Assembly (NCBI RefSeq): GCF_003234085.1
Contig: NZ_QKSD01000010.1
Coordinates: 62,001-126,000, forward strand
Source: Curtobacterium sp. MCPF17_052
Lineage (GTDB): Bacteria; Actinomycetota; Actinomycetes; Actinomycetales; Microbacteriaceae
Reading direction: 5' to 3'
Length of the DNA: 64,000 nucleotides
The notes below the pieces were generated by a model, which saw only the letters and a program-made list of their open reading frames with translations, did no database searches and was not told the DNA's origin. Made by a program: the position numbers and the translations under genes. Shown piece after piece: positions 1 through 64,000 of the stretch; the first letter of the stretch is position 1; every line of letters starts with the position of its first letter.

Positions 1-2482
1 TCGGCGCACCGCCGCCGAACGTCTGCGCGAACCAGTGCACCGGGCACTCCTCGAAGGTGCCGATCCGGGAGGGGGACACCGCCACCGTCGGCGGGACCGG
101 CTCGTCCCCGTCCTCGGGCACCACCGGTTCGGCAGCCAGGTCGACGAGGGGCGCGTCCGTCGTCGGTTCGACGATGCCGTACCAGTCGTCGGGGGCCGCG
201 CCGGGCACGTCCTCGGCCGCGAGCCGGGCCAACGCGGAGGCCGCCTCGTGGTCCCCGGTCGCCACCACCCGGCGGCGGAGTGACCCGGCGAGCCCGCGCA
301 GCGACAGCGGGTGCGCCGACGGTTGCCGGTCCGGCGGCACCGGCACCAGCCGCACGAAGGGCGAGGGTGACTCGTCGTCGTTCGCGACCGTGGCGATGAC
401 GACCTGCGTCGTCGCGCGGGACACCGCCCGCGCGAACAGGCGGAGTTCGTCACCGATCACCGCGGCCCGGTCGTCCGTCGGCGAGTGCGGGATCCCCGCC
501 GCCGCCCGCACCAGCCCGTCGGGGTCGAGCAGGCTGCCGCGGACGCGGGTGTTCGGCCAGACGCCGTCCTGGAGGCCCGTCACCACCACGACGTCGCACT
601 CCAGTCCGACGGTGGCCGAGGGGGTGAGCACGCGGACCCGTCCGGCGGTCCGGTCCGGCCCGATCGAGTCCTCCGGCAGGTCCGCACCGAGGAGGTCGTC
701 GACGAACACCCGGGCGGGGGCGTCCGGCGTCCGCTCGACGAAGCGCTTGGCGGCGGTGAACAGCCCGACGACCGCGTCGAGGTGCCGGTCCGCCTCGGCC
801 GCGCCGACCCCGCCGGCGACGGACTGCGACCGCCACACACCGGCCAGACCGCTGCGTTCCCAGAGGCCCCAGAGGATCTCCTCGATGCTCGCACCCGACT
901 CGGCGTCCTGCCGTGCGGTCACGAAGCTCGTCGCGAGCCGCATCGCACGTCGGGCGAAGGCGGCGTCGATCGTGGCCAGGCGTTCCGGGGCGCCCAGCGC
1001 GTCGACGAGCAGTTCGTCGGCCGTGCGGGTCCCGCCACCGGCCAGCTCCTCACGGCGGAGCGCCAGGCGGAGCCGACGGATCGCCAGGGTGTCGAGCCCT
1101 CCCAGCGGCCCGGTCGCGAAGGACGTCGCCAGGTCGGCGTCGAGCGGCACGACCCCGAGCGCGACCGCGGCGGCGTCGACCAGCGTCCGGGACGCCGTGT
1201 CGTCACGCGGACGGGTCGGCGCGGCGCCGGCCGTGGCGGGGACCTCCGCCACCGAGAGCGCCCGGACCAGTTCGGGGATCGCCGCACCGCTGCGGGTGAC
1301 GACGACCATCCGGTGCCACGGGACGCCGTCGAGCAGCCGGTGTTCGCGGAGGCGTCTCGCCACCGCGGCCACCATCGCGGAACGGCTGGGTGCTTCGAGG
1401 TGCAGGACGGCGTCGGAGCGGCCACGGGCCTCCCGGGCGAGGGCTGCACGCTGGCGACCGGCGGCGGCCGTGCCGATGCGCCCGGTGATGCCGGTGACCA
1501 GCGCGCGGACCGGCGCGGCGTGCCGGTGCACGGTGCCGAGCACGATCTCCTGCGCGTGCGCGACCCCGAGGCGCGGGCCGAGCCGGCCGAGCACGTCGGG
1601 CACGCCGCCGCGGAACGCGGAGGCGGCGATGTCCGGGTCGCCGAACGCCACCACCTGCACACCGGAGCGGGCCAGGGCGCCGAGCAGCGCGATCTCGCCC
1701 TCGACGAGTTCCTGCACGTCGTCGACGACCACCAGGCGCAGTGCGGCGACGGCCGGTGGCAGTTCGCCGCGGAGCACGGCTGCGGTGGCGAAGGCGACGA
1801 GTTCGGCGGCGTCGAGGCTCGTCGACCGGAACGCCGTGACGGCCGCCCGGTACTCGTCCACGAAGTCGCCCGCGGCGCGCCACTCGGGGTGTCCGGTGTC
1901 GTCGCCGAGCTCCCGCATGTCGTCGGGTTCGATGCCGGCGGCGACCGCCCGCATCATGAGGTCGCGGAGCGCGGTCCGGAAACCCGCACGCTCGCGGACC
2001 ACCTCGGTGATCGGTGCCGGCCAGTCCGGACCCGTGCCGTCGAGTTCGTGACCGTCCAGGAGGTCCGCGATGATCCGGTCCTGTTCGCCGCCGGTCAGGA
2101 GGGTCGGTGCGTCCTGCCCCTGTGCGGCCGCCGCGTGCGCGACCACCTGGAAGGCGAGGGAGTTGACCGTGCGGGCCAGGGCGCCCGGCGTGACCCGGTC
2201 CACCGCGGCGGCCAGACGGTCGCGGAGCGCGGTCGCGGCGACGCGCGCCGACGTGAGTGCGAGGACGGTCGCGTGCCCTGCCGGGTCGACGGCACCGGGG
2301 CGGGTGTACCGATCGGCCACCAGTCGGGTCAACGTGCTCGTCTTGCCGGTCCCCGGGGCGCCGATGACCGCCGCGTGCACCCCGTCGGGCAGGGTCAGCA
2401 CGGCCTGCTGCGCCGGGTCGTCGACCAGTGCGCGCGCGACCGAGCCGAGGTCCGGCGCGGGCATCAGGGTGGTCGGTGGCAC
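1..2482 (-). CDS. AdnA-like UvrD/Rep family ATP-dependent DNA helicase-nuclease (partial)
   Basis: DNA double-strand-break end-processing motor of the AdnAB/RecB class; the C-terminus runs off the window. I translated this frame by hand. From GTG at 2482 it has a Q-motif-like DPAQQAVL near residue 22, Walker A GAPGTGKTS near 43, a Walker B LVVVDDVQEL near residue 250, and motif VI-type residues before a segment SPSRIGTFEECPVHWF, which is the usual opening of a RecB-like PD-(D/E)XK nuclease domain. Nuclease residues beyond it lie outside the window. An ATG at 2464 is an alternative start. In mycobacteria adnA also sits close to the DUF3107 (TB9.4) and rhlE genes, as here, which supports AdnA over PcrA/UvrD2. 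An adnB partner would be expected next to it, before position 1. Confidence 0.85.
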   Translation of the reverse strand, partial: MPPTTLMPAPDLGSVARALVDDPAQQAVLTLPDGVHAAVIGAPGTGKTSTLTRLVADRYTRPGAVDPAGHATVLALTSARVAATALRDRLAAAVDRVTPGALARTVNSLAFQVVAHAAAAQGQDAPTLLTGGEQDRIIADLLDGHELDGTGPDWPAPITEVVRERAGFRTALRDLMMRAVAAGIEPDDMRELGDDTGHPEWRAAGDFVDEYRAAVTAFRSTSLDAAELVAFATAAVLRGELPPAVAALRLVVVDDVQELVEGEIALLGALARSGVQVVAFGDPDIAASAFRGGVPDVLGRLGPRLGVAHAQEIVLGTVHRHAAPVRALVTGITGRIGTAAAGRQRAALAREARGRSDAVLHLEAPSRSAMVAAVARRLREHRLLDGVPWHRMVVVTRSGAAIPELVRALSVAEVPATAGAAPTRPRDDTASRTLVDAAAVALGVVPLDADLATSFATGPLGGLDTLAIRRLRLALRREELAGGGTRTADELLVDALGAPERLATIDAAFARRAMRLATSFVTARQDAESGASIEEILWGLWERSGLAGVWRSQSVAGGVGAAEADRHLDAVVGLFTAAKRFVERTPDAPARVFVDDLLGADLPEDSIGPDRTAGRVRVLTPSATVGLECDVVVVTGLQDGVWPNTRVRGSLLDPDGLVRAAAGIPHSPTDDRAAVIGDELRLFARAVSRATTQVVIATVANDDESPSPFVRLVPVPPDRQPSAHPLSLRGLAGSLRRRVVATGDHEAASALARLAAEDVPGAAPDDWYGIVEPTTDAPLVDLAAEPVVPEDGDEPVPPTVAVSPSRIGTFEECPVHWFAQTFGGGAP

Positions 2483-2549
2483 GGTCGTACGGTACCCACC
2501 GCGGCCGACATCGCGGGCCGCCCGCGCCGGGCTGTGGATGCCCTCGTCG

Positions 2550-2586
2550 GCCCGCGGCGAACGCCTCGTGCGCCCGCGGCGAACGC
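2550..2586. repeat. 15-bp direct repeat in the adnA-DUF3107 intergenic gap
   Basis: GCCCGCGGCGAACGC occurs at 2550-2564 and again at 2572-2586, a period of 22 bp, inside the divergent promoter gap between the helicase and DUF3107. It could be a pair of regulator sites or a chance duplication; nothing else in the gap decides. Confidence 0.5.
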
Positions 2587-2623
2587 TCGGGGCCGGCCGG
2601 TGGCGCTCGACTAGGGTGAGGTC

Positions 2624-2848
2624 GTGGACATCAAGATCGGCATCATCAACAGCCCCCGCGAGATCGGTTTCGAGACGGCACAGACCGCCGACGAGATCGA
2701 GACCGCCGTGTCGGACGCCCTCGCAGCCAAGGCGACGCACATCTCCCTCAAGGACGACAAGGGCCGCCGTTTCATCGTGCCGGTCGCATCGCTCGCGTAC
2801 GTCGAGGTGGGCTCGGAAGAGTCCCGCCGCATCGGCTTCTTCGCCTGA
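2624..2848 (+). CDS. DUF3107 family protein
   Basis: A 74-residue acidic protein of unknown function, the counterpart of the mycobacterial protein known as TB9.4. The whole short domain is present (MDIKIGIINSPREIGFETAQ onward), with the usual length of the family. The GTG start is 7 nt after TAGGGT (2612-2617), so the transcript is probably leaderless. It diverges from the AdnA-like gene and is followed 10 nt later by a small membrane protein, with which it may be co-transcribed. Confidence 0.9.
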   Translation: MDIKIGIINSPREIGFETAQTADEIETAVSDALAAKATHISLKDDKGRRFIVPVASLAYVEVGSEESRRIGFFA

Positions 2849-2858
2849 CGCTCCCCGC

Positions 2859-3155
2859 ATGGAGCTCCTCTTCGCCGTCCTCGGCGGGATCCTCCTGGGG
2901 GCGGTCGCCCACGTGGTCGTACCCTGGCGCACGACCCGCGGGGTGCTGATCGGCCCCGTGGTCGGCGGCATCGTCGCGGCCGTCCTGTGGGAGGTCCTGA
3001 CCTGGGCCGGTTGGTCGTACGGCGGGACGTGGATCTGGGTCGTCGCCCTGGTGGGTGCCGGCGTCGTCGCGCTCGTCGTCGAGGTCGTGTTCGGCCGTCG
3101 TCGCAGCGCGGCCGACGAGGCGCACTACGAGCGGATGGTCAAGCAGGGGGCCTGA
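2859..3155 (+). CDS. small three-helix membrane protein
   Basis: A 98-residue protein with three hydrophobic segments: LLFAVLGGILLGAVAHVVV, a second from LIGPVVGGIVAAVLWEVLTW, and a third through WIWVVALVGAGVVALVVEVV. These are followed by a short charged cytoplasmic tail ending in VKQGA. Glycines in the first helix recall GlsB/YeaQ-type small membrane proteins, but I cannot assign the family firmly. The ATG is 10 nt downstream of the DUF3107 stop with no clear Shine-Dalgarno, so translation is probably coupled. Confidence 0.75.
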   Translation: MELLFAVLGGILLGAVAHVVVPWRTTRGVLIGPVVGGIVAAVLWEVLTWAGWSYGGTWIWVVALVGAGVVALVVEVVFGRRRSAADEAHYERMVKQGA

Positions 3156-3166
3156 GGCACTCCTGC

Positions 3167-3230
3167 GTCGACCTGTCGCAGCGCTGGCAGATCGCTGTGT
3201 CGACCTGTTGCGGCGCTGGCGGATCGCTGT
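3167..3230. repeat. 32-bp tandem duplication
   Basis: Two adjacent 32-bp units, 3167-3198 and 3199-3230, differ at only three positions. The units carry CTGTCGC/CTGTTGC and GATCGC cores similar to those in the hairpin at 5699-5751. They lie between the convergent ends of the small membrane protein and the ferritin-like gene. Confidence 0.85.
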
Positions 3231-3260
3231 GGTGGGGCCGGACCGCTGCCACCGCGCCGC

Positions 3261-3974
3261 TCAGGCCGTCAGGCCGAGCGCGTCCATCCGGCGCGTGTGC
3301 GCGGCGATGAGTTCGGTCCAGACCGGCTCGAGCCGCTCCTGGTCCTCCCGAGCATGGGAGGCCAGCGCCGACCGGGCGACCAGCAGTGTGTCACCCACGA
3401 GCCGCCGGCCCCACATCGCCAGACGGGACGCCACCACGGGGTCCTCGTCGATGCGGGCGGTGAGTTCCTCGACCACGGCGGGCTCTTCCCGGGTGTCGAA
3501 CACCGTGCGCAGGCGCTGCCGGACGTCGATCGGCAGCGAGCGCAGCAGGTTCGCGAACAGGTCGTTGAGGATGCCGGCGGTGACGTACCCCGTGAGCATC
3601 GACTCGTACCAGTCCGCACCGCTCGTGCGCTCGAGGAAGCGGTCGATCGCGTCCCGGTGCGGGGCCATCAGATCGGCCGGCTCCTTGCCGCCACGCTCGA
3701 TCTCGGCCACGATGGCACGGTGCCGCTCGAGAGCGGTCGTCGCGAGCACCCCGGTGACCAGACGGCCCGAGAGCGTCGGCGCACCGGCGCCGGCACGGCC
3801 CATGGTCTCGTACAGCGACAGCTGCAGGTAGGCGGCCTGGCCGAGGTAGACGTCCAGCTCCGGGCTGACGTCGTCCAGCTGCAGACGCTCGACGGTCCCG
3901 CTGCGCGGGTTCCGCGACGCGAGCCAGGCTGCAGCGAGCTGCCCAGCACGCTTCCGGTTCCACCACGACACCAC
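3261..3974 (-). CDS. ferritin-like fold protein (MiaE-like family)
   Basis: A 237-residue protein resembling the actinobacterial ferritin-like family that is annotated after tRNA hydroxylase MiaE; a four-helix bundle that may hold a di-iron or other metal site. Glutamates fall at helix-like spacing (LSPELDVYLGQ, then ALERHRAIVAEIE with an ExxH-like element, then VVEELTARIDEDP), but I cannot prove a complete metal site. The first of two consecutive GTG codons is 6 nt after TATGCT (3986-3981, reverse strand), a leaderless layout. It is divergent from the DEAD-box helicase; the same pair is adjacent in mycobacteria. Substrate unknown. Confidence 0.8.
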   Translation of the reverse strand: MVSWWNRKRAGQLAAAWLASRNPRSGTVERLQLDDVSPELDVYLGQAAYLQLSLYETMGRAGAGAPTLSGRLVTGVLATTALERHRAIVAEIERGGKEPADLMAPHRDAIDRFLERTSGADWYESMLTGYVTAGILNDLFANLLRSLPIDVRQRLRTVFDTREEPAVVEELTARIDEDPVVASRLAMWGRRLVGDTLLVARSALASHAREDQERLEPVWTELIAAHTRRMDALGLTA

Positions 3975-4049
3975 CCGCCCAGCATACGGGTCGGGTGATC
4001 CCCCTCCGGCACGTCGGTAGACTGGCCCGGACTCCTCCCCACGAACAGG

Positions 4050-5612
4050 GTGAACTTCTTGACTTTCTCAGAACTCCAGATCGAGCAGGACATCGTCGAT
4101 GCGCTCGCGAGCAAGGGCATCATCGAGCCCTTCCCGATCCAGCAGCAGACGATCCCGCTCGCCCTGACCGGCCAGGACATCATCGGTCAGGCCAAGACCG
4201 GCACCGGTAAGACCTTCGGGTTCGGCCTGCCGCTGATCCAGCGCATCGGCGCCGACCCCGCACCGGGTGTGAAGGCGCTCGTCGTCGTCCCGACCCGTGA
4301 ACTCGCCGTGCAGGTGAGCGAGGACCTCGAGTCCGCGATGGTCAACCGTCCGACGAAGCTGGTCTCCATCTACGGCGGCAAGGCGTACGAGGGCCAGGTC
4401 GAGCAGCTCAAGGCCGGCGCGCAGATCGTCGTCGGCACGCCCGGGCGTCTCATCGACCTGCAGCGGCAGCGCCTGCTCGACCTCTCGCACGTGCAGGAGA
4501 TCGTCCTCGACGAGGCCGACCGCATGCTCGACCTCGGGTTCCTGTCCGACATCGAGCGCATCTTCCAGGCGGTCCCCGAGGTCCGGCACACGATGCTCTT
4601 CTCGGCCACGATGCCGGCACCGATCGTCGCGCTCGCCCGCCGCTTCATGTCGCGTCCGGTGCACATCCGCGCGACGGACCCCGACGAGGGTCTGATGCAG
4701 GCGAACATCAAGCACGTCATCTACCGCGCCCACTCCCTGGACAAGGACGAGGTCATCGCCCGCATCCTGCAGGCCGAGGGTCGCGGCAAGACCGTCATCT
4801 TCACCCGCACGAAGCGCGCCGCCGCCCGCATCGTCGAGGAGCTGAAGGACCGCGGCTTCAACGCCGCCGCCGTCCACGGTGACCTCAACCAGGAGCAGCG
4901 CGAGCGCGCGATGGCCGCCTTCAAGGCCGGCAAGCGCGACGTCCTCATCGCGACGGACGTCGCCGCCCGCGGCATCGACGTGGACGACGTCACGCACGTC
5001 ATCAACCACACGATCCCGGACGACCCGGACACGTACCTGCACCGCGCCGGCCGCACCGGTCGTGCGGGCAAGACCGGCATCGCGGTCACGTTCGTGGACT
5101 GGGACGACCTGCACAAGTGGACGCTGATCGACAAGGCACTCGAGTTCGGCATCCCCGAGCCCGTCGAGACCTACTCGTCGTCGCCGCACCTGTTCACCGA
5201 CCTGGACATCCCGGCCGGCACCAAGGGCCGCCTGCCCGGCACCACGTCGCACGCGGCGACCGCCGGTACCGAGAAGTCGTCCGCCAACTCGCGGTCGGGC
5301 TCCGGCTCCGGCTCGCGTTCCGGCAGCGCCGGTGAGTCCCGGTCGCGCAACCGCAGCCGGTCCGCCGGTTCCGAGCAGTCCGGCTCGCGTCGCACCTCGG
5401 GTGACCGTCCGGCGGCGGAGCGCACTGGTCCCGCCGAGGACGTCACCACCCAGGCCGCCACCGCCCCGGCCGACGGTGCGCCGTCCTCCCCCGCCGGTGA
5501 CGAGTCGGGCGACGGCACGCAGAAGCGTCGCCGCCGTCGTCGCCGTCGTGGCGGCAGCGGCTCGTCCGAGGCGACCGCCTCGAGCCCGCAGGGTTCCTCG
5601 GACGGCGAGTAG
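4050..5612 (+). CDS. DEAD-box ATP-dependent RNA helicase (RhlE-like)
   Basis: Unwinds or remodels RNA, with likely roles in ribosome assembly or mRNA turnover. The order is: Q motif FPIQQQTIP near residue 28, Walker A AKTGTGKT near 47, PTRELA, Walker B LDEADRMLD near 155, SAT (FSATM), then domain 2 with HRAGRTGRAG near 330. After about residue 400 the tail is disordered, rich in Ser/Arg/Gly, and ends in an acid patch and a run of arginines (RRRRRRRRGG), suited to RNA binding. The start is uncertain: GTG 4050 is the longest reading, but TTG 4059 in the same frame has AGGG at 4047 at proper distance and gives MTFSELQIEQ, the usual family N-terminus. TAGACT at 4018-4023 is a probable -10. Confidence 0.95.
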   Translation: MNFLTFSELQIEQDIVDALASKGIIEPFPIQQQTIPLALTGQDIIGQAKTGTGKTFGFGLPLIQRIGADPAPGVKALVVVPTRELAVQVSEDLESAMVNRPTKLVSIYGGKAYEGQVEQLKAGAQIVVGTPGRLIDLQRQRLLDLSHVQEIVLDEADRMLDLGFLSDIERIFQAVPEVRHTMLFSATMPAPIVALARRFMSRPVHIRATDPDEGLMQANIKHVIYRAHSLDKDEVIARILQAEGRGKTVIFTRTKRAAARIVEELKDRGFNAAAVHGDLNQEQRERAMAAFKAGKRDVLIATDVAARGIDVDDVTHVINHTIPDDPDTYLHRAGRTGRAGKTGIAVTFVDWDDLHKWTLIDKALEFGIPEPVETYSSSPHLFTDLDIPAGTKGRLPGTTSHAATAGTEKSSANSRSGSGSGSRSGSAGESRSRNRSRSAGSEQSGSRRTSGDRPAAERTGPAEDVTTQAATAPADGAPSSPAGDESGDGTQKRRRRRRRRGGSGSSEATASSPQGSSDGE

Positions 5613-5628
5613 CGCCTCCAGACCGATC

Positions 5629-5654
5629 GGCCCCGTCACCCCGGTGACGGGGCC
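5629..5654. terminator. intrinsic terminator hairpin
   Basis: Perfect 12-bp inverted repeat (5629-5640 / 5643-5654) with a 2-nt centre, 17 nt after the DEAD-box helicase stop. There is no long T-run, as is common in GC-rich actinobacteria. Confidence 0.8.
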
Positions 5655-5698
5655 GTCGTCGTTCCCGGGCCCGCTGGCGGCTCTGCGGCGGGGTGGTG

Positions 5699-5751
5699 CG
5701 CGAAAGCGACAGATCTGCGCCGGTTTCCTCGCGCGATCTGTCGCTTTCGCG
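5699..5751. repeat. 17-bp perfect intergenic palindrome with 19-nt loop
   Basis: CGCGAAAGCGACAGATC at 5699-5715 is exactly mirrored at 5735-5751. It follows the helicase terminator and precedes the convergent PHP gene. Its GCGACAG/CTGTCGC core and CGCG edge reappear in the hairpin at 57927-57984, which suggests a dispersed palindrome rather than a plain terminator. Confidence 0.8.
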
Positions 5752-5849
5752 TCTCCGTCGCGCACCGCGCCGCCGGACGGGAGGCCCGGGGCCGGTCCGC
5801 AGGACCGGGTCAGGTCGGGCGCGTCAGGCCGGCACGTCAGGCCGGCGCG

Positions 5850-6722
5850 TCAGAACAGGCGCGAACCCGGGCCGACGACGGGCGCGCTGCCGGTCGCCTG
5901 CTCGACGATCGCGTCGAACGAACGACGTGCCGTGCGGTGCTCGCCGAGGCGGTTCGGCTTGCCCTCGCCGTGGTAGTCGCTCGACCCCGTGACGACGAGC
6001 CCGAACTGCGCGGTCCAGTCCAGGAGCGTCCGCTTGCCGTGCGCCTGGTTCTCGCGGTGGTCGACCTCGAGACCGGCGAGACCCGCGTCGACGAGCTCGC
6101 GGAGCATCGGCTCGTCGATCACGATCCCGCGCGAGGACGCCGCCGGGTGCGCGATCACGGGGACGCCACCAGCTGCACGGATGAGCTCGACACCACGCAG
6201 CGGGGTCGGGGCCTCGTGCGGCTCGTAGTAGCCGGAGGACGGGTGCAGGATGCCACGGAACGCCGCACTGCGATCGGTCTCGAGGCCGAGTCGGACCAGG
6301 GCGTCGGCGATGTGCGGGCGACCGATCGTCGCCCCCTCGCTCGACTCGGCCAGGACGTCGTCCCAGGTGATCGGGTGGTCGCGGCCGATGGCGTCGACCA
6401 TGCTGCGGGCGCGGGTCAGGCGGCCGTCGCGGATCGCGGTGGTCTCGGCGACCAGGCCCGGGTCCTGCGGGTCGACCAGGTAGCCGAGGACGTGCACGCT
6501 CCGCCAGCCGATCCGGGTGCTGAGCTCCAGCCCTGGCACCAGCGTCATCGGGAGCTGCCGGACCGCTTCGGTCGCCTCGTGCCACCCCGCGGTGGTGTCG
6601 TGGTCGGTCAGGGCGACGCCGTCGAGGCCGCTGGCCGCCGCAGCCCGGACGAGGTCCGCCGGGCGCTCGGTGCCGTCGGAGACGCTCGAGTGAGCGTGCA
6701 GGTCGATGAACGGATCAGGCAC
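5850..6722 (-). CDS. PHP-domain metal-dependent phosphoesterase
   Basis: A 290-residue TrpH/RNase AM-like PHP hydrolase, likely acting on phosphoester or nucleotide substrates. Metal ligands are visible in order: DLHAHSSVSDGT at residues 7-18, ALTDHDTT near 37-44, GLEL (Glu) near 64, an HxxxG-type segment RPHIADAL, a late HP in VIAHPA, and SDYHGEG near residue 255. GTG 6722 follows TAGCAT (6734-6729, reverse strand) by 6 nt, so leaderless. It converges on the DEAD-box helicase and diverges from aminopeptidase P. The true substrate cannot be read from sequence. Confidence 0.9.
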   Translation of the reverse strand: MPDPFIDLHAHSSVSDGTERPADLVRAAAASGLDGVALTDHDTTAGWHEATEAVRQLPMTLVPGLELSTRIGWRSVHVLGYLVDPQDPGLVAETTAIRDGRLTRARSMVDAIGRDHPITWDDVLAESSEGATIGRPHIADALVRLGLETDRSAAFRGILHPSSGYYEPHEAPTPLRGVELIRAAGGVPVIAHPAASSRGIVIDEPMLRELVDAGLAGLEVDHRENQAHGKRTLLDWTAQFGLVVTGSSDYHGEGKPNRLGEHRTARRSFDAIVEQATGSAPVVGPGSRLF

Positions 6723-6884
6723 GCCGCAATGCTATCCACAGGTCACCAGCCGGTCGGACGCCGTTCACAGACGCGGGTCGGCCACGAGGGTCCGGCCGCC
6801 ATGAGCGCGGTCGACTCCGGCGGGGAGCGTGTGCGGACGGCGGCGCCGGAGCCTGATCGGTGGAGCGGTGGGATGATGGGACGC

Positions 6885-8369
6885 ATGGCCGACACCACTC
6901 CCCGCGCGACGAGCAACCGCTCCACCACTCCCGGCTCGTCCGTCTTCAAGGACCACATCGCGTCGAACTGGGCGGAGCGCGAGCGTCCGCTCCCGGCGCC
7001 CCGTGAACAGTCCGCCTTCGCTGCCGCGCGTCGTGCGCGGCTCTCCGAGCTGCACACCGGCCGGACGCTCGTCATCCCCGCCGGGCAGGCGAAGGTCCGC
7101 TCGAACGACTGCGACTACCCGTTCCGCCCGCACTCCGCCTTCGCGCATCTGACCGGGTGGGGCACGGACACCGTCGTCGGTTCCGTGCTGGTCCTCACGC
7201 CGAACGGCAGCGGACACGACACCACGCTCTACTTCCGTGCGACCGCCGGCCGCGACTCCGAGGAGTTCTACGCCAACCCCGAGATCGGCGAGTTCTGGGT
7301 CGGCCCGCGCCCCTCCCTGTCCGAGGTCGCCGCCGACCTCGGACTGGCGACGGCCGACCTCGGGGAGCTCGACGGCGTCCTCGACGGGCTCGACGCCTCG
7401 GTGCTGGTCGTCCGCGACGCCGACACCGAGTTCACGCGCGCGCTCGACGAGCGTCTGGGTGCGACGGTCGGCGGCGCGGAGGAGCAGGACGACGCCCCGG
7501 CGACGGCGGACGTGCTCTCCCGCGACCTGTCCGAACTCCGCCTGGTGAAGGACGCGTACGAGGTCAACGAGCTGCGCAAGGCCGTCGACGCCACGCAGCA
7601 CGGCTTCGACGACGTGATCGCCGACTTCGACGCCGTCCTGGCGCACCCCCGCGGTGAGCGCATCGTCGAGGGCACCTTCAACCGCCGTGCCCGCGCCGAC
7701 GGCAACACGGTCGGCTACGACACGATCGCGGCTGCCGGCCACCACGCGTGCATCCTGCACTGGACGCGGAACGACGGTGCCGTGCGGCCGGGCGACCTCA
7801 TCCTCATCGACGCCGGGGTCGAGGTCGACTCGTTCTACACGGCCGACATCACCCGCACGCTGCCGGTCAGCGGCACGTTCTCCCCCGTGCAGCGGATGGT
7901 CTACGAGGCCGTCCTGGAGGCTGCCGATGCGGCGTTCGCGATCGTCAAGCCCGGCATCACCTTCCGTGAGGTCCACGCGACCGCCATGGAGGTCATCGCC
8001 CGGAAGACGGCCGAGTGGGGCTTCCTGCCGGTCTCCGCCGACGAGTCGCTGCTGCCGGAGAACCAGTTCCACCGCCGCTACATGGTGCACGGCACGAGCC
8101 ACCACCTCGGTCTCGACGTGCACGACTGCGCCAGGGCCCGGCGTGAGATGTACCTCGACGGCATCGTGCAGCCCGGCATGGTCTTCACGATCGAGCCCGG
8201 GCTGTACTTCCAGCAGGACGACCTGACCGTGCCGGAGGAGTTCCGCGGCATCGGTGTCCGCATCGAGGACGACGTCCTGGTGACCGAGGACGGTGCCGAG
8301 AACCTCTCGGTGCACATCCCCCGGACCCCCTCGGAAGTGGAGGGGTGGATCGCCCGCACTCCGCGCTAG
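6885..8369 (+). CDS. Xaa-Pro aminopeptidase (aminopeptidase P, M24B)
   Basis: Removes the N-terminal residue from peptides with proline in position two; cytosolic metalloenzyme of 494 residues. The N-terminal AMP_N domain carries the pattern SNDCDYPFRPHSAFAHLTGW. The pita-bread catalytic domain begins near residue 210, with metal ligands in LIDAGVEVDSFYTADITRT (two Asp), HGTSHHLGLDVHD (His), FTIEPGLY (Glu) and GIGVRIEDD (Glu). I took ATG 6885; ATGs at 6873 and 6876 in the same frame are alternatives. GATGAT at 6872-6877 could be the -10 of a leaderless message. The next gene's -10 overlaps this gene's stop. Confidence 0.95.
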   Translation: MADTTPRATSNRSTTPGSSVFKDHIASNWAERERPLPAPREQSAFAAARRARLSELHTGRTLVIPAGQAKVRSNDCDYPFRPHSAFAHLTGWGTDTVVGSVLVLTPNGSGHDTTLYFRATAGRDSEEFYANPEIGEFWVGPRPSLSEVAADLGLATADLGELDGVLDGLDASVLVVRDADTEFTRALDERLGATVGGAEEQDDAPATADVLSRDLSELRLVKDAYEVNELRKAVDATQHGFDDVIADFDAVLAHPRGERIVEGTFNRRARADGNTVGYDTIAAAGHHACILHWTRNDGAVRPGDLILIDAGVEVDSFYTADITRTLPVSGTFSPVQRMVYEAVLEAADAAFAIVKPGITFREVHATAMEVIARKTAEWGFLPVSADESLLPENQFHRRYMVHGTSHHLGLDVHDCARARREMYLDGIVQPGMVFTIEPGLYFQQDDLTVPEEFRGIGVRIEDDVLVTEDGAENLSVHIPRTPSEVEGWIARTPR

Positions 8370-8379
8370 CCTGGGCCTC

Positions 8380-8853
8380 GTGAGCGCTGAAGCCCCCTCG
8401 AGCACCTTCCTGATCGACGTCGAGCACTTCGACTCGCCCGACGCACAGCGGTTGCGTGCAGCCCAGCGCATCGAGATCGACAGCACGTACGGCGCGGACA
8501 CCGAGCCCGGCCCGAAGCCGACGGCGGACTCGATCGCGGTGTTCTTCGTGGCCCGTGACGGTGACGGCACCCCGGTGGGCTGCGGCGGTCTGCGGATCGT
8601 CGACGACGGCATCGCCGAGGTGAAGCGGATGTACGTGCGGACGGAGTCCCGCGGATCCGGTGTCGCGGCCGCCATGCTGCGTCGGCTGGAAGAGGCGGCG
8701 CTCGACCTCGGCTCGCCGGCGCTGGTCCTCGAGACCGGCAGCGAGCAGAAGCGGGCGATCGCCTTCTACGAGCGTGAGGGGTTCAGCCGCATCGCGGCAT
8801 TCGGCCCCTACGTCGGCGCCGACCGCTCGGTCTGCTACTCGAAGATCCTCTGA
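8380..8853 (+). CDS. GNAT family N-acetyltransferase
   Basis: Acetyl-CoA dependent acetyltransferase of 157 residues, substrate unknown. The fold's motif A appears as VKRMYVRTESRGSGVAAAML (the R-x-x-G-x-G/A acetyl-CoA loop) near residues 80-100, and motif B as AIAFYEREGFSRI near 125-140. GTG 8380 lies 7 nt after TAGCCT (8367-8372); that hexamer overlaps the stop codon of aminopeptidase P, so the gene probably has its own leaderless promoter. Confidence 0.9.
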   Translation: MSAEAPSSTFLIDVEHFDSPDAQRLRAAQRIEIDSTYGADTEPGPKPTADSIAVFFVARDGDGTPVGCGGLRIVDDGIAEVKRMYVRTESRGSGVAAAMLRRLEEAALDLGSPALVLETGSEQKRAIAFYEREGFSRIAAFGPYVGADRSVCYSKIL

Positions 8854-8860
8854 TCGGCGG

Positions 8861-8958
8861 GTGCCGACCAACAGGCACCGAACACCAGGCGCCGACCAAC
8901 AGGCACCGGGCAGTAGGTACCGAGCAGTAGGCACTGGCTAGCAGGGGCCGGGCAGCGG
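8861..8958. repeat. degenerate 14-bp tandem array, seven units
   Basis: Seven consecutive 14-mers start at 8861, 8875, 8889, 8903, 8917, 8931 and 8945. The first and third read GTGCCGACCAACAG and GCGCCGACCAACAG; later units drift (GCACCGGGCAGTAG, GTACCGAGCAGTAG). It occupies the 3' flank of the GNAT gene just before a strong terminator and is not an open reading frame I would trust. Confidence 0.85.
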
Positions 8959-8982
8959 GCCCTGGACTCGGTTCGCCCGGCA

Positions 8983-9028
8983 ACGAGGAGGGGCTCCCGG
9001 ACCATCTGGTCCGGGAGCCCCTCCTCGT
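8983..9028. terminator. bidirectional terminator
   Basis: Perfect 22-bp stem (8983-9004 / 9007-9028) with a 2-nt centre between the convergent GNAT gene and the stress-protein gene. It can serve both strands. Confidence 0.9.
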
Positions 9029-9043
9029 CAGTGTGGGTGCTGG

Positions 9044-10189
9044 TCAGTCGCGGCGTTCGTCCTCGCGACGAGCCTGGTCCGTGTCGTCCGTCAGCCGCTC
9101 ACCCGTCTGCGCCTCGGACTCGGGAGCGGCGGTCCGCTCGCCGTAGCGGGGGCCGTCGTTCGTGCCGTACTGGGCCGAACCCTCGGGGCGCTGCGGCGGG
9201 TTCGCGCCGCGGTCACCGGAGGCATCGCGGGCGGCACCGTCGTTCGTGCCGTACCGCGGGCCTCCCGTCGATCCCCGGCGAGCGTCGTCGGCGGGAGCCC
9301 GGCGAGTGGAGTCGTCGTCCGTCCCGTAGCGGGGACCGTCGTTGGTGCCGTACCGGGGACGGCCGTCCGGCGTCGGTGCCGCCTGCTGGCCGGTGCCCGG
9401 CTGCTGGTGCGGCGTCGCGTGGCCGCCGTAGGGTGAGCCCTGCTGGCCCTGCTGGCCCTGCTGGCCGTACTCGCCGTACTGCGGAGCACGGCCCTGCGTC
9501 GGCGCGCCCTGGCCGGGACCGCCCTGCGGAGCACCACCCGGCCCGGCACCGGGACGCCACGGCTGCTGGCCGACCTGACCCTGCTGGCCGTACTGGCCCT
9601 GCTGGCCCTGCTGGCCGACCTGACCCTGCTGGCCGTACTGCCCCGGCTGCCCGCCCTGCTTGGGGTTCCCGGCACCCGGCTGGTCCCACGCCGTGTGCTG
9701 GATCGCGCCGGCCTGCCCGAGGATGCGCTGCGCCTCCCCGGAGAGCTGCGGCTCGACGACGATCTGGTAGTTCGTGGCGAGGACCTGGTGGACGCTCGTG
9801 AAGTCGCGCTGTCGCTTGGTGATGGCGAACGAGACGATGCCGTAGAGCATGCCGAAGCCCGCACCGATGACGGCCGCGGCGGCGAAGAGCCCGCCGGCCG
9901 ACGGTGAGAAGAGGGTGAGGACGATGCCGAAGAAGAACCCGAGCCAGAGCCCGGAGAGCGCGCCAGCGAGGGCCGCGCGGCCGTAGGTCATCTTCCCGGT
10001 GACGCGTTCGACGGTCTTCAGGTCATTGCCGACGATGGCCAGCTTCGCGACCGGGAAGTCCGCTTCGGCGAGCTTCGCGACCACGCGCTGTGCTTCGGGG
10101 TAGCTGTCGTAGGTGCCGAGGACGTCACCGCGGGGCAGCGTGGGGAACGCCTGTGCCGTGCGGCCGCCGAAGGGGCTCTGAGTGCTCAC
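9044..10189 (-). CDS. general stress protein (GS17M/YflT domain) with membrane hairpin and low-complexity tail
   Basis: 381 residues. The N-terminal part (about 20-70, LGTYDSYPEAQRVVAKLAEA...) matches the YflT/GS17M stress domain, followed by two membrane helices (about 80-130) rich in Gly/Ala/Phe. From about residue 185 the chain is a disordered tail: first many QGQ, QYGQQGQVG repeats, then at least five copies of a RYGTNDG-like motif, then charged residues. Chosen start is GTG 10189 (VSTQSPFGG), 6 nt after a GATGAT element on the reverse strand; the longer reading to 10222 adds an unlikely leader. No catalytic residues are apparent; a role in membrane or envelope stress is inferred from the domain only. 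Confidence 0.8.
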   Translation of the reverse strand: MSTQSPFGGRTAQAFPTLPRGDVLGTYDSYPEAQRVVAKLAEADFPVAKLAIVGNDLKTVERVTGKMTYGRAALAGALSGLWLGFFFGIVLTLFSPSAGGLFAAAAVIGAGFGMLYGIVSFAITKRQRDFTSVHQVLATNYQIVVEPQLSGEAQRILGQAGAIQHTAWDQPGAGNPKQGGQPGQYGQQGQVGQQGQQGQYGQQGQVGQQPWRPGAGPGGAPQGGPGQGAPTQGRAPQYGEYGQQGQQGQQGSPYGGHATPHQQPGTGQQAAPTPDGRPRYGTNDGPRYGTDDDSTRRAPADDARRGSTGGPRYGTNDGAARDASGDRGANPPQRPEGSAQYGTNDGPRYGERTAAPESEAQTGERLTDDTDQARREDERRD

Positions 10190-10281
10190 ACAGTCATCAT
10201 CCACCGGGCTCCTTGCGATCACACGAGAACCACCAGGGAAGGGGCGGCGAGCGCGCCGGGGCGAGCGACTACGCTGGACGG

Positions 10282-11613
10282 GTGAGCGCCTCGAAGGTCT
10301 TCGTCGCCCGCTTGGCCGGGTGCTCCGTCTTCGACCCCGCGGGCGATCGGGTGGGCCGGGTCCGGGACGTCCTGGTCGTCTACCGCCGGGTCGACGCCCC
10401 GCAGGTCGTCGGGTTGATCGTCGAGGTCCCCGGCAAGCGCCGGATCTTCGTCAGCATCGGCCGGATCACGTCGATCGGCGCCGGGCAGGTCATCACGACG
10501 GGCCTGGTCAACATGCGCCGCTTCGAGCAGCGCGGTGGTGAGGTCCGGGTGATCGCGGAGATCCTCGGCCGCAAGGTGCTCATCAAGAAGGAGCAGATCC
10601 GCGCCACGATCGAGGACGTCGCGATCGAGGACCACGGGCAGGGCGACTGGTCGATCGCGCAGCTCTTCCTCCGCAAGCCGAAGACCACGCCGTCGCCGTT
10701 CGGCAAGGGTCCGACGACCTTCGCCGCCTGGAACGAGGTCACCGAGGACGAGCTGCCGGGTGAGTCGCAGTCGGCCGAACACGTGATCGCCGCCTACTCG
10801 GACCTGGTGCCCGCCGACCTGGCCTCGACCCTGCTCGACCTGCCGTCCGAGCGACGCTTCGAGGTCGCCGAGGAACTGCCGGACAACCGTCTGGCCGACG
10901 TCCTCGAGGAGATGCCTGACCAGGAGCGGATCGAGATCCTCTCGGCGCTCCGTGACTCCCGTGCCGCCGACGTCCTCGACCAGATGCAGCCCGACGACGC
11001 CGCCGACCTGCTGGCGCAGCTGCCGGCCGAGCGCAGCGAAGCCCTCCTCGAGCTCATGGAGCCGGAAGAGGCGCAAGACGTCCGGATGCTGCTCGAGTAC
11101 GAGCCGGACACCGCGGGCGGTCTGATGACCACCGAGCCGGTGATCCTGTCCGCCGACTCGACCGTCGCCGAGGGTCTCGCCCTGATCCGGCGCCACGAGC
11201 TCGCCCCGGTGCTCGGGGCCGCGGTCTGCGTGACGCTGCCGCCGTACGAGCCGCCGACCGGTCGCTTCCTCGGACTGGTGCACTTCCAGCGGATGCTCCG
11301 GTACCCGCCGAACGAACGCCTCGGCACCCTGATCGACCAGCAGACCGAGCCGGTCAAGGTCGACGCGAGTGCCGCTGAGGTGACCCGCGTGATGGCGACC
11401 TACAACCTCCTGTCCGTCCCCGTGGTCGACGACGCCCACCGACTCGTCGGGGTGGTGACCATCGACGACGTCCTCGACCACGTCCTGCCGGACGACTGGC
11501 GGAGTCAGGACGAGGCCGACGCCAACCCGGGCGCGGTCTCGCGCCCCCGCTCACTGACACGCAGAGCACCGCTGGCCTCGGGAAGGAGGACGACTCGTGG
11601 CACGCACGGATGA
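10282..11613 (+). CDS. MgtE N-terminal domain and CBS domain protein without a transporter part
   Basis: 443 residues, soluble. The first 150 residues look like paired PRC-barrel-like strands (GDRVGRVRDVLVVYR; GRKVLIKKEQIR). Residues about 165-275 are the helical MgtE_N superhelix (repeated ADVLEEMPDQER, ADLLAQLPAER). Two CBS motifs follow (MTTEPVILSADSTVAEGLAL; DASAAEVTRVMATYNLLSVP). The Mg2+-channel membrane domain of MgtE is absent, so it is not a transporter by itself. GTG 10282 is 6 nt after TACGCT (10270-10275). It overlaps the DUF1003 gene by 17 nt and heads the operon MgtE_N - DUF1003 - mrp. Confidence 0.88.
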   Translation: MSASKVFVARLAGCSVFDPAGDRVGRVRDVLVVYRRVDAPQVVGLIVEVPGKRRIFVSIGRITSIGAGQVITTGLVNMRRFEQRGGEVRVIAEILGRKVLIKKEQIRATIEDVAIEDHGQGDWSIAQLFLRKPKTTPSPFGKGPTTFAAWNEVTEDELPGESQSAEHVIAAYSDLVPADLASTLLDLPSERRFEVAEELPDNRLADVLEEMPDQERIEILSALRDSRAADVLDQMQPDDAADLLAQLPAERSEALLELMEPEEAQDVRMLLEYEPDTAGGLMTTEPVILSADSTVAEGLALIRRHELAPVLGAAVCVTLPPYEPPTGRFLGLVHFQRMLRYPPNERLGTLIDQQTEPVKVDASAAEVTRVMATYNLLSVPVVDDAHRLVGVVTIDDVLDHVLPDDWRSQDEADANPGAVSRPRSLTRRAPLASGRRTTRGTHG

Positions 11614-12208
11614 GAACCGCAGGGAACGACCCGAGGAACGTCTCGACTCCCCGAAGGGCATGCGTACCCGCGTCCTGCCGACCCGGCGCCGTGGGCGCGG
11701 GGACGCCTTCGGTCGCGCCACCGAGGGAATCGCCCGCGCGATGGGCACCCCCTGGTTCCTCATCGGCCTGACGCTCTTCTGCGTGCTGTGGATGGGCTGG
11801 AACATCCTGACGCCGAAGTCGTGGCAGTTCGACTCCGCCGCGATCGGCTTCACCGCCCTCACCCTCGTGCTGTCACTGCAGGCCTCGTACGCGGCGCCGC
11901 TGATCCTGCTCGCGCAGAACCGCCAGGACGACCGAGACCGTGTGCAGTTCGAGCAGGACCGGCAGCGGGCCGAGCGGAACCTGGCCGACACCGAGTACCT
12001 CGCCCGCGAGGTCGTGGCACTCCGCCTGGCGATGCGCGACATGGCCTCGAAGGACTTCATCCGCGCCGAGCTGCGGTCACTGCTCGAGGAGCTCGACCGC
12101 CGGGACGGCGACCCCGAGGACCTCGACGACCTGGACGACCGAGACCGAGACCGCGCGCGGAGCCAGGGGCACGACCGTGGCCACGACCGTTCGGTGACAC
12201 GTGGCTGA
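11597..12208 (+). CDS. DUF1003 family membrane protein
   Basis: 203 residues with two membrane helices at about 52-70 (PWFLIGLTLFCVLWMGWNIL) and 80-105 (FTALTLVLSLQASYAAPLIL), then a coiled-coil-like segment (NRQDDRDRVQFEQDRQRAER) and a charged Asp/Arg tail. Function unknown. GTG 11597 has a strong Shine-Dalgarno, GGAAGGAGG (11581-11589), inside the end of the preceding gene. The stop overlaps the mrp start. The pairing with an MgtE_N/CBS protein and Mrp is also found in mycobacteria. Confidence 0.9.
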   Translation: MARTDENRRERPEERLDSPKGMRTRVLPTRRRGRGDAFGRATEGIARAMGTPWFLIGLTLFCVLWMGWNILTPKSWQFDSAAIGFTALTLVLSLQASYAAPLILLAQNRQDDRDRVQFEQDRQRAERNLADTEYLAREVVALRLAMRDMASKDFIRAELRSLLEELDRRDGDPEDLDDLDDRDRDRARSQGHDRGHDRSVTRG

Positions 12209-13361
12209 CGTCTCCCGGCCGGAGGACCAGCTCGCCACGGCGGTCCTCGCTGCCCTCGGCCGCGTCATCGACCCCGAGATCCGCCGCCCGGTGACCGAGC
12301 TGGACATGATCCGCGGGGTCGACGTGCAGCCGGGAGGCTCGGTGCGCGTCGACCTGCAACTCACGATCGTGGGGTGTCCGGCTGCCGACACCATCGAGCG
12401 GGACGTCCGGGCCGCCGCCGGTTCCGTGGCGGGTGTCACGGCGGTCGACGTCGACGTGTCCGTGATGGACCCCGCCGTGCGTCGTGCCCTCACGGAGCGG
12501 CTGCGCGAGGGCCGTCCGCAGGGCGTCCAGTTCACCCCGGACTCGTTGACCCGCGTCATCGCGGTGACGAGCGGCAAGGGCGGCGTCGGCAAGTCCACGG
12601 TGACGGCGAACCTGGCCGTCGCCCTCGCCCGTCGTGGGCAGCGCGTCGGCATCGTCGACGTCGACGTGCACGGCTTCAGCATCCCGGGCCTGATGGGCCT
12701 CACCGACGAGCACGGCGTCGCGCCTCGCCCGACCCGCGTGGACAGCATGATCCTGCCGCCGGTCGCCCACGAGGTGAAGGTCGTCTCGATCGGCATGTTC
12801 GTCGACGACGTCTCCACCGCGGTGTCCTGGCGCGGGCCGATGCTGCACCGGACGGTCAACCAGTTCCTGTCCGACGTGTGGTTCGGTGACCTCGACGTGC
12901 TCCTGCTCGACATGCCGCCCGGCACCGGTGACGTGGCGATCTCCGTCGGCCAGCTCCTGCCGCACGCCGAGGTCCTCGTCGTGACCACGCCACAGGCTGC
13001 TGCGGCGGACGTCGCCGAACGCAGCGGGATCGTCGCCCGGCAGACGGGTCAGCGGGTGATCGGCGTCGTCGAGAACATGGCGGGACTCGTGCAACCCGAC
13101 GGCAGCGTGCTGCACCTCTTCGGCGAGGGCGGCGGCGACGAGACCGCCCGACGGCTCTCCCGCGGGCAGGACTCCCCCGTGCCGGTGCTCGGCCGGGTGC
13201 CGCTCTCGGTGCCGCTGCGCGCCGGGGGTGATGTGGGCCTCCCGGTCGTGCTGGGTGACCCGACGGACGCCGCAGCCGTCGCGCTAAACGCGGTGGCGGA
13301 GCGGCTCACCGCGATGGGTCGCGGGTTGGCCGGGCGGAAGCTCGGCCTCTCGCTGTCGTGA
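12201..13361 (+). CDS. mrp: Mrp/NBP35-family P-loop ATPase with N-terminal MIP18/DUF59 domain
   Basis: Putative Fe-S cluster carrier or assembly ATPase of 386 residues. Residues 8-95 are the DUF59 domain (GRVIDPEIRRPVTELDMIRG); the ATPase follows with deviant Walker A TSGKGGVGKST near 120, switch DVDVHGFS, and LLLDMPPGTGD near 235. The cysteine pair (CxxC) that many Mrp/ApbC proteins use to bridge a cluster is replaced by AGLVQPDGSVLHLFGEGGG, with no cysteine there. GTG 12201 overlaps the DUF1003 stop by 8 nt. It converges with tatB, the stops being 10 nt apart. Confidence 0.93.
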   Translation: MADVSRPEDQLATAVLAALGRVIDPEIRRPVTELDMIRGVDVQPGGSVRVDLQLTIVGCPAADTIERDVRAAAGSVAGVTAVDVDVSVMDPAVRRALTERLREGRPQGVQFTPDSLTRVIAVTSGKGGVGKSTVTANLAVALARRGQRVGIVDVDVHGFSIPGLMGLTDEHGVAPRPTRVDSMILPPVAHEVKVVSIGMFVDDVSTAVSWRGPMLHRTVNQFLSDVWFGDLDVLLLDMPPGTGDVAISVGQLLPHAEVLVVTTPQAAAADVAERSGIVARQTGQRVIGVVENMAGLVQPDGSVLHLFGEGGGDETARRLSRGQDSPVPVLGRVPLSVPLRAGGDVGLPVVLGDPTDAAAVALNAVAERLTAMGRGLAGRKLGLSLS

Positions 13362-13371
13362 GGCGGCTGCG

Positions 13372-13746
13372 TCAGGTCGCTTCGGCGTCGTACGGTGCCG
13401 GCTCGCCAGCGGCCAACGGCACGATCGGCGCGGGTGCGCGGACCTTCGCCGCAGTCACCGTCGCCGCGGCCGCAGCCGCCTCGGCACCGGCGGACGGGGA
13501 GTCGAGCAGGGCGTCGCGGATGATCCGACGCGGGTCGTACTGACGCGGGTCCAGCTTCTGCCAGTCCACGTCGTCGAAGTCGGGGCCCATCTCCTCGCGC
13601 ATCCGGTCCTTCGCGGTGTCCGCGAACCGGCGGACGGCCTTGACGAAGTCGGCGAGCTTCTGGGCGTACACGGGCAACCGCTGCGGCCCGAGCAACAGCA
13701 CGGCGATGATCCCGATGAGCAGGATCTTGTCGAGCTGGATGTTCAC
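13372..13746 (-). CDS. tatB: Sec-independent protein translocase subunit TatB
   Basis: Twin-arginine translocase component of 124 residues. The N-terminal transmembrane helix ILLIGIIAVLLLGPQRLPVY (with the Gly-Pro hinge typical of TatA/B) is followed by an amphipathic helix (AQKLADFVKAVRRFADTAKDR) and an Ala-rich disordered tail. Length and tail fit TatB better than TatA. The tatA/tatC genes are not in the window. It is divergent from the O-methyltransferase. Confidence 0.9.
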   Translation of the reverse strand: MNIQLDKILLIGIIAVLLLGPQRLPVYAQKLADFVKAVRRFADTAKDRMREEMGPDFDDVDWQKLDPRQYDPRRIIRDALLDSPSAGAEAAAAAATVTAAKVRAPAPIVPLAAGEPAPYDAEAT

Positions 13747-13809
13747 GGGAGCGAGCCTAACGCGTGGAGTCGGCGAGTCACCCGTAGAGTTGACCGACGA
13801 GGAGTGTGC

Positions 13810-14442
13810 GTGTCAGAGAAAGACTCGAACTGGAAGTTCGCGGAGGACATCGTCTCCGAACCCGACGGTGTCGCCCGTGCCCGTGAGCGCTCCCTCGAGC
13901 TCGGGGTCGAAGCCGTCTCACCCGCCATCGGCGCGCAGATGAGCGTGATCGCGGCCGCCTCGCGGGCGACGAGCATCATCGAGATCGGCACCGGGCTCGG
14001 CGTCTCCGGGCTGTACCTGCTCGCGGGTGCACCCGATGCGACCCTGACGACGATCGACATCGAGATCGACCACCAGCAGGACGCCCGGGACGCCTTCATC
14101 GCCGCCGGCACCGCGCCCGGACGGGTCCGACTGATCCCGGGCCGCGCCGCGCAGGTGCTGCCGCGGATGAACGACGCCTCGTACGACGTCGTGCTCATCG
14201 ACGCCGACCCGGAGCACGTCATCGAGTACGTCGAGCACGGCCTGCGGCTGGCGAAGACCGGTGGCACCGTGCTCGTCCCGCACGCGCTGTGGCGCGGCAA
14301 GGTCGCGGACCCCGTCAAGCGGGACCGCGCGACGACCGACTTCCGGCTGCTCCTGACCGAGGTGTCGACCTCCGGTGCGGTCCGCAGCGCCCTGTCCCCC
14401 GCGGGCGACGGGCTGCTGCAGATGACGAAGCTCACCGACTGA
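13810..14442 (+). CDS. class I SAM-dependent O-methyltransferase family protein
   Basis: 210 residues of the catechol-O-methyltransferase-like family. The SAM-binding motif IIEIGTGLGVSGLYL is near residues 58-72, followed by acidic TTIDIEIDHQ and the metal-region motif VVLIDADPEHV near 135. Two GTGs are possible (13804, 13810); the second has GAGGAG five bases ahead and gives VSEKDSNWKF, so I chose it. TAGAGT (13785-13790) is the likely -10. Substrate unknown. In mycobacteria a homologue also lies near tatB and mrp. Confidence 0.9.
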   Translation: MSEKDSNWKFAEDIVSEPDGVARARERSLELGVEAVSPAIGAQMSVIAAASRATSIIEIGTGLGVSGLYLLAGAPDATLTTIDIEIDHQQDARDAFIAAGTAPGRVRLIPGRAAQVLPRMNDASYDVVLIDADPEHVIEYVEHGLRLAKTGGTVLVPHALWRGKVADPVKRDRATTDFRLLLTEVSTSGAVRSALSPAGDGLLQMTKLTD

Positions 14443-14564
14443 CCGAGGCCGCATGGCGTGCCGCCCGCGGTTCGCCGCGGTCGCACGGCGTGCTGCCGAC
14501 CGCCCGGTTCGGCGGCCGTTCGTACGACGTCGGAGCGCGACCAGGGCCGGCCGGGAGGCACGAC

Positions 14565-15302
14565 TCACGCCAGGTGCCGCAGGTACCGCTCCGGAGCCTC
14601 GAGGAACGCCCGCTGGTTCCGGACGAGATCCAGGTCTGCCCAGGCGCTCCGACGGATGCCCCACTCCCCCACCTCGAGGACGGTCGCGTCCGGGAACGCG
14701 GCGAGCACCGGCGAGTGCGTCGACAGGATCACCTGACCGACACCGTCCTCGACGATGGACTGCAGGAGCGCGATCAGCGACAGGCAGCCCGAGAACGACA
14801 GCGCCGACTCCGGTTCGTCGAGCAGCCACAGCCCGGGCCACCGCGCCCGGTCGATGACGAAGTCCAGGAACGACTCGCCGTGGCTACGCTCGTGGAACCG
14901 CGGCTCGGGGCGGCTCGGGTTCGGGTGCTGCTCCAGGTAGGTGAAGAAACCGTGCATGGTCTCGGCACGCAGGAAGAACCCACTGCGCGCTGCCCCGAAG
15001 TCGCGAACCAGACGGATGTGTTCCCACAGGTCGGACTCGGACGGTCGTGTCGAGTGCCCGGACCCGGTCGATCCGCCCTCCGGCGCCATGCCGAACGCCA
15101 GTGCGATCGCCTCGACCAGGGTCGACTTCCCGACGCCGTTCTCACCGACCAGCACCGTGACGGGACCGAGTTCGAGCCCCTCGTCGAGCAGCTGCCGGAC
15201 CGGCGCCAGGGTCGCCGGCCAGTCGTCGCGCGGCATCGGGTCCGGGTCGAGGTACTCCTCGATGCGGCGGACCGGCAGGTTGCGGACGCGGTCCCGGGGC
15301 AC
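14565..15302 (-). CDS. small AAA/ABC-type ATPase (predicted DNA-repair-like ATPase)
   Basis: 245 residues, essentially one ATPase head of the RecF/SMC/ABC class: Walker A GENGVGKST near residue 50, a Q-loop region, an ALSFSG signature, Walker B LWLLDEPESAL near 160 and an H-switch ILSTHSP near 200. No coiled coil or nuclease domain is present. GTG 15302 was chosen because it follows a CATGAT element by 6 nt on the reverse strand; readings upstream lose family-like sequence. The role is unknown and it is not obviously linked to its neighbours. Confidence 0.85.
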   Translation of the reverse strand: MPRDRVRNLPVRRIEEYLDPDPMPRDDWPATLAPVRQLLDEGLELGPVTVLVGENGVGKSTLVEAIALAFGMAPEGGSTGSGHSTRPSESDLWEHIRLVRDFGAARSGFFLRAETMHGFFTYLEQHPNPSRPEPRFHERSHGESFLDFVIDRARWPGLWLLDEPESALSFSGCLSLIALLQSIVEDGVGQVILSTHSPVLAAFPDATVLEVGEWGIRRSAWADLDLVRNQRAFLEAPERYLRHLA

Positions 15303-15403
15303 GTGACCATCATGCCGGGCGGGACCGACAGCCTCCAGGCCGGGGCTCCGATCGGGCGTCCGCCGGCGGGTCATCCCCACCGGGTCTCCGCCGATGACGG
15401 ACG

Positions 15404-15443
15404 CACGGAAGGCCCGGGACGTACGCGTCCCGGACCTTCCGTG
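15404..15443. terminator. terminator of the DUF3117 gene
   Basis: 18-bp stem (15404-15421 / 15426-15443) with one G-T mismatch and a 4-nt loop, directly downstream (reverse strand) of the DUF3117 stop at 15460. Confidence 0.85.
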
Positions 15444-15459
15444 GTGGTGCGTCGACGAA

Positions 15460-15630
15460 CTAGGCCGAGACGACCTCTGCCAGTGCGTCGTGGAGTTCCT
15501 TGGCCTCGGCGTCGTTGACCGAGACCACCAGGCGGCCTCCACCCTCGAGCGGAACCCGCACGATGATGAGTCGACCCTCCTTGACAGCCTCCATCGGCCC
15601 GTCGCCGGTCCTCGGCTTCATTGCTGCCAT
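15460..15630 (-). CDS. DUF3117 family small protein
   Basis: A 56-residue protein, MAAMKPRTGDGPMEAVKEGR at the N-terminus and an IIVRVPLEGGGRLVV strand pair in the middle. It is a small, highly conserved actinobacterial family of unknown function. It is found in-frame as the tail of a longer false reading. The ATG at 15630 has GAAAGGGG about 10 nt ahead (reverse strand), and GATAAT at 15672-15667 is a good -10, giving a short leader. Confidence 0.92.
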   Translation of the reverse strand: MAAMKPRTGDGPMEAVKEGRLIIVRVPLEGGGRLVVSVNDAEAKELHDALAEVVSA

Positions 15631-15666
15631 CAGATTGTCCCCTTTCGTGCAGTACGAACAGGGGCC

Positions 15667-15672
15667 ATTATC
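15667..15672 (-). promoter_or_regulatory. -10 element for the DUF3117 gene
   Basis: GATAAT on the reverse strand, 36 nt before the ATG. It is one of the few near-consensus -10 boxes in the window that is not placed for a leaderless transcript. Confidence 0.55.
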
Positions 15673-15736
15673 CCGTAGACAGGCACGACTGCGAAACCGC
15701 CCAGGTCGGGGGTGCTCCCTGAGCGCACCCTGAGCG

Positions 15737-16984
15737 TCACGGCGGCGTCCAGTCGTACCCGTCCACCCACCAGCAGAAGTACAGCCAGGTCCACTGCAGG
15801 ACGACCGCCAGGACCACCATCGCGACCCGGTAGACCCGCGATCGGGGCAGCGCGACGACCCCGAGCAGCGGGGCGATCGGCAGCAGGATCCGCCACGTGC
15901 TGGACTGCGGGAAGAACACCGCCAGCAGGTACACCAGGTACGCGACACCCCACAGTCGGAGCTCCAGGCCGATGCGCCGAGCGGCTGGCTGGAACACCAC
16001 GGCGACGAAGCCGACCAGCACCACGACCAGCAGGATCGTGCCCGCCGGCTGGTGGAACCACCACCCGAAGCCCTGCACCCACGGGGTGAAGGGCACGAGG
16101 TCCCCCCAGCCGATGTACGACGACCGCCAGGCGAGCTCGGTGTCGGTGTACGCGCGTGGCACACCCGTGGCTGCCCAGGCGATCGCGGGCCAGGCCAGAC
16201 CGACCAGTCCGGACACCACGGCAACGATCGCCGGGGCGACGGCCGTCCGCACCGTCAGCCGCTCGGGCATCCGGAGCCAGGCCGGACGGAGCACACCGAC
16301 GACCACGAACAGGCCCATCAGGAGGGCGAACGCCAGACCGGTCGGACGGGTGATCCCGAGGAGCAGGACCACGGGCAGCATCGCCCAGTACCGCCGCTGC
16401 ACCAGGAGCAGCAACGCGACGAGCAGGAGCAGCAGCCCCATCGCCTCGGCGTAGGCGACCTGGAACACCACCGAGACCGGAGCGACGCAGAACAGGACCG
16501 TGGCGAAGGTCGCGCGGGCCGGGTCGAGGAAGCGCCCCATCAGACGCCGGAAGACCAGGGCCGCGCCCCAGCCGGCGAGGAGCGACACTCCGACGGCCAC
16601 GAACTCGAACGATGCGCCGGTGACCGTCATGAGTGCCCGGACCATGAACGGGTACGCGGGCATGAACGCCCACGCGTTCTCGGTCACGTGCCCGGCGGCG
16701 TCGATCGGCAGCGTCGACGGGTAGCCGGACGCGGCGATCACCCGGTACCAGGCGCCGTCCCAGATCGAGGCGAACGACAGGTACGACGGGTGCTGCACCG
16801 TGAACGAGTTCGCGGTCTGGATCCGCGCGAAGCCGGACATCAGCGCCGTCGTCAGGACGCGCGAGAGCGTGTAGACGACGGTGATCCGCAGCCACCACGG
16901 CAGCAGTCGCCACCGGACGACCAGCCACGACCGCCCCGCTCGCGGCGACCGTGCGCGGGGCACGGCCGACGAGGCGGTGGTCAC
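15737..16984 (-). CDS. GT-C membrane glycosyltransferase, PIG-V mannosyltransferase-like
   Basis: About 415 residues with ten or more membrane helices. The first extracytoplasmic loop carries [19 protein letters not shown], the WDxxWY pattern of PIG-V/GT-C enzymes that take sugars from polyprenyl phosphate. It probably adds mannose or another hexose to an envelope glycan or protein; acceptor unknown. The GTG at 16984 overlaps the dapE stop as GTGA, so I preferred it over GTG 16996 (MADGV...). It forms an operon downstream of dapE. Confidence 0.8.
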
Positions 16985-18063
16985 GCCGTCAGCCACCGCC
17001 GCAGCCCGTCCTCGACGGCCGTGATCTGAGCGACGGGGACCTGTTCGTCGTCGTGGTGCGCGAAGACCGGCTCGCCGGGGCCGTAGTTCACGGCCGGGAC
17101 GCCGAGCGCGGAGAACCGGGCGACGTCGGTCCAGCCGTACTTCGGCCGCGGCGCCGGACCGCCGACGGCCGCGACGAACTGCTGCGCCAGCGGGGCATCG
17201 AGGCCGGGGCGGGCGCCGGCTGCCAGGTCCACGATCGTGACGTCGTAGCCGTCGAAGAGCTCACGGATGTGCGCGACGGCCTCTTCCGCCGAGCGCGACG
17301 GCGCGAAGCGGTAGTTCACGTGCACCATCGCCTCGTCGGGGATCACGTTGCCGGCGATGCCGCCCGAGATGCCCACGGCGTTCAGACCCTCGCGGTACTC
17401 GAGCCCGTCCACCGTCACCGTGCGGGGCTCGTACGCGGCGAGGGTGGCCAGGATCGGGGCCGTCTTGTGGATCGCGTTGTCGCCGATCCAGCTGCGCGCG
17501 CTGTGGGAGCGCTTGCCGGACGTGCGGACCTCGGCGCGCAGGTTGCCGTTGCAGCCGCCCTCGATCTGCGCCCCCGACGGCTCCCCCAGGATCGCGAAGT
17601 CGCCGGCGAGCAGCTCGGGCCGCGTGCGGGCCAGACGACCGAGGCCGTTCAGCGCGTCACTGACCTCTTCGTGGTCGTAGAAGACCCACGTCACGTCGAC
17701 GTTCGGCGCGACGAGGTCGACCGCGAGCTTGAGCTGCACCGCGCAGCCGGCCTTCATGTCGACCGTCCCGCGCCCCCAGAGGATCTCCGTGCCGTCGTCG
17801 GCGGTGCGGAACTCCGTCGGCAGGTTGTCGTTGAGCGGCACGGTGTCGATGTGCCCGGCGATCACCACGCGACGTGCGCGACCGAGCTGCGTGCGGGCGA
17901 CGATGGCGTCCCCGTCGCGGACCACGTCGAGGTGCTCGAGCGGGGCCAGGGCGGCTTCGATCGCGTCGGCGAGGGCACCTTCGTTACCGGACACCGATTC
18001 GATGTCGCAGATCGCGCGGGTGATGTCGATGGACGAGGCGGAGAGGTCGAGCGGCTGCGGCAT
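16981..18063 (-). CDS. dapE: succinyl-diaminopimelate desuccinylase
   Basis: Zinc-dependent M20 hydrolase of lysine/DAP biosynthesis: N-succinyl-LL-DAP to LL-DAP plus succinate. 360 residues, the actinobacterial length. Metal-site motifs: [12 protein letters not shown] near 69-80, [10 protein letters not shown] near 97-106, [11 protein letters not shown] near 130-140, GEPSG near 160, and a late FAHHDDE. The ATG at 18063 is divergent from dapD, 96 nt apart, so the two DAP genes can share a control region. The GT-C gene follows with a 4-nt overlap. Confidence 0.95.
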
Positions 18064-18159
18064 GCGGGCAGCCTACCGATCGTTCCCCGCAGGTCGGCAG
18101 TTCTCCACAGGAGTCCGGGTGGACGGTCTCCGGACGTGGCTGCTCGGTACGCTCGGAGG

Positions 18160-19143
18160 GTGACCGAGACGACCCCGCAGCCCGACACCTCCGACACCTC
18201 CCGCGCCTCGCACGCGTGGGGCCACGGCCTCGCGACGATCGCGTCTGACGGCACCGTGCTCGACACCTGGTTCCCGACGACGCACCTCGGTCGGGTGCCC
18301 ACCGACGCGACCGTCCCCGACGAGCTCGTCGCGGCCGCCGGTGACGACCCGCGCCGTGACGTCCGGATCGAGACCGTCACCGTCGAGATCGCCATCGACG
18401 ACGCGCCAGCGAGCACCCCGGACGCCTACCTCCGCCTGCACCTGCTCAGCCACCTGCACGTGCGGCCGAACGAGATCTCCCTCGACGGCGTCTTCGGCCA
18501 CCTGCCGATCGTCGCGTGGACGAACGCCGGCCCGGTGCTCCCCGAGACGCTCGCCCGGCTGCGGCCGACCCTGCAGCGCGCCGGGATCGCCGTGCACGCG
18601 ATCGACAAGTTCCCACGGCTGGTCGACTACGTCGTGCCCGACCGCGTCCGCATCGGCGACGCCAACCGGGTCCGACTCGGTGCCCACCTGGCACCGGGCA
18701 CCACCGTCATGCACGAGGGCTTCGTCAACTTCAACGCCGGCACCCTCGGCGAGGCGATGATCGAGGGCCGCGTCTCGCAGGGCGTCGTCGTCGGCGACGG
18801 CACCGACATCGGCGGCGGCGCATCGATCATGGGCACGCTCTCCGGCGGTGGCACCCACCGCGTGCGGCTCGGAGCACGTGCCCTGCTCGGCGCGAACGCC
18901 GGGCTCGGGATCTCGCTCGGTGACGACTCCGTGGTCGAGTCCGGACTCTACGTCACCGCCGGCACGAAGGTCGTCCTGGTCGGCGCCGCACCGAACCCGG
19001 ACGGCACACCCCGCACCGTGAAGGCCGTCGAGCTCTCGGACGCGCCGAACGTCCTGTTTCGCCGCAACTCCCTGACCGGGGCGGTCGAGGCGCTGCAGCG
19101 GAAGGGCGAGGGGATCCAGCTGAACACCGCGCTGCACGCCTGA
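18160..19143 (+). CDS. dapD: tetrahydrodipicolinate N-succinyltransferase
   Basis: Lysine/DAP pathway step before DapC: succinyl-CoA plus tetrahydrodipicolinate. 327 residues of the long actinobacterial DapD type. An N-terminal alpha/beta domain is followed by left-handed beta-helix hexapeptides from about residue 165 ([39 protein letters not shown]). The segment [19 protein letters not shown] carries the active-site Glu region. GTG 18160 lies 6 nt after TACGCT (18148-18153), a leaderless layout. It ends in a strong terminator. Confidence 0.95.
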
Positions 19144-19168
19144 CACGCGCGATCCGGCGCGACCAGCC

Positions 19169-19211
19169 GGGAGGCCCGTCACCCGTCCGTCGGACGGGTG
19201 ACGGGCCTCCC
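19169..19211. terminator. dapD terminator
   Basis: Perfect 21-bp stem (19169-19189 / 19191-19211) around a single T. The stem begins GGGAGGCCCG, a core shared with many other 3'-end hairpins in the window. Confidence 0.92.
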
Positions 19212-20089
19212 TTGCGCCGCGGGGAGCTGCAGGTCACCGCGGAGGCGGGACCGGGCCCGGGCTGGGGCTCCGCTCGCTCTGGTCCTCCGCTCCGGTCCGG
19301 TCCGCCGCCGAGTCCGGCCGGGTCCGGTCCGGTCCGCTCCGCCGCCCAGTCCGGTCCGGTCCGGTCCGCCGCCCCGGCGGCCATGCTCGCGATCAGCCCG
19401 ACGAACGGCTGAGCGGGCGGAACACCAGGCTGCGGCGACGGACGGCCGCGGAGTTCCGCCCGCTCGCGACCGAGGCGCCGGGGGCCGGTGCCGGTCCACG
19501 AGCACCGCACCGGGCCTCCACCCCGTCGCCCGACCCACCCGCTGGACCCGCACGTCCGACGAGCGGGCGGAACACCAGGCTGCGGCGACGGACGGCCGCG
19601 GAGTTCCGCCCGCTCGTGACCGAGGCGCCGGGGGCCGGTGCCGGTCCATGAGCACCGCACCGGGCCTCCACGCCGTCGCCCGACCCACCTGCTGGACCCG
19701 CACGTCCGACGAGCGGGCGGAACACCGGGCTGCTCTCGCGGAGCGACCGCGCGTTTCCGCCCGCTCGCGCTCGCCCGAGTGGTCGAGCCCGCTCGAGGCG
19801 CGGCGAAGCGCACTCCGGGGCGGCCGAGCGCGACGGGCCGAGCTGCGTTCGGGCGCGAACGGGCGGAAGGCCAGGGTGGGCCGCCGCGTGACCGCACCGT
19901 TCCGCCCGCTCGGCGGGAGGACGGGACACGGACGGCGCAAACCACCCGGGCACGGCGCGGACATGCGCGTCGCCCGCGACACGCGGGACCCGCACGACGC
20001 GAGCGACCCGCCCGACCCGCCGGACCCGCCCGACCCGCTGGAACCGAAAGACCCACACGCGGACGTGTGCGGACGTGTGCGGACATGCC
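19212..20089. other. repeat-rich gene-free region between dapD and gltA
   Basis: Long open frames cross this stretch on both strands but encode Arg/Pro/Ser/Gly-rich nonsense without domains. It begins with runs built on GTCCG (19287-19378), continues with the 150-bp tandem unit (19411-19768), then a weaker palindrome (19861-19907), then CCCGACC/GGACCCGCC repeats (about 19990-20040) and three tandem copies of a 10-mer GGACGTGTGC-like sequence (20061-20086). I see no convincing gene, tRNA or integrase. Confidence 0.75.
19411..19768. repeat. 150-bp tandem repeat, 2.4 copies, each with a 13-bp palindrome
   Basis: Unit 1 is 19411-19560, unit 2 19561-19710 (about four differences), and a partial third begins at 19711. 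Each unit opens with GAGCGGGCGGAAC, mirrored 29 nt later by GTTCCGCCCGCTC (19453-19465, 19603-19615); the third copy keeps a 12-bp version (19711-19722 / 19755-19766). The second half of the unit resembles the gltA terminator at 20090-20132. Confidence 0.92.
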
Positions 20090-20132
20090 TGGAGGCCCGG
20101 CGCCGGTCCACGAGACCGGCACCGGGCCTCCA
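20090..20132. terminator. gltA terminator
   Basis: 18-bp stem (20090-20107 / 20115-20132) with one mismatch and a 7-nt loop CCACGAG, downstream of the gltA stop on the reverse strand. Confidence 0.85.
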
Positions 20133-20178
20133 GGCGGTCACGCCCACCCCTCCGGAGGCGAGCGGACCGACGAGCGGG

Positions 20179-21537
20179 TCAGCGCTGCGGCACGTGCCGC
20201 TCCGGGTACCCCACGTACAGCTGCTGCGGGCGCCCGATCTTGTTCAGCGGGTCGTTGTTCAGTTCACGCCACTGCGCGATCCAGCCGGGCAGCCGGCCGA
20301 TGGCGAACAGCACCGTGAACATCCGCGGCGGGAAGCCCATCGCCTTGTAGATGATGCCGGTGTAGAAGTCGACGTTCGGGTAGAGCTTGCGGCTGACGAA
20401 GTACTCGTCCTCGAGTGCGATCTGCTCGAGTTCCTTCGCGATGTCGAGCAGGTCGTCCTGCACGCCGAGTGCCTCGAGGACCTCGTCCGCGGACTCCTTG
20501 ACGAGCTTCGCGCGGGGGTCGTAGTTCTTGTAGACGCGGTGTCCGAAGCCCATGAGCTTCACCCCGCGCTCCTTGTTCTTCACCCGCTCGACGAAGCGCG
20601 TCACGGGCTCGCCCGAGTCCTTGATCTGCTGCAGCATCTCGAGGACGGCCTCGTTCGCGCCGCCGTGCAGCGGACCGTAGAGGGCGTTGATGCCGGCCGA
20701 GATCGACGCGAACATGTTCGCCTTGGTCGAGCCGACAAGGCGGACGGTCGAGGTGGAGGCGTTCTGCTCGTGGTCCTCGTGCAGGATGAGCAGTCGGTCC
20801 AGGGCCTTCGAGAGCACCGGGTTCGGCTCGTACGGCTCGGCCATCGTGCCGAAGTTCAGCCGCAGGAAGTTGTCGACGAAGGACAGGCTGTTGTCCGGGT
20901 AGAGGAACGCCTGACCGATCGCCTTCTTGTGCGCGTACGCGGCGATGACCGGCAGCTTGGCGAGGAGCCGGACGGTCTGCAGTTCGACCTTCTCGGGATC
21001 GTCGACGTCCATGTCGTCCTCGTAGTACGTCGACAGGGCGCTGACCGCACTGGACAGCACGGACATCGGGTGCGCCGAGTGCGGCAGCGCGTCGAACAGG
21101 CGCCGGAGGTCCTCGTGCAACAGGGTGTGGCGGCGGATCCGGCTGTCGAACGCCTCGAGCTCACTCGGGGTCGGCAGCTCGCCGTAGATGAGGAGCCAGG
21201 CGACCTCGAGGAACGTGCAGTTCGCTGCGACCTCGGCGATCGGGTAGCCGCGGTAGCGGAGGATCCCCTGGTCGCCGTCGATGTAGGTGATCGCGCTCTT
21301 GGTGGCCCCGGTGTTCACGAAGCCGTAGTCGAGCGTGTTCAGCCCGGTCTGCTTCTTGAGCGACGAGATGTCGATCGTGGAGGCGCCGTCGACGCTCTGC
21401 AGGATCGGGAACTCCGCCGTTCCCCCCGGGAACGTCAACGTGGCCGTCTCGGTCGCCTGTTCGGCACCGGGGCTCACGGGGACGGGCGTCGTGGGCGGTG
21501 TGGCCGTCTTCTGAGCGTCGTTGGCAGTGTCAGTCAC
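20179..21537 (-). CDS. gltA: citrate synthase
   Basis: Condenses acetyl-CoA and oxaloacetate at entry to the TCA cycle. 452 residues of the type II (hexameric, NADH-type) length. Catalytic residues: His in GPLHGGANEAVLEML near 290, His in LMGFGHRVYKNYDPRA near 330, Asp in PNVDFYTGIIY near 385. The first 30 residues are Thr/Pro-rich. GTG 21537 is 7 nt after TAGGCT (21550-21545, reverse strand), so leaderless; a longer in-frame reading to 22224 is antisense overlap with dapC and is rejected. Confidence 0.96.
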   Translation of the reverse strand: MTDTANDAQKTATPPTTPVPVSPGAEQATETATLTFPGGTAEFPILQSVDGASTIDISSLKKQTGLNTLDYGFVNTGATKSAITYIDGDQGILRYRGYPIAEVAANCTFLEVAWLLIYGELPTPSELEAFDSRIRRHTLLHEDLRRLFDALPHSAHPMSVLSSAVSALSTYYEDDMDVDDPEKVELQTVRLLAKLPVIAAYAHKKAIGQAFLYPDNSLSFVDNFLRLNFGTMAEPYEPNPVLSKALDRLLILHEDHEQNASTSTVRLVGSTKANMFASISAGINALYGPLHGGANEAVLEMLQQIKDSGEPVTRFVERVKNKERGVKLMGFGHRVYKNYDPRAKLVKESADEVLEALGVQDDLLDIAKELEQIALEDEYFVSRKLYPNVDFYTGIIYKAMGFPPRMFTVLFAIGRLPGWIAQWRELNNDPLNKIGRPQQLYVGYPERHVPQR

Positions 21538-21656
21538 GCTGGACAGCCTAATCGCGGCGACTGTCGCTCGGGTACATGCAGCGGCTCCGGAGTTGGTGTG
21601 GAACCACTGTTGCGCGGACGCGTCGCGGGTGGGCGGGTGTTCGTCCGGGAGGCCCG

Positions 21657-22775
21657 TCAGCCGTTCGCGACCCGGCCTGCGCTGGCGAGACGCTGGGCTG
21701 CGGCGGCGATCCGGTCGTCGGTCGCGGTCAGCGCGACGCGCACGTGTCGGGCGCCAGCCGCCCCGTAGAACGTGCCCGGGGCGACGAGGATGCCGTGCTC
21801 GGCGAGCCACGCCACGGTGTCGAGCGCGGGCTCGTCTCGGGTCGCCCAGAGGTACAGTCCGGCGCCGCTGGCGTCGATGCGGAAGCCGGCACGTTCGAAT
21901 GCCGTCCGGAGCACGTTCCGCCGGTTGCGGTACCGGGTCTTCTGCTGTTGGACGTGTGTCTGGTCCTCGAGCGCGACGATCATCGCCTGTTGGACCGGCA
22001 GCGGCGGCATCATGCCGGTGTGCTTGCGGATCGCCAGGACGTCCGCGAGCAGGACCGGGTCGCCGGCGACGAAGGCTGCACGGTAGCCGGCGAGGTTCGA
22101 CTGCTTCGACAGCGAGTAGACGCTGAGGACACCGTCGAAGGAGTCCCCCACCACACGCGGGTCCAGGATCGTCGGCGTCGGCGTGGTGTCGTACGGCGCG
22201 TCCCAGCCGAGTTCGGCGTAGCACTCGTCACCGACGATCACGGCACCGAGTTCGCGGGCCCGGTCGACGGCGGCGCGGAGCTGGTCGATCGAGAGCACCC
22301 GTCCGTCCGGGTTGCCCGGGGAGTTCAGCCACACGAGCTTCGTGCTGGACGGCCAGGTGGCGGGGTCGTCGGCGGCCAGGGCATCGGCGCGCACGAGGGC
22401 TGCGCCGAGCTCGTAGGTCGGGTACGCCGCTTCCGGGAACACGACGGTGTCACCGGGGCCGAGCCCCAGCCAGAGCGCCAGGCCCGCGATGAACTCCTTC
22501 GACCCGATGGTCGGCAGGACGTGGTCGGCGGTCAGCTGGACGCCCTGCCGCCGGCCGTACCAGGCGGCGATGGCCTCACGGAGCGCCGGGGTGCCGGCGA
22601 CCTGCGGGTAGGCGTGCGCGTCGGTGGCGTCGGCCAGCGCGCGACGGACGACGTCAGGCGTCGGGTCGACCGGCGAACCGACACTGAGGTCGACGATCCC
22701 GCCGTCGTACGCCGTGGCACGCTGCTTGTACACCGCGAGCTGGTCCCAGGGGAAGTCGGGCAGGTCGAGCGGCAC
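21657..22775 (-). CDS. dapC: succinyldiaminopimelate transaminase (PLP aminotransferase)
   Basis: Class I/II aminotransferase of 372 residues that makes N-succinyl-LL-DAP in lysine synthesis. Visible motifs: SVGSPVDPTPDVV at the N-terminus, NSPGNPDG near 155, DECYAELGW near 190 (PLP-contacting Asp/Tyr), and the Schiff-base lysine in SVYSLSKQSNLAGYR near 225. The GTG lies 3 nt after the fdxA stop; fdxA-dapC is a standing actinobacterial operon. Together with dapD and dapE in this window it supplies three successive DAP steps. Confidence 0.92.
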   Translation of the reverse strand: MPLDLPDFPWDQLAVYKQRATAYDGGIVDLSVGSPVDPTPDVVRRALADATDAHAYPQVAGTPALREAIAAWYGRRQGVQLTADHVLPTIGSKEFIAGLALWLGLGPGDTVVFPEAAYPTYELGAALVRADALAADDPATWPSSTKLVWLNSPGNPDGRVLSIDQLRAAVDRARELGAVIVGDECYAELGWDAPYDTTPTPTILDPRVVGDSFDGVLSVYSLSKQSNLAGYRAAFVAGDPVLLADVLAIRKHTGMMPPLPVQQAMIVALEDQTHVQQQKTRYRNRRNVLRTAFERAGFRIDASGAGLYLWATRDEPALDTVAWLAEHGILVAPGTFYGAAGARHVRVALTATDDRIAAAAQRLASAGRVANG

Positions 22776-22778
22776 GGG

Positions 22779-23093
22779 TCAGGCCCGCGGCTGCGCCATG
22801 ACGACCGGGTGGTCAGCGTGGATGACGCCGACCTTGGCCGCACCGCCGGGCGAACCGATCTCGGAGAAGAACTCGACGTTGGCCTTGTAGTAGTCGGCCC
22901 ACTGCTCGGGGAGGTCGTCCTCGTAGTAGATGGCCTCGACCGGGCAGACCGGCTCGCAGGCACCGCAGTCGACGCACTCGTCCGGGTGGATGTACAGCGA
23001 CCGGTCACCCTCGTAGATGCAGTCCACGGGGCATTCGTCGATGCACGCGCGGTCCTTGACGTCGACACAGGGCTGGGCGATCACGTAGGTCAC
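22779..23093 (-). CDS. fdxA: seven-iron ferredoxin
   Basis: 104-residue low-potential electron carrier with one [3Fe-4S] and one [4Fe-4S] site. Cysteines are at CVDVKDRACIDECPVDCIYE (first cluster set) and CVDCGACEPVCPVEAI (second set). The C-terminal extension after residue 60 (WADYYKANVEFF) is usual for actinobacterial FdxA. GTG 23093 has GGAAGGGAG upstream (about 10 nt spacing). It is transcribed with dapC. Confidence 0.95.
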   Translation of the reverse strand: MTYVIAQPCVDVKDRACIDECPVDCIYEGDRSLYIHPDECVDCGACEPVCPVEAIYYEDDLPEQWADYYKANVEFFSEIGSPGGAAKVGVIHADHPVVMAQPRA

Positions 23094-23132
23094 GAGCGAG
23101 TGCTCCCTTCCGGGGGTTGAGCGACTGCCAGC

Positions 23133-24353
23133 CTACTCGTGCGGGGCTGCGACCACGGACCGCTCGCCGTCCGTCGGTCCCTGCGCACGGAGCCCGGTCA
23201 GGTCGGGCCAGGCGAGCACGAGCATGGCGACGACCGCCGGCCCGAACGTCCAGACGTAGCCCGCGGGGTTCGCCAGGACCAGCGGGGAGGTCGATCCGGC
23301 CACGGCGACGAGCACCTGGGTGGCCAGGATGATCCCGATGCCGGCCGCAGCGACGAGCAGTCGCGATCGGTACAGCAGGCGGACGCCGACGACGATGCCG
23401 ATCACGATGAGAGTGGTCAGGACCATGCCGATCGGCGCGGTGCTCCACGAGCCGATCTCGACGGTCTGCTGGTGTGTGATGGTGCCGAGGGCGCCGACGA
23501 GGACGCCGACCACGGCGGCCACGACGACCGCGGTGGCCTTCCCCTGACCGGACATCTCGGCGTAGGTCTGCGGGGCGACGGGGACCGGGGGCGCGTCGTG
23601 GCGGAAGGCCTCGAGCGCGGGCACTTGGTGCCGGACGCCGTGCGGCATGACGTACGACAGCGACGAGGGGTCCTGCGGGTCGGCGGGGTCGACCGCGACC
23701 TGGCTGCGGTACTGCTCGAGTGCTGCCCGGACCCGGCCGCGCACCGGGCGCACGTCGACGGTGAGGTCCGCCAGCCCGGAGTCGGCGTCCACGATCATCG
23801 AGAACGGGACCTCCTCGGCCCTCGCCGCGTAGCGGGCGGCGGCGTGGATGCGGAGGTGGTCCGGGTGCCCGTAGCCGCCGTCGTCGCCGTAGCTGACCAC
23901 CGCGTCGGCGCCGGTCGAGCGGATGGCGGCGCGGACGTCGTCGACGACCTCGCCCAGGTCCGCGCGGGTCAGCGAGTCCTCCGGAGCGTCACCGGCCGAG
24001 GTGGCCCGGCCGTCCGGACCCCACTGCATGCCCGAGTCCGTGTACCGCCGTACCGGGAGGTCCGTGGGACGGGCTCCTGGACCGCCGAGCCAGAGGTGCG
24101 CGGGTCCGCCAAGTGCTGCCAGCGCGGCGGCGATCTCGGTCTCACGGTGCGCGGCGACCCGGAGGCCGTCGCCGGCCATCGGGGCGAGCTCGCTCGTGAG
24201 CATCTCGCCGCGCTCACCCCGGGTCGCCGTCAGGACGGTCACGTGGGCGCCGAGTTCGAGCAGCGTCGCGATGGTGCCGCCGGACGCGAGCGTCTCGTCG
24301 TCGGGGTGCGCGTGGACGAAGAGGACGCGCTCAGGGCGTGTGACCGTGGACAT
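23133..24353 (-). CDS. mshB: MshB-like mycothiol deacetylase (PIG-L) fused to a membrane domain
   Basis: Zinc deacetylase probably acting on GlcNAc-inositol in mycothiol synthesis. PIG-L motifs: VHAHPDDETLASGG near residue 10, a DSGM element, and GYGHPDHLRIHAA near 165, with MshB-like spacing over the first 270 residues. After about residue 285 four hydrophobic helices follow (VVVAAVVGVLVGALG, MVLTTLIVIGIVVGV, LVAAAGIGIILATQVL, FGPAVVAMLVLAW), which classic MshB lacks. I chose ATG 24353; TTG 24362 is the alternative. TACGCT (24367-24362, reverse strand) is the likely -10. The MshB assignment rests on motifs; another PIG-L substrate is possible. Confidence 0.8.
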   Translation of the reverse strand: MSTVTRPERVLFVHAHPDDETLASGGTIATLLELGAHVTVLTATRGERGEMLTSELAPMAGDGLRVAAHRETEIAAALAALGGPAHLWLGGPGARPTDLPVRRYTDSGMQWGPDGRATSAGDAPEDSLTRADLGEVVDDVRAAIRSTGADAVVSYGDDGGYGHPDHLRIHAAARYAARAEEVPFSMIVDADSGLADLTVDVRPVRGRVRAALEQYRSQVAVDPADPQDPSSLSYVMPHGVRHQVPALEAFRHDAPPVPVAPQTYAEMSGQGKATAVVVAAVVGVLVGALGTITHQQTVEIGSWSTAPIGMVLTTLIVIGIVVGVRLLYRSRLLVAAAGIGIILATQVLVAVAGSTSPLVLANPAGYVWTFGPAVVAMLVLAWPDLTGLRAQGPTDGERSVVAAPHE

Positions 24354-24392
24354 CGCCTGCAAGCGTACGGGACGCCGTCGGGCCGCCGGGTG

Positions 24393-24941
24393 TCAGCGGG
24401 GTGTGACGATGTAGGTCGCGGTGGCCCCGCCGCCGCTGTCGGTCGAGAACGTCACGACGACGCGGTGGTCGTCGCTCCGGAACAGGCCGAAGGCACTCGA
24501 GGAGTCGGCCCGCTCGGCCGACTTCGTGAAGCCGGCGTCTGCCAGCTGCTGCGCTGCCCGGGCGAAGTCGTCGACCGAAGACGCGCGGACCTGCACGACC
24601 CACCCGGAGTCGGCGGGCCCCGCGCCACCGCCCAGCACGGTGCCGTCGACGAGCGGGACGGCCGAGGACGGGAAGCCCGCGGGCACCTGGCCGTCGCTCG
24701 TCACCTTCGTGCCCTTGAGCGCGGTGTCGAGCGCGCCGTCGATGCCACCCGCGACCTTCGCCATGCCCTGCTGGATCGCGGCACCGTCGATGCCGTGCAC
24801 GGTCTCGGACACGGTCGACGCCACCGAGGAACCGAGGTCCGTCGCCTGCGTGAGGCTCTCGGACGAGCAGCCGCTCAGTCCGGCGAGGGCGACGCCGGCA
24901 GCGACGGCGGCGGTGAGGGAGGTGCGGATCGGGTGACGCAT
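24393..24941 (-). CDS. putative lipoprotein of unknown function
   Basis: 182 residues with a clear lipoprotein signal (MRHPIRTSLTAAVAAGVALA then LSGC lipobox, Cys at about 27). The mature part has an Ala/Gly/Ser-rich first half and a second half ending in beta-type sequence (DHRVVVTFSTDSGGGATATY). No family recognised. ATG 24941 sits 6 nt after TACGGT (24953-24948, reverse strand), a leaderless layout. It is 39 nt upstream of mshB, same strand. Confidence 0.8.
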   Translation of the reverse strand: MRHPIRTSLTAAVAAGVALAGLSGCSSESLTQATDLGSSVASTVSETVHGIDGAAIQQGMAKVAGGIDGALDTALKGTKVTSDGQVPAGFPSSAVPLVDGTVLGGGAGPADSGWVVQVRASSVDDFARAAQQLADAGFTKSAERADSSSAFGLFRSDDHRVVVTFSTDSGGGATATYIVTPR

Positions 24942-25088
24942 GCCGGTACCGTAACCGCCCCGATGCCGGACTGGTCGAGCATCGGCTGGGAGATCACCCG
25001 CACTGGGGGCACGCGCGCCAGGCACCCACGCCGGGCGAGCACGCCGGACAGGCGCACCGGGACGGGCACGCCGCGACAGGCGCGCTCG

Positions 25089-26282
25089 TCAGCCGAGCGA
25101 CGCGCGGGCCGCGGCGACGAGGGCGTCGACCCCGACCGGGATCGCAGTGTCGGCCTGCGGGGCGTAGAACGGCGAGTGGTTGCTCGGGACGTCCTCACCG
25201 CGGCGGAACAGTTCCGGGTCGGTGATGCCCGTGAACCAGTACACGATCGGTGCTCCGGCGGCGGTGGCGAGCTGTCCGACGTCCTCCGAGGCCATCGCCA
25301 GTCCGGACTCCATGTCGACCGCGTGCGGCACGACGGCACGCACGGCCTCGAGGACGACCGCTGCCTGCTCGGCGTCGTTCACCAGGACGTCGGCACCCGG
25401 GGCGCGCTCGATCGTCGGGGCAGCCAGACCCCCGGCATCACTCTCGGCCCGGACGATCCGCTCGATCGAGGCGACGATCCGCGCCCGGGTCTCCTCGTTG
25501 CGCGCCCGTGTGGAGATCTCGATGACCGCGGTGTCCGGGATGATGTTCGGTCGCGTCCCGGCGTGGAAGGAGCCCACCGTGACGACGCCTGCGTCGCTCG
25601 GCCCGACCTCGCGTGAGACGACCGTCTGCAGCCGGACCACCGCCGAGGCCGCCGTGACGATCGGGTCGAGGGACGCCTGGGGAGCGGAGCCGTGGGCGCC
25701 GCGTCCGTTGAACGTCACGGTGAAGCGGTCGCTCGACGCCATCACGGCACCGGACCCCACGGCGACGACGCCGACCGGGGCCGGGGCCGAGTGCTGCCCG
25801 AGGACCACGGCGGGCGTCGGGAAGCGCTCCACGAGGCCGTCGTCGATCATCGCGCGGGCACCGGAGATGACCTCTTCCGCCGGCTGGAACACCGCGACGA
25901 CGGTGCCGCTCCAGTCCGCGGTGGTCCCGACCAGACGCTCGAGTGCACCGAGCAGCCACGTCACGTGGATGTCGTGACCGCAGGCGTGCATGGTCGGCCC
26001 CTCGTTGCCGTCCTCGTCCGTCGCGCGGTCGGTGCTGGCGTAGGGCAGGCCGGTGCGCTCCTGCACGGGCAACCCGTCCATGTCGGCGCGGAGCCAGACG
26101 ACCGGACCGTCACCGTTCTCGAGGACACCAACCACACCCGTCCCGCCGACGCCCGTGGTGACCGTGATGCCGCCGATCTCGGTCAGCCGGTCGACGACGA
26201 CGCCCGCGGTGCGTTGCTCCTGGAAGCCGAGCTCCGGGTGGGCGTGCAGGTCCTGGTAGATCGAGAGCAGGTCGAGAGTCAC
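25089..26282 (-). CDS. M20 family amidohydrolase (hippurate/IAA-amino-acid hydrolase type)
   Basis: 397 residues. It hydrolyses an N-acyl or amide bond on an amino-acid conjugate; exact substrate unknown. Metal motifs: DLHAHPELGFQE near 11, LRADMDGLPV near 65, TMHACGHDIHVTWLLGA near 97 (the Cys/His ligand pair), FQPAEEVISGA near 130 and a late NHSPFYAPQ near 370. GTG 26282 is 6 nt after TACGGT (26294-26289, reverse strand). It lies between the lipoprotein and typA, each apparently with its own promoter. Confidence 0.92.
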   Translation of the reverse strand: MTLDLLSIYQDLHAHPELGFQEQRTAGVVVDRLTEIGGITVTTGVGGTGVVGVLENGDGPVVWLRADMDGLPVQERTGLPYASTDRATDEDGNEGPTMHACGHDIHVTWLLGALERLVGTTADWSGTVVAVFQPAEEVISGARAMIDDGLVERFPTPAVVLGQHSAPAPVGVVAVGSGAVMASSDRFTVTFNGRGAHGSAPQASLDPIVTAASAVVRLQTVVSREVGPSDAGVVTVGSFHAGTRPNIIPDTAVIEISTRARNEETRARIVASIERIVRAESDAGGLAAPTIERAPGADVLVNDAEQAAVVLEAVRAVVPHAVDMESGLAMASEDVGQLATAAGAPIVYWFTGITDPELFRRGEDVPSNHSPFYAPQADTAIPVGVDALVAAARASLG

Positions 26283-26375
26283 CGGTCCACCGTATCTCCC
26301 GACGCCGACGGCCCGGGCACCTGCGAGCGGTGACCGGGCCGTGGGAGGGAGGACGGGCCTCCCGGGTGGTTCTGC

Positions 26376-28298
26376 TTACGCGTCCTGGCGCTTGAGGCGC
26401 GCGTAGGACCGCTGGCGAGCCGAAGCGTCCAGCTCGACCTTGCGGATGCGGACCGCGTCCGGGGTGACCTCGACGCACTCGTCCTCGCGGGCGAACTCGA
26501 GGCACTCCTCGAGCGACAGCTGCCGGGACGGCGTCATCGACTCGAAGGTGTCGGCGTTGGCCGACCGCATGTTGGTGAGCTTCTTCTCCTTGGTGATGTT
26601 CACGTCCATGTCGTCGGCACGCGAGTTCTCACCGATGACCATGCCCTCGTAGACCTCTTCGGTCGGGTTGACGAAGAACGACATCCGTTCCTGGAGGTTC
26701 GTGATGGCGAACGGGGTGACCACACCGGAGCGGTCGGAGACGATCGAGCCGTTGATGCGGGTCTGGATCGCGCCGGCCCACTCGTCGTAACCGTGGAAGA
26801 TCGCGTTGGCGATGCCGGTGCCGCGGGTCTCCGTGAGGAAGGACGTGCGGAAGCCGATGAGGCCACGCGACGGGACGATGAACTCCATGCGGATCCAGCC
26901 GGTGCCGTGGTTCACCATGTTCTCCATGCGGCCCTTGCGGGCGGCCATGAGCTGGGTGATGGCGCCGAGGTGCTCCTCCGGCGTGTCGATCGTCATGTGC
27001 TCGTACGGCTCCTGCAGCTTGCCGTTCTCGTCACGCCTGGTGACGACCTGCGGCTTGCCGACGGTGAGCTCGAAGCCCTCACGACGCATCTGCTCGACCA
27101 GGATGGCGAGCGCGAGCTCACCACGGCCCTGGACTTCCCAGGCGTCCGGGCGGCCGATGTCGACGACCTTGAGCGAGACGTTGCCGACGAGTTCGCGGTC
27201 CAGGCGCTCCTTGACCATGCGGGCCGTGAGCTTGTGGCCCCTGACCTTGCCGACGAGCGGCGAGGTGTTGGTGCCGATCGTCATCGAGATCGCCGGGGCG
27301 TCGACCGTGATGGTCGGCAGCGGACGGACGTCCTCGGGGTCGGACAGGGTCTCACCGATGGTGATCGTGTCGAACCCGGCGACGGCGACGATGTCACCGG
27401 GGCCGGCGGACTCGGCCGGGAACCGGCTGAGCGCCTTGGTGATGAGGAGCTCGGTGATGCGGGCGTTGACGACGGTGCCGTCGTGCTTGACCCACGCGAC
27501 CGTCTGGCCCTTCTTCATCTCGCCGTGGAAGATGCGCAGGAGCGCGAGGCGACCGAGGAACGGCGACGCGTCGAGGTTCGTGACGTGCGCCTGCAGCGGG
27601 TGCTCGTCGTCGTACGTCGGGGCCGGGACGTGCTGGAGGATCGCTTCGAAGAGCGGCTCGAGGTCGTCGTTGTCGGGCAGCGTGCCGTCTTCGGGCTTGT
27701 TGCGCGACGCGGCACCGTTGCGGCCGGAGGCGTAGACCACCGGCACGTCGAGGATCGCGTCGAGGTCGAGGTCGTCGACCTCGTCCGACATGTCGGAGGC
27801 GAGACCGAGGAGCAGGTCCTGGCTCTCCGAGACGACCTCGTCGATGCGCGAGTCCGGACGGTCCGTCTTGTTGACGAGCAGGATCACCGGGAGCTTGGCG
27901 GCGAGCGCCTTGCGGAGCACGAAGCGCGTCTGGGGCAGCGGGCCCTCGGACGCGTCGACGAGCAGGACGACACCGTCGACCATGGAGAGGCCGCGCTCGA
28001 CCTCACCACCGAAGTCGGCGTGGCCCGGGGTGTCGATCACGTTGATCGTGATGCGGCCGCCGGGGTTGAACTCCTCTGCGTGCTTCCCGTTGTAGAGCAC
28101 CGAGGTGTTCTTCGCGAGGATGGTGATGCCCTTCTCGCGCTCGAGGTCGTTCGAGTCCATCATGCGGTCTTCGCCCTCGAAGTGGGCGTCGAACGAGTTG
28201 GTCTGCGTCAGCATCGCGTCGACGAGGGTGGTCTTGCCGTGGTCGACGTGTGCCACGATGGCGACGTTGCGCAGGTCGGACCGAGTGGCGAGCGCCAT
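26376..28298 (-). CDS. typA: translational GTPase TypA/BipA
   Basis: Ribosome-associated GTPase of 640 residues needed for stress or low-temperature ribosome function. G1 is AHVDHGKTTLVD near 15, G2 is REKGITILAKNTS, G3 is DTPGHADFGGEV, G4 is NKTDRPD, followed by EF-G-like domains III and V and the TypA-specific C-terminus. ATG 28298 has AAAAGGA about 9 nt ahead (reverse strand); the longer frame to 28535 runs through the repeat array and is not coding. It diverges from the CPBP gene. Confidence 0.97.
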   Translation of the reverse strand: MALATRSDLRNVAIVAHVDHGKTTLVDAMLTQTNSFDAHFEGEDRMMDSNDLEREKGITILAKNTSVLYNGKHAEEFNPGGRITINVIDTPGHADFGGEVERGLSMVDGVVLLVDASEGPLPQTRFVLRKALAAKLPVILLVNKTDRPDSRIDEVVSESQDLLLGLASDMSDEVDDLDLDAILDVPVVYASGRNGAASRNKPEDGTLPDNDDLEPLFEAILQHVPAPTYDDEHPLQAHVTNLDASPFLGRLALLRIFHGEMKKGQTVAWVKHDGTVVNARITELLITKALSRFPAESAGPGDIVAVAGFDTITIGETLSDPEDVRPLPTITVDAPAISMTIGTNTSPLVGKVRGHKLTARMVKERLDRELVGNVSLKVVDIGRPDAWEVQGRGELALAILVEQMRREGFELTVGKPQVVTRRDENGKLQEPYEHMTIDTPEEHLGAITQLMAARKGRMENMVNHGTGWIRMEFIVPSRGLIGFRTSFLTETRGTGIANAIFHGYDEWAGAIQTRINGSIVSDRSGVVTPFAITNLQERMSFFVNPTEEVYEGMVIGENSRADDMDVNITKEKKLTNMRSANADTFESMTPSRQLSLEECLEFAREDECVEVTPDAVRIRKVELDASARQRSYARLKRQDA

Positions 28299-28339
28299 AC
28301 AGGACATCCTTTTGTGTTCGGAAGATGATCGGGCGAGTG

Positions 28340-28453
28340 CCCGGGGTTCGGGCCGGGCCCGAAGGGTTCTCAGGCTCGTCCCGAAGGGATTCGGGACCGG
28401 CCCGAGGGTGCGGGACGGTGCCCGACGGTTTTCGGGACCATGCCCGACTCGCC
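28340..28453. repeat. iterated CCCGANGG motif at about 21-bp spacing upstream of typA
   Basis: CCCG-initiated motifs start at 28340, 28358, 28380, 28401, 28421 and 28443; the best are CCCGAAGGGATTCGGGA (28380-28396) and CCCGACGGTTTTCGGGA (28421-28437), each a short palindrome. Starts are 18-22 bp apart, roughly two helical turns. The array fills the divergent gap between typA and the CPBP gene. Confidence 0.75.
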
Positions 28454-28491
28454 AGTCTACCGGTAGTTGGCAAGCAGAGGGAGTACAGCGT

Positions 28492-29241
28492 ATGAGCCGT
28501 CGGCGAACGTGGACCGAGATCACCGTCGTCCTCATGCTCTCACTGGGTGCCAGCGCGCTCTACTCGGTGCTGCAGATCATCGACGACCTGTCCCAGACGA
28601 CGCCGCTCGGACAGCAGTCGACGGCACTGAACACCTCGACGACGACAGTGCAGTACGTGGACCTCGCGCGCCAGCTCCTGGGGATCGCGGTCGACCTGGC
28701 GCCCGTGGCACTGGTCTGCATGCTGCTGTGGAGCAGCTCGCGTCCGCACCTCGGTCGGCTCGGCATCGACCGCTTCCGGGTCCGCCCTGACCTCGGCGGT
28801 GCGGCCCTGATCGCGCTCTGCATCGGGGTCCCGGGCCTCGCGCTGTACTTCACGGGCCGTGCCCTCGGGATCACCGTCGCCGTCGACCCGGCCGCCCTCG
28901 GGTCGTACTGGTGGACGATCCCGGTGCTCCTGCTGTCGGCCGTCCGATCGGGCCTGCAGGAAGAGGTGATCGTGGTCGGCTACCTGTACGCACGCCTCGG
29001 CGATCTCGGGTGGGGGCGGTGGCAGGTCATCCTGTCCACCGCGGTCCTCCGCGGGAGCTACCACCTGTACCAGGGCTTCGGCGCGTTCATCGGCAACGCG
29101 GTGATGGGCATCCTCTTCGGCTGGATCTACACGAGGTGGGGACGGCTGCTCCCCCTCGTGATCACGCACGTGCTCCTCGACGCCACCGTGTTCGTCGGCT
29201 ACCCGTTCGTCGCGCGGGCGTTCCCCGGGCTCTTCTCGTGA
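28492..29241 (+). CDS. CPBP family intramembrane glutamic endopeptidase homologue
   Basis: 249 residues, about seven membrane helices. CPBP/Abi motifs: SGLQEEVIVVGYLYARLG near 155 (motif 1), LRGSYHLYQGFGAFIGNAVM near 185 (motif 2), and ITHVLLDATVF near 225 (motif 3). The usual EExxxR has lost its Arg (EEVIVVG). The conserved glutamates and His remain, so activity is possible. ATG 28492 has GAGGGAG 7-8 nt ahead. Substrate unknown; family members process prenyl-CAAX proteins or serve as immunity proteins. Confidence 0.85.
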   Translation: MSRRRTWTEITVVLMLSLGASALYSVLQIIDDLSQTTPLGQQSTALNTSTTTVQYVDLARQLLGIAVDLAPVALVCMLLWSSSRPHLGRLGIDRFRVRPDLGGAALIALCIGVPGLALYFTGRALGITVAVDPAALGSYWWTIPVLLLSAVRSGLQEEVIVVGYLYARLGDLGWGRWQVILSTAVLRGSYHLYQGFGAFIGNAVMGILFGWIYTRWGRLLPLVITHVLLDATVFVGYPFVARAFPGLFS

Positions 29242-29362
29242 CGCGACGTCGCTTCCTCGGTCGTCCTCGATGGGACTGTTCTCCACAGGAATGCGCTCGC
29301 CTGTCGCGCTGACCCTCTGAAATGCTACGTTCCACACATTGCACCGAGCGATGTGGGGAACG

Positions 29363-31216
29363 ATGGGGATCGAGTTCGACGACGTGGCCGCGTCACGGCT
29401 GCTCACCTGCCTGACGGACGCGGCGCTGGGCCTCCGGGCGAGCGGTGCCGGCCGACGTGCCAGCGCCGAGACGGCACTGCGCGACTTCCACGGTGCGTAC
29501 GCGCGCCTGTTCGAGGCGGCCCGGACGATCGAGTCGGAGGACCGGGTCCGGTTGACGAGGGCGCTCGAGGACCTCGCCGTCCAGCTGCACGTCGTCAACC
29601 GTCAGGCGGACGAGGAGCGCCGGCGACAGGAGGCTCGTGCCGCGTGGCAGGAGCGCGAACGGGGACGGGACCGGGCCCTCCTCACCGTCGGAGCCCCGCT
29701 GCGGCCGACACTGGACTGGTCCAGCTGTCTCTGGGACCCGGAGCCGGCGGACACCCCGGTCCGTCCGACACCGCTGACGGCGTCGTTCCGTGCGCGGACC
29801 CGGCCGCGGAGCAGCGGCGGCGGCGGGAGTGGCGCGGGTGGTCCGAGCGGTGCGGGCGGCCGGAGCGGTGCCGACCCGCGGCGCCTCCGCGAGTTCAGCG
29901 GCTCGGCTCATGTGCAGGACGCGGCCACCGAACAGGACCTGACACGGGTCCGGAACGCGTGGGCGGGCTTCACCAGTCGGTGCAGTTGGGTCCCGGTCGA
30001 CGAGGCCACCCTGGTCGTCGGGTTCGGGGACTACCTGGCCGAGAACGCCGAGGACGCCGCATGGGCGGCACGTATCGCAGACGCGTTCGCCGCCGCGGGT
30101 GGTCGCGTGTGCCTGGCGAACGGGACCCTCGACGTCGCCGGCACGTCGACCCTGCCAGCGGCACTCCGACGGGCACTGGACCCGTCGGCGACGCCGGCCG
30201 AGGTCGCAGCGGCCTGGCGGGGACTCGGGCTGTCGGAACACGACCTCCGCGCGCTCCCCCTGGCGACGAAGCTGCAGATCGCGAACCTCGACGGCGTCCC
30301 GGCTGCGGCGCGGGACATCGCCTCGCGCGCGGTCCTGACCGCCGCGCTGGCGAACCCGGAGCGGGTGTACCGGATGCTCGGGCTACCGTACACCTACGGG
30401 GCGGTGGGGATGGACGAGTTCCGTCGGCAGGTGGCGGCGTTGTGGAAGGGGGTACGGCGGGCGGACCGACTGGCGCAGGGACTCGACGCGCCGTCCGCGG
30501 CAGTGGCGCAGCTCGTCGGGTTCGGAGCGTCGGACGGGGCACTCGTCGCTGCGGTGTCGCTCGGGGACCTCGACACGGCGTCAAACGTCACGGTGAACGT
30601 ACCGGGCGCAACCACCACGCTCGACAGCGCGGATGAGAAGGTCCGCGCCGCCAACGGCGTGGTACGCCGAGCGATGCGACTCACCCCCTCGTCGACCTTC
30701 GCCTTCGTCTCCTGGTTCGGTTACCGGGCACCGGCGGCCATCGAGGTGCCTTCCCAGCAGCGTGCGGTCGCGGGCGGGGCCGAGCTCACGTCCTTCCTCG
30801 ATGGTGTCCGCGACAGCCGGAACGGCAACGGCCCTCGCCGTCTGACGGTGCTCGGACACTCCTACGGGTCTGCGGTCGCTGTCGAAGCGACCGCGCAGAC
30901 GCGGTACCGGATAGATGCCGTCGTCACGTACGGGTCAGTGGGGCTCACCGACGACACGAAGCCCGAGCACCTCAACGTCGGCGAGGTCTTCGCCACGGAG
31001 GGTGAGCAGGACCACACGGCCCGCTTCGGGAGGATCGGTCGGACCGACCCGCGTGCACTGCCCAGTGTGCACGTCTTCTCGGCGGAGGCAGGGCCGGAAA
31101 CGAACGCGGTCACTGGTCACGACATGTACCCGCCGCGGGGCGTGGGGTACCTGTCACCGGGAGCCACATCACAGCGGCACATCGCCGAGATCATCGCAAC
31201 GGGGAGGCCGGAATGA
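29363..31216 (+). CDS. DUF1023-type alpha/beta hydrolase with helical N-terminal domain
   Basis: 617 residues. Residues 1-105 are predicted helical and charged (ALEDLAVQLHVVNRQADEER...), similar in feel to ESX/WXG-type delivery domains, though I see no clear WXG. A Gly/Ser-rich linker follows near 150-170 (SSGGGGSGAGGPSGAGG). The C-terminal hydrolase has nucleophile Ser in VLGHSYGSAVAV near 500, a likely Asp in EGEQDHTARFG and His in VTGHDMYPPRG near 594. There is no signal peptide. ATG 29363 has GGGGAA just ahead; ATG 29351 is an alternative; TACGTT (29325-29330) is an extended -10. It overlaps the first lipoprotein gene by 4 nt, so they are coupled. It may be an exported effector or an envelope lipid hydrolase; inference only. 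Confidence 0.8.
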   Translation: MGIEFDDVAASRLLTCLTDAALGLRASGAGRRASAETALRDFHGAYARLFEAARTIESEDRVRLTRALEDLAVQLHVVNRQADEERRRQEARAAWQERERGRDRALLTVGAPLRPTLDWSSCLWDPEPADTPVRPTPLTASFRARTRPRSSGGGGSGAGGPSGAGGRSGADPRRLREFSGSAHVQDAATEQDLTRVRNAWAGFTSRCSWVPVDEATLVVGFGDYLAENAEDAAWAARIADAFAAAGGRVCLANGTLDVAGTSTLPAALRRALDPSATPAEVAAAWRGLGLSEHDLRALPLATKLQIANLDGVPAAARDIASRAVLTAALANPERVYRMLGLPYTYGAVGMDEFRRQVAALWKGVRRADRLAQGLDAPSAAVAQLVGFGASDGALVAAVSLGDLDTASNVTVNVPGATTTLDSADEKVRAANGVVRRAMRLTPSSTFAFVSWFGYRAPAAIEVPSQQRAVAGGAELTSFLDGVRDSRNGNGPRRLTVLGHSYGSAVAVEATAQTRYRIDAVVTYGSVGLTDDTKPEHLNVGEVFATEGEQDHTARFGRIGRTDPRALPSVHVFSAEAGPETNAVTGHDMYPPRGVGYLSPGATSQRHIAEIIATGRPE

Positions 31217-31890
31217 AGACGTCGACCAGGACAGTCGGCACGATCGGTGCCGTCCTCCTGACAGTCGGGCTGACTGTCGGATGCACGTCCGGAGAGGGAA
31301 CCGTGGACGAAGACGCAGGAGCACGCACGCAGCAGGAGGTCGCCACGCTCTCCTTGCGTGAGGAGTTCGACCGCTACCGCGAGCAGTACCGGAAGATGCA
31401 GGAGGTGCTCGCCGATGCGCAGCGACAGCTGTACGAGGGAGCGTGGCGATGGAACGGCGGGGACGACATCCCACAGATCGGCGGCGACGGGACCCGCCCG
31501 CTGGCCGGCGCGGACACGCACAACACGTACGCCCTGACCTCGAGTCGCTCGTACGACCCTGAAGGCGCCGAGGGGGCCAGGTCTGACCTCGACCCCATGA
31601 TCGACTACTTCACCGCGAACAGTTGGAGCTTCCACGTCGAACGGGTCGGTCGTACCTACTACCTCGACGGCTTCACCAACGACGGCTGGCGTATCGAGTA
31701 CCTCGTTCAACAGAGCGGTCATTACTCGCTCACGGTCTACAGCGACCTGTTCTGGACGAACGACGCTGACGCCCTGTCCGAAGCTGTGGGCGGCCGCGCC
31801 GGAGGACGTCACCCCGCCTACTCCAGACCCGGCGAGTACCCGGATCCGCCGACATGGGACTCCCCGATCATCAGCCCACCGAAGATCTGA
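31213..31890 (+). CDS. lipoprotein paralogue 1, coupled to the DUF1023 hydrolase
   Basis: 225 residues. Lipoprotein signal MKTSTRTVGTIGAVLLTVGL then TVGC with the lipid Cys near 24. The mature part starts with a helical region (REEFDRYREQYRKMQEVLAD) and continues with beta-type sequence and two marked motifs, SDLDPMIDYF and YSDLFWTND, shared with the next gene. ATGA overlap with the hydrolase stop shows translational coupling. I do not recognise the family; an exported partner or protector of the hydrolase is a reasonable inference. Confidence 0.82.
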   Translation: MKTSTRTVGTIGAVLLTVGLTVGCTSGEGTVDEDAGARTQQEVATLSLREEFDRYREQYRKMQEVLADAQRQLYEGAWRWNGGDDIPQIGGDGTRPLAGADTHNTYALTSSRSYDPEGAEGARSDLDPMIDYFTANSWSFHVERVGRTYYLDGFTNDGWRIEYLVQQSGHYSLTVYSDLFWTNDADALSEAVGGRAGGRHPAYSRPGEYPDPPTWDSPIISPPKI

Positions 31891-31892
31891 CG

Positions 31893-32561
31893 ATGCGACA
31901 CCGGATTCGACTCGGGGTGATCGCCTCGACCGTTCTCGGGCTACTGGGCGGTTGCGCGTCGGGCGGAACAGAGATGCCGAAAGACGCCGCCGGACTCACC
32001 CAGGAACAGGTCCGGGAGCTGACACTCCACCAGGAGTACGACCGCTACCGCGACCACTACGAACACATGCAACGGCTGCTCGAGGGAGCGCAGCTCGCCG
32101 TCCACGATGGCGAATGGGAATGGGTCGCTGGCGACGGAATCCCTGGGATCGGAGGCGACGGGGTCGCTCCCCTGCCCGGAGCAGACACCAAGAACAGCTA
32201 CTTCCTCACTTCTGGCCGCATCTGGATGCCACCTGGCGCCACCGGCGCGCAGCGCGACCTCGACCCCATGATCGAGTACTTCGAACACCAGGGGTGGGCG
32301 ATCGACCAACGCGCGATCTCCGACAGCTACGAAGTCTGGGCCAACACCGGCGACGGATGGCAGATCAACTACAGCCTCCGCACCAACGGGCGGTACTCCC
32401 TCGACGTCTCCAGCGAACTGTTCTGGACCAACGACGCGCTCGACCTGTCGACGGCTGTGTACGGAAGGTCTGCGCTGCAGTGGCCGGACGACTCCGTCCC
32501 GGGCGAACACCCTGTCCCGCCATCATGGGAGTCGCCCATCATCAACCAGCCCGAGATCTGA
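31893..32561 (+). CDS. lipoprotein paralogue 2
   Basis: 222 residues, clearly homologous to the preceding protein along its whole length: the same helical start (HQEYDRYRDHYEHMQRLLEG), the same IGGDG segment, RDLDPMIEYF, ELFWTND and a shared ending WESPIINQPEI / WDSPIISPPKI. Signal peptide with LLGGC lipobox, Cys near 21. ATG 31893 is 2 nt after the previous stop. Divergence of the copies (roughly half the positions by eye) indicates an old duplication. Confidence 0.82.
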   Translation: MRHRIRLGVIASTVLGLLGGCASGGTEMPKDAAGLTQEQVRELTLHQEYDRYRDHYEHMQRLLEGAQLAVHDGEWEWVAGDGIPGIGGDGVAPLPGADTKNSYFLTSGRIWMPPGATGAQRDLDPMIEYFEHQGWAIDQRAISDSYEVWANTGDGWQINYSLRTNGRYSLDVSSELFWTNDALDLSTAVYGRSALQWPDDSVPGEHPVPPSWESPIINQPEI

Positions 32562-32563
32562 CG

Positions 32564-32708
32564 ATGCGCCACCGATCGGGGCTCGTAGCCGTCGCTCTGA
32601 CCGTGCTCGGGTTGGCCGGTTGCGCGGCGATGGGGCCAGAGATGCCGAGCACGCGCGATCTCCGACAGCTACGAAGTCCGGGCCGACACCGACGAACCGG
32701 AGATCTGA
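32564..32708 (+). pseudogene. remnant of a third lipoprotein paralogue with internal deletions and frameshift
   Basis: Starts MRHRSGLVAVALTVLGLAGC, an intact lipoprotein signal like paralogue 2 (MRHRIRLGV...), then GPEMP, and then jumps to DNA matching the AISDSYEV region of paralogue 2, but shifted one base. In the shifted frame it reads AISDSYEVRADTDEPEI and stops at 32706-32708, with the same PEI ending. Two deletions must have removed about 75% of the gene. The shared sequence ATCTGACGATGCG at each gene junction suggests copying as a unit. Confidence 0.85.
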
Positions 32709-32724
32709 GCCGCACCACGAGACG

Positions 32725-32765
32725 GACGGGAGGCGCCTCGCACGTCGTGCGCACCGCCTCCCGTC
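32725..32765. terminator. terminator between the lipoprotein array and the opp operon
   Basis: GACGGGAGGCG (32725-32735) pairs exactly with 32755-32765; the loop has a small inner hairpin (GCAC/GTGC). It lies between convergent transcripts. Confidence 0.75.
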
Positions 32766-32774
32766 ATCCCACGG

Positions 32775-35021
32775 CTAGGCCGCGATCGACGGGACCTTCT
32801 CCGGGTAGTGGCACGCCGCGCGGTGGTCGACGTCCTCGCCGCGGCGGGGCGCCTTCTCGGGCGACTCCTGCTCGCAGCGGCGACGCTCCTCCTCCGGGAG
32901 GATCGCGTAGAGCGGGCAGCGTGACCGGAACCGGCAGCCGGTCGGTCGCTCGGTCGGGCTGGGTGGGTCGCCCGGCAGCAGGATCGTCGTTCGGGACCGC
33001 TCGATGACGGGGTCCGGCACCGGCACGGCGGACATGAGCGCTGCCGTGTAGGGGTGCATCGGGCGTTCGAAGACCTCGTCGACGGCACCCTCCTCGACCG
33101 TGCGGCCGAGGTACATCACGCTGACCCGGTCGGCGACGTGCCGGATGACGGAGAGGTCGTGCGAGACGAACAGGTACGAGAGCCCGAGGCGTGCCTTGAG
33201 TTCGGCGAGCAGGTTGAGCACGCCAGCCTGGATCGACACGTCGAGGGCAGAGACCGGCTCGTCGAGGACGACGAGGTCCGGCTCCACCGCGAGCGCACGC
33301 GCGATGGAGATGCGCTGCCGCTGCCCGCCGGAGAACTCGTGCGGGTAGCGGTCTGCCTCGGCGGCCTGCAGCCCGACCAGGCCGAGCAGTTCGGGCACCC
33401 GTTCGTCGATGCGGGACGCCGGCGCACCGATCGCTCGGAGCGGTTCCGCGACGACGTCGAACACCGACATGCGCGGGTCGAGGCTGGCGGACGGGTCCTG
33501 GAACACCATCGAGATGCGCTGACGCAGTGCCCGTGTGCCGGCTGCACCGCGGGCGGTGGCGTCGGCGAGTGATTCGCCGAACAGTTCGACGGTTCCCGCT
33601 TCGGGACGCTCGAGGTCCATCAGCTGGTGCAGGGTCGTCGACTTGCCGGAGCCGGACTCGCCGACGAGGCCGAGGGTCTCACCGCGGCGGATGTCGAGGT
33701 CCACTCCGTCGACGGCGTAGACGTCACCGACCTTCCGACGGAACACGGCGCCCTTGACGAGCGGGAACGTCTTGGTGAGCCCTTCGACGTGCACGACGGG
33801 CTCACGGTCGGTGCGCGACGCCTCGACCGCTGCGGCGTGCTCGGGGACGACGGGCAGGGCGAAGATCCGGCCGGCATCCGCGTGGGCGGCGGCGACCTCG
33901 GCGGTGCGGTGGCACGCGGCGGTGTGACCGGAAGCGTGCAGTGGACGGGACGCGCTGGCTGCCGAGGGCGTGGCCGTGCTCGCGGTGGTCTCGTCCGCAT
34001 CCGCCCGGGTACCGACGGCGGCAGCGTCGACGGCGGCGATGCCGATGCCCACCGGCGGAGCGAGGGCGGGCTCGGTCGACCGGCAGACCTCGCTGACCAG
34101 GGGGCAACGAGCCGCGAAGGGGCAGGCGTCCGGCAGGTCGATGAGCGACGGCGGCGACCCGGGGATCGGCACGAGCGGCGACCGGTCGGTGGCGTCGAGC
34201 CGCGGCAGCGCCCCGATGAGTCCGATCGTGTACGGCATGCGCGGACGGGCGAACAGCTCTTCGGCGGTCGCCGTCTCGACGATCCGGCCGGCGTACATCA
34301 CGGCGATCCGGTCGGCGATGCCCGCGATGACCCCGAGGTCGTGGCTGACGAACACCAGCGCCGCACCCGTCTCGCGCTGGGCGGTCCGGAGCACCTCGAT
34401 GATCTGCGCCTGGATCGTCACGTCGAGTGCCGTGGTGGGCTCGTCCGCCAGGATCACGTCGGGGTCGTTCGCCATCGCCATCGCGATCATCGCGCGCTGC
34501 CGCATGCCGCCGGAGAACTCGTGCGGGAAGGCGTCGACGCGGCGGGCGGGCTCGGGGATCCCGACGAGTTCGAGGAGCTCGATCGCACGGGCACGGGCCT
34601 CCGCCTTCGAGGCACCGCGGTGCAGGCGGACGGTCTCCGCGATCTGGTCACCGATCGTGTACACCGGTGTGAACGCGGACAGCGGGTCCTGGAAGACCAT
34701 CGCGACCTTGTCGCCACGCAGCCGGCTCATCTGCTTGTCCGAGCGCCCGAGGAGTTCCTCGCCGTCGAGTTCGACGGAGCCGGTGACCTTCGTCGTCTCG
34801 GGCAGCAGTCCGAGGACGGCCATGCTCGTCACCGACTTGCCGGACCCGGACTCCCCGACGATGCCGAGGACCTCGCCGCGTCGGAGTTCCAGGTCGACCC
34901 CGCGGACCGCGTGCACGGTCCCTCGCGGCGTCGGGAAGCGGACGTGCAGGTCGCGGACCCGCAGGATCGGCTCGGTGGTGGTCGTCGGCGTCGCGGCCGA
35001 CCCGTTCGTGATGGTGCTCAT
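32775..35021 (-). CDS. oligopeptide ABC transporter, fused double ATPase (OppD-OppF)
   Basis: 748 residues; two nucleotide-binding domains in one chain energise the permeases encoded upstream. NBD1: GESGSGKSV near 55, signature EFSGGMRQR, Walker [15 protein letters not shown]2: [11 protein letters not shown] near 460, [20 protein letters not shown]. Each half ends in the OppD/DppD Cys motif ([14 protein letters not shown] and [11 protein letters not shown]...RRRC...C), reported to hold an Fe-S cluster in some DppD proteins. An Ala/Thr-rich insertion of about 70 residues links the halves. It is last in the operon oppB-oppC-oppDF. Confidence 0.94.
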
Positions 35022-35049
35022 GCTGCTTCCCCGGTGGTCGGTGCGGCGG

Positions 35050-36060
35050 TCATACGCCGGAGCCGGCTTGCGTGTTCAACGCGGCCACGTCCACGGCCGC
35101 CTGGTTCTGGTCACGACGGCGGTTGCGCTTCTCGCGCTTGCCGGTCGTCGAGGTGGGGTCGAGGGCGTCGCGGAGACCGTCACCGATCAGGTTCGCCGCG
35201 ATCGCGAAGACCACGAGCGCGCCGGCTGCGAAGTAGAACAGCCACGGGCTGGTCAGCGCGTTGGCCTGGTTCTGCGCGATCAGGGTGCCCAGCGAGACGT
35301 CGGGCGCCTGCACGCCGAAGCCGAAGTAGCTCAGCGTCGTCTCGCCGAGCACCGCGGTGGCGACCTGGATCGTGCCGTCGATGATGAGGAAGGACGCCAC
35401 GTTCGGCAGGATGTGCCGGAAGATGATCCGGAACGGGCCGATCCCCATGTAGCGGGCGGCCCGGACGAACTCGCGTTCCTTGACGGACAGCGTCATCGCC
35501 CGCACCACACGGGCGGTGATCATCCAGCCGAACAGCGTGATGAGCACGACCAGGACCAGCCAGCCGGCGTTCTGGATGCGCGGGCTGATGATCGCGATGA
35601 TGAGGAACGACGGCAGCACGAGCAGCATGTCGACGAAGAACATCACGATGCGGTCGACCCAGCCGCCGAAGTACCCGGCGGCCGCACCCGTGATCGCCGC
35701 GATCGCGGTCGAGAAGACGGCGACGAGCAGGCCGATCAGCAGGCTCTTCTGCATGCCTCGTGCGGTCTGCGCGAACACGTCCTGCCCGATGCCGTTCGTA
35801 CCGAACCAGTGCGCTGCGCTGGGCGGTCGCGTGAACGACGTGTAGTCGATCGCCGAGTACTGCCACGGGCTGACCAGCGGGCCGATGAACGCGAAGGCGA
35901 ACAGCGCCACGACGACGATGACGCCGATGCCGGCGCCGCGGTTCATGAAGAGACGCCGCGTGGTCTGCAGGAACCGGTTGCCCTGCCGCTTCGGACGGGC
36001 CGGGGTGTCGCTCCGTGCGATGAGCGACGGGTCGACGGGTTCGATCCGGGTGTCGGTCAT
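35050..36060 (-). CDS. oligopeptide ABC transporter permease (OppC/DppC type)
   Basis: 336 residues, six membrane helices after a hydrophilic N-terminus. The EAA coupling loop is ARYMGIGPFRIIFRHILPNV near 210; the OppC_N element MNRGAGIGVIVVVALFAF opens the first helix. It starts 1 nt after the oppB-type stop and ends 28 nt before the ATPase gene. Long basic C-terminal tail (GKREKRNRRRDQN). Confidence 0.94.
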   Translation of the reverse strand: MTDTRIEPVDPSLIARSDTPARPKRQGNRFLQTTRRLFMNRGAGIGVIVVVALFAFAFIGPLVSPWQYSAIDYTSFTRPPSAAHWFGTNGIGQDVFAQTARGMQKSLLIGLLVAVFSTAIAAITGAAAGYFGGWVDRIVMFFVDMLLVLPSFLIIAIISPRIQNAGWLVLVVLITLFGWMITARVVRAMTLSVKEREFVRAARYMGIGPFRIIFRHILPNVASFLIIDGTIQVATAVLGETTLSYFGFGVQAPDVSLGTLIAQNQANALTSPWLFYFAAGALVVFAIAANLIGDGLRDALDPTSTTGKREKRNRRRDQNQAAVDVAALNTQAGSGV

Positions 36061-36061
36061 G

Positions 36062-37045
36062 TCATGCCCTCCTGACGCGGGGGTCGAGCGCTGCGGTCGC
36101 GACGTCGGCGAGGAACCCGGCGATGAGCACCACCACCGCGGCGAACAGCGTGTACGCCGTCACGACGTTGACGTCGTTGCCGTTCACCGCGTCGATGAAC
36201 CACGAACCGAGCCCGTTCCACGCGAAGATCTTCTCGGTCAGGGTGGCCCCGGTCAGGATGCCGAGGAACCCGTAGGCGAAGAGCGTGGTCATCGGGATGA
36301 GTGCGGTGCGCAGGCCGTGCTTGAACGTGGCACGGCCCCGCGTGAGCCCCTTCGCCCGTGCGGTCCGGAGGAAGTCCGAGCCGAGGACGTCGAGCATGGT
36401 CGCGCGCTGGTAGCGGCTGTAGATGGCGATGAGGCCCACCGCGATCGAGATTGTCGGCAGCAGCAGGTGCGCGCCGCGGTCGACGAGCAGGGTCAACGCC
36501 GATCCGTCGAGTCCGGGCGTCGCTTCGCCGGTGAAGTTGATGAGTTGGCTGCCGGCGTCCTGGTTCAGCTTGGTCGCACCGATCTTCAGGAACACGGCGG
36601 TCAGGAACACGGGTGTCGAGAACAGCACGATCGAGATCGCGGCGCTCACCCGGTCCGAGATCTGGTACTGCCGGATCGCGTTCCACACGCCGACGAGCAC
36701 GCCGAGCACGATGCCGGCGATCGACCCGACGAGCAGCAGTCGGAGGCTCACCCCGAGCCGCGGGAAGAACTGCTCGTTCACCGAGCGGTCCTGGATGGTC
36801 TGCCCGAGGTCACCGTGCACGACGCCGTCGAGCCAGTGGGTGTACCGGATCACCACGGGGGTCTTGTCGTTGACGCCGATGTCGTCGAGCTTGGCGTCGA
36901 TGACCTGGGCGGACGGCGCGGGGTTCCGCTCCGCGTAGACGGAGCGGGGGCTGAACGTCGCTGACGCGAGGAAGTAGGTCAGCGAGGTCGCGAGGAACAC
37001 GAGCACGACGTAGTACACGAATCGACGCGCCAGGAAGCGGATCAT
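36062..37045 (-). CDS. oligopeptide ABC transporter permease (OppB/DppB type)
   Basis: 327 residues, six membrane helices. N-terminal MIRFLARRFVYYVVLVFLAT is the usual OppB start; the EAA loop is FLRTARAKGLTRGRATFKHG near 225. ATG 37045 was preferred; an in-frame ATG at 37057 (MVASMIRF) is equally possible. It is divergent from its probable binding-protein gene at 37190, so the 130-bp gap likely controls both directions. Confidence 0.93.
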   Translation of the reverse strand: MIRFLARRFVYYVVLVFLATSLTYFLASATFSPRSVYAERNPAPSAQVIDAKLDDIGVNDKTPVVIRYTHWLDGVVHGDLGQTIQDRSVNEQFFPRLGVSLRLLLVGSIAGIVLGVLVGVWNAIRQYQISDRVSAAISIVLFSTPVFLTAVFLKIGATKLNQDAGSQLINFTGEATPGLDGSALTLLVDRGAHLLLPTISIAVGLIAIYSRYQRATMLDVLGSDFLRTARAKGLTRGRATFKHGLRTALIPMTTLFAYGFLGILTGATLTEKIFAWNGLGSWFIDAVNGNDVNVVTAYTLFAAVVVLIAGFLADVATAALDPRVRRA

Positions 37046-37189
37046 GGAGGCCACCATAGAGCCTCGTTTGTTTCCGGTACATGTCGCGCCACGGCCGGGC
37101 TCGTAACGAAAGTACGTCGGATGCAGAAAAAGCGCTCTACCCCCGCTGGGGGGCCCTAGGCTCAACGACAACTTCCAGAGGGGAACGAA

Positions 37190-38872
37190 ATGAAGCACAG
37201 GAAAGTCATCGTGGTGACGGCGGCCCTCGCCGGCATCGCACTCGCCGTGACCGGTTGCTCCGGCGGCTCGGGTGGATCCGGCGGGTCCGCCTCGGACGAC
37301 TCGGGCAAGAAGACGCTGCCGACCTCGGCACAGATCAACGCGAAGCCCGTCTCGGACCTGGAAGACGGCGGCACGCTGCGTCTGCCGATCTCGCAGTGGG
37401 TCTCGCAGTGGAACTACAACCAGCTCGACGGTCCACTCGTCGACGCGTCGACGATCGAACAGGCGACGATGCCGTTCATCTACACCATCGACGGCAAGGG
37501 GGCCCCGACGCTCAACACCGACTACGTGTCGAAGGCCGAGGTCACGAACGACGACCCGCTCACGATCTCGTACACGATCAATGACGACGCCCAGTGGAGC
37601 GACGGCTCGGAGATCACCTGGCGTGACTTCGAGAACGAGTGGAAGACCACCAACGGCAAGGACAAGGCGTACCTCATCGCCGGCTCGACCGGCTATGAGG
37701 ACATCTCCTCCGTCACCAAGGGCGCGACCGACAAGGACGTCGTTGTCGAGTTCGCCACGCCGTTCTCGGACTGGAAGTCCCTGTTCAGCCCGCTGTACCC
37801 GGCCAGCCAGACCAGTACGCCGGACCAGTTCAACAACGGGTACAAGGGCAAGGTCCCGGTCTCGTCCGGTCCGTACGAGATCACCGACCTGAACGAGACC
37901 GCCGGCACCGTCACGATGAAGCCGGACGACAACTGGTGGGGCGACAAGCCGAAGCTCGACCAGGTGATCTTCCGGTCGTTGGACGGCAACGCCGACGTCG
38001 ACGCGTACCTCAACAAGGAGATCGACTCCGTCCTCACGACGACGTCGGAGCGCTTCGACCGGGTGAAGAAGGTGAAGAACTCGAAGATCCTCGCCTCGAC
38101 GTCCGCGCAGTACACCCACGTGGACTTCTCGTCGAACGGTCTGCTCAAGGACAAGCAGCTCCGGCTGGCGATCCAGCACGGTGTGAACCGTGACGCCCTG
38201 GCCCAGGTCATCGGCGGCACCCTGCCCTACAAGCTCGGCACGCTCGACAACCACCTGTTCCTGTCCACGGACAAGGGCTACAAGTCGAACATCAAGCCGA
38301 ACGCCACCTTCGACGTCGAGAAGGCGAAGAAGCTCCTGGACGACGACGGGTGGAAGACCGACGGCGCCTACCGCTCGAAGGGCGGCAAGCAGCTGGCGAT
38401 CGCCATCACGATCCCGTCCGGAGCCCCGGTGTCGCAGCAGCTGGCGCAGGTCATGCAGCAGCAGCTGAAGGAGATCGGCGTCAAGCTCACCCTGAAGTCG
38501 GTCGCCACGGACGACTTCTTCGAGCAGTACGTCACCCCGGGCAACTACGACATGACGATCTTCGTCTGGGGCGGCACCGGCTTCCACTCCAGCTCCGCGA
38601 CGATCTACACCTCGGGTGCCACCGGGCAGAACTACGGCCGTGTCAGCTCGGGAGCGATCGACAAGCTGACGAAGCAGGCGCTGTCCGAGCCGGACTCGGA
38701 CAAGGCCAACGCCATCTGGAACAAGATCGACAAGCAGGTCTGGTCGATCGGACACTCGATGCCGATCACCGCGAAGCCCGCGCTGGTCGCCCAGAACCCG
38801 AAGCTCGCCAACTACGGCGCGTTCGCTGGTGCGCAGAACATCGACTGGACGAAGGTCGGCTTCACCAAGTAG
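37190..38872 (+). CDS. ABC transporter solute-binding lipoprotein, family 5 (oligopeptide)
   Basis: 560 residues. Lipoprotein signal ending AVTGC (Cys near 23) and a Gly/Ser spacer, then the SBP_bac_5 fold: SDGSEITWRDFENEWKTT near 130, VSSGPYEITDLNETAG near 222, and LRLAIQHGVNRDALAQVIGG near 325. AGAGGGG (37177-37183) is 6 nt before the ATG, and TAGGCT (37157-37162) is the -10, giving a leader of about 20 nt. It probably feeds peptides to the divergent permease-ATPase operon. Confidence 0.94.
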   Translation: MKHRKVIVVTAALAGIALAVTGCSGGSGGSGGSASDDSGKKTLPTSAQINAKPVSDLEDGGTLRLPISQWVSQWNYNQLDGPLVDASTIEQATMPFIYTIDGKGAPTLNTDYVSKAEVTNDDPLTISYTINDDAQWSDGSEITWRDFENEWKTTNGKDKAYLIAGSTGYEDISSVTKGATDKDVVVEFATPFSDWKSLFSPLYPASQTSTPDQFNNGYKGKVPVSSGPYEITDLNETAGTVTMKPDDNWWGDKPKLDQVIFRSLDGNADVDAYLNKEIDSVLTTTSERFDRVKKVKNSKILASTSAQYTHVDFSSNGLLKDKQLRLAIQHGVNRDALAQVIGGTLPYKLGTLDNHLFLSTDKGYKSNIKPNATFDVEKAKKLLDDDGWKTDGAYRSKGGKQLAIAITIPSGAPVSQQLAQVMQQQLKEIGVKLTLKSVATDDFFEQYVTPGNYDMTIFVWGGTGFHSSSATIYTSGATGQNYGRVSSGAIDKLTKQALSEPDSDKANAIWNKIDKQVWSIGHSMPITAKPALVAQNPKLANYGAFAGAQNIDWTKVGFTK

Positions 38873-38893
38873 CCACCGACTGACGGTCAGCGA

Positions 38894-38920
38894 GGGGTCG
38901 GACGCACTGCGTCCGGCCCC
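38894..38920. terminator. terminator of the solute-binding protein gene
   Basis: 13-bp stem (38894-38906 / 38908-38920) with one T-G wobble, followed by TTC; about 20 nt past the stop. Confidence 0.75.
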
Positions 38921-39013
38921 TTCGTCGTCCCGGTTCCGTCCGGTGTGCGCTCTCGCAGGACATGCACGGTGCAGTCCCCGTCGCATCGGCTGCCCGGACC
39001 GTACTGTTGCCCC

Positions 39014-39493
39014 ATGGCCATCCCCGACACTGGCACTGCGGCACCCGGCTTCACCCTCCCCGGCATGATCGTTCGCGACGGTGTCCGCACCGACGCGGAG
39101 TACTCGCTCGCGGCCCAGGTGGGCCGTCCGGTGGTCCTCGCCTTCTACCCCGGTGACGCCACCCCCGTCTGCACCGCGCAGCTCTGCTCCTACCAGCAGG
39201 AACTCGACGACTTCCGCGACCTCGGAGCCGTGGTCTGGGGCATCAGCCCGCAGGGCCTCGACTCGCACGAGGGCTTCGCCCGGAACGCGTCGCTCTCCTT
39301 CCCACTGCTCTCCGACGTCGCCGGTGACGTCGTCCGCGCCTACGGCGTCCACGTGCCCGGCCTCGGCCTCCGCCGCTCCGTCTTCGTCATCGGTCCGGAC
39401 GGCCTGGTGCGCTGGCGGCACGTGGGCCTGGTCGGCCTCCGCTTCCCGCGCGCCGAGGTCATCCGTGACCAGATCGAGCAACTCGTCGAATGA
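39014..39493 (+). CDS. peroxiredoxin (AhpC/TSA, BCP-like)
   Basis: Thiol peroxidase of 159 residues, reduces hydroperoxides. Peroxidatic site FYPGDATPVCTAQLCSYQQE near 45-64, with Cys at PVC and a second Cys five residues later (the BCP-type intrahelical disulfide arrangement). Arg/Trp support residues follow (FVIGPDGLVRWRHVG). ATG 39014 is 6 nt after TACTGT (39002-39007), so leaderless. It is a single-gene unit between the two opp loci. Confidence 0.92.
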   Translation: MAIPDTGTAAPGFTLPGMIVRDGVRTDAEYSLAAQVGRPVVLAFYPGDATPVCTAQLCSYQQELDDFRDLGAVVWGISPQGLDSHEGFARNASLSFPLLSDVAGDVVRAYGVHVPGLGLRRSVFVIGPDGLVRWRHVGLVGLRFPRAEVIRDQIEQLVE

Positions 39494-39672
39494 GGCGTTG
39501 ACAGGCGGGACCGACGGGGTGACGATGATTGCCCTGTAGACCTCCGGGTTCGCCTCCCCGGGACATCGGGTCTCCTGCCGGTACGTGCTCGGCCTGTCTG
39601 GTCCGCTCGGTGGGTGGTCCCGGGGAGGCGCTCTCGTCGCCCGTCGATGCGGTGTCTCCTAGGCTTGCCCCC

Positions 39673-40236
39673 ATGCCCGAACGGACAGCGCCCACCCGGA
39701 TCGTCGCGACCAACATGCGACGCTTCGCCGTCGCACTCTGGGTCGTCGCCGTCGCGCTCGTCGTCATCGGACTCGTCACGAACGGCCTCCGCGCCGCGTG
39801 GCTGGTGCCGGTGCCGTCCCTCTTCACCGCCTGGTTCGCCTGGGTCGTGCTCTGGCGTCCGCGCATCGAGCTGACCGAGGACGAGCTGGTCGTCGTCGAC
39901 GTCCGCCGCACCACCCGCTTCGCCTGGCGCCGCGTGCAGGACGTCCGGTCGAAGTACGGGCTCGAGGTCGTCACCGACCAGGGCGAACAGCGGGTCTGGA
40001 TCGCGCCGCGTCCGACGGCCCGGCTCGCGATCGAACGGCCGGGAGGCGCGGTGCCGCTCAGCGTCGCCGCTGCGGCGGACGAGATGCGTGCGCGGGTGCC
40101 CGCCGCGGTCACGTACGACGGCGCTCCCCCGGCGACGGTCACGGCGGCTCCGATCGTGCACCGCGTGCACGGCTGGGCGATCGTCGCCCTCGTCGTCCTC
40201 GGGATCGCCGGAAGCCTGGCCGGCGCGCGCCTCTGA
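39673..40236 (+). CDS. PH-domain membrane protein
   Basis: 187 residues. Two membrane helices (about 12-60, RFAVALWVVAVALVVIGLVT and SLFTAWFAWVVLW), then a bacterial PH-like domain (RIELTEDELVVVDVRRTTRF, RRVQDVRSKYGLEVV), and a last helix (GWAIVALVVLGIAGSLAG). Function unknown. ATG 39673 lies 7 nt after TAGGCT (39660-39665), leaderless. Confidence 0.85.
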   Translation: MPERTAPTRIVATNMRRFAVALWVVAVALVVIGLVTNGLRAAWLVPVPSLFTAWFAWVVLWRPRIELTEDELVVVDVRRTTRFAWRRVQDVRSKYGLEVVTDQGEQRVWIAPRPTARLAIERPGGAVPLSVAAAADEMRARVPAAVTYDGAPPATVTAAPIVHRVHGWAIVALVVLGIAGSLAGARL

Positions 40237-40320
40237 CCTGACCGACACCGCGGTCGACCACCGGTCCGGACCCGGTGTGTTCGTCGTGGGGCGGGCCTGG
40301 CGCCCGACACCCGGAACGAC

Positions 40321-40355
40321 GGAACGCGCCGTCCCGAGGCGGGGCGGCGCGTTCC
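40321..40355. terminator. bidirectional terminator
   Basis: 15-bp stem (40321-40335 / 40341-40355) with one wobble pair, 5-nt loop, between the convergent PH-domain gene and the second opp operon. Confidence 0.85.
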
Positions 40356-40376
40356 TCGTGTTGCGGACTCTGCGGG

Positions 40377-42119
40377 TCAGCGACCGAACTCGAAGCCGGC
40401 GCCGGGGATGGCGGCCAGCAGGTCCTTCGTGTACTGCTCACGCGGGTTGGCGAAGACCTCATCGGTCGTCGCCTTCTCGACGATCTGGCCCTTGCGCATC
40501 ACGCACACGTTGTCCGCGACCAGACGGACCACCGCGAGGTCGTGGGTGATGAACAGGTAGGTCAGGCCGAGCTCGGACTGCAGCTCGGTCAGCAGGTCCA
40601 GGATCTGGCCCTGCACGAGCACGTCGAGCGCGGAGACCGCCTCGTCGAGGACGATGACCTCGGGCTTGAGCGCCAGCGCACGCGCGACGGCGATGCGCTG
40701 CCGCTGTCCACCGGACAGCTCGCTCGGGTACCGGTTCACCATCGACTTCGGCAGGGCCACCTGGTCGAGCAGTTCGAGGACCCGCGCACGACGCGAGGCC
40801 TTGTCGCCGACCTTGTGCGTGCTCAGGGGCTCGGCGATCGTGTTCCCGACGTTGTACATCGGGTCCAGCGAGCCGTACGGATCCTGGAACACGGGCTGGA
40901 CGCGGCGACGGAAGTCGAACAGGTCCTTGCCCTTGAGTGCACCGATGTCGATGCCGTCGAACTGCACCGAACCGGACGTGATCGACTCGAGCTGCAGGAC
41001 GAGCTTCGCGACGGTCGACTTGCCCGACCCGGACTCGCCGACGAGCGCCGTGGTGGTGCCCTTCGGGATCGCGAACGAGACGCCGTCGACGGCCCTGAGC
41101 TCGCGGGTCGCCATGCCCTGACCACGCAGCTTGTAGACCTTCTGCAGGTCCTTGACGACGATGAGGTCCTCGGCGGGCCTGCTCTCGCGCTCGTGGGCGC
41201 GGGCCAGGAGTTCGTCGTCCTCGCTGCCGGTGTCGGCGATCGCGACCGACTGGTGCTGCACCTTCGACTGGATACGACGGCTCGCGAGCGACGGTGCCGC
41301 GGCGACGAGGCGCTGCGTGTACGGGTGCTGCGGGTTCGCCAGGATCTCCTTGGACGGACCGGCCTCGACGACCTGGCCCTTGTACATCACCACGAGCTTC
41401 TCGGCACGCTCGGCGGCGAGGCCGAGGTCGTGGGTGATGAACAGGACCGAGGTGCCGAAGTCGCGCGTCAGGCTCTCGAGGTGGTCGAGGATGACGCGCT
41501 GCACGGTGACGTCGAGGGCCGAGGTCGGCTCGTCGGCGATGAGCAGCTTCGGGCGGCTGGACAGACCGATGCCGATGAGCACACGCTGACGCATGCCGCC
41601 GGAGAACTCGTGCGGGTACTGCTTCAGACGGCTCTCGGCGTCACCGAGTCCGGCCTCCTGCAGGACCTCGACGGCCCGGGCACGGATCGCGGACTTGCCG
41701 GTCGCCATGCCGTTCGCCTTGATGGCCTCTTCGACTTGGAACCCGATCTTCCAGAGCGGGTTGAGGTTCGACATCGGGTCCTGGGGGACGTACCCGATCT
41801 CGGTCCCGCGGATCTCGGCCATCTGCTTCTCGGTCAGGCCGACGAGCTCGCGCCCGTTCAGCTTGATCGATCCGCCGGTGATCTGGCCGGTGCCGGGCAG
41901 GAGCTTGATGATGGCCTGGGCGCTGGTGGACTTGCCGGAACCGGACTCCCCCACGATCGCCAGGCGCTCGCCCTGCTCGAGCGTCATGTTCACGCCGCGG
42001 ACGGCCTGCACCAGACCGGACTGCGTCTTGAAGCCGACGTGCAGGTCGGTGATCTCCAGCAGCGGGGCGCCGGGTGTGCCGGACGCCTTGGCGTTCGGCT
42101 CGGTGAGTGTCTCGCTCAT
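40377..42119 (-). CDS. second oligopeptide ABC transporter, fused double ATPase
   Basis: 580 residues, two NBDs. NBD1: [11 protein letters not shown] near 58, [28 protein letters not shown]2: [11 protein letters not shown] near 355, [25 protein letters not shown]. Walker B of NBD2 reads DEA instead of DEP. Unlike the first fused ATPase it has a short linker and no Cys-rich motif after either half. Its start overlaps the oppC-type stop as ATGA; it ends the operon. Confidence 0.94.
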   Translation of the reverse strand: MSETLTEPNAKASGTPGAPLLEITDLHVGFKTQSGLVQAVRGVNMTLEQGERLAIVGESGSGKSTSAQAIIKLLPGTGQITGGSIKLNGRELVGLTEKQMAEIRGTEIGYVPQDPMSNLNPLWKIGFQVEEAIKANGMATGKSAIRARAVEVLQEAGLGDAESRLKQYPHEFSGGMRQRVLIGIGLSSRPKLLIADEPTSALDVTVQRVILDHLESLTRDFGTSVLFITHDLGLAAERAEKLVVMYKGQVVEAGPSKEILANPQHPYTQRLVAAAPSLASRRIQSKVQHQSVAIADTGSEDDELLARAHERESRPAEDLIVVKDLQKVYKLRGQGMATRELRAVDGVSFAIPKGTTTALVGESGSGKSTVAKLVLQLESITSGSVQFDGIDIGALKGKDLFDFRRRVQPVFQDPYGSLDPMYNVGNTIAEPLSTHKVGDKASRRARVLELLDQVALPKSMVNRYPSELSGGQRQRIAVARALALKPEVIVLDEAVSALDVLVQGQILDLLTELQSELGLTYLFITHDLAVVRLVADNVCVMRKGQIVEKATTDEVFANPREQYTKDLLAAIPGAGFEFGR

Positions 42120-43066
42120 CGGCGGGCCCTCGCCTTCGGGTCGAGCGCGTCGCGGACCACGTCACCGAGGAGGAGGAACGCGAGCACGGTGATGGACAGT
42201 GCGGCGGACGGCCAGAAGATCGTCGACGGGCTGGTGCGGATCGACGACTGTGCGGCGTTGATGTCGAGACCCCAGCTGAGTGCCGACGCCGGCAGACCGA
42301 TGCCGAGGAACGACAGGGTCGCCTCGGCCACGATGAACGTGCCGAGGGAGACCGTCGCGACGACGATGACCGGTGCGAGCGAGTTCGGGATGACGTGGCG
42401 CACGAGCGTGGTGAAGCGGCTGACGCCGAGCGCCGCGGAGGCGGTGACGTAGTCGGCCTGCTTCGCGCTGAGCACGGCACCGCGCATGATGCGGGCAATC
42501 TGCGGCCAGGCGAAGACGGCGAGCACGAGCGACACCGTCACGGCGTTCCGCGCCGGGAGCACCGACATGAAGACGATCGCGCCGAGGACGGTCGGGATCG
42601 AGAAGAACACGTCACCGATGCGCGAGACGATCGTGTCGAGCCAGCCACCGTAGAACCCGGCGAGGGCACCGATGACGACGCCGACGATCGTGACGAGCAC
42701 GGTCGCGAGCAGGCCGACGATGAGCGAGTTCTGCGCACCCCAGATGACGCGGGCGTACACGTCGTAGCCCTGCCGCGTGAAGCCGAGCAGGTGACCGGCA
42801 CGCGGGCCCTCGTTGCTGTCGTCGAGGTTCGCGGCGCGCGGGTCCAGGTGCGTGAACAGCCCGGGTGCGATCGCGACGACGATGATCAGCAGGATGAGGA
42901 CCGACGAGATCCAGAACGTGGGGCGGCGACGCATGGACTCCCACGCGTCGGTCCACAGCGAACGGGTCTTCTCGTCCTCGTTGACCTGGTCGACCGCCAG
43001 GAGCGGAGTCTCCTCGATCGGCGCGACGTAGTGCGTCGCCGAACGGGGTTCGGTGTTACTTGGCAT
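42116..43066 (-). CDS. second oligopeptide transporter permease (OppC/DppC type)
   Basis: 316 residues, six membrane helices after a hydrophilic N-terminus (about 50 residues, MRRRPTFWISSVLILLIIVV begins helix 1). EAA loop: ASAALGVSRFTTLVRHVIPN near 215. It overlaps the upstream permease by 11 nt and the downstream ATPase gene by 4 nt, so the three are tightly coupled. Confidence 0.94.
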   Translation of the reverse strand: MPSNTEPRSATHYVAPIEETPLLAVDQVNEDEKTRSLWTDAWESMRRRPTFWISSVLILLIIVVAIAPGLFTHLDPRAANLDDSNEGPRAGHLLGFTRQGYDVYARVIWGAQNSLIVGLLATVLVTIVGVVIGALAGFYGGWLDTIVSRIGDVFFSIPTVLGAIVFMSVLPARNAVTVSLVLAVFAWPQIARIMRGAVLSAKQADYVTASAALGVSRFTTLVRHVIPNSLAPVIVVATVSLGTFIVAEATLSFLGIGLPASALSWGLDINAAQSSIRTSPSTIFWPSAALSITVLAFLLLGDVVRDALDPKARARR

Positions 43067-43985
43067 AGCGGATCCTCGGGTCCAGGACGGCGTAGAGCAG
43101 GTCGACCAGGAGGTTGGCGAGCATGAAGATGATGACCATCACGGCGACGAAGGAGACCACCGTCGGGCCCTCGCCGAGCTTGACGGCCTGGAACACCGTG
43201 CCACCCACGCCGTGGATGTTGAAGATGCCTTCGGTCACGATCGCGCCGACCATCAGGTTGCCGATGTCGACGCCCAGGTAGGTCACGACCGGGATCAGCG
43301 AGTTCCGGAAGATGTGCACCCCGACGACGCGACGACGGGACAGGCCCTTCGCGGTCGCGGTGCGCACGAAGTCGGCGCTCATGTTCTCGGCGACGCTCGC
43401 ACGGGTGAGACGCACGATGTAGGCGAACGACACCGACGCCAGCACGATCGCCGGCAGCACCAGCTCGGACCACGGCGCCTGGCCGGAGACGGTCACGCGG
43501 AACAGGCCGAGGTTGATGCCGAGGACGTACTGCAGCAGGAAGCCGACGACGAAGGTCGGCACCGAGATGAGCAGCAGCGAGACGACGAGGGCCGTCGCGT
43601 CGAACAGCTTGCCCTTGCGGAGACCGGCGACGACACCCACGACGATGCCGGCGACGGCTTCGAAGACGAGTGACAGGATCGCCAGGCGCGCGGTGATCGG
43701 GAAAGCCGCTGCGAGCTGCTGGCTGACCGGCAGGCCCGAGAACGTCGTGCCGAGGTCACCGCGGAACAGGCCGCCGACCCAGAGCAGGTACTGGACGAAG
43801 AACGGCTTGTCGAGGTTGTACTGCTGCCGGATCGCTTCGATCACCTGCGGTGACGGCTGACGGTCACCGAACAGTGCGGCGACCGGGTCCCCGGGCAGCG
43901 AGAACACCATGAAGTAAATGAGGAACGTGGCCCCGAAGAAGACGGGGATGAGCTGCAGGAGGCGCTTGCCGAGGTACCAGAGCAT
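43056..43985 (-). CDS. second oligopeptide transporter permease (OppB/DppB type)
   Basis: 309 residues, six membrane helices; starts MLWYLGKRLLQLIPVFFGAT, the typical OppB opening. EAA loop: FVRTATAKGLSRRRVVGVHI near 200; DPRIRYAK C-terminus. It follows the binding-protein gene after a 229-bp gap that holds a strong hairpin. Confidence 0.94.
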   Translation of the reverse strand: MLWYLGKRLLQLIPVFFGATFLIYFMVFSLPGDPVAALFGDRQPSPQVIEAIRQQYNLDKPFFVQYLLWVGGLFRGDLGTTFSGLPVSQQLAAAFPITARLAILSLVFEAVAGIVVGVVAGLRKGKLFDATALVVSLLLISVPTFVVGFLLQYVLGINLGLFRVTVSGQAPWSELVLPAIVLASVSFAYIVRLTRASVAENMSADFVRTATAKGLSRRRVVGVHIFRNSLIPVVTYLGVDIGNLMVGAIVTEGIFNIHGVGGTVFQAVKLGEGPTVVSFVAVMVIIFMLANLLVDLLYAVLDPRIRYAK

Positions 43986-44121
43986 CAGATCCCTGCCTGG
44001 TTCGCAGCGCGCATGTCGTTCAGGTTCATGTCGTGAGGGGTGGACGGTCCGAGGGTCGGCACGGGTGTCCGGTGCGGGCGGCGGCGCCCGCGTTCGTGGG
44101 GGAAGGTGTGACCGCCGTGGT

Positions 44122-44157
44122 ACGGGGGCTCGGGGACCGTGGTCCCCGAACCCCCGT
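44122..44157. terminator. intra-operon hairpin between binding protein and permease genes
   Basis: 17-bp stem (44122-44138 / 44141-44157) with one mismatch. On the reverse strand it lies 60-95 nt past the binding-protein stop and 137 nt before the permease ATG. A partial terminator here would give more binding protein than permease. Confidence 0.8.
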
Positions 44158-44214
44158 CCGGTTGGCCGCGGAGCAGGATACCTGTCCGCGATGTGTCTCG
44201 CGAGGAGACGGGTG

Positions 44215-45855
44215 TTACTTGGTGACCTCGATGTCGTAGTACAGCGGGACGGAGTCCCAACCGAACTTGACGTTCTTCACGTTGTCGGCAGACCAGACAC
44301 CGGTGACGTTGGAGTACCAGAGCGGGATCTCGGGCAGGTCCTTGAGCAGCAGCTCCTGAGCCTGGTCGAAGGACTTGTTGCCCTCTTCGACGGACGAGGC
44401 CGAACGGCCCTTGGCGAGCAGCTCGTTGTACTCGGCCGAGTCGTAGCGCGAGTAGTTGTTCGACGAGCCTTCACCCATGGTCGGGCCGAGGAAGTTGTAC
44501 AGCGACGGGTAGTCGGCCTGCCAACCGGTGCGGCTTCCGCCCGTGAGCTTGTCGTCCGTCTGCAGCGCGAGCGCCTCGGCGAACGTCGGGAGGGCCTTGC
44601 CCTCGGCCTTGATGCCCAGCGTGCTGGAGATCGAGTTGGTCACGGCGGTGACCCAGGCCTCGTGTCCACCGTCAGCGTTGTACGCGATGGTGAGCGTGTC
44701 GTTGTACGGCGAGATGTCGTCGGCCTGCTTCCACAGCTTCTTGGCCTCGGACTTGTTGTACTTGAGGACGTCGGCGCCCTTGAGGTCGCCGGTCCAGCCG
44801 TCGATCACCGGGGAGGTGAAGTCCTTGGCCGGGGTGCGGGTGCCCTGGAAGATCTTGTCGGTGATCTGCTTGCGGTTGATCGACAGCGACACCGCCTCGC
44901 GACGGAGCTTGCCCTCTTCACCCTTCCAGTGGTCGAGGTAGTAGGGCAGGTAGATCGCCTGGAAGATCGCGGCGGCCTGGTTGACGTTCGAGTCGGGGAA
45001 GTCCGACTTGTAGGTCGCGAACGCGGCGTCCGGCACGGCGTCGAGGACGTCGAGGTTGCCGCCCTGGGCGTCGGAGTACGCGGTGTCCTGGGACGTGTAG
45101 AACGTGATCGTCAGACCACCGTTCTTCGGCTTGCGCTTGCCCTGGTAGTCCTTGTTCGTGACGAGCTTGATGTCCTGGTTGTGCGTCCAGGCGCTCTTGC
45201 CGTCGAGCTTGTACGGACCGTTGCCGATCGGGTTCTCGCCGAAGGCCTTGGTGTCGTCGTAGAAGACCGAGGGGAGCGGCACGAAGGCGTTGTAGCCGAG
45301 GGACAGCGGGAAGTCCGACTGCGCCGACTTCAGCGTCACCGTGAACTCGTCGTCGCTCTTGACCTTGAGGCCGGTGAGCTCGGAGTCCTTGTCGGCGTCG
45401 TAGCCCTCGATGTTCTCGAAGAAGTAGCTCGCGCCCTGCGCGTTCGACTTCTGGGCTGCCCAGTTCCACGCCTTCGTGAAGGACTCGGCGGTGATGGCCT
45501 CACCGTTGGTGAACTTCCACCCCGAGTTGATCGTGATGTCGAAGGTCTTCGAGTCGTCGGTCTCGACGCTCTTGGCCAGTTCCTTCACCGGCTTGCCGTC
45601 GGCGTCGTACGAGAACAGACCGTCGAACAGCGACGTGATGATCTTGCCGCCACCGGTCTCGGTGGTGTTCGAGGGGATGAGCGGGTTCTGCGGTTCGCTG
45701 CCGTTCGTGGTGACGATGCCGGTGGCGTTGGCCGAACCGGAGCCGGAGCCGGAGCCCGAGCCGCTTCCGCCACCGTTGCCGGAGCAGCCGGTCAGGGCAA
45801 TTGCTGTGGCCCCGAGCACGGCGAGGGCAGTGAGCCCAGCGCGCTTCTTGATCAA
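44215..45855 (-). CDS. second oligopeptide solute-binding lipoprotein, family 5
   Basis: 546 residues. The TTG at 45855 is chosen because AGGAGG stands 5-6 nt ahead of it (reverse strand) and the signal peptide begins at once (LIKKRAGLTALAVLGATAIA then LTGC); the ATG at 45872 would put the ribosome site inside the gene. A GSGSGSGSGS spacer follows the lipid Cys. SBP_bac_5 features: FTNGEAITAESFTKAWNWAA near 115, NPIGNGPYKLDGKS near 210, LRREAVSLSINRKQI near 300. Confidence 0.94.
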   Translation of the reverse strand: MIKKRAGLTALAVLGATAIALTGCSGNGGGSGSGSGSGSGSANATGIVTTNGSEPQNPLIPSNTTETGGGKIITSLFDGLFSYDADGKPVKELAKSVETDDSKTFDITINSGWKFTNGEAITAESFTKAWNWAAQKSNAQGASYFFENIEGYDADKDSELTGLKVKSDDEFTVTLKSAQSDFPLSLGYNAFVPLPSVFYDDTKAFGENPIGNGPYKLDGKSAWTHNQDIKLVTNKDYQGKRKPKNGGLTITFYTSQDTAYSDAQGGNLDVLDAVPDAAFATYKSDFPDSNVNQAAAIFQAIYLPYYLDHWKGEEGKLRREAVSLSINRKQITDKIFQGTRTPAKDFTSPVIDGWTGDLKGADVLKYNKSEAKKLWKQADDISPYNDTLTIAYNADGGHEAWVTAVTNSISSTLGIKAEGKALPTFAEALALQTDDKLTGGSRTGWQADYPSLYNFLGPTMGEGSSNNYSRYDSAEYNELLAKGRSASSVEEGNKSFDQAQELLLKDLPEIPLWYSNVTGVWSADNVKNVKFGWDSVPLYYDIEVTK

Positions 45856-45872
45856 GAGTTCCTCCTGGTGCA
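45850..45872 (-). promoter_or_regulatory. ribosome binding site that fixes a TTG start
   Basis: On the reverse strand the order is ATG-CACC-AGGAGG-AACTC-TTG. The perfect AGGAGG at normal spacing makes TTG 45855 the start of the binding protein, and the ATG ahead of it non-initiating. Confidence 0.8.
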
Positions 45873-45920
45873 TGGGACGCGCCGGGCACAGAGGTCCCTC
45901 CCGGCACGTTTGACTCCTGA

Positions 45921-45950
45921 ACTGTAGGCAGTGCAGAGAGAACCGACCAA
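45921..45950 (-). promoter_or_regulatory. probable promoter of the second opp operon
   Basis: Reverse strand: TTGGTC (45950-45945), 18-nt spacer, TACAGT (45926-45921). It gives a leader of about 60 nt before the TTG start. Confidence 0.55.
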
Positions 45951-45982
45951 ACCCTGCGCGCATCGGTTACACGCCTGAAACC

Positions 45983-46015
45983 AAGTTGCAGGATCGTTGC
46001 GGCACAATGCAACTT
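45983..46015. promoter_or_regulatory. inverted repeat upstream of the second opp promoter
   Basis: AAGTTGCA (45983-45990) and TGCAACTT (46008-46015), a perfect 8-bp inverted repeat with 17-nt spacing, about 33 bp upstream of the -35. Possible activator or repressor site. The rest of the 370-bp gap (45856-46225) holds no gene that I can see. Confidence 0.5.
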
Positions 46016-46156
46016 CCGCGCGTCTGAGCCGGAGTACCGCTCATCTGTTGCGTTTGCATCAACGTCCGTGCAGCGTGCAGGTGACGCCCGGGTGAACCAC
46101 AGGTGTCGTCCGCAACCGCTTGCATTCGGAGCGCTCCACCCCGCGTGATGCGCGCC

Positions 46157-46188
46157 GGAGGCCCGTGGCGATCCCGCCACGGGCCTCC
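46157..46188. terminator. gcvP terminator
   Basis: Perfect 14-bp stem (46157-46170 / 46175-46188) with 4-nt loop ATCC, about 40 nt past the gcvP stop; arm carries the GGAGGCCCG core. Confidence 0.88.
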
Positions 46189-46225
46189 CGTCCGTCCTGC
46201 CGCCCTGTCCGGGCTGGCTGTCGTC

Positions 46226-49161
<2,936 letters not shown>

Positions 49162-49165
<4 letters not shown>

Positions 49166-49539
49166 GCGATCGAGGCCCGGTACGTGTCGTGGTCCATGAG
49201 GTCCTCCGGGAAGGAGGTGCCGTCGACCTTGAGCTTGACGAGCCAGCCGGCGCCGAACGGGTCCTGGTTGACGGTGTCCGGGGTCGCGACGACGGCGTCG
49301 TTGACCTCGACGACCTCGCCCTCGATCGGGGCGAAGAGCTCTCCGACGCTCTTGGTCGACTCGATCTCACCGAGCTGCTCGCCCGCGGTCGTGGTGGTGC
49401 CCACGGCGGGGAGCTCGACGTAGACGACGTCACCGAGCTGTTCGGCCGCGTGGTCGGTGATGCCGACGGTGACGACGTCGCCCTCGACGAGGATCCACTC
49501 GTGGTCCTTGGTGTACTGCAGTGCGGTCTGGTCGGTCAT
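49162..49539 (-). CDS. gcvH: glycine cleavage system H protein
   Basis: 125-residue lipoyl carrier protein. The lipoylated lysine is in [14 protein letters not shown] near 64, flanked by the usual [19 protein letters not shown] start and [14 protein letters not shown] end. It lies 5 nt downstream of gcvT and overlaps gcvP. Confidence 0.97.
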
Positions 49540-49544
49540 GGGGA

Positions 49545-50669
49545 TCAGCCTCTCGAAGCGCGACGGTAGAAGGGGAGAGCGGTGACGGTTCCGGGGATGG
49601 CGGTACCGCGGACGTCGATGTGGAGGACCTGTCCCCCGTCGGCGCAGTCCGGGTCGACGAAGGCCATCGCGACCGGGTGGCCGAGCGTGGGTGAGAGGGC
49701 ACCGGAGGTGACGGTGCCGACGACGACTCCGTCGCGGAGCACGGCGTACCCGGCACGGGCAGCGCGGCGACCCGCCATCGTGATGCCGACGAGCACGCGG
49801 GCGTCCGGACCCGGCTGCACGCCGGCGTCCCCGACGAAGGAGCCCGAGGTCGCGACGACCCGGCCGAGCCCGGCCTGCGCCGGACGGACGGAGGTGTCGA
49901 GCTCGTGACCGTAGAGCGGCATGCCCGCTTCGAGACGGAGGGTGTCGCGAGCGGCGAGTCCGGCGGGCACCACCCCGCGCTCGGCACCCGCGTCGAGCAG
50001 GGCGTCCCAGAGCACCGGCGCGGTGTCGGTGTCGCTGTACAGCTCGAAGCCGTCCTCGCCGGTGTAGCCGGTGCGGGCGATGAGGACCTCGCTGCCGTCG
50101 AAGAGCGCGTGCAGCACCCGGTAGTAGCGGAGTTCGTCGAGGGGGGTCTCCGGCTGCAGGCGGTCGGCGACGACGAGGGCGTCGAGCGTCCCGGCGGCGG
50201 CCGGACCCTGGATCGCGACGAGGGCGGTCCGGTCGGAGTCGTCCGTGACCGAGACGTCGTGCCCGACAGCGCGTTCCCGCATGGCCTGCACGGCGACGTC
50301 CCGGTTGCCGGCGTTCGCCACGATGAGGAAGACGTCGTCACCGGTGCGGTACACGACGAGGTCGTCGAGGATCCCGCCGTCCGGGGTCAGGAGCAGCGAG
50401 TACTTGGCCCGACCGACCGGCATCGTGCCGAACGACCCGGCGAGCGCGGCGTCGAGGTACGGGACGGCGTCGGGCCCCTGCACGCCGATCTCGGCCATGT
50501 GCGAGAGGTCGAACACGCCGGCTGCCTGGCGCACCGCGTGGTGCTCGGCGAGGTCGGACGAGTAGCGGACCGGCATGCGGTGGCCGCCGAAGTCGGTGAA
50601 GGTGGCGCCGGCGGCGACGTGCGCGGCCTCGAGTGGCGACGAACGCAGCACGGACGATGGGTCTGACAT
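49545..50669 (-). CDS. gcvT: aminomethyltransferase, glycine cleavage T protein
   Basis: 374 residues; transfers the methylene of the aminomethyl-lipoyl group to tetrahydrofolate and releases ammonia. Typical segments: [20 protein letters not shown] near 55, [11 protein letters not shown] near 105 (Asp at the folate site), [12 protein letters not shown] near 205, and [19 protein letters not shown] [14 protein letters not shown] near 255. ATG 50669 has AGGAG 10 nt ahead; the longer frame to 50738 would run into the riboswitch. The tandem glycine riboswitch precedes it. Confidence 0.96.
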
Positions 50670-50726
50670 GGACGGAGTTCTCCTGGCATCGGCAGGGCCC
50701 GACGACCGTCGTCGGGTGCGGAACTC

Positions 50727-50946
50727 CCCCTCTGTCATGGGCCTGAGAGTTTCACCGCGGCCCGTGAGGTCCGGCGGCTTTCACCGTGGGCGAGACGACG
50801 AGGCCGTGGGAGGTGCCCACGATCGCGTGTCTGCTTTTCAGAGTGGCCTGCCCGCTGCGGTGTTGGACCTGAGAGATTGGCGGGGAGCTTGCTCCTTCGG
50901 TGCCCTGGCCCGGATGCAGTGCGCTCCGGGTCGGGGGCTCTCCCGC
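50727..50946 (-). ncRNA. tandem glycine riboswitch upstream of gcvT
   Basis: On the reverse strand, aptamer 1 runs from GCGGGAGAG (near 50946) through CACCGAAGGAGCAAGCTCC and ends AATCTCTCAGGTCC; aptamer 2 follows with GGTGAAACTCTCAGGCCC and ends ATGACAGAGGGG near 50728. These are the hallmark pieces of the glycine riboswitch, two aptamers in a row. TATGCT (50988-50983) is the likely -10. Glycine should turn on the cleavage operon, as known for this class. Confidence 0.92.
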
Positions 50947-51070
50947 GGCGGGTGGTCGGCCGTCGTGTTCTGTTGTCCGGCGAGCATACCGAGCCCGCGT
51001 TACGGGCATGTGTCGCGGATGCGGACCGCGGCTCCTCCGGTGGCCCTTCGACATCACGTAGAGTGACGCC

Positions 51071-51445
51071 GTGGCAGGACAGCGATCGCGCCCCCGTGGG
51101 CAGCTCGAGCAGGCGGTGCTCGAGGCGCTCTGGACCGCCGACGCCGGGCTCACCGCACGGCAGGTCCTCGAGGTCTTCGACGAACCGCGGCCGGCCCTGA
51201 CGACGGTCCTCACCGTGCTCGACCGTCTCGGCCGCAAGGGGACGGTGGTCCGCGAGCAGCACGACGACGCCCCGCTCACCTTCCACGCCGCGCACTCGCG
51301 GGAGGACCACACCGCCTCCCTCATGACGAACGCGCTGGCCGCCTCCTCCGACCGCGAGGCAGCGCTCCTGCAGTTCACCGGCTCGCTCGCCTCCGGGGAC
51401 CTCGAGGTCCTCCGCCGTGCGATCGACTCCCGATCGCGTCCCTGA
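51071..51445 (+). CDS. BlaI/MecI/CopY family transcriptional repressor
   Basis: 124 residues; winged-helix N-terminus (GQLEQAVLEALWTADAGLTA, RQVLEVF, LTTVLTVLDRLGRKGTVVRE) and a helical dimerisation tail. GTG 51071 lies 6 nt after TAGAGT (51059-51064), leaderless. It is followed by an M56 peptidase, the BlaI-BlaR1 pairing seen in actinobacteria. The target gene is not clear; autoregulation is likely. Confidence 0.92.
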   Translation: MAGQRSRPRGQLEQAVLEALWTADAGLTARQVLEVFDEPRPALTTVLTVLDRLGRKGTVVREQHDDAPLTFHAAHSREDHTASLMTNALAASSDREAALLQFTGSLASGDLEVLRRAIDSRSRP

Positions 51446-51458
51446 CCGGTCCGCCCCC

Positions 51459-52196
51459 GTGGTCGTCACCGGCGCCTGCCTCGTCGTCCTCGCCCTCGCC
51501 GTCGTCGCGCTCGCCCCGCGCGTGCTGACACGGGCGGGATGGACCATCGACCGTCCGCTGACCGCCATCGCCGCCTGGCAGGCGTCCGTCGTCGTCGGGG
51601 TCGCCGGCTTCGTGGTCGGGACCGCCCTGGTCGTCCTGGCCGGGCGGCCGCTGACCGACCCCTTCGGCATCGGCGACTCCCCCAGCCACGGCCTGAACGT
51701 CGGCGTCGCCGTGCTCGCCGTCGTCGCGTTCGCCGTCGCCGTCCGCGTCCGACCCGGCCCCGAGCACGAGGCCGTCCGCGAGGCGATCCGTACCGGCGCA
51801 GCTCCCCACCGCGAGGTCGACGGAACCCTCGTCGCCGTCCTGCAGGCCGACACGGCCCTGGCCTGCGCGGTCCCCGGTCGTTCCGGCGGGGTCCTCGTCA
51901 GCACCGGGCTCACGGAACAGCTGCACACCGACGAGCTGGAGGCCGTGGTCGCCCACGAGCGCGCGCACCTGCGGCAGCACCACGCTGCCGTCGTCGGCTT
52001 CGCCGAGTCCGTCGAGCGCGCCGTCCCGTGGGTCCCGGGAGCCCGTGCGATGGCTCGGTCGACCCGGGTCCTCGTCGAGTTCGCCGCCGACGACGCAGCC
52101 GCACGCCGAGTGGGCCGCGACGCGCTGCGCCGGGCGGTCCTGGTGGCGGACGCGACGGGCGCGCTCGGGGCGGTCCGGGCCTCCAGACTGTCCTGA
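51459..52196 (+). CDS. M56 family (BlaR1-like) membrane metallopeptidase
   Basis: 245 residues. N-terminal helices (CLVVLALAVVALAPRVL, a second near 35, a third [18 protein letters not shown] near 80), then the zinc motif VVAHERAHLRQHH near 160 (HExxH). No extracellular sensor domain is present, so it is the short M56 form. GTG 51459 is 13 nt past the BlaI stop; GTG 51417 overlapping BlaI is possible but gives an extra polar leader. Confidence 0.88.
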   Translation: MVVTGACLVVLALAVVALAPRVLTRAGWTIDRPLTAIAAWQASVVVGVAGFVVGTALVVLAGRPLTDPFGIGDSPSHGLNVGVAVLAVVAFAVAVRVRPGPEHEAVREAIRTGAAPHREVDGTLVAVLQADTALACAVPGRSGGVLVSTGLTEQLHTDELEAVVAHERAHLRQHHAAVVGFAESVERAVPWVPGARAMARSTRVLVEFAADDAAARRVGRDALRRAVLVADATGALGAVRASRLS

Positions 52197-52276
52197 ACCG
52201 GCCGGGAGGCCCGTGCTGCGACCGGCTGTCGGCGCACGGGGCTAGCCTGGTCCGGTCCGCCACCGCGAGGGGAACC

Positions 52277-52759
52277 GTGCAGCCGCTCACCGAATCCGAC
52301 ATCCGATCGTCCTTCGTCAACGCTACGCCCGACGAACTCGCCCAGCTCCCGATCCCGGGGCTGCACGAGACGCTGTGGAACGAACGCGAGTTCCTCGGCT
52401 GGCGTGACCCGCAGGCCGCCCGTCGCGGCTACATGGTGTCCTGGATGGACGGCAAACCGGTCGGGATCGTCGTCCGGGCAGCCGGGGGCTCCCTGCGCGC
52501 GGGCATCGCCGCGATGTGCTCGTTCTGCCACTCCCCCCAGCCGGCGACGCAGGTGCGGCTCTTCTCCGCCGCCCGCGCCGGTGAGTCCGGGCGGAACGGC
52601 AACACCATCGGCACCTACCTCTGCGAGGACCTGGGCTGCCCGATGCTGATCCGCACGGCGCCGCCGCACCTGAACCCACCGGCGACGATCGCGATGCGCT
52701 CCGAGTCGTTGCTGCAGCGGTTGCACAACTTCACGGCCGACCTACTGACGACGGAGTGA
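52277..52759 (+). CDS. FBP-domain protein (EF-G-binding, FusB-like zinc finger)
   Basis: 160 residues. C-terminal treble-clef zinc site: MCSFCHSPQP near 80 and YLCEDLGCPMLI near 117 (four Cys). In firmicutes this domain binds EF-G (FusB type). The N-terminal helices of FusB are only loosely matched. GAGGGG stands 5 nt before GTG 52277; TAGCCT at 52243-52248 is the likely -10. It overlaps the next small gene as GTGA. Confidence 0.85.
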   Translation: MQPLTESDIRSSFVNATPDELAQLPIPGLHETLWNEREFLGWRDPQAARRGYMVSWMDGKPVGIVVRAAGGSLRAGIAAMCSFCHSPQPATQVRLFSAARAGESGRNGNTIGTYLCEDLGCPMLIRTAPPHLNPPATIAMRSESLLQRLHNFTADLLTTE

Positions 52760-53025
52760 ACCCGGACCGCTTCCGCACCGCGCGGTGGGCCGTCGTCGAG
52801 GAACTCGGGGACGGCCGCTGGCGTCTCACCGTCCGGGACGAAGCCGACGACGAGCTCGGGGCGTTCGGTCTGGGGGTCGAGGGGCCGTGGGATCCGGACG
52901 TCGAGCCGCACGTGGGCTTCGTGCTCACGCAGATCGGGCTCGCGCTCACCGGAGCACGGCCATGGCGTGCGGACGAGCTCGGCGACCAGCGGGCACCGGT
53001 GTTGCCGCTGGCACTCGTCGGCTGA
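52756..53025 (+). CDS. small protein of unknown function coupled to the FBP gene
   Basis: 89 residues, acidic, likely beta-rich then helical (RWRLTVRDEADDELGAFGLG; EPHVGFVLTQIGLALTGARP). No family recognised. The 4-nt start/stop overlap with the FBP-domain gene argues for real coding and co-translation. Confidence 0.65.
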   Translation: MNPDRFRTARWAVVEELGDGRWRLTVRDEADDELGAFGLGVEGPWDPDVEPHVGFVLTQIGLALTGARPWRADELGDQRAPVLPLALVG

Positions 53026-53043
53026 CACTCACCCGCTGACGGG

Positions 53044-53091
53044 TCGCGCTGACGACCGCGCTGACGGCCGCGCTGACGACCGCGCTGACCG
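53044..53091. repeat. four 12-bp tandem units
   Basis: CCGCGCTGACGA-type 12-mers at 53044, 53056, 53068 and 53080, with one or two differences each, between the convergent unknown gene and the LysR gene. Confidence 0.85.
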
Positions 53092-53105
53092 GACGGGCCC
53101 GCTCG

Positions 53106-53990
53106 TCAGTCCGCCGCGGCGAAGTTCCGGAGGACCTCGCGGTCGTCGTCCGACCGTGACGCCCAGACCAGCTCGCTGCGGTGTGCGCTGCCCTCGAGCG
53201 GCAGGAGCACCACGGTGTCCGGGGCCGCGAGCGCCGCACTCTCCGGCAGCACCGTCACCCCGAGCCCGACGCCGACCAGGTGCAGCACGGTCGCCCACGT
53301 CGTCGCCTCCTGCACGATGACCGGCCGTCGACCGCCGGAGGCCACGGGTGCGGTGTTCCGTTCGGTGGCGAGCGCGCCGGCCTCCGCGGGGAAGAACACG
53401 AACGGGTCGTCGAGCAGCTCCGGGCCGCGCACCGATGCGCGGCCGGCGAACCGGTGGTCCCGCGGCACGGCGGCGACGAAGGGCTCGCTGCGGAACCGGA
53501 CGAACCGCACCCCCTCGGCCGGGTCCGGGTCACGGACCACCGCCAGGTCGAGCTCCCCGCGCTGCACGGCCGCGACGAGCCGGGAGGAGAACCCCTCCGT
53601 CAGTTCCACGCGGACCAACGGGTAGCGCTGCCGGAACCGCTGCACCAACTCGATCGGGCCGAGCGGCAGCGCCGAGACGACGAACCCGACGTCGAGCCGC
53701 CCGGCGTCACCGCGCCCGGTCCGGATGGTCTCGTCGAGGTCCCGGCGGGTCTGGGCGAGCAGCGACCGGGCTCGTCCCTGCAGCACCCGACCGGCCGGGG
53801 TGAGCGCCACACTCCGGGAGGTCCGGGCGAACAGGTCGACACCGAGAGCGACCTCGATGCGCCGGATCAGCTGCGACAGGGCGGGTTGGGCGATGCCGAG
53901 CCCCGCCGCCGCCCGTCCGAAGTGCAACTCGTCGGCGAGCGCCAGGAACGCCCGCATCTGGCGGAGGTCGACCTCGGGAGCACGATCCAT
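53106..53990 (-). CDS. LysR family transcriptional regulator
   Basis: 294 residues. HTH at 6-65 (LRQMRAFLALADELHFGRAA, AQPALSQLIRRIEVALGVDL), then a periplasmic-binding-like effector domain (DVGFVVSALPLGPIELVQRF). ATG 53990 is 6 nt after TAGCCT (54002-53997, reverse strand), leaderless. It is divergent from a GNAT gene 68 bp away, its likely target. Effector unknown. Confidence 0.93.
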   Translation of the reverse strand: MDRAPEVDLRQMRAFLALADELHFGRAAAGLGIAQPALSQLIRRIEVALGVDLFARTSRSVALTPAGRVLQGRARSLLAQTRRDLDETIRTGRGDAGRLDVGFVVSALPLGPIELVQRFRQRYPLVRVELTEGFSSRLVAAVQRGELDLAVVRDPDPAEGVRFVRFRSEPFVAAVPRDHRFAGRASVRGPELLDDPFVFFPAEAGALATERNTAPVASGGRRPVIVQEATTWATVLHLVGVGLGVTVLPESAALAAPDTVVLLPLEGSAHRSELVWASRSDDDREVLRNFAAAD

Positions 53991-54058
53991 TCGCCGAGGC
54001 TATCGATCAGACCGAACGAGTATTGGACTTGACTCCATCGGTTCCGCAGGATGGACAC

Positions 54059-54565
54059 ATGCCCGACACCACCACCGAGATCGTCATCGACGACATGTCC
54101 TCCCCTGCCGACGCCGCCGCGTTCCAGTCGCTGAACGAGCGGTGGATCACGGCGTTCTTCACGCTGGAGGACGAGGACCGCCGGCTCCTCGGCGACCCCG
54201 TGCAGCACATCGTGGACGCCGGTGGCGTGGTCCTCGTCGCCCGCCTCGGGAGTGAGGTCGTCGGCTGCGTCGGACTCGCCCCGCACGGCGCTGGAGCCAC
54301 CCCGCACGACACGGACGAGTTCGAGCTCGTCAAGATGGCCGTCGACCCCGACCACCAGGGACACGGCACCGGCCGCCGTCTCATCCGCGCGGCGATCGAC
54401 CGGGCGCGTGACCTCGGCGCCCGCCGGGTGCTGCTCGAGACGAACAGCGCGCTCACGAGCGCGATCCACCTGTACGAGACGACCGGGTTCCGGCACCTCG
54501 GAGCTGACGAGCACCCGCCCAGCCCCTACGTCCGCGCCGACGTGGCGATGGCACTCGACCTCTGA
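54059..54565 (+). CDS. GNAT family N-acetyltransferase
   Basis: 168 residues. Acetyl-CoA motif VKMAVDPDHQGHGTGRRLIR near 100-119, then NSALTSAIHLYETTGFRHLG near 130. ATG 54059 has AGGA about 8 nt ahead. Divergent from the LysR gene; the gap contains TGGACTTGACTCCA, a possible LysR site. Confidence 0.92.
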   Translation: MPDTTTEIVIDDMSSPADAAAFQSLNERWITAFFTLEDEDRRLLGDPVQHIVDAGGVVLVARLGSEVVGCVGLAPHGAGATPHDTDEFELVKMAVDPDHQGHGTGRRLIRAAIDRARDLGARRVLLETNSALTSAIHLYETTGFRHLGADEHPPSPYVRADVAMALDL

Positions 54566-54574
54566 CCCGGGGCA

Positions 54575-54647
54575 GGCCGGGAGGCCCGGGACCGCACAGC
54601 CGGTCGGCGCGAGCCGGACCACGCAGCGGTTGACGGGCCTCCCGGCC
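54575..54647. terminator. GNAT gene terminator
   Basis: Perfect 14-bp arms GGCCGGGAGGCCCG (54575-54588) and its complement (54634-54647) with a 45-nt loop containing a smaller hairpin. Confidence 0.75.
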
Positions 54648-54668
54648 GGTCCGCGTACCGTCCGCCGC

Positions 54669-55568
54669 ATGCCCCGCGACCAGTACGAGTACAGCGACCC
54701 GACCACCCGGTACCCGAACACCAGCCCCGAGCCGCAGCAGCAGCCCGAACCGGGCCTGGAGTCGCGGATGGACCCGAAGCCGGACCACGGCGAGGACTCG
54801 TACCGCGGGACCGGACGACTCGCCGGGCGTCGTGCGCTGATCACCGGCGCGGACTCCGGCATCGGCGCAGCGGTCGCGATCGCGTACGCGCGAGAAGGTG
54901 CCGACATCGCCCTGGCGTACCTGCCGGACGAGGAAGAGGACGCGCAGCGGATCGTCGCCCTGATCGAGGCGGCCGGACGGAAGGCCCTCACCATCCCGGG
55001 CGACCTGACCGCGAAGAACTACCCTGCCGCCCTCGTCGAACGGGCCGTCGCCGAACTCGGCGGACTCGACGCGATCGTCACCTGCGCCGGCAAGCAGCAC
55101 TGGCGAGCCGAGGTCACCGACATCCGCGACGACCAGCTCGTCGACACCTTCACCGTCAACGTCCTGTCGCTCTTCCGGCTCGTCCAGGCAGCGCTGCCGC
55201 ACCTGGAGCCCGGGTCGACGATCATCACCACCGCCTCGATGGAGGCGTACCAGCCGGCTCCCGACCGGCTCGACTACGCCGCGTCGAAGGCCGCCGTCAA
55301 CAACTTCTCGAAGGGTCTCGCGCAGCAGCTCATCCCCCGGGGCATCCGCGTCAACGTCGTCGCTCCCGGGCCCACCTGGTCGGTGCTGCAGGTGTCCGCC
55401 GGGGTCGACCCGGAGACCCTGCCGGACTTCGGGTCGAGCGAGTCGCCGATGGGTCGCCCGGGGCAGCCCGCCGAGCTGGCACCGGCGTACGTGTTCCTGG
55501 CGTCGCACGAGTCGAGCTTCGTCGCCGGCGAGACCCTCAACGTGAACGGCGGCATGGTCACACCCTGA
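54669..55568 (+). CDS. short-chain dehydrogenase/reductase (stress-type, GS39-like)
   Basis: 299 residues. About 50 residues of polar leader (QYEYSDPTTRYPNT...EPQQQPEPGLESRMDPKPDH), then the Rossmann glycine motif ITGADSGIGAAVAIAYAREG near 60-80, and catalytic YAASK near 205. This leader is typical of the SDR group called general stress protein 39. ATG 54669 is 7 nt after TACCGT (54656-54661), leaderless. Substrate unknown. Confidence 0.92.
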   Translation: MPRDQYEYSDPTTRYPNTSPEPQQQPEPGLESRMDPKPDHGEDSYRGTGRLAGRRALITGADSGIGAAVAIAYAREGADIALAYLPDEEEDAQRIVALIEAAGRKALTIPGDLTAKNYPAALVERAVAELGGLDAIVTCAGKQHWRAEVTDIRDDQLVDTFTVNVLSLFRLVQAALPHLEPGSTIITTASMEAYQPAPDRLDYAASKAAVNNFSKGLAQQLIPRGIRVNVVAPGPTWSVLQVSAGVDPETLPDFGSSESPMGRPGQPAELAPAYVFLASHESSFVAGETLNVNGGMVTP

Positions 55569-55615
55569 CCGCTCGCCGCCGTGTCCTGAGGCGCTCTCGT
55601 TGCTACGCTCACGGC

Positions 55616-55822
55616 ATGGCGACGCACGAGGTCCAGGCCGTCCGCGAGCAGGGCATGTGGCAGGTGTTCATCGACGGGTTCCCCGTGACCGAGGTCCGCC
55701 GGTGGCCGTCGGTCGCCTTCGTGGCCCGGGAGTGGATCTCGCTCACCGACCAGATCCCGTCGCGTGAGGTGGACCTGCACGTGACGGTCATCGGTCGCAA
55801 CCACTTCGCGCCCGTCGCCTGA
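55616..55822 (+). CDS. lone HicB-like antitoxin-fold protein
   Basis: 68 residues. Pattern HEVQAVREQGMWQVFIDGFP then AFVAREWISLTDQIPSREVD, closely parallel to the N-terminal half of the antitoxin at 55862-56242 (HNVRAQRDGRYWLVWIDGEL, MARDWLANMHDRPAEAFRVQ). No C-terminal DNA-binding part. ATG 55616 is 6 nt after an extended TGC-TACGCT (55601-55609), leaderless. It converges on the toxin-antitoxin pair. A decoy or orphan antitoxin is inferred. Confidence 0.75.
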   Translation: MATHEVQAVREQGMWQVFIDGFPVTEVRRWPSVAFVAREWISLTDQIPSREVDLHVTVIGRNHFAPVA

Positions 55823-55861
55823 CGGGAGCGAGTCTGACCGGAGCGGGTCTGACCCGAGTGG

Positions 55862-56242
55862 TCAGTCCGCAGCCGCTACGAGCTGCTGGGCGCGCTGGTA
55901 CGACACGTCGAGCAGCGGACCGATCTCCCGAACGGTCAATCCGGCATCGTGGAGCTCCTTCGCTGCCGCAGCGGTCTCGTCAGCGGCCGCTCGGCGTGCG
56001 CGGTCGGCCTCGTCCCGGAGTTCGACAGCACGGTCGAGGTGCGCGCGCACCGAGTCCGGAAGGACGAACTCGACCTGGACCCGGAAGGCCTCGGCCGGGC
56101 GGTCGTGCATGTTCGCCAACCAGTCGCGGGCCATCGGTTCGACCTCGCGCTGCCGTCGCGCTTGCGTCCGGAGCTCGCCGTCGATCCAGACGAGCCAGTA
56201 GCGCCCGTCCCGCTGTGCGCGCACGTTGTGCGTCGTCGTCAT
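55862..56242 (-). CDS. putative HicB-like antitoxin with C-terminal HTH-like segment
   Basis: 126 residues. N-terminal HicB-type beta domain (RDGRYWLVWIDGEL...MARDWLANM), a central charged helix (VELRDEADRARRAAADETAA), and a C-terminal helix-turn-helix-like piece (LHDAGLTVREIGPLLDVSYQ). It overlaps the upstream toxin gene by 4 nt (ATGA). HicB antitoxins usually carry their DNA-binding part at the C-terminus, as here. Assignment by pattern, not by a database match. Confidence 0.75.
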   Translation of the reverse strand: MTTTHNVRAQRDGRYWLVWIDGELRTQARRQREVEPMARDWLANMHDRPAEAFRVQVEFVLPDSVRAHLDRAVELRDEADRARRAAADETAAAAKELHDAGLTVREIGPLLDVSYQRAQQLVAAAD

Positions 56243-56442
56243 GATCCGTCCTTCCCGTCATCGCAGCTGCGGATGATCGATCGTGCGAGCATCTCCCGGA
56301 TCTCCCGGTGCCGGGGGATCTCGATGCGCTCCCTGCCGAAGAGGAAGACGTCGTGCCTCCCGCCGTGCCGGAGGAGCACGAAGGGAACGCCACGCCGTGC
56401 CGCTCGTTGACGGAGCAGGCGAACGAGGTCCGCGCGCTTCAC
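56239..56442 (-). CDS. HicA-like mRNA interferase toxin
   Basis: 67 residues. HicA pattern: VKRADLVRLLRQRAARRGVP, then RHGGRHDVFLFGRERIEIPR with the catalytic-type His (the usual GSH becomes GRH), and a final helix. GTG 56442 gives the standard KRADL start; the longer TTG 56469 reading would run through the operator palindrome. Toxin first, antitoxin second, 4-nt overlap, as in hicAB. Predicted to cut mRNA; not proven. Confidence 0.8.
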   Translation of the reverse strand: MKRADLVRLLRQRAARRGVPFVLLRHGGRHDVFLFGRERIEIPRHREIREMLARSIIRSCDDGKDGS

Positions 56443-56448
56443 GGTACC

Positions 56449-56468
56449 TGTCCAACACGGATTGGACA
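56449..56468. promoter_or_regulatory. palindromic operator upstream of the hicA-like gene
   Basis: TGTCCAA (56449-56455), six bases, TTGGACA (56462-56468). Another TTGGAC half-site is at about 56484-56489. Position directly before the toxin start fits autorepression by the toxin-antitoxin complex. Confidence 0.65.
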
Positions 56469-56633
56469 AGAATGTCTAGCAGCGTTGGACGCCCCGTTGC
56501 CCTGTTGTCTGGTCTGCACGCAGCCACGATCGCTCGCCGCCGTGAGGCGGCAGGAGTGATCCGCAGTTCCTGTGGACGGACCACCGCGACACCCCGCCTG
56601 GGGAGGACAGCCGGCAGTGGTTCCCGCAGCTCG

Positions 56634-57821
56634 TCAGGCGACGTGCCAGACGACAGCCTCCTGCGCACTCGACGGGTACGCGGCAGCGATGCGGAACACC
56701 GCCTCGCGGAGGGTCTCCGGCGAGCACGCCAGGTTGATCCGGGCGAAGCCCTTGCCCTCGGTCCCGAACGGCAGCCCGGAGTTCAGCGCCACGAACGCGT
56801 GCTCGCGCAGCTGCACGGCCGGGTCGTCGCCGAGGCCGAGACCGCGGAAGTCCAGCCACGCCAGGTACCCCGCCCGGGGCCGGGCGTAGACCACGCCGGG
56901 GAGGTGCTCGGCCAGGAGCTTCGCCAGCAGACGGTCGTTCGCGACGATGCGGTCGACGACGTCGTCGAGCCACCCGACGGCCAGGGTGAACGCGGCCAGG
57001 TTGGCGTGCAGCCCGAGGATGCTCGTGCGGCAGGCGACCTCTTCCCACAGGGTGTCGAGGAGCGCCGCCGTCCGTGCGTCCCCGGCGACGATGACCGAGC
57101 ACTTCACGCCGGCCAGGTTCCAGCCCTTGCTCGCGCTCGTCACGCACACGCTCCGCGCACCGAGTGGTTCGGCGATCATCCCGAACGGCGTGAACTGCAC
57201 GCCGGGGTGCGTCAGCGGAGCGTGGATCTCGTCGCTGATGACGAGGACGTCGTACTCGGCCGCCAGACGAGCCAGCGCCTCGAGGTCTGCCCGGTCGTGG
57301 ACGAGACCGATCGGGTTGTGCGGGTTGCAGAGCAGGAACACGCGGACGCCGCCCGCGAACGCCCGCTCCAGGCTGTCCAGGTCCAGCCGGTAGACGCCCC
57401 ACTGCTCACGGAGCGGGACCTCTTCCACCTGACATCGGGCCTCTTCCACGAGCTCGAAGAACGGCGGGTACACCGGCGGCGTGATCGCGACCCGTCCGCC
57501 GTCGGGCAGCGCGAGCCGGAGCGTCTCGACGATCCCCACGCTGACGTCCGTCGCCAGGTACACGCGGCCGGGGTCGACGTCCCACCCCCACCGGTCGCGG
57601 GCGAAGCCGGCGAACGCGGGTGCGAGCGGCCCGGGACCGTCGAGGTAGCCGAGGTCCGACTGCTGCACCCGTTCGACGAGGGCCTGCCGGATCTCCGGCG
57701 CGACCTCGTGGTCCATCTCGGCGACGAACAGGGGCAGCACGTCAGGCGCGTACCGCGTCCACTTGATGCTCGTGCGGACCCCGCGGAGCGTGCCGACCGG
57801 GTCCTGTTCGTCGCTGGTCAT
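56634..57821 (-). CDS. MalY/PatB-type PLP aminotransferase or C-S lyase
   Basis: 395 residues, fold-type I PLP enzyme. MalY/PatB features: IKWTRYAPDVLPLFVAEMDH near 20-39 (the MD-F variant), TPPVYPPFF near 115, CNPHNPIGLVH near 165, ISDEIHAPL near 195 and the Schiff-base lysine in TSASKGWNLAG near 235. Family members are cystathionine beta-lyases or aminotransferases. ATG 57821 is 7 nt after CATGCT on the reverse strand. No linked gene shows the substrate. Confidence 0.9.
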   Translation of the reverse strand: MTSDEQDPVGTLRGVRTSIKWTRYAPDVLPLFVAEMDHEVAPEIRQALVERVQQSDLGYLDGPGPLAPAFAGFARDRWGWDVDPGRVYLATDVSVGIVETLRLALPDGGRVAITPPVYPPFFELVEEARCQVEEVPLREQWGVYRLDLDSLERAFAGGVRVFLLCNPHNPIGLVHDRADLEALARLAAEYDVLVISDEIHAPLTHPGVQFTPFGMIAEPLGARSVCVTSASKGWNLAGVKCSVIVAGDARTAALLDTLWEEVACRTSILGLHANLAAFTLAVGWLDDVVDRIVANDRLLAKLLAEHLPGVVYARPRAGYLAWLDFRGLGLGDDPAVQLREHAFVALNSGLPFGTEGKGFARINLACSPETLREAVFRIAAAYPSSAQEAVVWHVA

Positions 57822-57895
57822 GCGTCCCAGCATGCTCCTGACGGGAGGCCCGGTGCGAGTCCGGACGTCATCCGACGTCGTCTGCCGCTCGGCGA

Positions 57896-57984
57896 GCGCA
57901 CCCGGGCGCACCCGGGCGCACCCGGATTCGCGCTGAGCGACAGTCCTCGGCCTGCGGTGCGCGAGGGCTGTCGCCCAGCGCGAA
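57896..57984. repeat. 10-bp triple repeat and 22-bp palindrome in a divergent gap
   Basis: GCGCACCCGG occurs three times in a row (57896-57925), followed by a palindrome with 22-nt arms (57927-57948 / 57963-57984, two mismatches) around a 14-nt loop. The arm TTCGCGCTGAGCGACAG shares its GCGACAG and CGCG parts with the palindrome at 5699-5751. Confidence 0.8.
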
Positions 57985-58017
57985 CCCTGACGGCAGCGCT
58001 TGGCTACTGTCGGCTCC

Positions 58018-58794
58018 ATGACCACCAGCACCGCCGAGAAGGCGACGACCCTCAAGTCCCTGCACGAGGCGCCGGAGATCCTCCGCGTCGTGAACGTCTG
58101 GGACGCGATCAGCGCCAAGACCGTCGCCGCGTTCCCGGAGACCCGCGCGATCGCGACCGCCGGGCACTCGATCGCCGCGATGTACGGCTACGAGGACGGC
58201 GGCATGTCGCTGGACCTCGCCCTCGCCGGCGCGAAGACCGTCGTCGACGCGGTGGACCTGCCGGTCAGCGCGGACCTCGACGACGGCTACGAGGACCCGG
58301 CCGAGACCATCCGTCGTGCGATCGGCATCGGCGTCGTCGGTGCCAACGTCGAGGACCGCCTGCGTCCGTTCGACGAGTCCGTCGCCCGGGTGGCCGCGAT
58401 CATGCGCGCAGCCGAGCAGGAGGGCATCGACTTCCAGCTGAACGCCCGGACCGACGCGATCGCCCGTGGCGGCGACCGTCCGATCCAGGAGAGCATCGCG
58501 GACGCCATCGCCCGTGGGAAGGCCTTCCTCGACGCCGGAGCCCCGCTCGTGTTCGTCCCCGGTGCCGTCCAGCGTGAGGTCGTCGAGCAGCTGGTCGAGG
58601 GCCTGGGCCGCGGCAAGCTCAGCGTCATCGGGCTGCCGGGTGCCCTGCCCGCCGCCGAGTACCAGGCGCTGGGCGTCGCCCGCATCTCCTACGGTCCGTT
58701 GACGCAGCGCGTCGCCCTGCGGGCGCTCCGTGACCTCACGGCCGACCTGTACGCCGGCGGCGTGATCCCCGAGGACACCCCGACGCTCAACTGA
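58018..58794 (+). CDS. isocitrate lyase/PEP mutase family protein
   Basis: 258 residues, TIM-barrel lyase of the PEP mutase/ICL superfamily (oxaloacetate hydrolase-like small form). Motifs: ATAGHSIAAMYGYEDGG near 50, SADLDDGYEDP near 85 (metal Asp), NVEDRL near 115, NARTDAIARGG near 145. The signature KKCGH of true isocitrate lyase is absent, so the reaction is open. ATG 58018 is 7 nt after TACTGT (58005-58010), leaderless. Confidence 0.9.
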   Translation: MTTSTAEKATTLKSLHEAPEILRVVNVWDAISAKTVAAFPETRAIATAGHSIAAMYGYEDGGMSLDLALAGAKTVVDAVDLPVSADLDDGYEDPAETIRRAIGIGVVGANVEDRLRPFDESVARVAAIMRAAEQEGIDFQLNARTDAIARGGDRPIQESIADAIARGKAFLDAGAPLVFVPGAVQREVVEQLVEGLGRGKLSVIGLPGALPAAEYQALGVARISYGPLTQRVALRALRDLTADLYAGGVIPEDTPTLN

Positions 58795-58800
58795 GCCGTC

Positions 58801-58848
58801 GACGGACGGGAGGCCCGTGGCGGTGTCGCCACGGGCCTCCCGTCCGTC
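58801..58848. terminator. bidirectional terminator
   Basis: Perfect 22-bp stem (58801-58822 / 58827-58848) with 4-nt loop GTGT between the convergent lyase and amidase genes; contains the GGGAGGCCCG core. Confidence 0.93.
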
Positions 58849-58880
58849 GGGCGGTCGCCATCGCGACCGCGGGTCGCGAC

Positions 58881-60722
58881 CTACCCGAGCGCCGGGTACA
58901 GCGTCGGCGAGGTGCGGGCGTGCGTCGCCTGCTCGAAGCCGTAGCCGAGCCCGATGACGGTCCCCTCGTCGTACGAGCGGCCGAGGAACTCCAGGTTGAC
59001 GCCGGCGCCGGTGATCGTGGCGTCCGCTGCGGTCGCCTGCCCCATCGGGACCGTGACGGCCGGCATGCCGGTGTTCGGGCTGAGGCGCATGTTCGTGCCC
59101 TGCGTGCCGTACGGGGTGCCGGACGGGTAGACGAGCGCGTCGAGGTCCTGCGCGTCCATCATCCCGGTGACCACCTGCTTGCCGGTGGCGATCTGCGTGG
59201 TGTGCGAACCGTTCGGGCCCGCCCATGCCTGGTACTGCGCGTCGATGATCGCGTCACGCTGCTGGTAGGTGCTCTTCCGGCTCGGCACGTACTCCCCCGA
59301 AGCGAGGATGCCCTGCAGCGACCGTGCGGTGACGTCCGGGTCCAGGTGCTTCGCGACGTACTGGTCCAGGTCGTGCTTGAACTCGTTCGTGCTGCCGCTG
59401 CCCTCGCTGAGCACCCGGTTGAACTCCGGCGTCGCGGTGATCGGGACGACGGTGGCGCCCTGGGCCTCGAGGGTCGCCTGCGCCTGGGCGAAGAGCCGTG
59501 CGGTGGTGCGGTTCGTCCCGACCATCGAGGTCACGTACCCGATGCGCTTGCCCCGCAGCGCGGTCGGGTCGAGGAACTGCGTGTACGAGGTCGGGACCTT
59601 GCCGGTCTGGCCTTCGGTGACCGGGTCGGCTGCGTCGACCCCGGTGACGGCGTCCAGTGCGACGGCCGCGTCGGTCACCGAGCGGGCGAGGGGCCCGCCG
59701 GTGTCCTGCGACAGTGCGAGCGGGATGATGCCGTCGCGGCTCGTCAGGCCGACGGTCGGCCGGATGCCGACGAGCTGGTTGTACGACGAGGGGATGCGGA
59801 TCGAGCCGCCGGTGTCGGTGCCGAACCCGATGCCTGCCAGGTTGGCGGAGACGGCCGCACCGGTGCCACCGCTCGAGCCGCCCGCGGTCTGGCTCGTCAC
59901 GTAGGGGCTGGCGACGAGGAGCGAGGACCCGGCCGGCTGGTTCGAGGAGAACTCGGAGACGAAGCCGTACGCGAACTCGTCGAGGCTGGCCTTGGCGAGG
60001 ACGACTGCTCCGGCGTTCCGGAGGCCCGTGACCATCGCCGCGTCGGTGTCGGTCTGGTTGTCGTCCCAGCAGCCGCAGCCGCCCGTGGTCGGCATGTCCT
60101 TCGTGTCGTAGTTGTCCTTCAGTGCGATCGGCACGCCGAGCAGCATGCTCGTCATGCCGTGTGCCGCTCGTTCGGCGTCGGCGGCCTTCGCGGCGGCGAG
60201 TGCTCCGGCGTTGGTCGTGACGATGGAGTTGAGCGGTCGTCCGCCCGTTCCCGTGTCCGTGGTGGTCCGGTCGTAGGCGGCGATGCGGTCCAGGTAGTCC
60301 TGGGTGATCTCGGCCGAGGTCGTGACCCCGGCGTTCATCGCGGCCTGCATGTCGAGCGTCGAGGCCTCGACGAGCTGGAAGGGCCCGTCGTCGTAGATCA
60401 TCCGCTGGGACAGGCCGGCGACGTCCGCCAGCGTGATCGTGCCGTTGCCGTCCGCGTCGGCGGCCGAGACCGTCGACCAGTCCGGGTCGGTGCTGGTCGT
60501 GCCGAGGTGGTCGGACAGGACGGTGAGGTCGGCCTGCGTGACCTGGTCGTCGCCGGTGAGGTCGAGCGCCGTGTAGTACGGCGCGAGCATGGCGGCGGGG
60601 CTCGCGTCGACCGCGGCCGGTGCCGCGTTCGCGACGAGGGACGGGGTCGCGACGACGGCGGTGCCGACGAGGGCCAGGAGCGCGGCTCCGGCGACGGTGG
60701 TGCGGCGACGGCGGGTCGTCAC
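58881..60722 (-). CDS. secreted amidase (amidase signature family) with N-terminal dockerin
   Basis: 613 residues. Signal peptide (VTTRRRRTTVAGAALLALVG...ANAAPA), then a two-repeat dockerin near 45-110: DLTGDDQVTQADLTVLSDHL and DADGNGTITLADVAGLSQRM, each a calcium-loop F-hand. The amidase follows: Lys in GVPIALKDNYD near 202, Gly/Ser loop TAGGSSGGTGAA near 270, and catalytic Ser in FGTDTGGSIRIPSSYN near 300, the full Ser-cisSer-Lys set. GTG 60722 has GGAGGA 7 nt ahead and starts the signal directly; ATG 60794, overlapping the cohesin-gene stop, would add 24 odd residues. Exported; substrate unknown. Confidence 0.92.
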   Translation of the reverse strand: MTTRRRRTTVAGAALLALVGTAVVATPSLVANAAPAAVDASPAAMLAPYYTALDLTGDDQVTQADLTVLSDHLGTTSTDPDWSTVSAADADGNGTITLADVAGLSQRMIYDDGPFQLVEASTLDMQAAMNAGVTTSAEITQDYLDRIAAYDRTTTDTGTGGRPLNSIVTTNAGALAAAKAADAERAAHGMTSMLLGVPIALKDNYDTKDMPTTGGCGCWDDNQTDTDAAMVTGLRNAGAVVLAKASLDEFAYGFVSEFSSNQPAGSSLLVASPYVTSQTAGGSSGGTGAAVSANLAGIGFGTDTGGSIRIPSSYNQLVGIRPTVGLTSRDGIIPLALSQDTGGPLARSVTDAAVALDAVTGVDAADPVTEGQTGKVPTSYTQFLDPTALRGKRIGYVTSMVGTNRTTARLFAQAQATLEAQGATVVPITATPEFNRVLSEGSGSTNEFKHDLDQYVAKHLDPDVTARSLQGILASGEYVPSRKSTYQQRDAIIDAQYQAWAGPNGSHTTQIATGKQVVTGMMDAQDLDALVYPSGTPYGTQGTNMRLSPNTGMPAVTVPMGQATAADATITGAGVNLEFLGRSYDEGTVIGLGYGFEQATHARTSPTLYPALG

Positions 60723-60790
60723 GGGGGTTCCTCCGGGAGTTCGGGATGTCGTGGTGTCTTCTGCCAGGTCACGGCGACGGGGCGTGGCGG

Positions 60791-61651
60791 TCATCGGGCG
60801 TCCTCCGTCGATGCGGGGCGACGCGCGCGACGGCGGGCGAGGACGAGGCCGGCACCCGCGAGCAGCAGGGCTGCGCTCGCGGCGATCCAGGGTGCGAGGT
60901 CGGCGCCGGTGAACGCGAGCGAGCCGCCGACGGGCCTGCCGGAGGTGCTGCCCACCGGGTCCGTGCCCGTCCCGGCGTCGGTGCCGGTGCCGGTGCCGTC
61001 GGTCCCGCCCGCGTTCGGGGTCGCGCTCGGCGTCGCCGTGGGAACGCCGGTGGGGGTGGCGGTCGGCGTCGGTGTCGGCGTCGGCGTCGGCGTCGGCGCT
61101 GCGGCGATCGTGACGGTCGTCGATGCCGGGTCGGTCAGCGTGATGGTGCTGCCGTCGGACGCGACCACGGTGACGCGCGTCACGGCGAGGTCGACGGTGG
61201 CGGGGCTCGTCGCGGTCAGCTCGACCGAGGCGGCGAGGTCGCCGGAGATCGCCGGGGAGGTCCCGAGCCGGGTGTGCAACAGCGAGATCGTGTCGCCGTC
61301 CTGCTCGACGGAGTCGAAGCCGCCGTCCGGGCCGGTCACGCTGCCGTCGACGACCTCGAGCGAGTCGGCGTCGGCGGCGAGGTCGATCTGGTACGCGAAG
61401 ACGTCGGTCGTCGCGGGCAGGGTGAGGTCGACCTCGAGGGTGTCGCCGACCGTCACCGACGCCGGCGCGGTGATCGTGGCCGTCGTGGCGACCGGGGCAG
61501 CCGACGCCGGGGAAGCGGCGAGGACGGCGAGGCCGAGGCCGCCGACGGCGATGACGGCCGTCCGGAGCGCGGCGGTTCGGGGCGTCGTCGTTCGGGGCGT
61601 CGTCGTTCGGGGCGTCGTGGTTCGGGAGCGGAGCCGAGTGCGGTGCTGCAT
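60791..61651 (-). CDS. cohesin-domain surface protein with LAFTG sortase signal
   Basis: 286 residues. N-terminal Thr/Pro/Arg repeats (RTTTP three times), signal helix ending SPASA, then a cohesin-like beta domain about 50-165 (ASVTVGDTLEVDLTLPATTD, VFAYQIDLAADADSLEVVDG), a Thr/Pro stalk (TPTPTPTPTPTATPTG), and a C-terminal LAFTG motif, hydrophobic helix and RRRARR tail, the class E sortase layout. ATG 61651 has AAGGA about 9 nt ahead. TACGGT (61708-61703, reverse strand) may be the -10. The gene stops 68 nt before the amidase start: one operon, cohesin and dockerin. Confidence 0.9.
   Translation of the reverse strand: MQHRTRLRSRTTTPRTTTPRTTTPRTAALRTAVIAVGGLGLAVLAASPASAAPVATTATITAPASVTVGDTLEVDLTLPATTDVFAYQIDLAADADSLEVVDGSVTGPDGGFDSVEQDGDTISLLHTRLGTSPAISGDLAASVELTATSPATVDLAVTRVTVVASDGSTITLTDPASTTVTIAAAPTPTPTPTPTPTATPTGVPTATPSATPNAGGTDGTGTGTDAGTGTDPVGSTSGRPVGGSLAFTGADLAPWIAASAALLLAGAGLVLARRRARRPASTEDAR
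61576..61627. repeat. 15-bp in-gene repeat
   Basis: GTTCGGGGCGTCGTC repeats about 3.5 times and encodes the RTTTP repeats near the N-terminus of the cohesin protein. Confidence 0.85.
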
Positions 61652-61795
61652 CCGTGCGGGTCCTTCGTCAGGGTTCGGGCTGAACGCTTGCTCAGTGCTC
61701 GAACCGTAACGACGGGGTGTTTCGCGCTCAGGCCCGACCGGTTTCCCGCGTGTTACGCCTTCCGTCGGGGCCGCCGGGGCCACTAGCGTGCGGTC

Positions 61796-62407
61796 ATGGC
61801 CCTCGACCTCGACGCACTGCTCGCTCTGCCGACGCCGACCGCGGCCCGGGCGCTGGACGTCGTCCGTGCCTGGTCGTCGCCGGCTCTCGTGCACCACTGC
61901 CTGCGGTCCTGGGCGTGGGCGACGCTCCTGGCGCCGACGATCGAGCTCGCCCCGGACCCCGAGCTGCTCTTCGTCGCGACGATGCTCCACGACCTCGGTG
62001 TCACCCCGCACTTCGACGCCGCGCAGGTCCCCTTCGAGGTCGCTGGCGGCGCCGTGGGCAGTGTCTTCGCGATCGGCGCCGGCTGGCCCGCCGCACGCGC
62101 GCGGCGCGTCGGGGAGATCGTCGAGCGGCACATGTGGCCCTCGGTCGACCCGGACCTCGACGCCGAGGGGCACCTGCTCGAGGTCGCGACCTCGCTCGAC
62201 GTCTCCGGCGTCGGCATGGAGCGCTGGGACCATGACGACCTCCGGATCGTGACCGCAGCCCTCCCCCGCCTCGGCTTCTCCGACGACTTCCACGGGCTCG
62301 TGCACGACCAAGCGGGTCGGAAGCCCGAGTCGGCAGCTGCCCGGCTGGACCACTCCGGGAACGTGCTGGCCGGTGGCCAGCGGTGGGCGAGCCTCCTGGC
62401 CGGTTGA
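61796..62407 (+). CDS. HD-domain phosphohydrolase-like protein (cyanamide hydratase-like)
   Basis: 203 residues. HD metal motifs: LVHHCLRSWAWATLLAP near 32 (His), ATMLHDLGVTPHFD near 61 (HD pair), VERHMWPSVDPD near 103 and a further Asp. The arrangement is like cyanamide hydratase (Ddi2 type). ATG 61796 is 6 nt after TAGCGT (61784-61789), leaderless. Substrate unknown. Confidence 0.88.
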   Translation: MALDLDALLALPTPTAARALDVVRAWSSPALVHHCLRSWAWATLLAPTIELAPDPELLFVATMLHDLGVTPHFDAAQVPFEVAGGAVGSVFAIGAGWPAARARRVGEIVERHMWPSVDPDLDAEGHLLEVATSLDVSGVGMERWDHDDLRIVTAALPRLGFSDDFHGLVHDQAGRKPESAAARLDHSGNVLAGGQRWASLLAG

Positions 62408-62696
62408 GGCGCAACGGTGTGCCGGGCGGTCCGGTGACGGGCGGGCGGACTGGACAAGCCCTGCTCTCGTGCGTAGAGTGTCTTCCTGGTGCATTGCAGC
62501 GAACCCGTCTGACTCGCGCACACCGACCGTCTCGAACCGATCCCCCTGGGTCGCATTCCAGCGAGACCACCGCTCCCCGACTGGCGAGCACTTGCACGTC
62601 GAATGCCGACGTGCGCGTCCGCGCTCCTGCGGCCGACGAGACCATCGAGTCCGTCCGGCCCCGCGCGACCCCGAACGACTGAAGAAAGACAGCACC

Positions 62697-62984
62697 ATGA
62701 CCACGAACGAACGCACCATCATCACCGGGACCGCCATCGCGGCTCCCACCGTCTCCCCCGACCGCATCGCCGAGTTCCCCGTCCGCGAGGACCGCTCGCA
62801 GCGCGAGTTCCTCGTGCGCATGCCGGCCGACGACCTCGGGCTGTTCCTCACGCCCGGCGTCCGCGTCGCCGTCGACGGCGAAGCGGGCTGGGTCGTCCCG
62901 GGCCGCTCCTGGCGCGGCGAGGCCAGCCGGACCATCCTGCAGGCGCGCGCCGTGCAGGCGCCGGAACTGGCCCTGGCCGCCTGA
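62697..62984 (+). CDS. small protein of unknown function
   Basis: 95 residues. Beta-strand-like runs (ERTIITGTAIAAPTVSPDRI; QREFLVRMPADDLGLFLTPG) suggest a compact beta fold; a weak OB-fold feel, not enough to assign. ATG 62697 with AAGAAAG ahead. TAGAGT at 62475-62480 may be the -10, giving a leader of over 200 nt in which I see no structured RNA. A terminator follows. Confidence 0.6.
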   Translation: MTTNERTIITGTAIAAPTVSPDRIAEFPVREDRSQREFLVRMPADDLGLFLTPGVRVAVDGEAGWVVPGRSWRGEASRTILQARAVQAPELALAA

Positions 62985-63000
62985 CACCCGCACACACCGG

Positions 63001-63026
63001 AACGCCGTCCCTTCGGGGGCGGCGTT
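63001..63026. terminator. terminator of the 95-residue gene
   Basis: AACGCCGTCCC pairs with GGGGCGGCGTT across a 4-nt loop (one wobble), about 16 nt past the stop. Confidence 0.75.
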
Positions 63027-63100
63027 CAGTCGTTCCGGGCGAAGGCCCCGGCCCCGGCTCTGGCCCTGGCCCTGGCCCTGACCGGGACCCCGGTTGCGCC

Positions 63101-63442
63101 CTACCTCGCCTGGTCGCCCTCGGCCGCGCCGACGAACCGTCGGCCACCGTCCGCGTTCACCGGCTGCTGCCCGCCGCACTGGTCCGCGGCGTCCCGCAGC
63201 CGACGGATGAACCTCGGGTCCTCCGGTTCGAGTTCGTCGTCCGGTGCCTGACGCACCACGATCTCGCTCGACGGTCCGACGAGCATCGTCGTCCGCTCGA
63301 CCGCCCCGTCCTCGCCGACCGTCGGCACCGCGATCGTGTCCGTGCGGGTGTTCGCCCCGAGCACCGCCGCGTAGTCCGCGACCGCGTCCGCGATCAGGTC
63401 CCCCGTCAGGATGTCCGTGCCGTCGTAGTGGATGTACTTCAC
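63101..63442 (-). CDS. small protein of unknown function
   Basis: 113 residues, acidic: VKYIHYDGTDILTGDLIADA at the start, a beta-type middle (RTDTIAVPTVGEDGAVERTT), and EDPRFIRRLRDAADQCGGQQ toward the end. No family recognised. GTG 63442 has GGGAGG 8 nt ahead (reverse strand), which fixes the start and supports real coding. Confidence 0.65.
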   Translation of the reverse strand: MKYIHYDGTDILTGDLIADAVADYAAVLGANTRTDTIAVPTVGEDGAVERTTMLVGPSSEIVVRQAPDDELEPEDPRFIRRLRDAADQCGGQQPVNADGGRRFVGAAEGDQAR

Positions 63443-63560
63443 GATGTGACCTCCCTCGTTCCGACGGTAGGCACCGGGGTGCAGCAGGCAGCACAGGATC
63501 GGGCGGGAGGCGCGGGCGATGGACAACTGGCGGCCTTCGTCGGTCTCGTGTCCAGCCCCG

Positions 63561-63620
63561 TATCGTCGGTAGTCGGTCGTTCGGTCGCCGATCGGCGGTC
63601 ATCGATCGGCGGTCGTCGAT
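63561..63620. promoter_or_regulatory. promoter and repeat operator ahead of the Xre-nucleotidyltransferase gene
   Basis: TATCGT (63561-63566) is a -10 candidate. Downstream, GCCGATCGGC is a perfect 10-bp palindrome (63587-63596), and GATCGGCGGTCATC / GATCGGCGGTCGTC are 14-bp direct repeats at 63590 and 63604. Such repeats close to the start fit an autoregulatory site for the Xre protein that follows. Confidence 0.5.
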
Positions 63621-63636
63621 CAGCGAGGAGGGAACC

Positions 63637-64000
63637 GTGCAGTCCGAGCGTACAGCGCGCCTGGTGCGGCTCGCTCGTGCGGACATCGGCATGAGCCTGG
63701 ACGCGTTGGCTCGTGCGGTCCGCCTGTCCGCATCGACGCTCGCGGCGTACGAAGCCGGCACCGCAGTACCCGATCCGCAGACGCTCGGGATGGTCGCCGC
63801 TGCGACGGAGATGCGGCCGAGCATCCCGCTCGCCGTCCATTCGGACGACATCCGAGTCGAGGCAACGCGTCACCGTCTGCGGGACGTGCGAGTGTTCGGG
63901 TCTGTCGTCCGCGGAGCGGACACCGCCGGGAGCGATATCGACCTCCTCGTCAGGACCGAGCCCGGCGCGGACCTGTTCGACCTGGCCGGCTTCGTCGTCG
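63637..64000 (+). CDS. Xre HTH - MNT-type nucleotidyltransferase fusion (partial)
   Basis: First 121 residues only; continues past the window. Residues 8-60 are an Xre HTH (LVRLARADIGMSLDALARAV, RLSASTLAAYEAGTAVPDPQ). Residues about 90-110 are the minimal nucleotidyltransferase signature RVFGSVVRGADTAGSDIDLL (GS-x9-D-x-D). GAGGAGG (63626-63632) is just ahead of GTG 63637. In MNT-HEPN toxin-antitoxin systems the MNT is the antitoxin; a HEPN partner may lie beyond 64000. Confidence 0.88.
   Translation, partial: MQSERTARLVRLARADIGMSLDALARAVRLSASTLAAYEAGTAVPDPQTLGMVAAATEMRPSIPLAVHSDDIRVEATRHRLRDVRVFGSVVRGADTAGSDIDLLVRTEPGADLFDLAGFVV

What the first reader, a model, noticed from the sequence alone, without database searches (positions are those of the whole stretch)
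58881..61651. Cohesin-dockerin pair for surface display of an amidase in a non-cellulosomal actinobacterium
Two adjacent, co-directional genes encode a cohesin-bearing, sortase-signal (LAFTG) protein and a secreted amidase with two dockerin calcium loops. Cohesin binding to dockerin is the defining cellulosome interaction, but here there is no scaffoldin array and no glycanase. The simplest reading is a one-scaffold, one-enzyme system that fixes an exported amidase to the cell wall. The amidase has a full catalytic set, so the display would be functional.
Basis: partly seen in the sequence, partly recalled or inferred. Interest (0 to 1): 0.82.

Follow-up and report, generated by a model that had tools for sequence, protein, structure and literature searches.

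The report
Cohesin–dockerin pair holding a secreted amidase
A Curtobacterium-like soil and plant bacterium and many actinobacterial relatives carry a two-gene set in which a predicted cell-wall protein bears the socket (cohesin) and a secreted peptide-amidase-like enzyme bears the matching plug (dockerin), the coupling known mainly from cellulose-degrading cellulosomes, apparently used here for a single non-cellulose enzyme.

Summary
The window encodes a Pfam cohesin with an LAFTG sorting signal (60791-61651, -) and, just downstream, a secreted amidase with a Pfam type-I dockerin (58881-60794, -). A model of the cohesin domain (pLDDT 92.5) best matches non-cellulosomal C. perfringens cohesins. 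The assembly (76.6% complete) has one cohesin, one dockerin and one sortase (class E) over cut-off. The pair is a conserved actinobacterial module: of the 80 closest amidase loci kept, all have a dockerin (partial in two) and 73 a cohesin beside it or in frame; the other 7 end 64-448 bases upstream. In 63 of 64 loci with a separate upstream cohesin it bears a sorting signal. Two same-genus genomes without the pair have its flanking genes directly adjacent. Two additions: it is widespread, and the anchor is not its constant part. In the Nocardioidaceae loci and one fusion clade with named Microbacterium members no sorting signal was found, and cohesin and dockerin-amidase are often one chain. 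Binding was not shown; a fusion model and a covariation test were inconclusive. New variant of a known kind.

The parts
60791..61651 (-). Cohesin gene, 286 aa: export signal, one cohesin domain, Thr/Pro-rich linker, LAFTG sorting signal
   Evidence: translation; Pfam PF00963; NCBIfam NF058582; export signal read by eye
61106..61483 (-). Cohesin domain (residues 57-182)
   Evidence: Pfam 28.5 bits, cut-off 24.1; AF2 pLDDT 92.5 and structural match to 2jh2/2w1n/2vo8
60794..60919 (-). LAFTG sorting signal (residues 245-249, 60905-60919), hydrophobic stretch and basic tail
   Evidence: NF058582 at residues 245-275; position checked; class E sortase in the same genome
58881..60794 (-). Dockerin-amidase gene, 637 aa (613 aa if it starts at GTG 60722): export signal, dockerin, amidase
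   Evidence: translation; Pfam; start sites read; export signal read by eye
60402..60563 (-). Type I dockerin domain (residues 78-131)
   Evidence: Pfam PF00404 25.2 bits, cut-off 22.9
60528..60563 (-). Calcium loop 1 (residues 78-89)
   Evidence: positions 1, 3, 5, 9, 12 conserved in 74-81 of 81; position checked
60423..60458 (-). Calcium loop 2 (residues 113-124)
   Evidence: positions 1, 3, 5, 9, 12 conserved in 77-80 of 81; position checked
58965..60311 (-). Amidase-signature domain (residues 162-610), triad Lys226, Ser307 or 308, Ser331
   Evidence: Pfam 252.8 bits; best PDB match S. maltophilia peptide amidase 5ac3/1m21; these residues in 81 of 81

Best explanation
Both proteins are exported. 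The class E sortase cuts the cohesin protein at LAFTG and links it to the peptidoglycan. The dockerin at the N-terminus of the amidase, folded around two calcium ions, docks one-to-one on the cohesin, so that a peptide-amidase-like Ser-Ser-Lys enzyme works at the cell surface instead of being lost to the medium. The genes are adjacent, co-directional and gained or lost together. Shown here: domains, cohesin fold (model), sorting signal, sortase gene, catalytic residues, linkage. Inferred: export, co-expression, binding, calcium need, wall attachment, substrate (C-terminally amidated peptides or other amides).
For: Pfam, NCBIfam and structure matches. One cohesin, one dockerin, one sortase over cut-off in the assembly. 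Of the 80 best amidase loci kept (of 100 confirmed) all 80 carry a dockerin (partial in L109 and L123) and 73 a cohesin; the 7 without end 64-448 bases upstream of the dockerin. 63 of 64 loci with a separate upstream cohesin end in an L..TG sorting signal, 50 of them LAxTG; the exception, L084, is frameshifted. Of 199 family genomes, 16 have the dockerin-amidase and 15 of these a cohesin; the other, G056, is cut by a contig end. Of 394 class genomes, 9 have an over-cut-off cohesin and 8 of 9 have the dockerin-amidase next to it. G031 and G105 gave no cohesin or dockerin match and have the two flanking genes 88 and 86 bases apart. Natural fusions and polyproteins with both domains in one chain.
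Against: No binding evidence: AF2 of a natural Coh-linker-Doc fusion gave pTM 0.65, which decides nothing, and the strongest covariation between cohesin and dockerin was no higher than between cohesin and amidase (top 20 pairs, p 0.495; effective depth 44). No sorting signal on the cohesins of L099, L108, L127, the class genomes of family f34 and the N- and C-terminal fusions read. One cohesin (G503) without a dockerin-amidase. The Pfam dockerin model reaches E 0.001 in only 4 of the 394 class genomes; other dockerins were seen only with a profile built here from this family.
Confidence: 0.75

Rival explanations
1. The pairing serves assembly or stability of the amidase (one-to-one complex, closed monomer, or head-to-tail chains), and the wall anchor is an optional extra.
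For: The constant part across architectures is cohesin plus dockerin, not the anchor: fourteen database proteins plus L119 are Coh-Doc-amidase on one chain with no room for a sorting signal, six are Doc-amidase-Coh without L..TG in the last 80 residues; Isoptericola L099 has a bare exported cohesin; the Nocardioidaceae and f34 cohesins end in other tails.
Against: The anchored form is the commonest in the sample (63 of 73 loci with a cohesin) and is the form in this window. Oligomers are untested.
Confidence: 0.3
2. The cohesin-like domain is only an Ig-like stalk, and the dockerin only a calcium-bound stabiliser of the amidase; they do not bind each other.
For: Calmodulin (E 4e-7) scores about as well as the best PDB match (8x39, E 2e-7) for the dockerin stretch, integrin and adhesin domains share the cohesin fold at lower Z, about 11 to 12, and there is almost no linker between dockerin and amidase.
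Against: Pfam finds both domains over cut-off, and no EF-hand family is listed for the window protein up to E 10; the best folds are cohesins; the two domains co-occur almost without exception, which unrelated stalks would not do.
Confidence: 0.1
3. The cohesin displays other dockerin proteins, as a small general scaffold.
For: The assembly is 76.6% complete, so other dockerins could be missing; one further dockerin match of 14.6 bits lies under the cut-off.
Against: One dockerin over cut-off in the genome, and a single match in each of the 12 family genomes that have one over cut-off; the partner is adjacent.
Confidence: 0.05

Closest known systems
Non-cellulosomal cohesin-dockerin complexes of Clostridium perfringens glycosidases (X82 cohesins; PDB 2jh2, 2ozn, 2vo8, 2w1n)
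   Different: There all five cohesin proteins also carry a glycosidase domain (same passages); here the cohesin protein has no enzyme domain in the window and usually ends in a sorting signal, and the dockerin enzyme is an amidase.
Cell-surface anchoring scaffoldins of cellulosomes and mucinolysomes (for example the LPxTG protein cSca5 of Limousia)
   Same: Wall-anchored cohesin predicted to receive dockerins (PMC12997984, passages seen).
   Different: cSca5 is predicted to receive scaffoldin dockerins and those of most glycosidases; here there is one cohesin, one dockerin, one amidase, and no second one over cut-off in the assembly.
Peptide amidase of Stenotrophomonas maltophilia (PDB 1m21, 5ac3)
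   Same: Best solved relative of the catalytic domain (5ac3 E 2.7e-73); the Ser-Ser-Lys residues align.
   Different: The matched chains (503-514 residues) have no room for a dockerin; the NCBIfam equivalog PRK08137 is matched at 354 bits, under its 534 cut-off, so the substrate cannot be carried over.

Membership tests
Cohesin (PF00963) | Profile score over the curated cut-off | tested here: met
   28.5 bits against 24.1
Cohesin (PF00963) | Cohesin jelly-roll fold | tested here: met
Cohesin (PF00963) | Binds a dockerin | not testable with these tools
   needs purified domains; fusion model inconclusive
Dockerin type I (PF00404) | Two 12-residue calcium loops, each followed by a helix, over cut-off | tested here: met
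   25.2 bits against 22.9; loop positions conserved; helices after both loops in the model of the L119 relative, not of the window protein
Cellulosome | Scaffoldin with several cohesins and several dockerin-bearing glycanases | tested here: not met
   one cohesin and one dockerin over cut-off in the held assembly, the dockerin on an amidase; assembly 76.6% complete
Class E sortase substrate | LAXTG, hydrophobic stretch, basic tail, with a class E sortase in the genome | tested here: met
   NF058582 32.2 bits against 27; NF033747 225.8 bits against 160
Amidase signature family (PF01425) | Profile score and Ser-cisSer-Lys triad | tested here: met
   252.8 bits; residues in 81 of 81
Peptide amidase (PRK08137 equivalog) | Equivalog score over cut-off | tested here: not met
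   354.1 bits against 534

The most novel reading that the evidence does not exclude
Actinobacteria hold a family of minimal cohesin-dockerin machines built around one amidase, in which the coupling itself is the conserved device and its use has shifted between lineages: wall receptor in most Micrococcales, a free partner or one with other tails elsewhere, and self-coupling single-chain enzymes (closed monomers or head-to-tail polymers) in Nocardioides and a Microbacterium-type clade.
Probability: 0.35. Interest if true: 0.7.

Novelty: new variant of a known kind. Interest (0 to 1): 0.53.

Why it matters
Cohesin-dockerin coupling is studied mainly in anaerobic polysaccharide degraders. A conserved pair of the simplest size (one receptor, one enzyme) in common actinobacteria, on an amidase, suggests the coupling is used as a general way to hold an exported enzyme, gives a small natural pair for biochemistry and surface display, and offers split, polyprotein and fused versions for asking what the coupling is for. 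It also bears on a published statement: a Cellulosimicrobium cellulans paper reports no dockerin or cohesin domains in its genome (strain F16; PMC4562250, passages seen), while four loci titled C. cellulans (other strains) carry the dockerin-amidase, three of them with the cohesin in the DNA held. Strain F16 itself was not examined here.

Tried and rejected
Docking by a natural fusion: AF2 of the Coh-linker-Doc part of Microbacterium L119 with 53 rows gave pTM 0.65; both domains were well modelled, the linker (153-167) under 50, and no inter-domain error is returned, so it decides nothing. Two earlier alignments for this job put rows on the wrong domain and were not used: A3 (seen) and A2 (judged from its consensus only).

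Covariation: mutual information over 95 paired sequences (effective 44): the top 20 cohesin-dockerin couplings were no higher than entropy-matched cohesin-amidase ones (p 0.495); the mean was higher (p 0.0015) by a tiny amount. Not used as support.

Cellulosome, EF-hand-only and multi-dockerin readings: see the rivals. L109, one of the two 'same frame N' loci, has a frame that loses the linker and sorting signal part-way; treated as a frameshift. In the tree, P0137 and P0138 were labelled C-terminal fusions by their number before I had looked; one search showed they are Coh-LSVTG-membrane stretch-second export-like stretch-Doc-amidase polyproteins. The single-clade result for the 15 anchor-free N-terminal fusions does not depend on that label; the change counts for the C-fusion group do. 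The 2x2 table was typed by hand, and its p value is not used.

No promoter-like or terminator-like site was found by the consensus scan of 58700-61900.

Literature: ten searches. Those that combined cohesin or dockerin with amidase or actinobacterial terms were 17 (2 of 2 papers listed), (1 of 1; 15 of 62 listed; 4 of 4); no paper listed there describes this pair by title, start of abstract or, for PMC5817068 and PMC4562250, the passages read. Peer et al. 2009 on non-cellulosomal cohesins (seen only as a reference) and Adams et al. 2008 are not held, so whether the 2009 survey lists any of these proteins is unknown.

Full report
What is there. On the minus strand, 61651 to 60791 encodes a 286-residue protein with an export signal (read by eye), one cohesin domain (PF00963, 28.5 bits, cut-off 24.1), a Thr/Pro-rich linker and an LAFTG sorting signal. 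Directly after it, 60794 to 58881 encodes a 637-residue protein with an export signal, a type I dockerin (PF00404, 25.2 bits, cut-off 22.9) and an amidase-signature domain (PF01425, 252.8 bits). With the ATG at 60794 the genes overlap by four bases; a GTG at 60722 is an equally good start by its GGAGGA and gives a 613-residue protein. In 81 aligned sequences (window plus 80 loci) Lys226, Ser307, Ser308 and Ser331 are present in 81 of 81, and positions 1, 3, 5, 9 and 12 of the two loops keep their commonest residue in 74 to 81 (in loop 2 position 5 is D in 78 and N in 2). Identifying these residues with the peptide amidase triad rests on the alignment to 1m21 and on recalled residue roles; the calcium roles are recalled too.

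The genome. The held assembly (76.6% complete, 31 contigs) has one cohesin and one dockerin over cut-off, both in this window, and one weaker match each at 14.6 bits elsewhere, under the cut-offs. It has one sortase, on another contig, which is class E (225.8 bits, cut-off 160). Class E sortases of actinobacteria use LAXTG signals (PMC5148588, passages seen). The organism is a Curtobacterium by its closest named relatives (amidases 99% identical).

Conservation. A scan of a collection of 84,980 species genomes confirmed 100 relatives of the amidase and kept the best 80. All 80 have a dockerin by a profile built here, partial in L109 and L123. 73 have a cohesin beside it or in the same frame; in the 7 without, the DNA held ends 64 to 448 bases upstream of the dockerin, while 1.8 to 6 kb downstream was held and showed none. 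Of the 73: 63 separate upstream genes with an L..TG sorting signal (50 LAxTG, 7 LPxTG, 6 others), one upstream frameshifted (L084), three separate downstream genes without sorting signal (L099, L108, L127), four C-terminal fusions, all titled Nocardioides (L115, whose tail looks frameshifted, L120, L123, L126), one N-terminal fusion (L119) and one apparent fusion that is a frameshift (L109). Two further samples agree. Of 199 genomes of the family, 16 have the dockerin-amidase, 15 of them with a cohesin (G155 on separate contigs; G056 cut by a contig end). For the other 183 this rests on the two searches, whose sensitivity differs and which returned loci for their best matches only, 34 genomes matched the cohesin protein, most of those outside the 16 through its linker and sorting tail. 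Of 394 genomes of the class, 9 have an over-cut-off cohesin; 8 of 9 have the dockerin-amidase next to it, and one (G503) does not: its five amidase matches, 34 to 39% identical, do not reach the dockerin residues. Against this, the Pfam dockerin model at E 0.001 found only 4 of these 394 genomes; the others were recognised by my own profile, which was built from this family. Likewise Pfam missed the dockerin of L119 and the cohesin of L126 at E 0.1, and put the dockerin of L120 just under cut-off (21.8 against 22.9).

Gain and loss as one unit. Three same-genus genomes gave no match to the cohesin protein or the dockerin model. In two of them, G031 and G105, the genes that flank the pair in the window (a PEP-mutase-family gene ending at 58794 and an HD-domain gene starting at 61796) lie 88 and 86 bases apart (G105 read); the third matched neither flank. 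In Curtobacterium loci with the pair the same flanks recur: both in six (L051, L053, L054, L055, L058, L059), only the PEP-mutase gene in three (L052, L056, L063).

Beyond the anchored form. A search with the N-terminal 300 residues of the L119 fusion, limited to the 7996 candidates sharing most words, found 22 proteins at E 1e-30: 14 Coh-Doc-amidase chains with about 33 residues between cohesin and dockerin and nothing after the amidase, so no sorting signal; 2 polyproteins in which a sorting signal and a second export-like stretch lie between cohesin and dockerin; and 6 Doc-amidase-Coh chains with no L..TG in their last 80 residues. The anchor-free N-terminal fusions form one clade (15 rows, SH-aLRT 100); its two named members are Microbacterium (L119; P0127). 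In the Nocardioidaceae loci the cohesin, fused or separate, is followed by long tails that look Ig-like; Pfam supports this only weakly (L108 PF16640 32.3 bits, cut-off 35.5, and nothing for the tails of L120 or L126). The unnamed family f34 of the class sample has the same kind of tail. Isoptericola L099 has a bare exported cohesin downstream. Two family genomes (L155, L156) end their cohesin protein in a membrane-like stretch without L..TG in the last 50 residues, and L153 has the order reversed with an LSGTG signal. So the pairing is nearly constant and the anchor is not. For this window, with its LAFTG and class E sortase, wall anchoring is still the best reading.

Tests that did not help. 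The fusion model and the covariation test are inconclusive.

Relation to what is known. It would work like a one-to-one version of a cellulosome's cell-surface receptor, and its cohesin is closest to the C. perfringens non-cellulosomal kind. It is not a cellulosome: no multi-cohesin scaffold and no dockerin glycanase were found in the held, incomplete assembly. Cohesin and dockerin on one chain have a precedent in GH31 proteins of C. perfringens and Akkermansia (PMC12997984, passages seen). No paper describing this actinobacterial amidase pair appeared in the searches named under Tried and rejected; the 2009 survey of non-cellulosomal modules could not be read.

Noticed in passing
58801-58848: Perfect 22-base inverted repeat with a 4-base loop between the convergent PEP-mutase-family and amidase genes (checked); the consensus scan listed no terminator there. 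A 20-base perfect repeat stands between the flanking genes at the empty site in L145.
   Followed up: partly
P0137, P0138 (database proteins): Natural polyprotein: cohesin, LSVTG signal, membrane stretch, second export-signal-like stretch, dockerin, amidase; would need cutting between the two halves.
   Followed up: partly
L109, L123, P0131: Dockerins that lack much of the stretch around the second calcium loop.
   Followed up: no
L148 (G503): Cohesin gene next to a gene that reads like an M28-type aminopeptidase (by eye), with no dockerin-amidase in the 13 kb held; the one orphan cohesin of the class sample.
   Followed up: partly
L089; P0044: A locus titled Stenotrophomonas maltophilia groups with Microbacterium in the tree and a protein labelled Neobacillus citreus is 82% identical to this Curtobacterium protein; probably contaminated or misnamed records.
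   Followed up: no
L119 and P0123-P0136: Conserved linker between cohesin and dockerin in the anchor-free fusions (GLPGKRHAASKADENRHRGW-like).
   Followed up: no
61577-61621: Three tandem copies of a TTTPR-coding unit near the start of the cohesin gene.
   Followed up: no
G000:C27:40578-41180, C1:33363-33647, C8:7842-8204: Other large open frames in the same genome match the linker and sorting tail of the cohesin protein, possible further sortase substrates.
   Followed up: no
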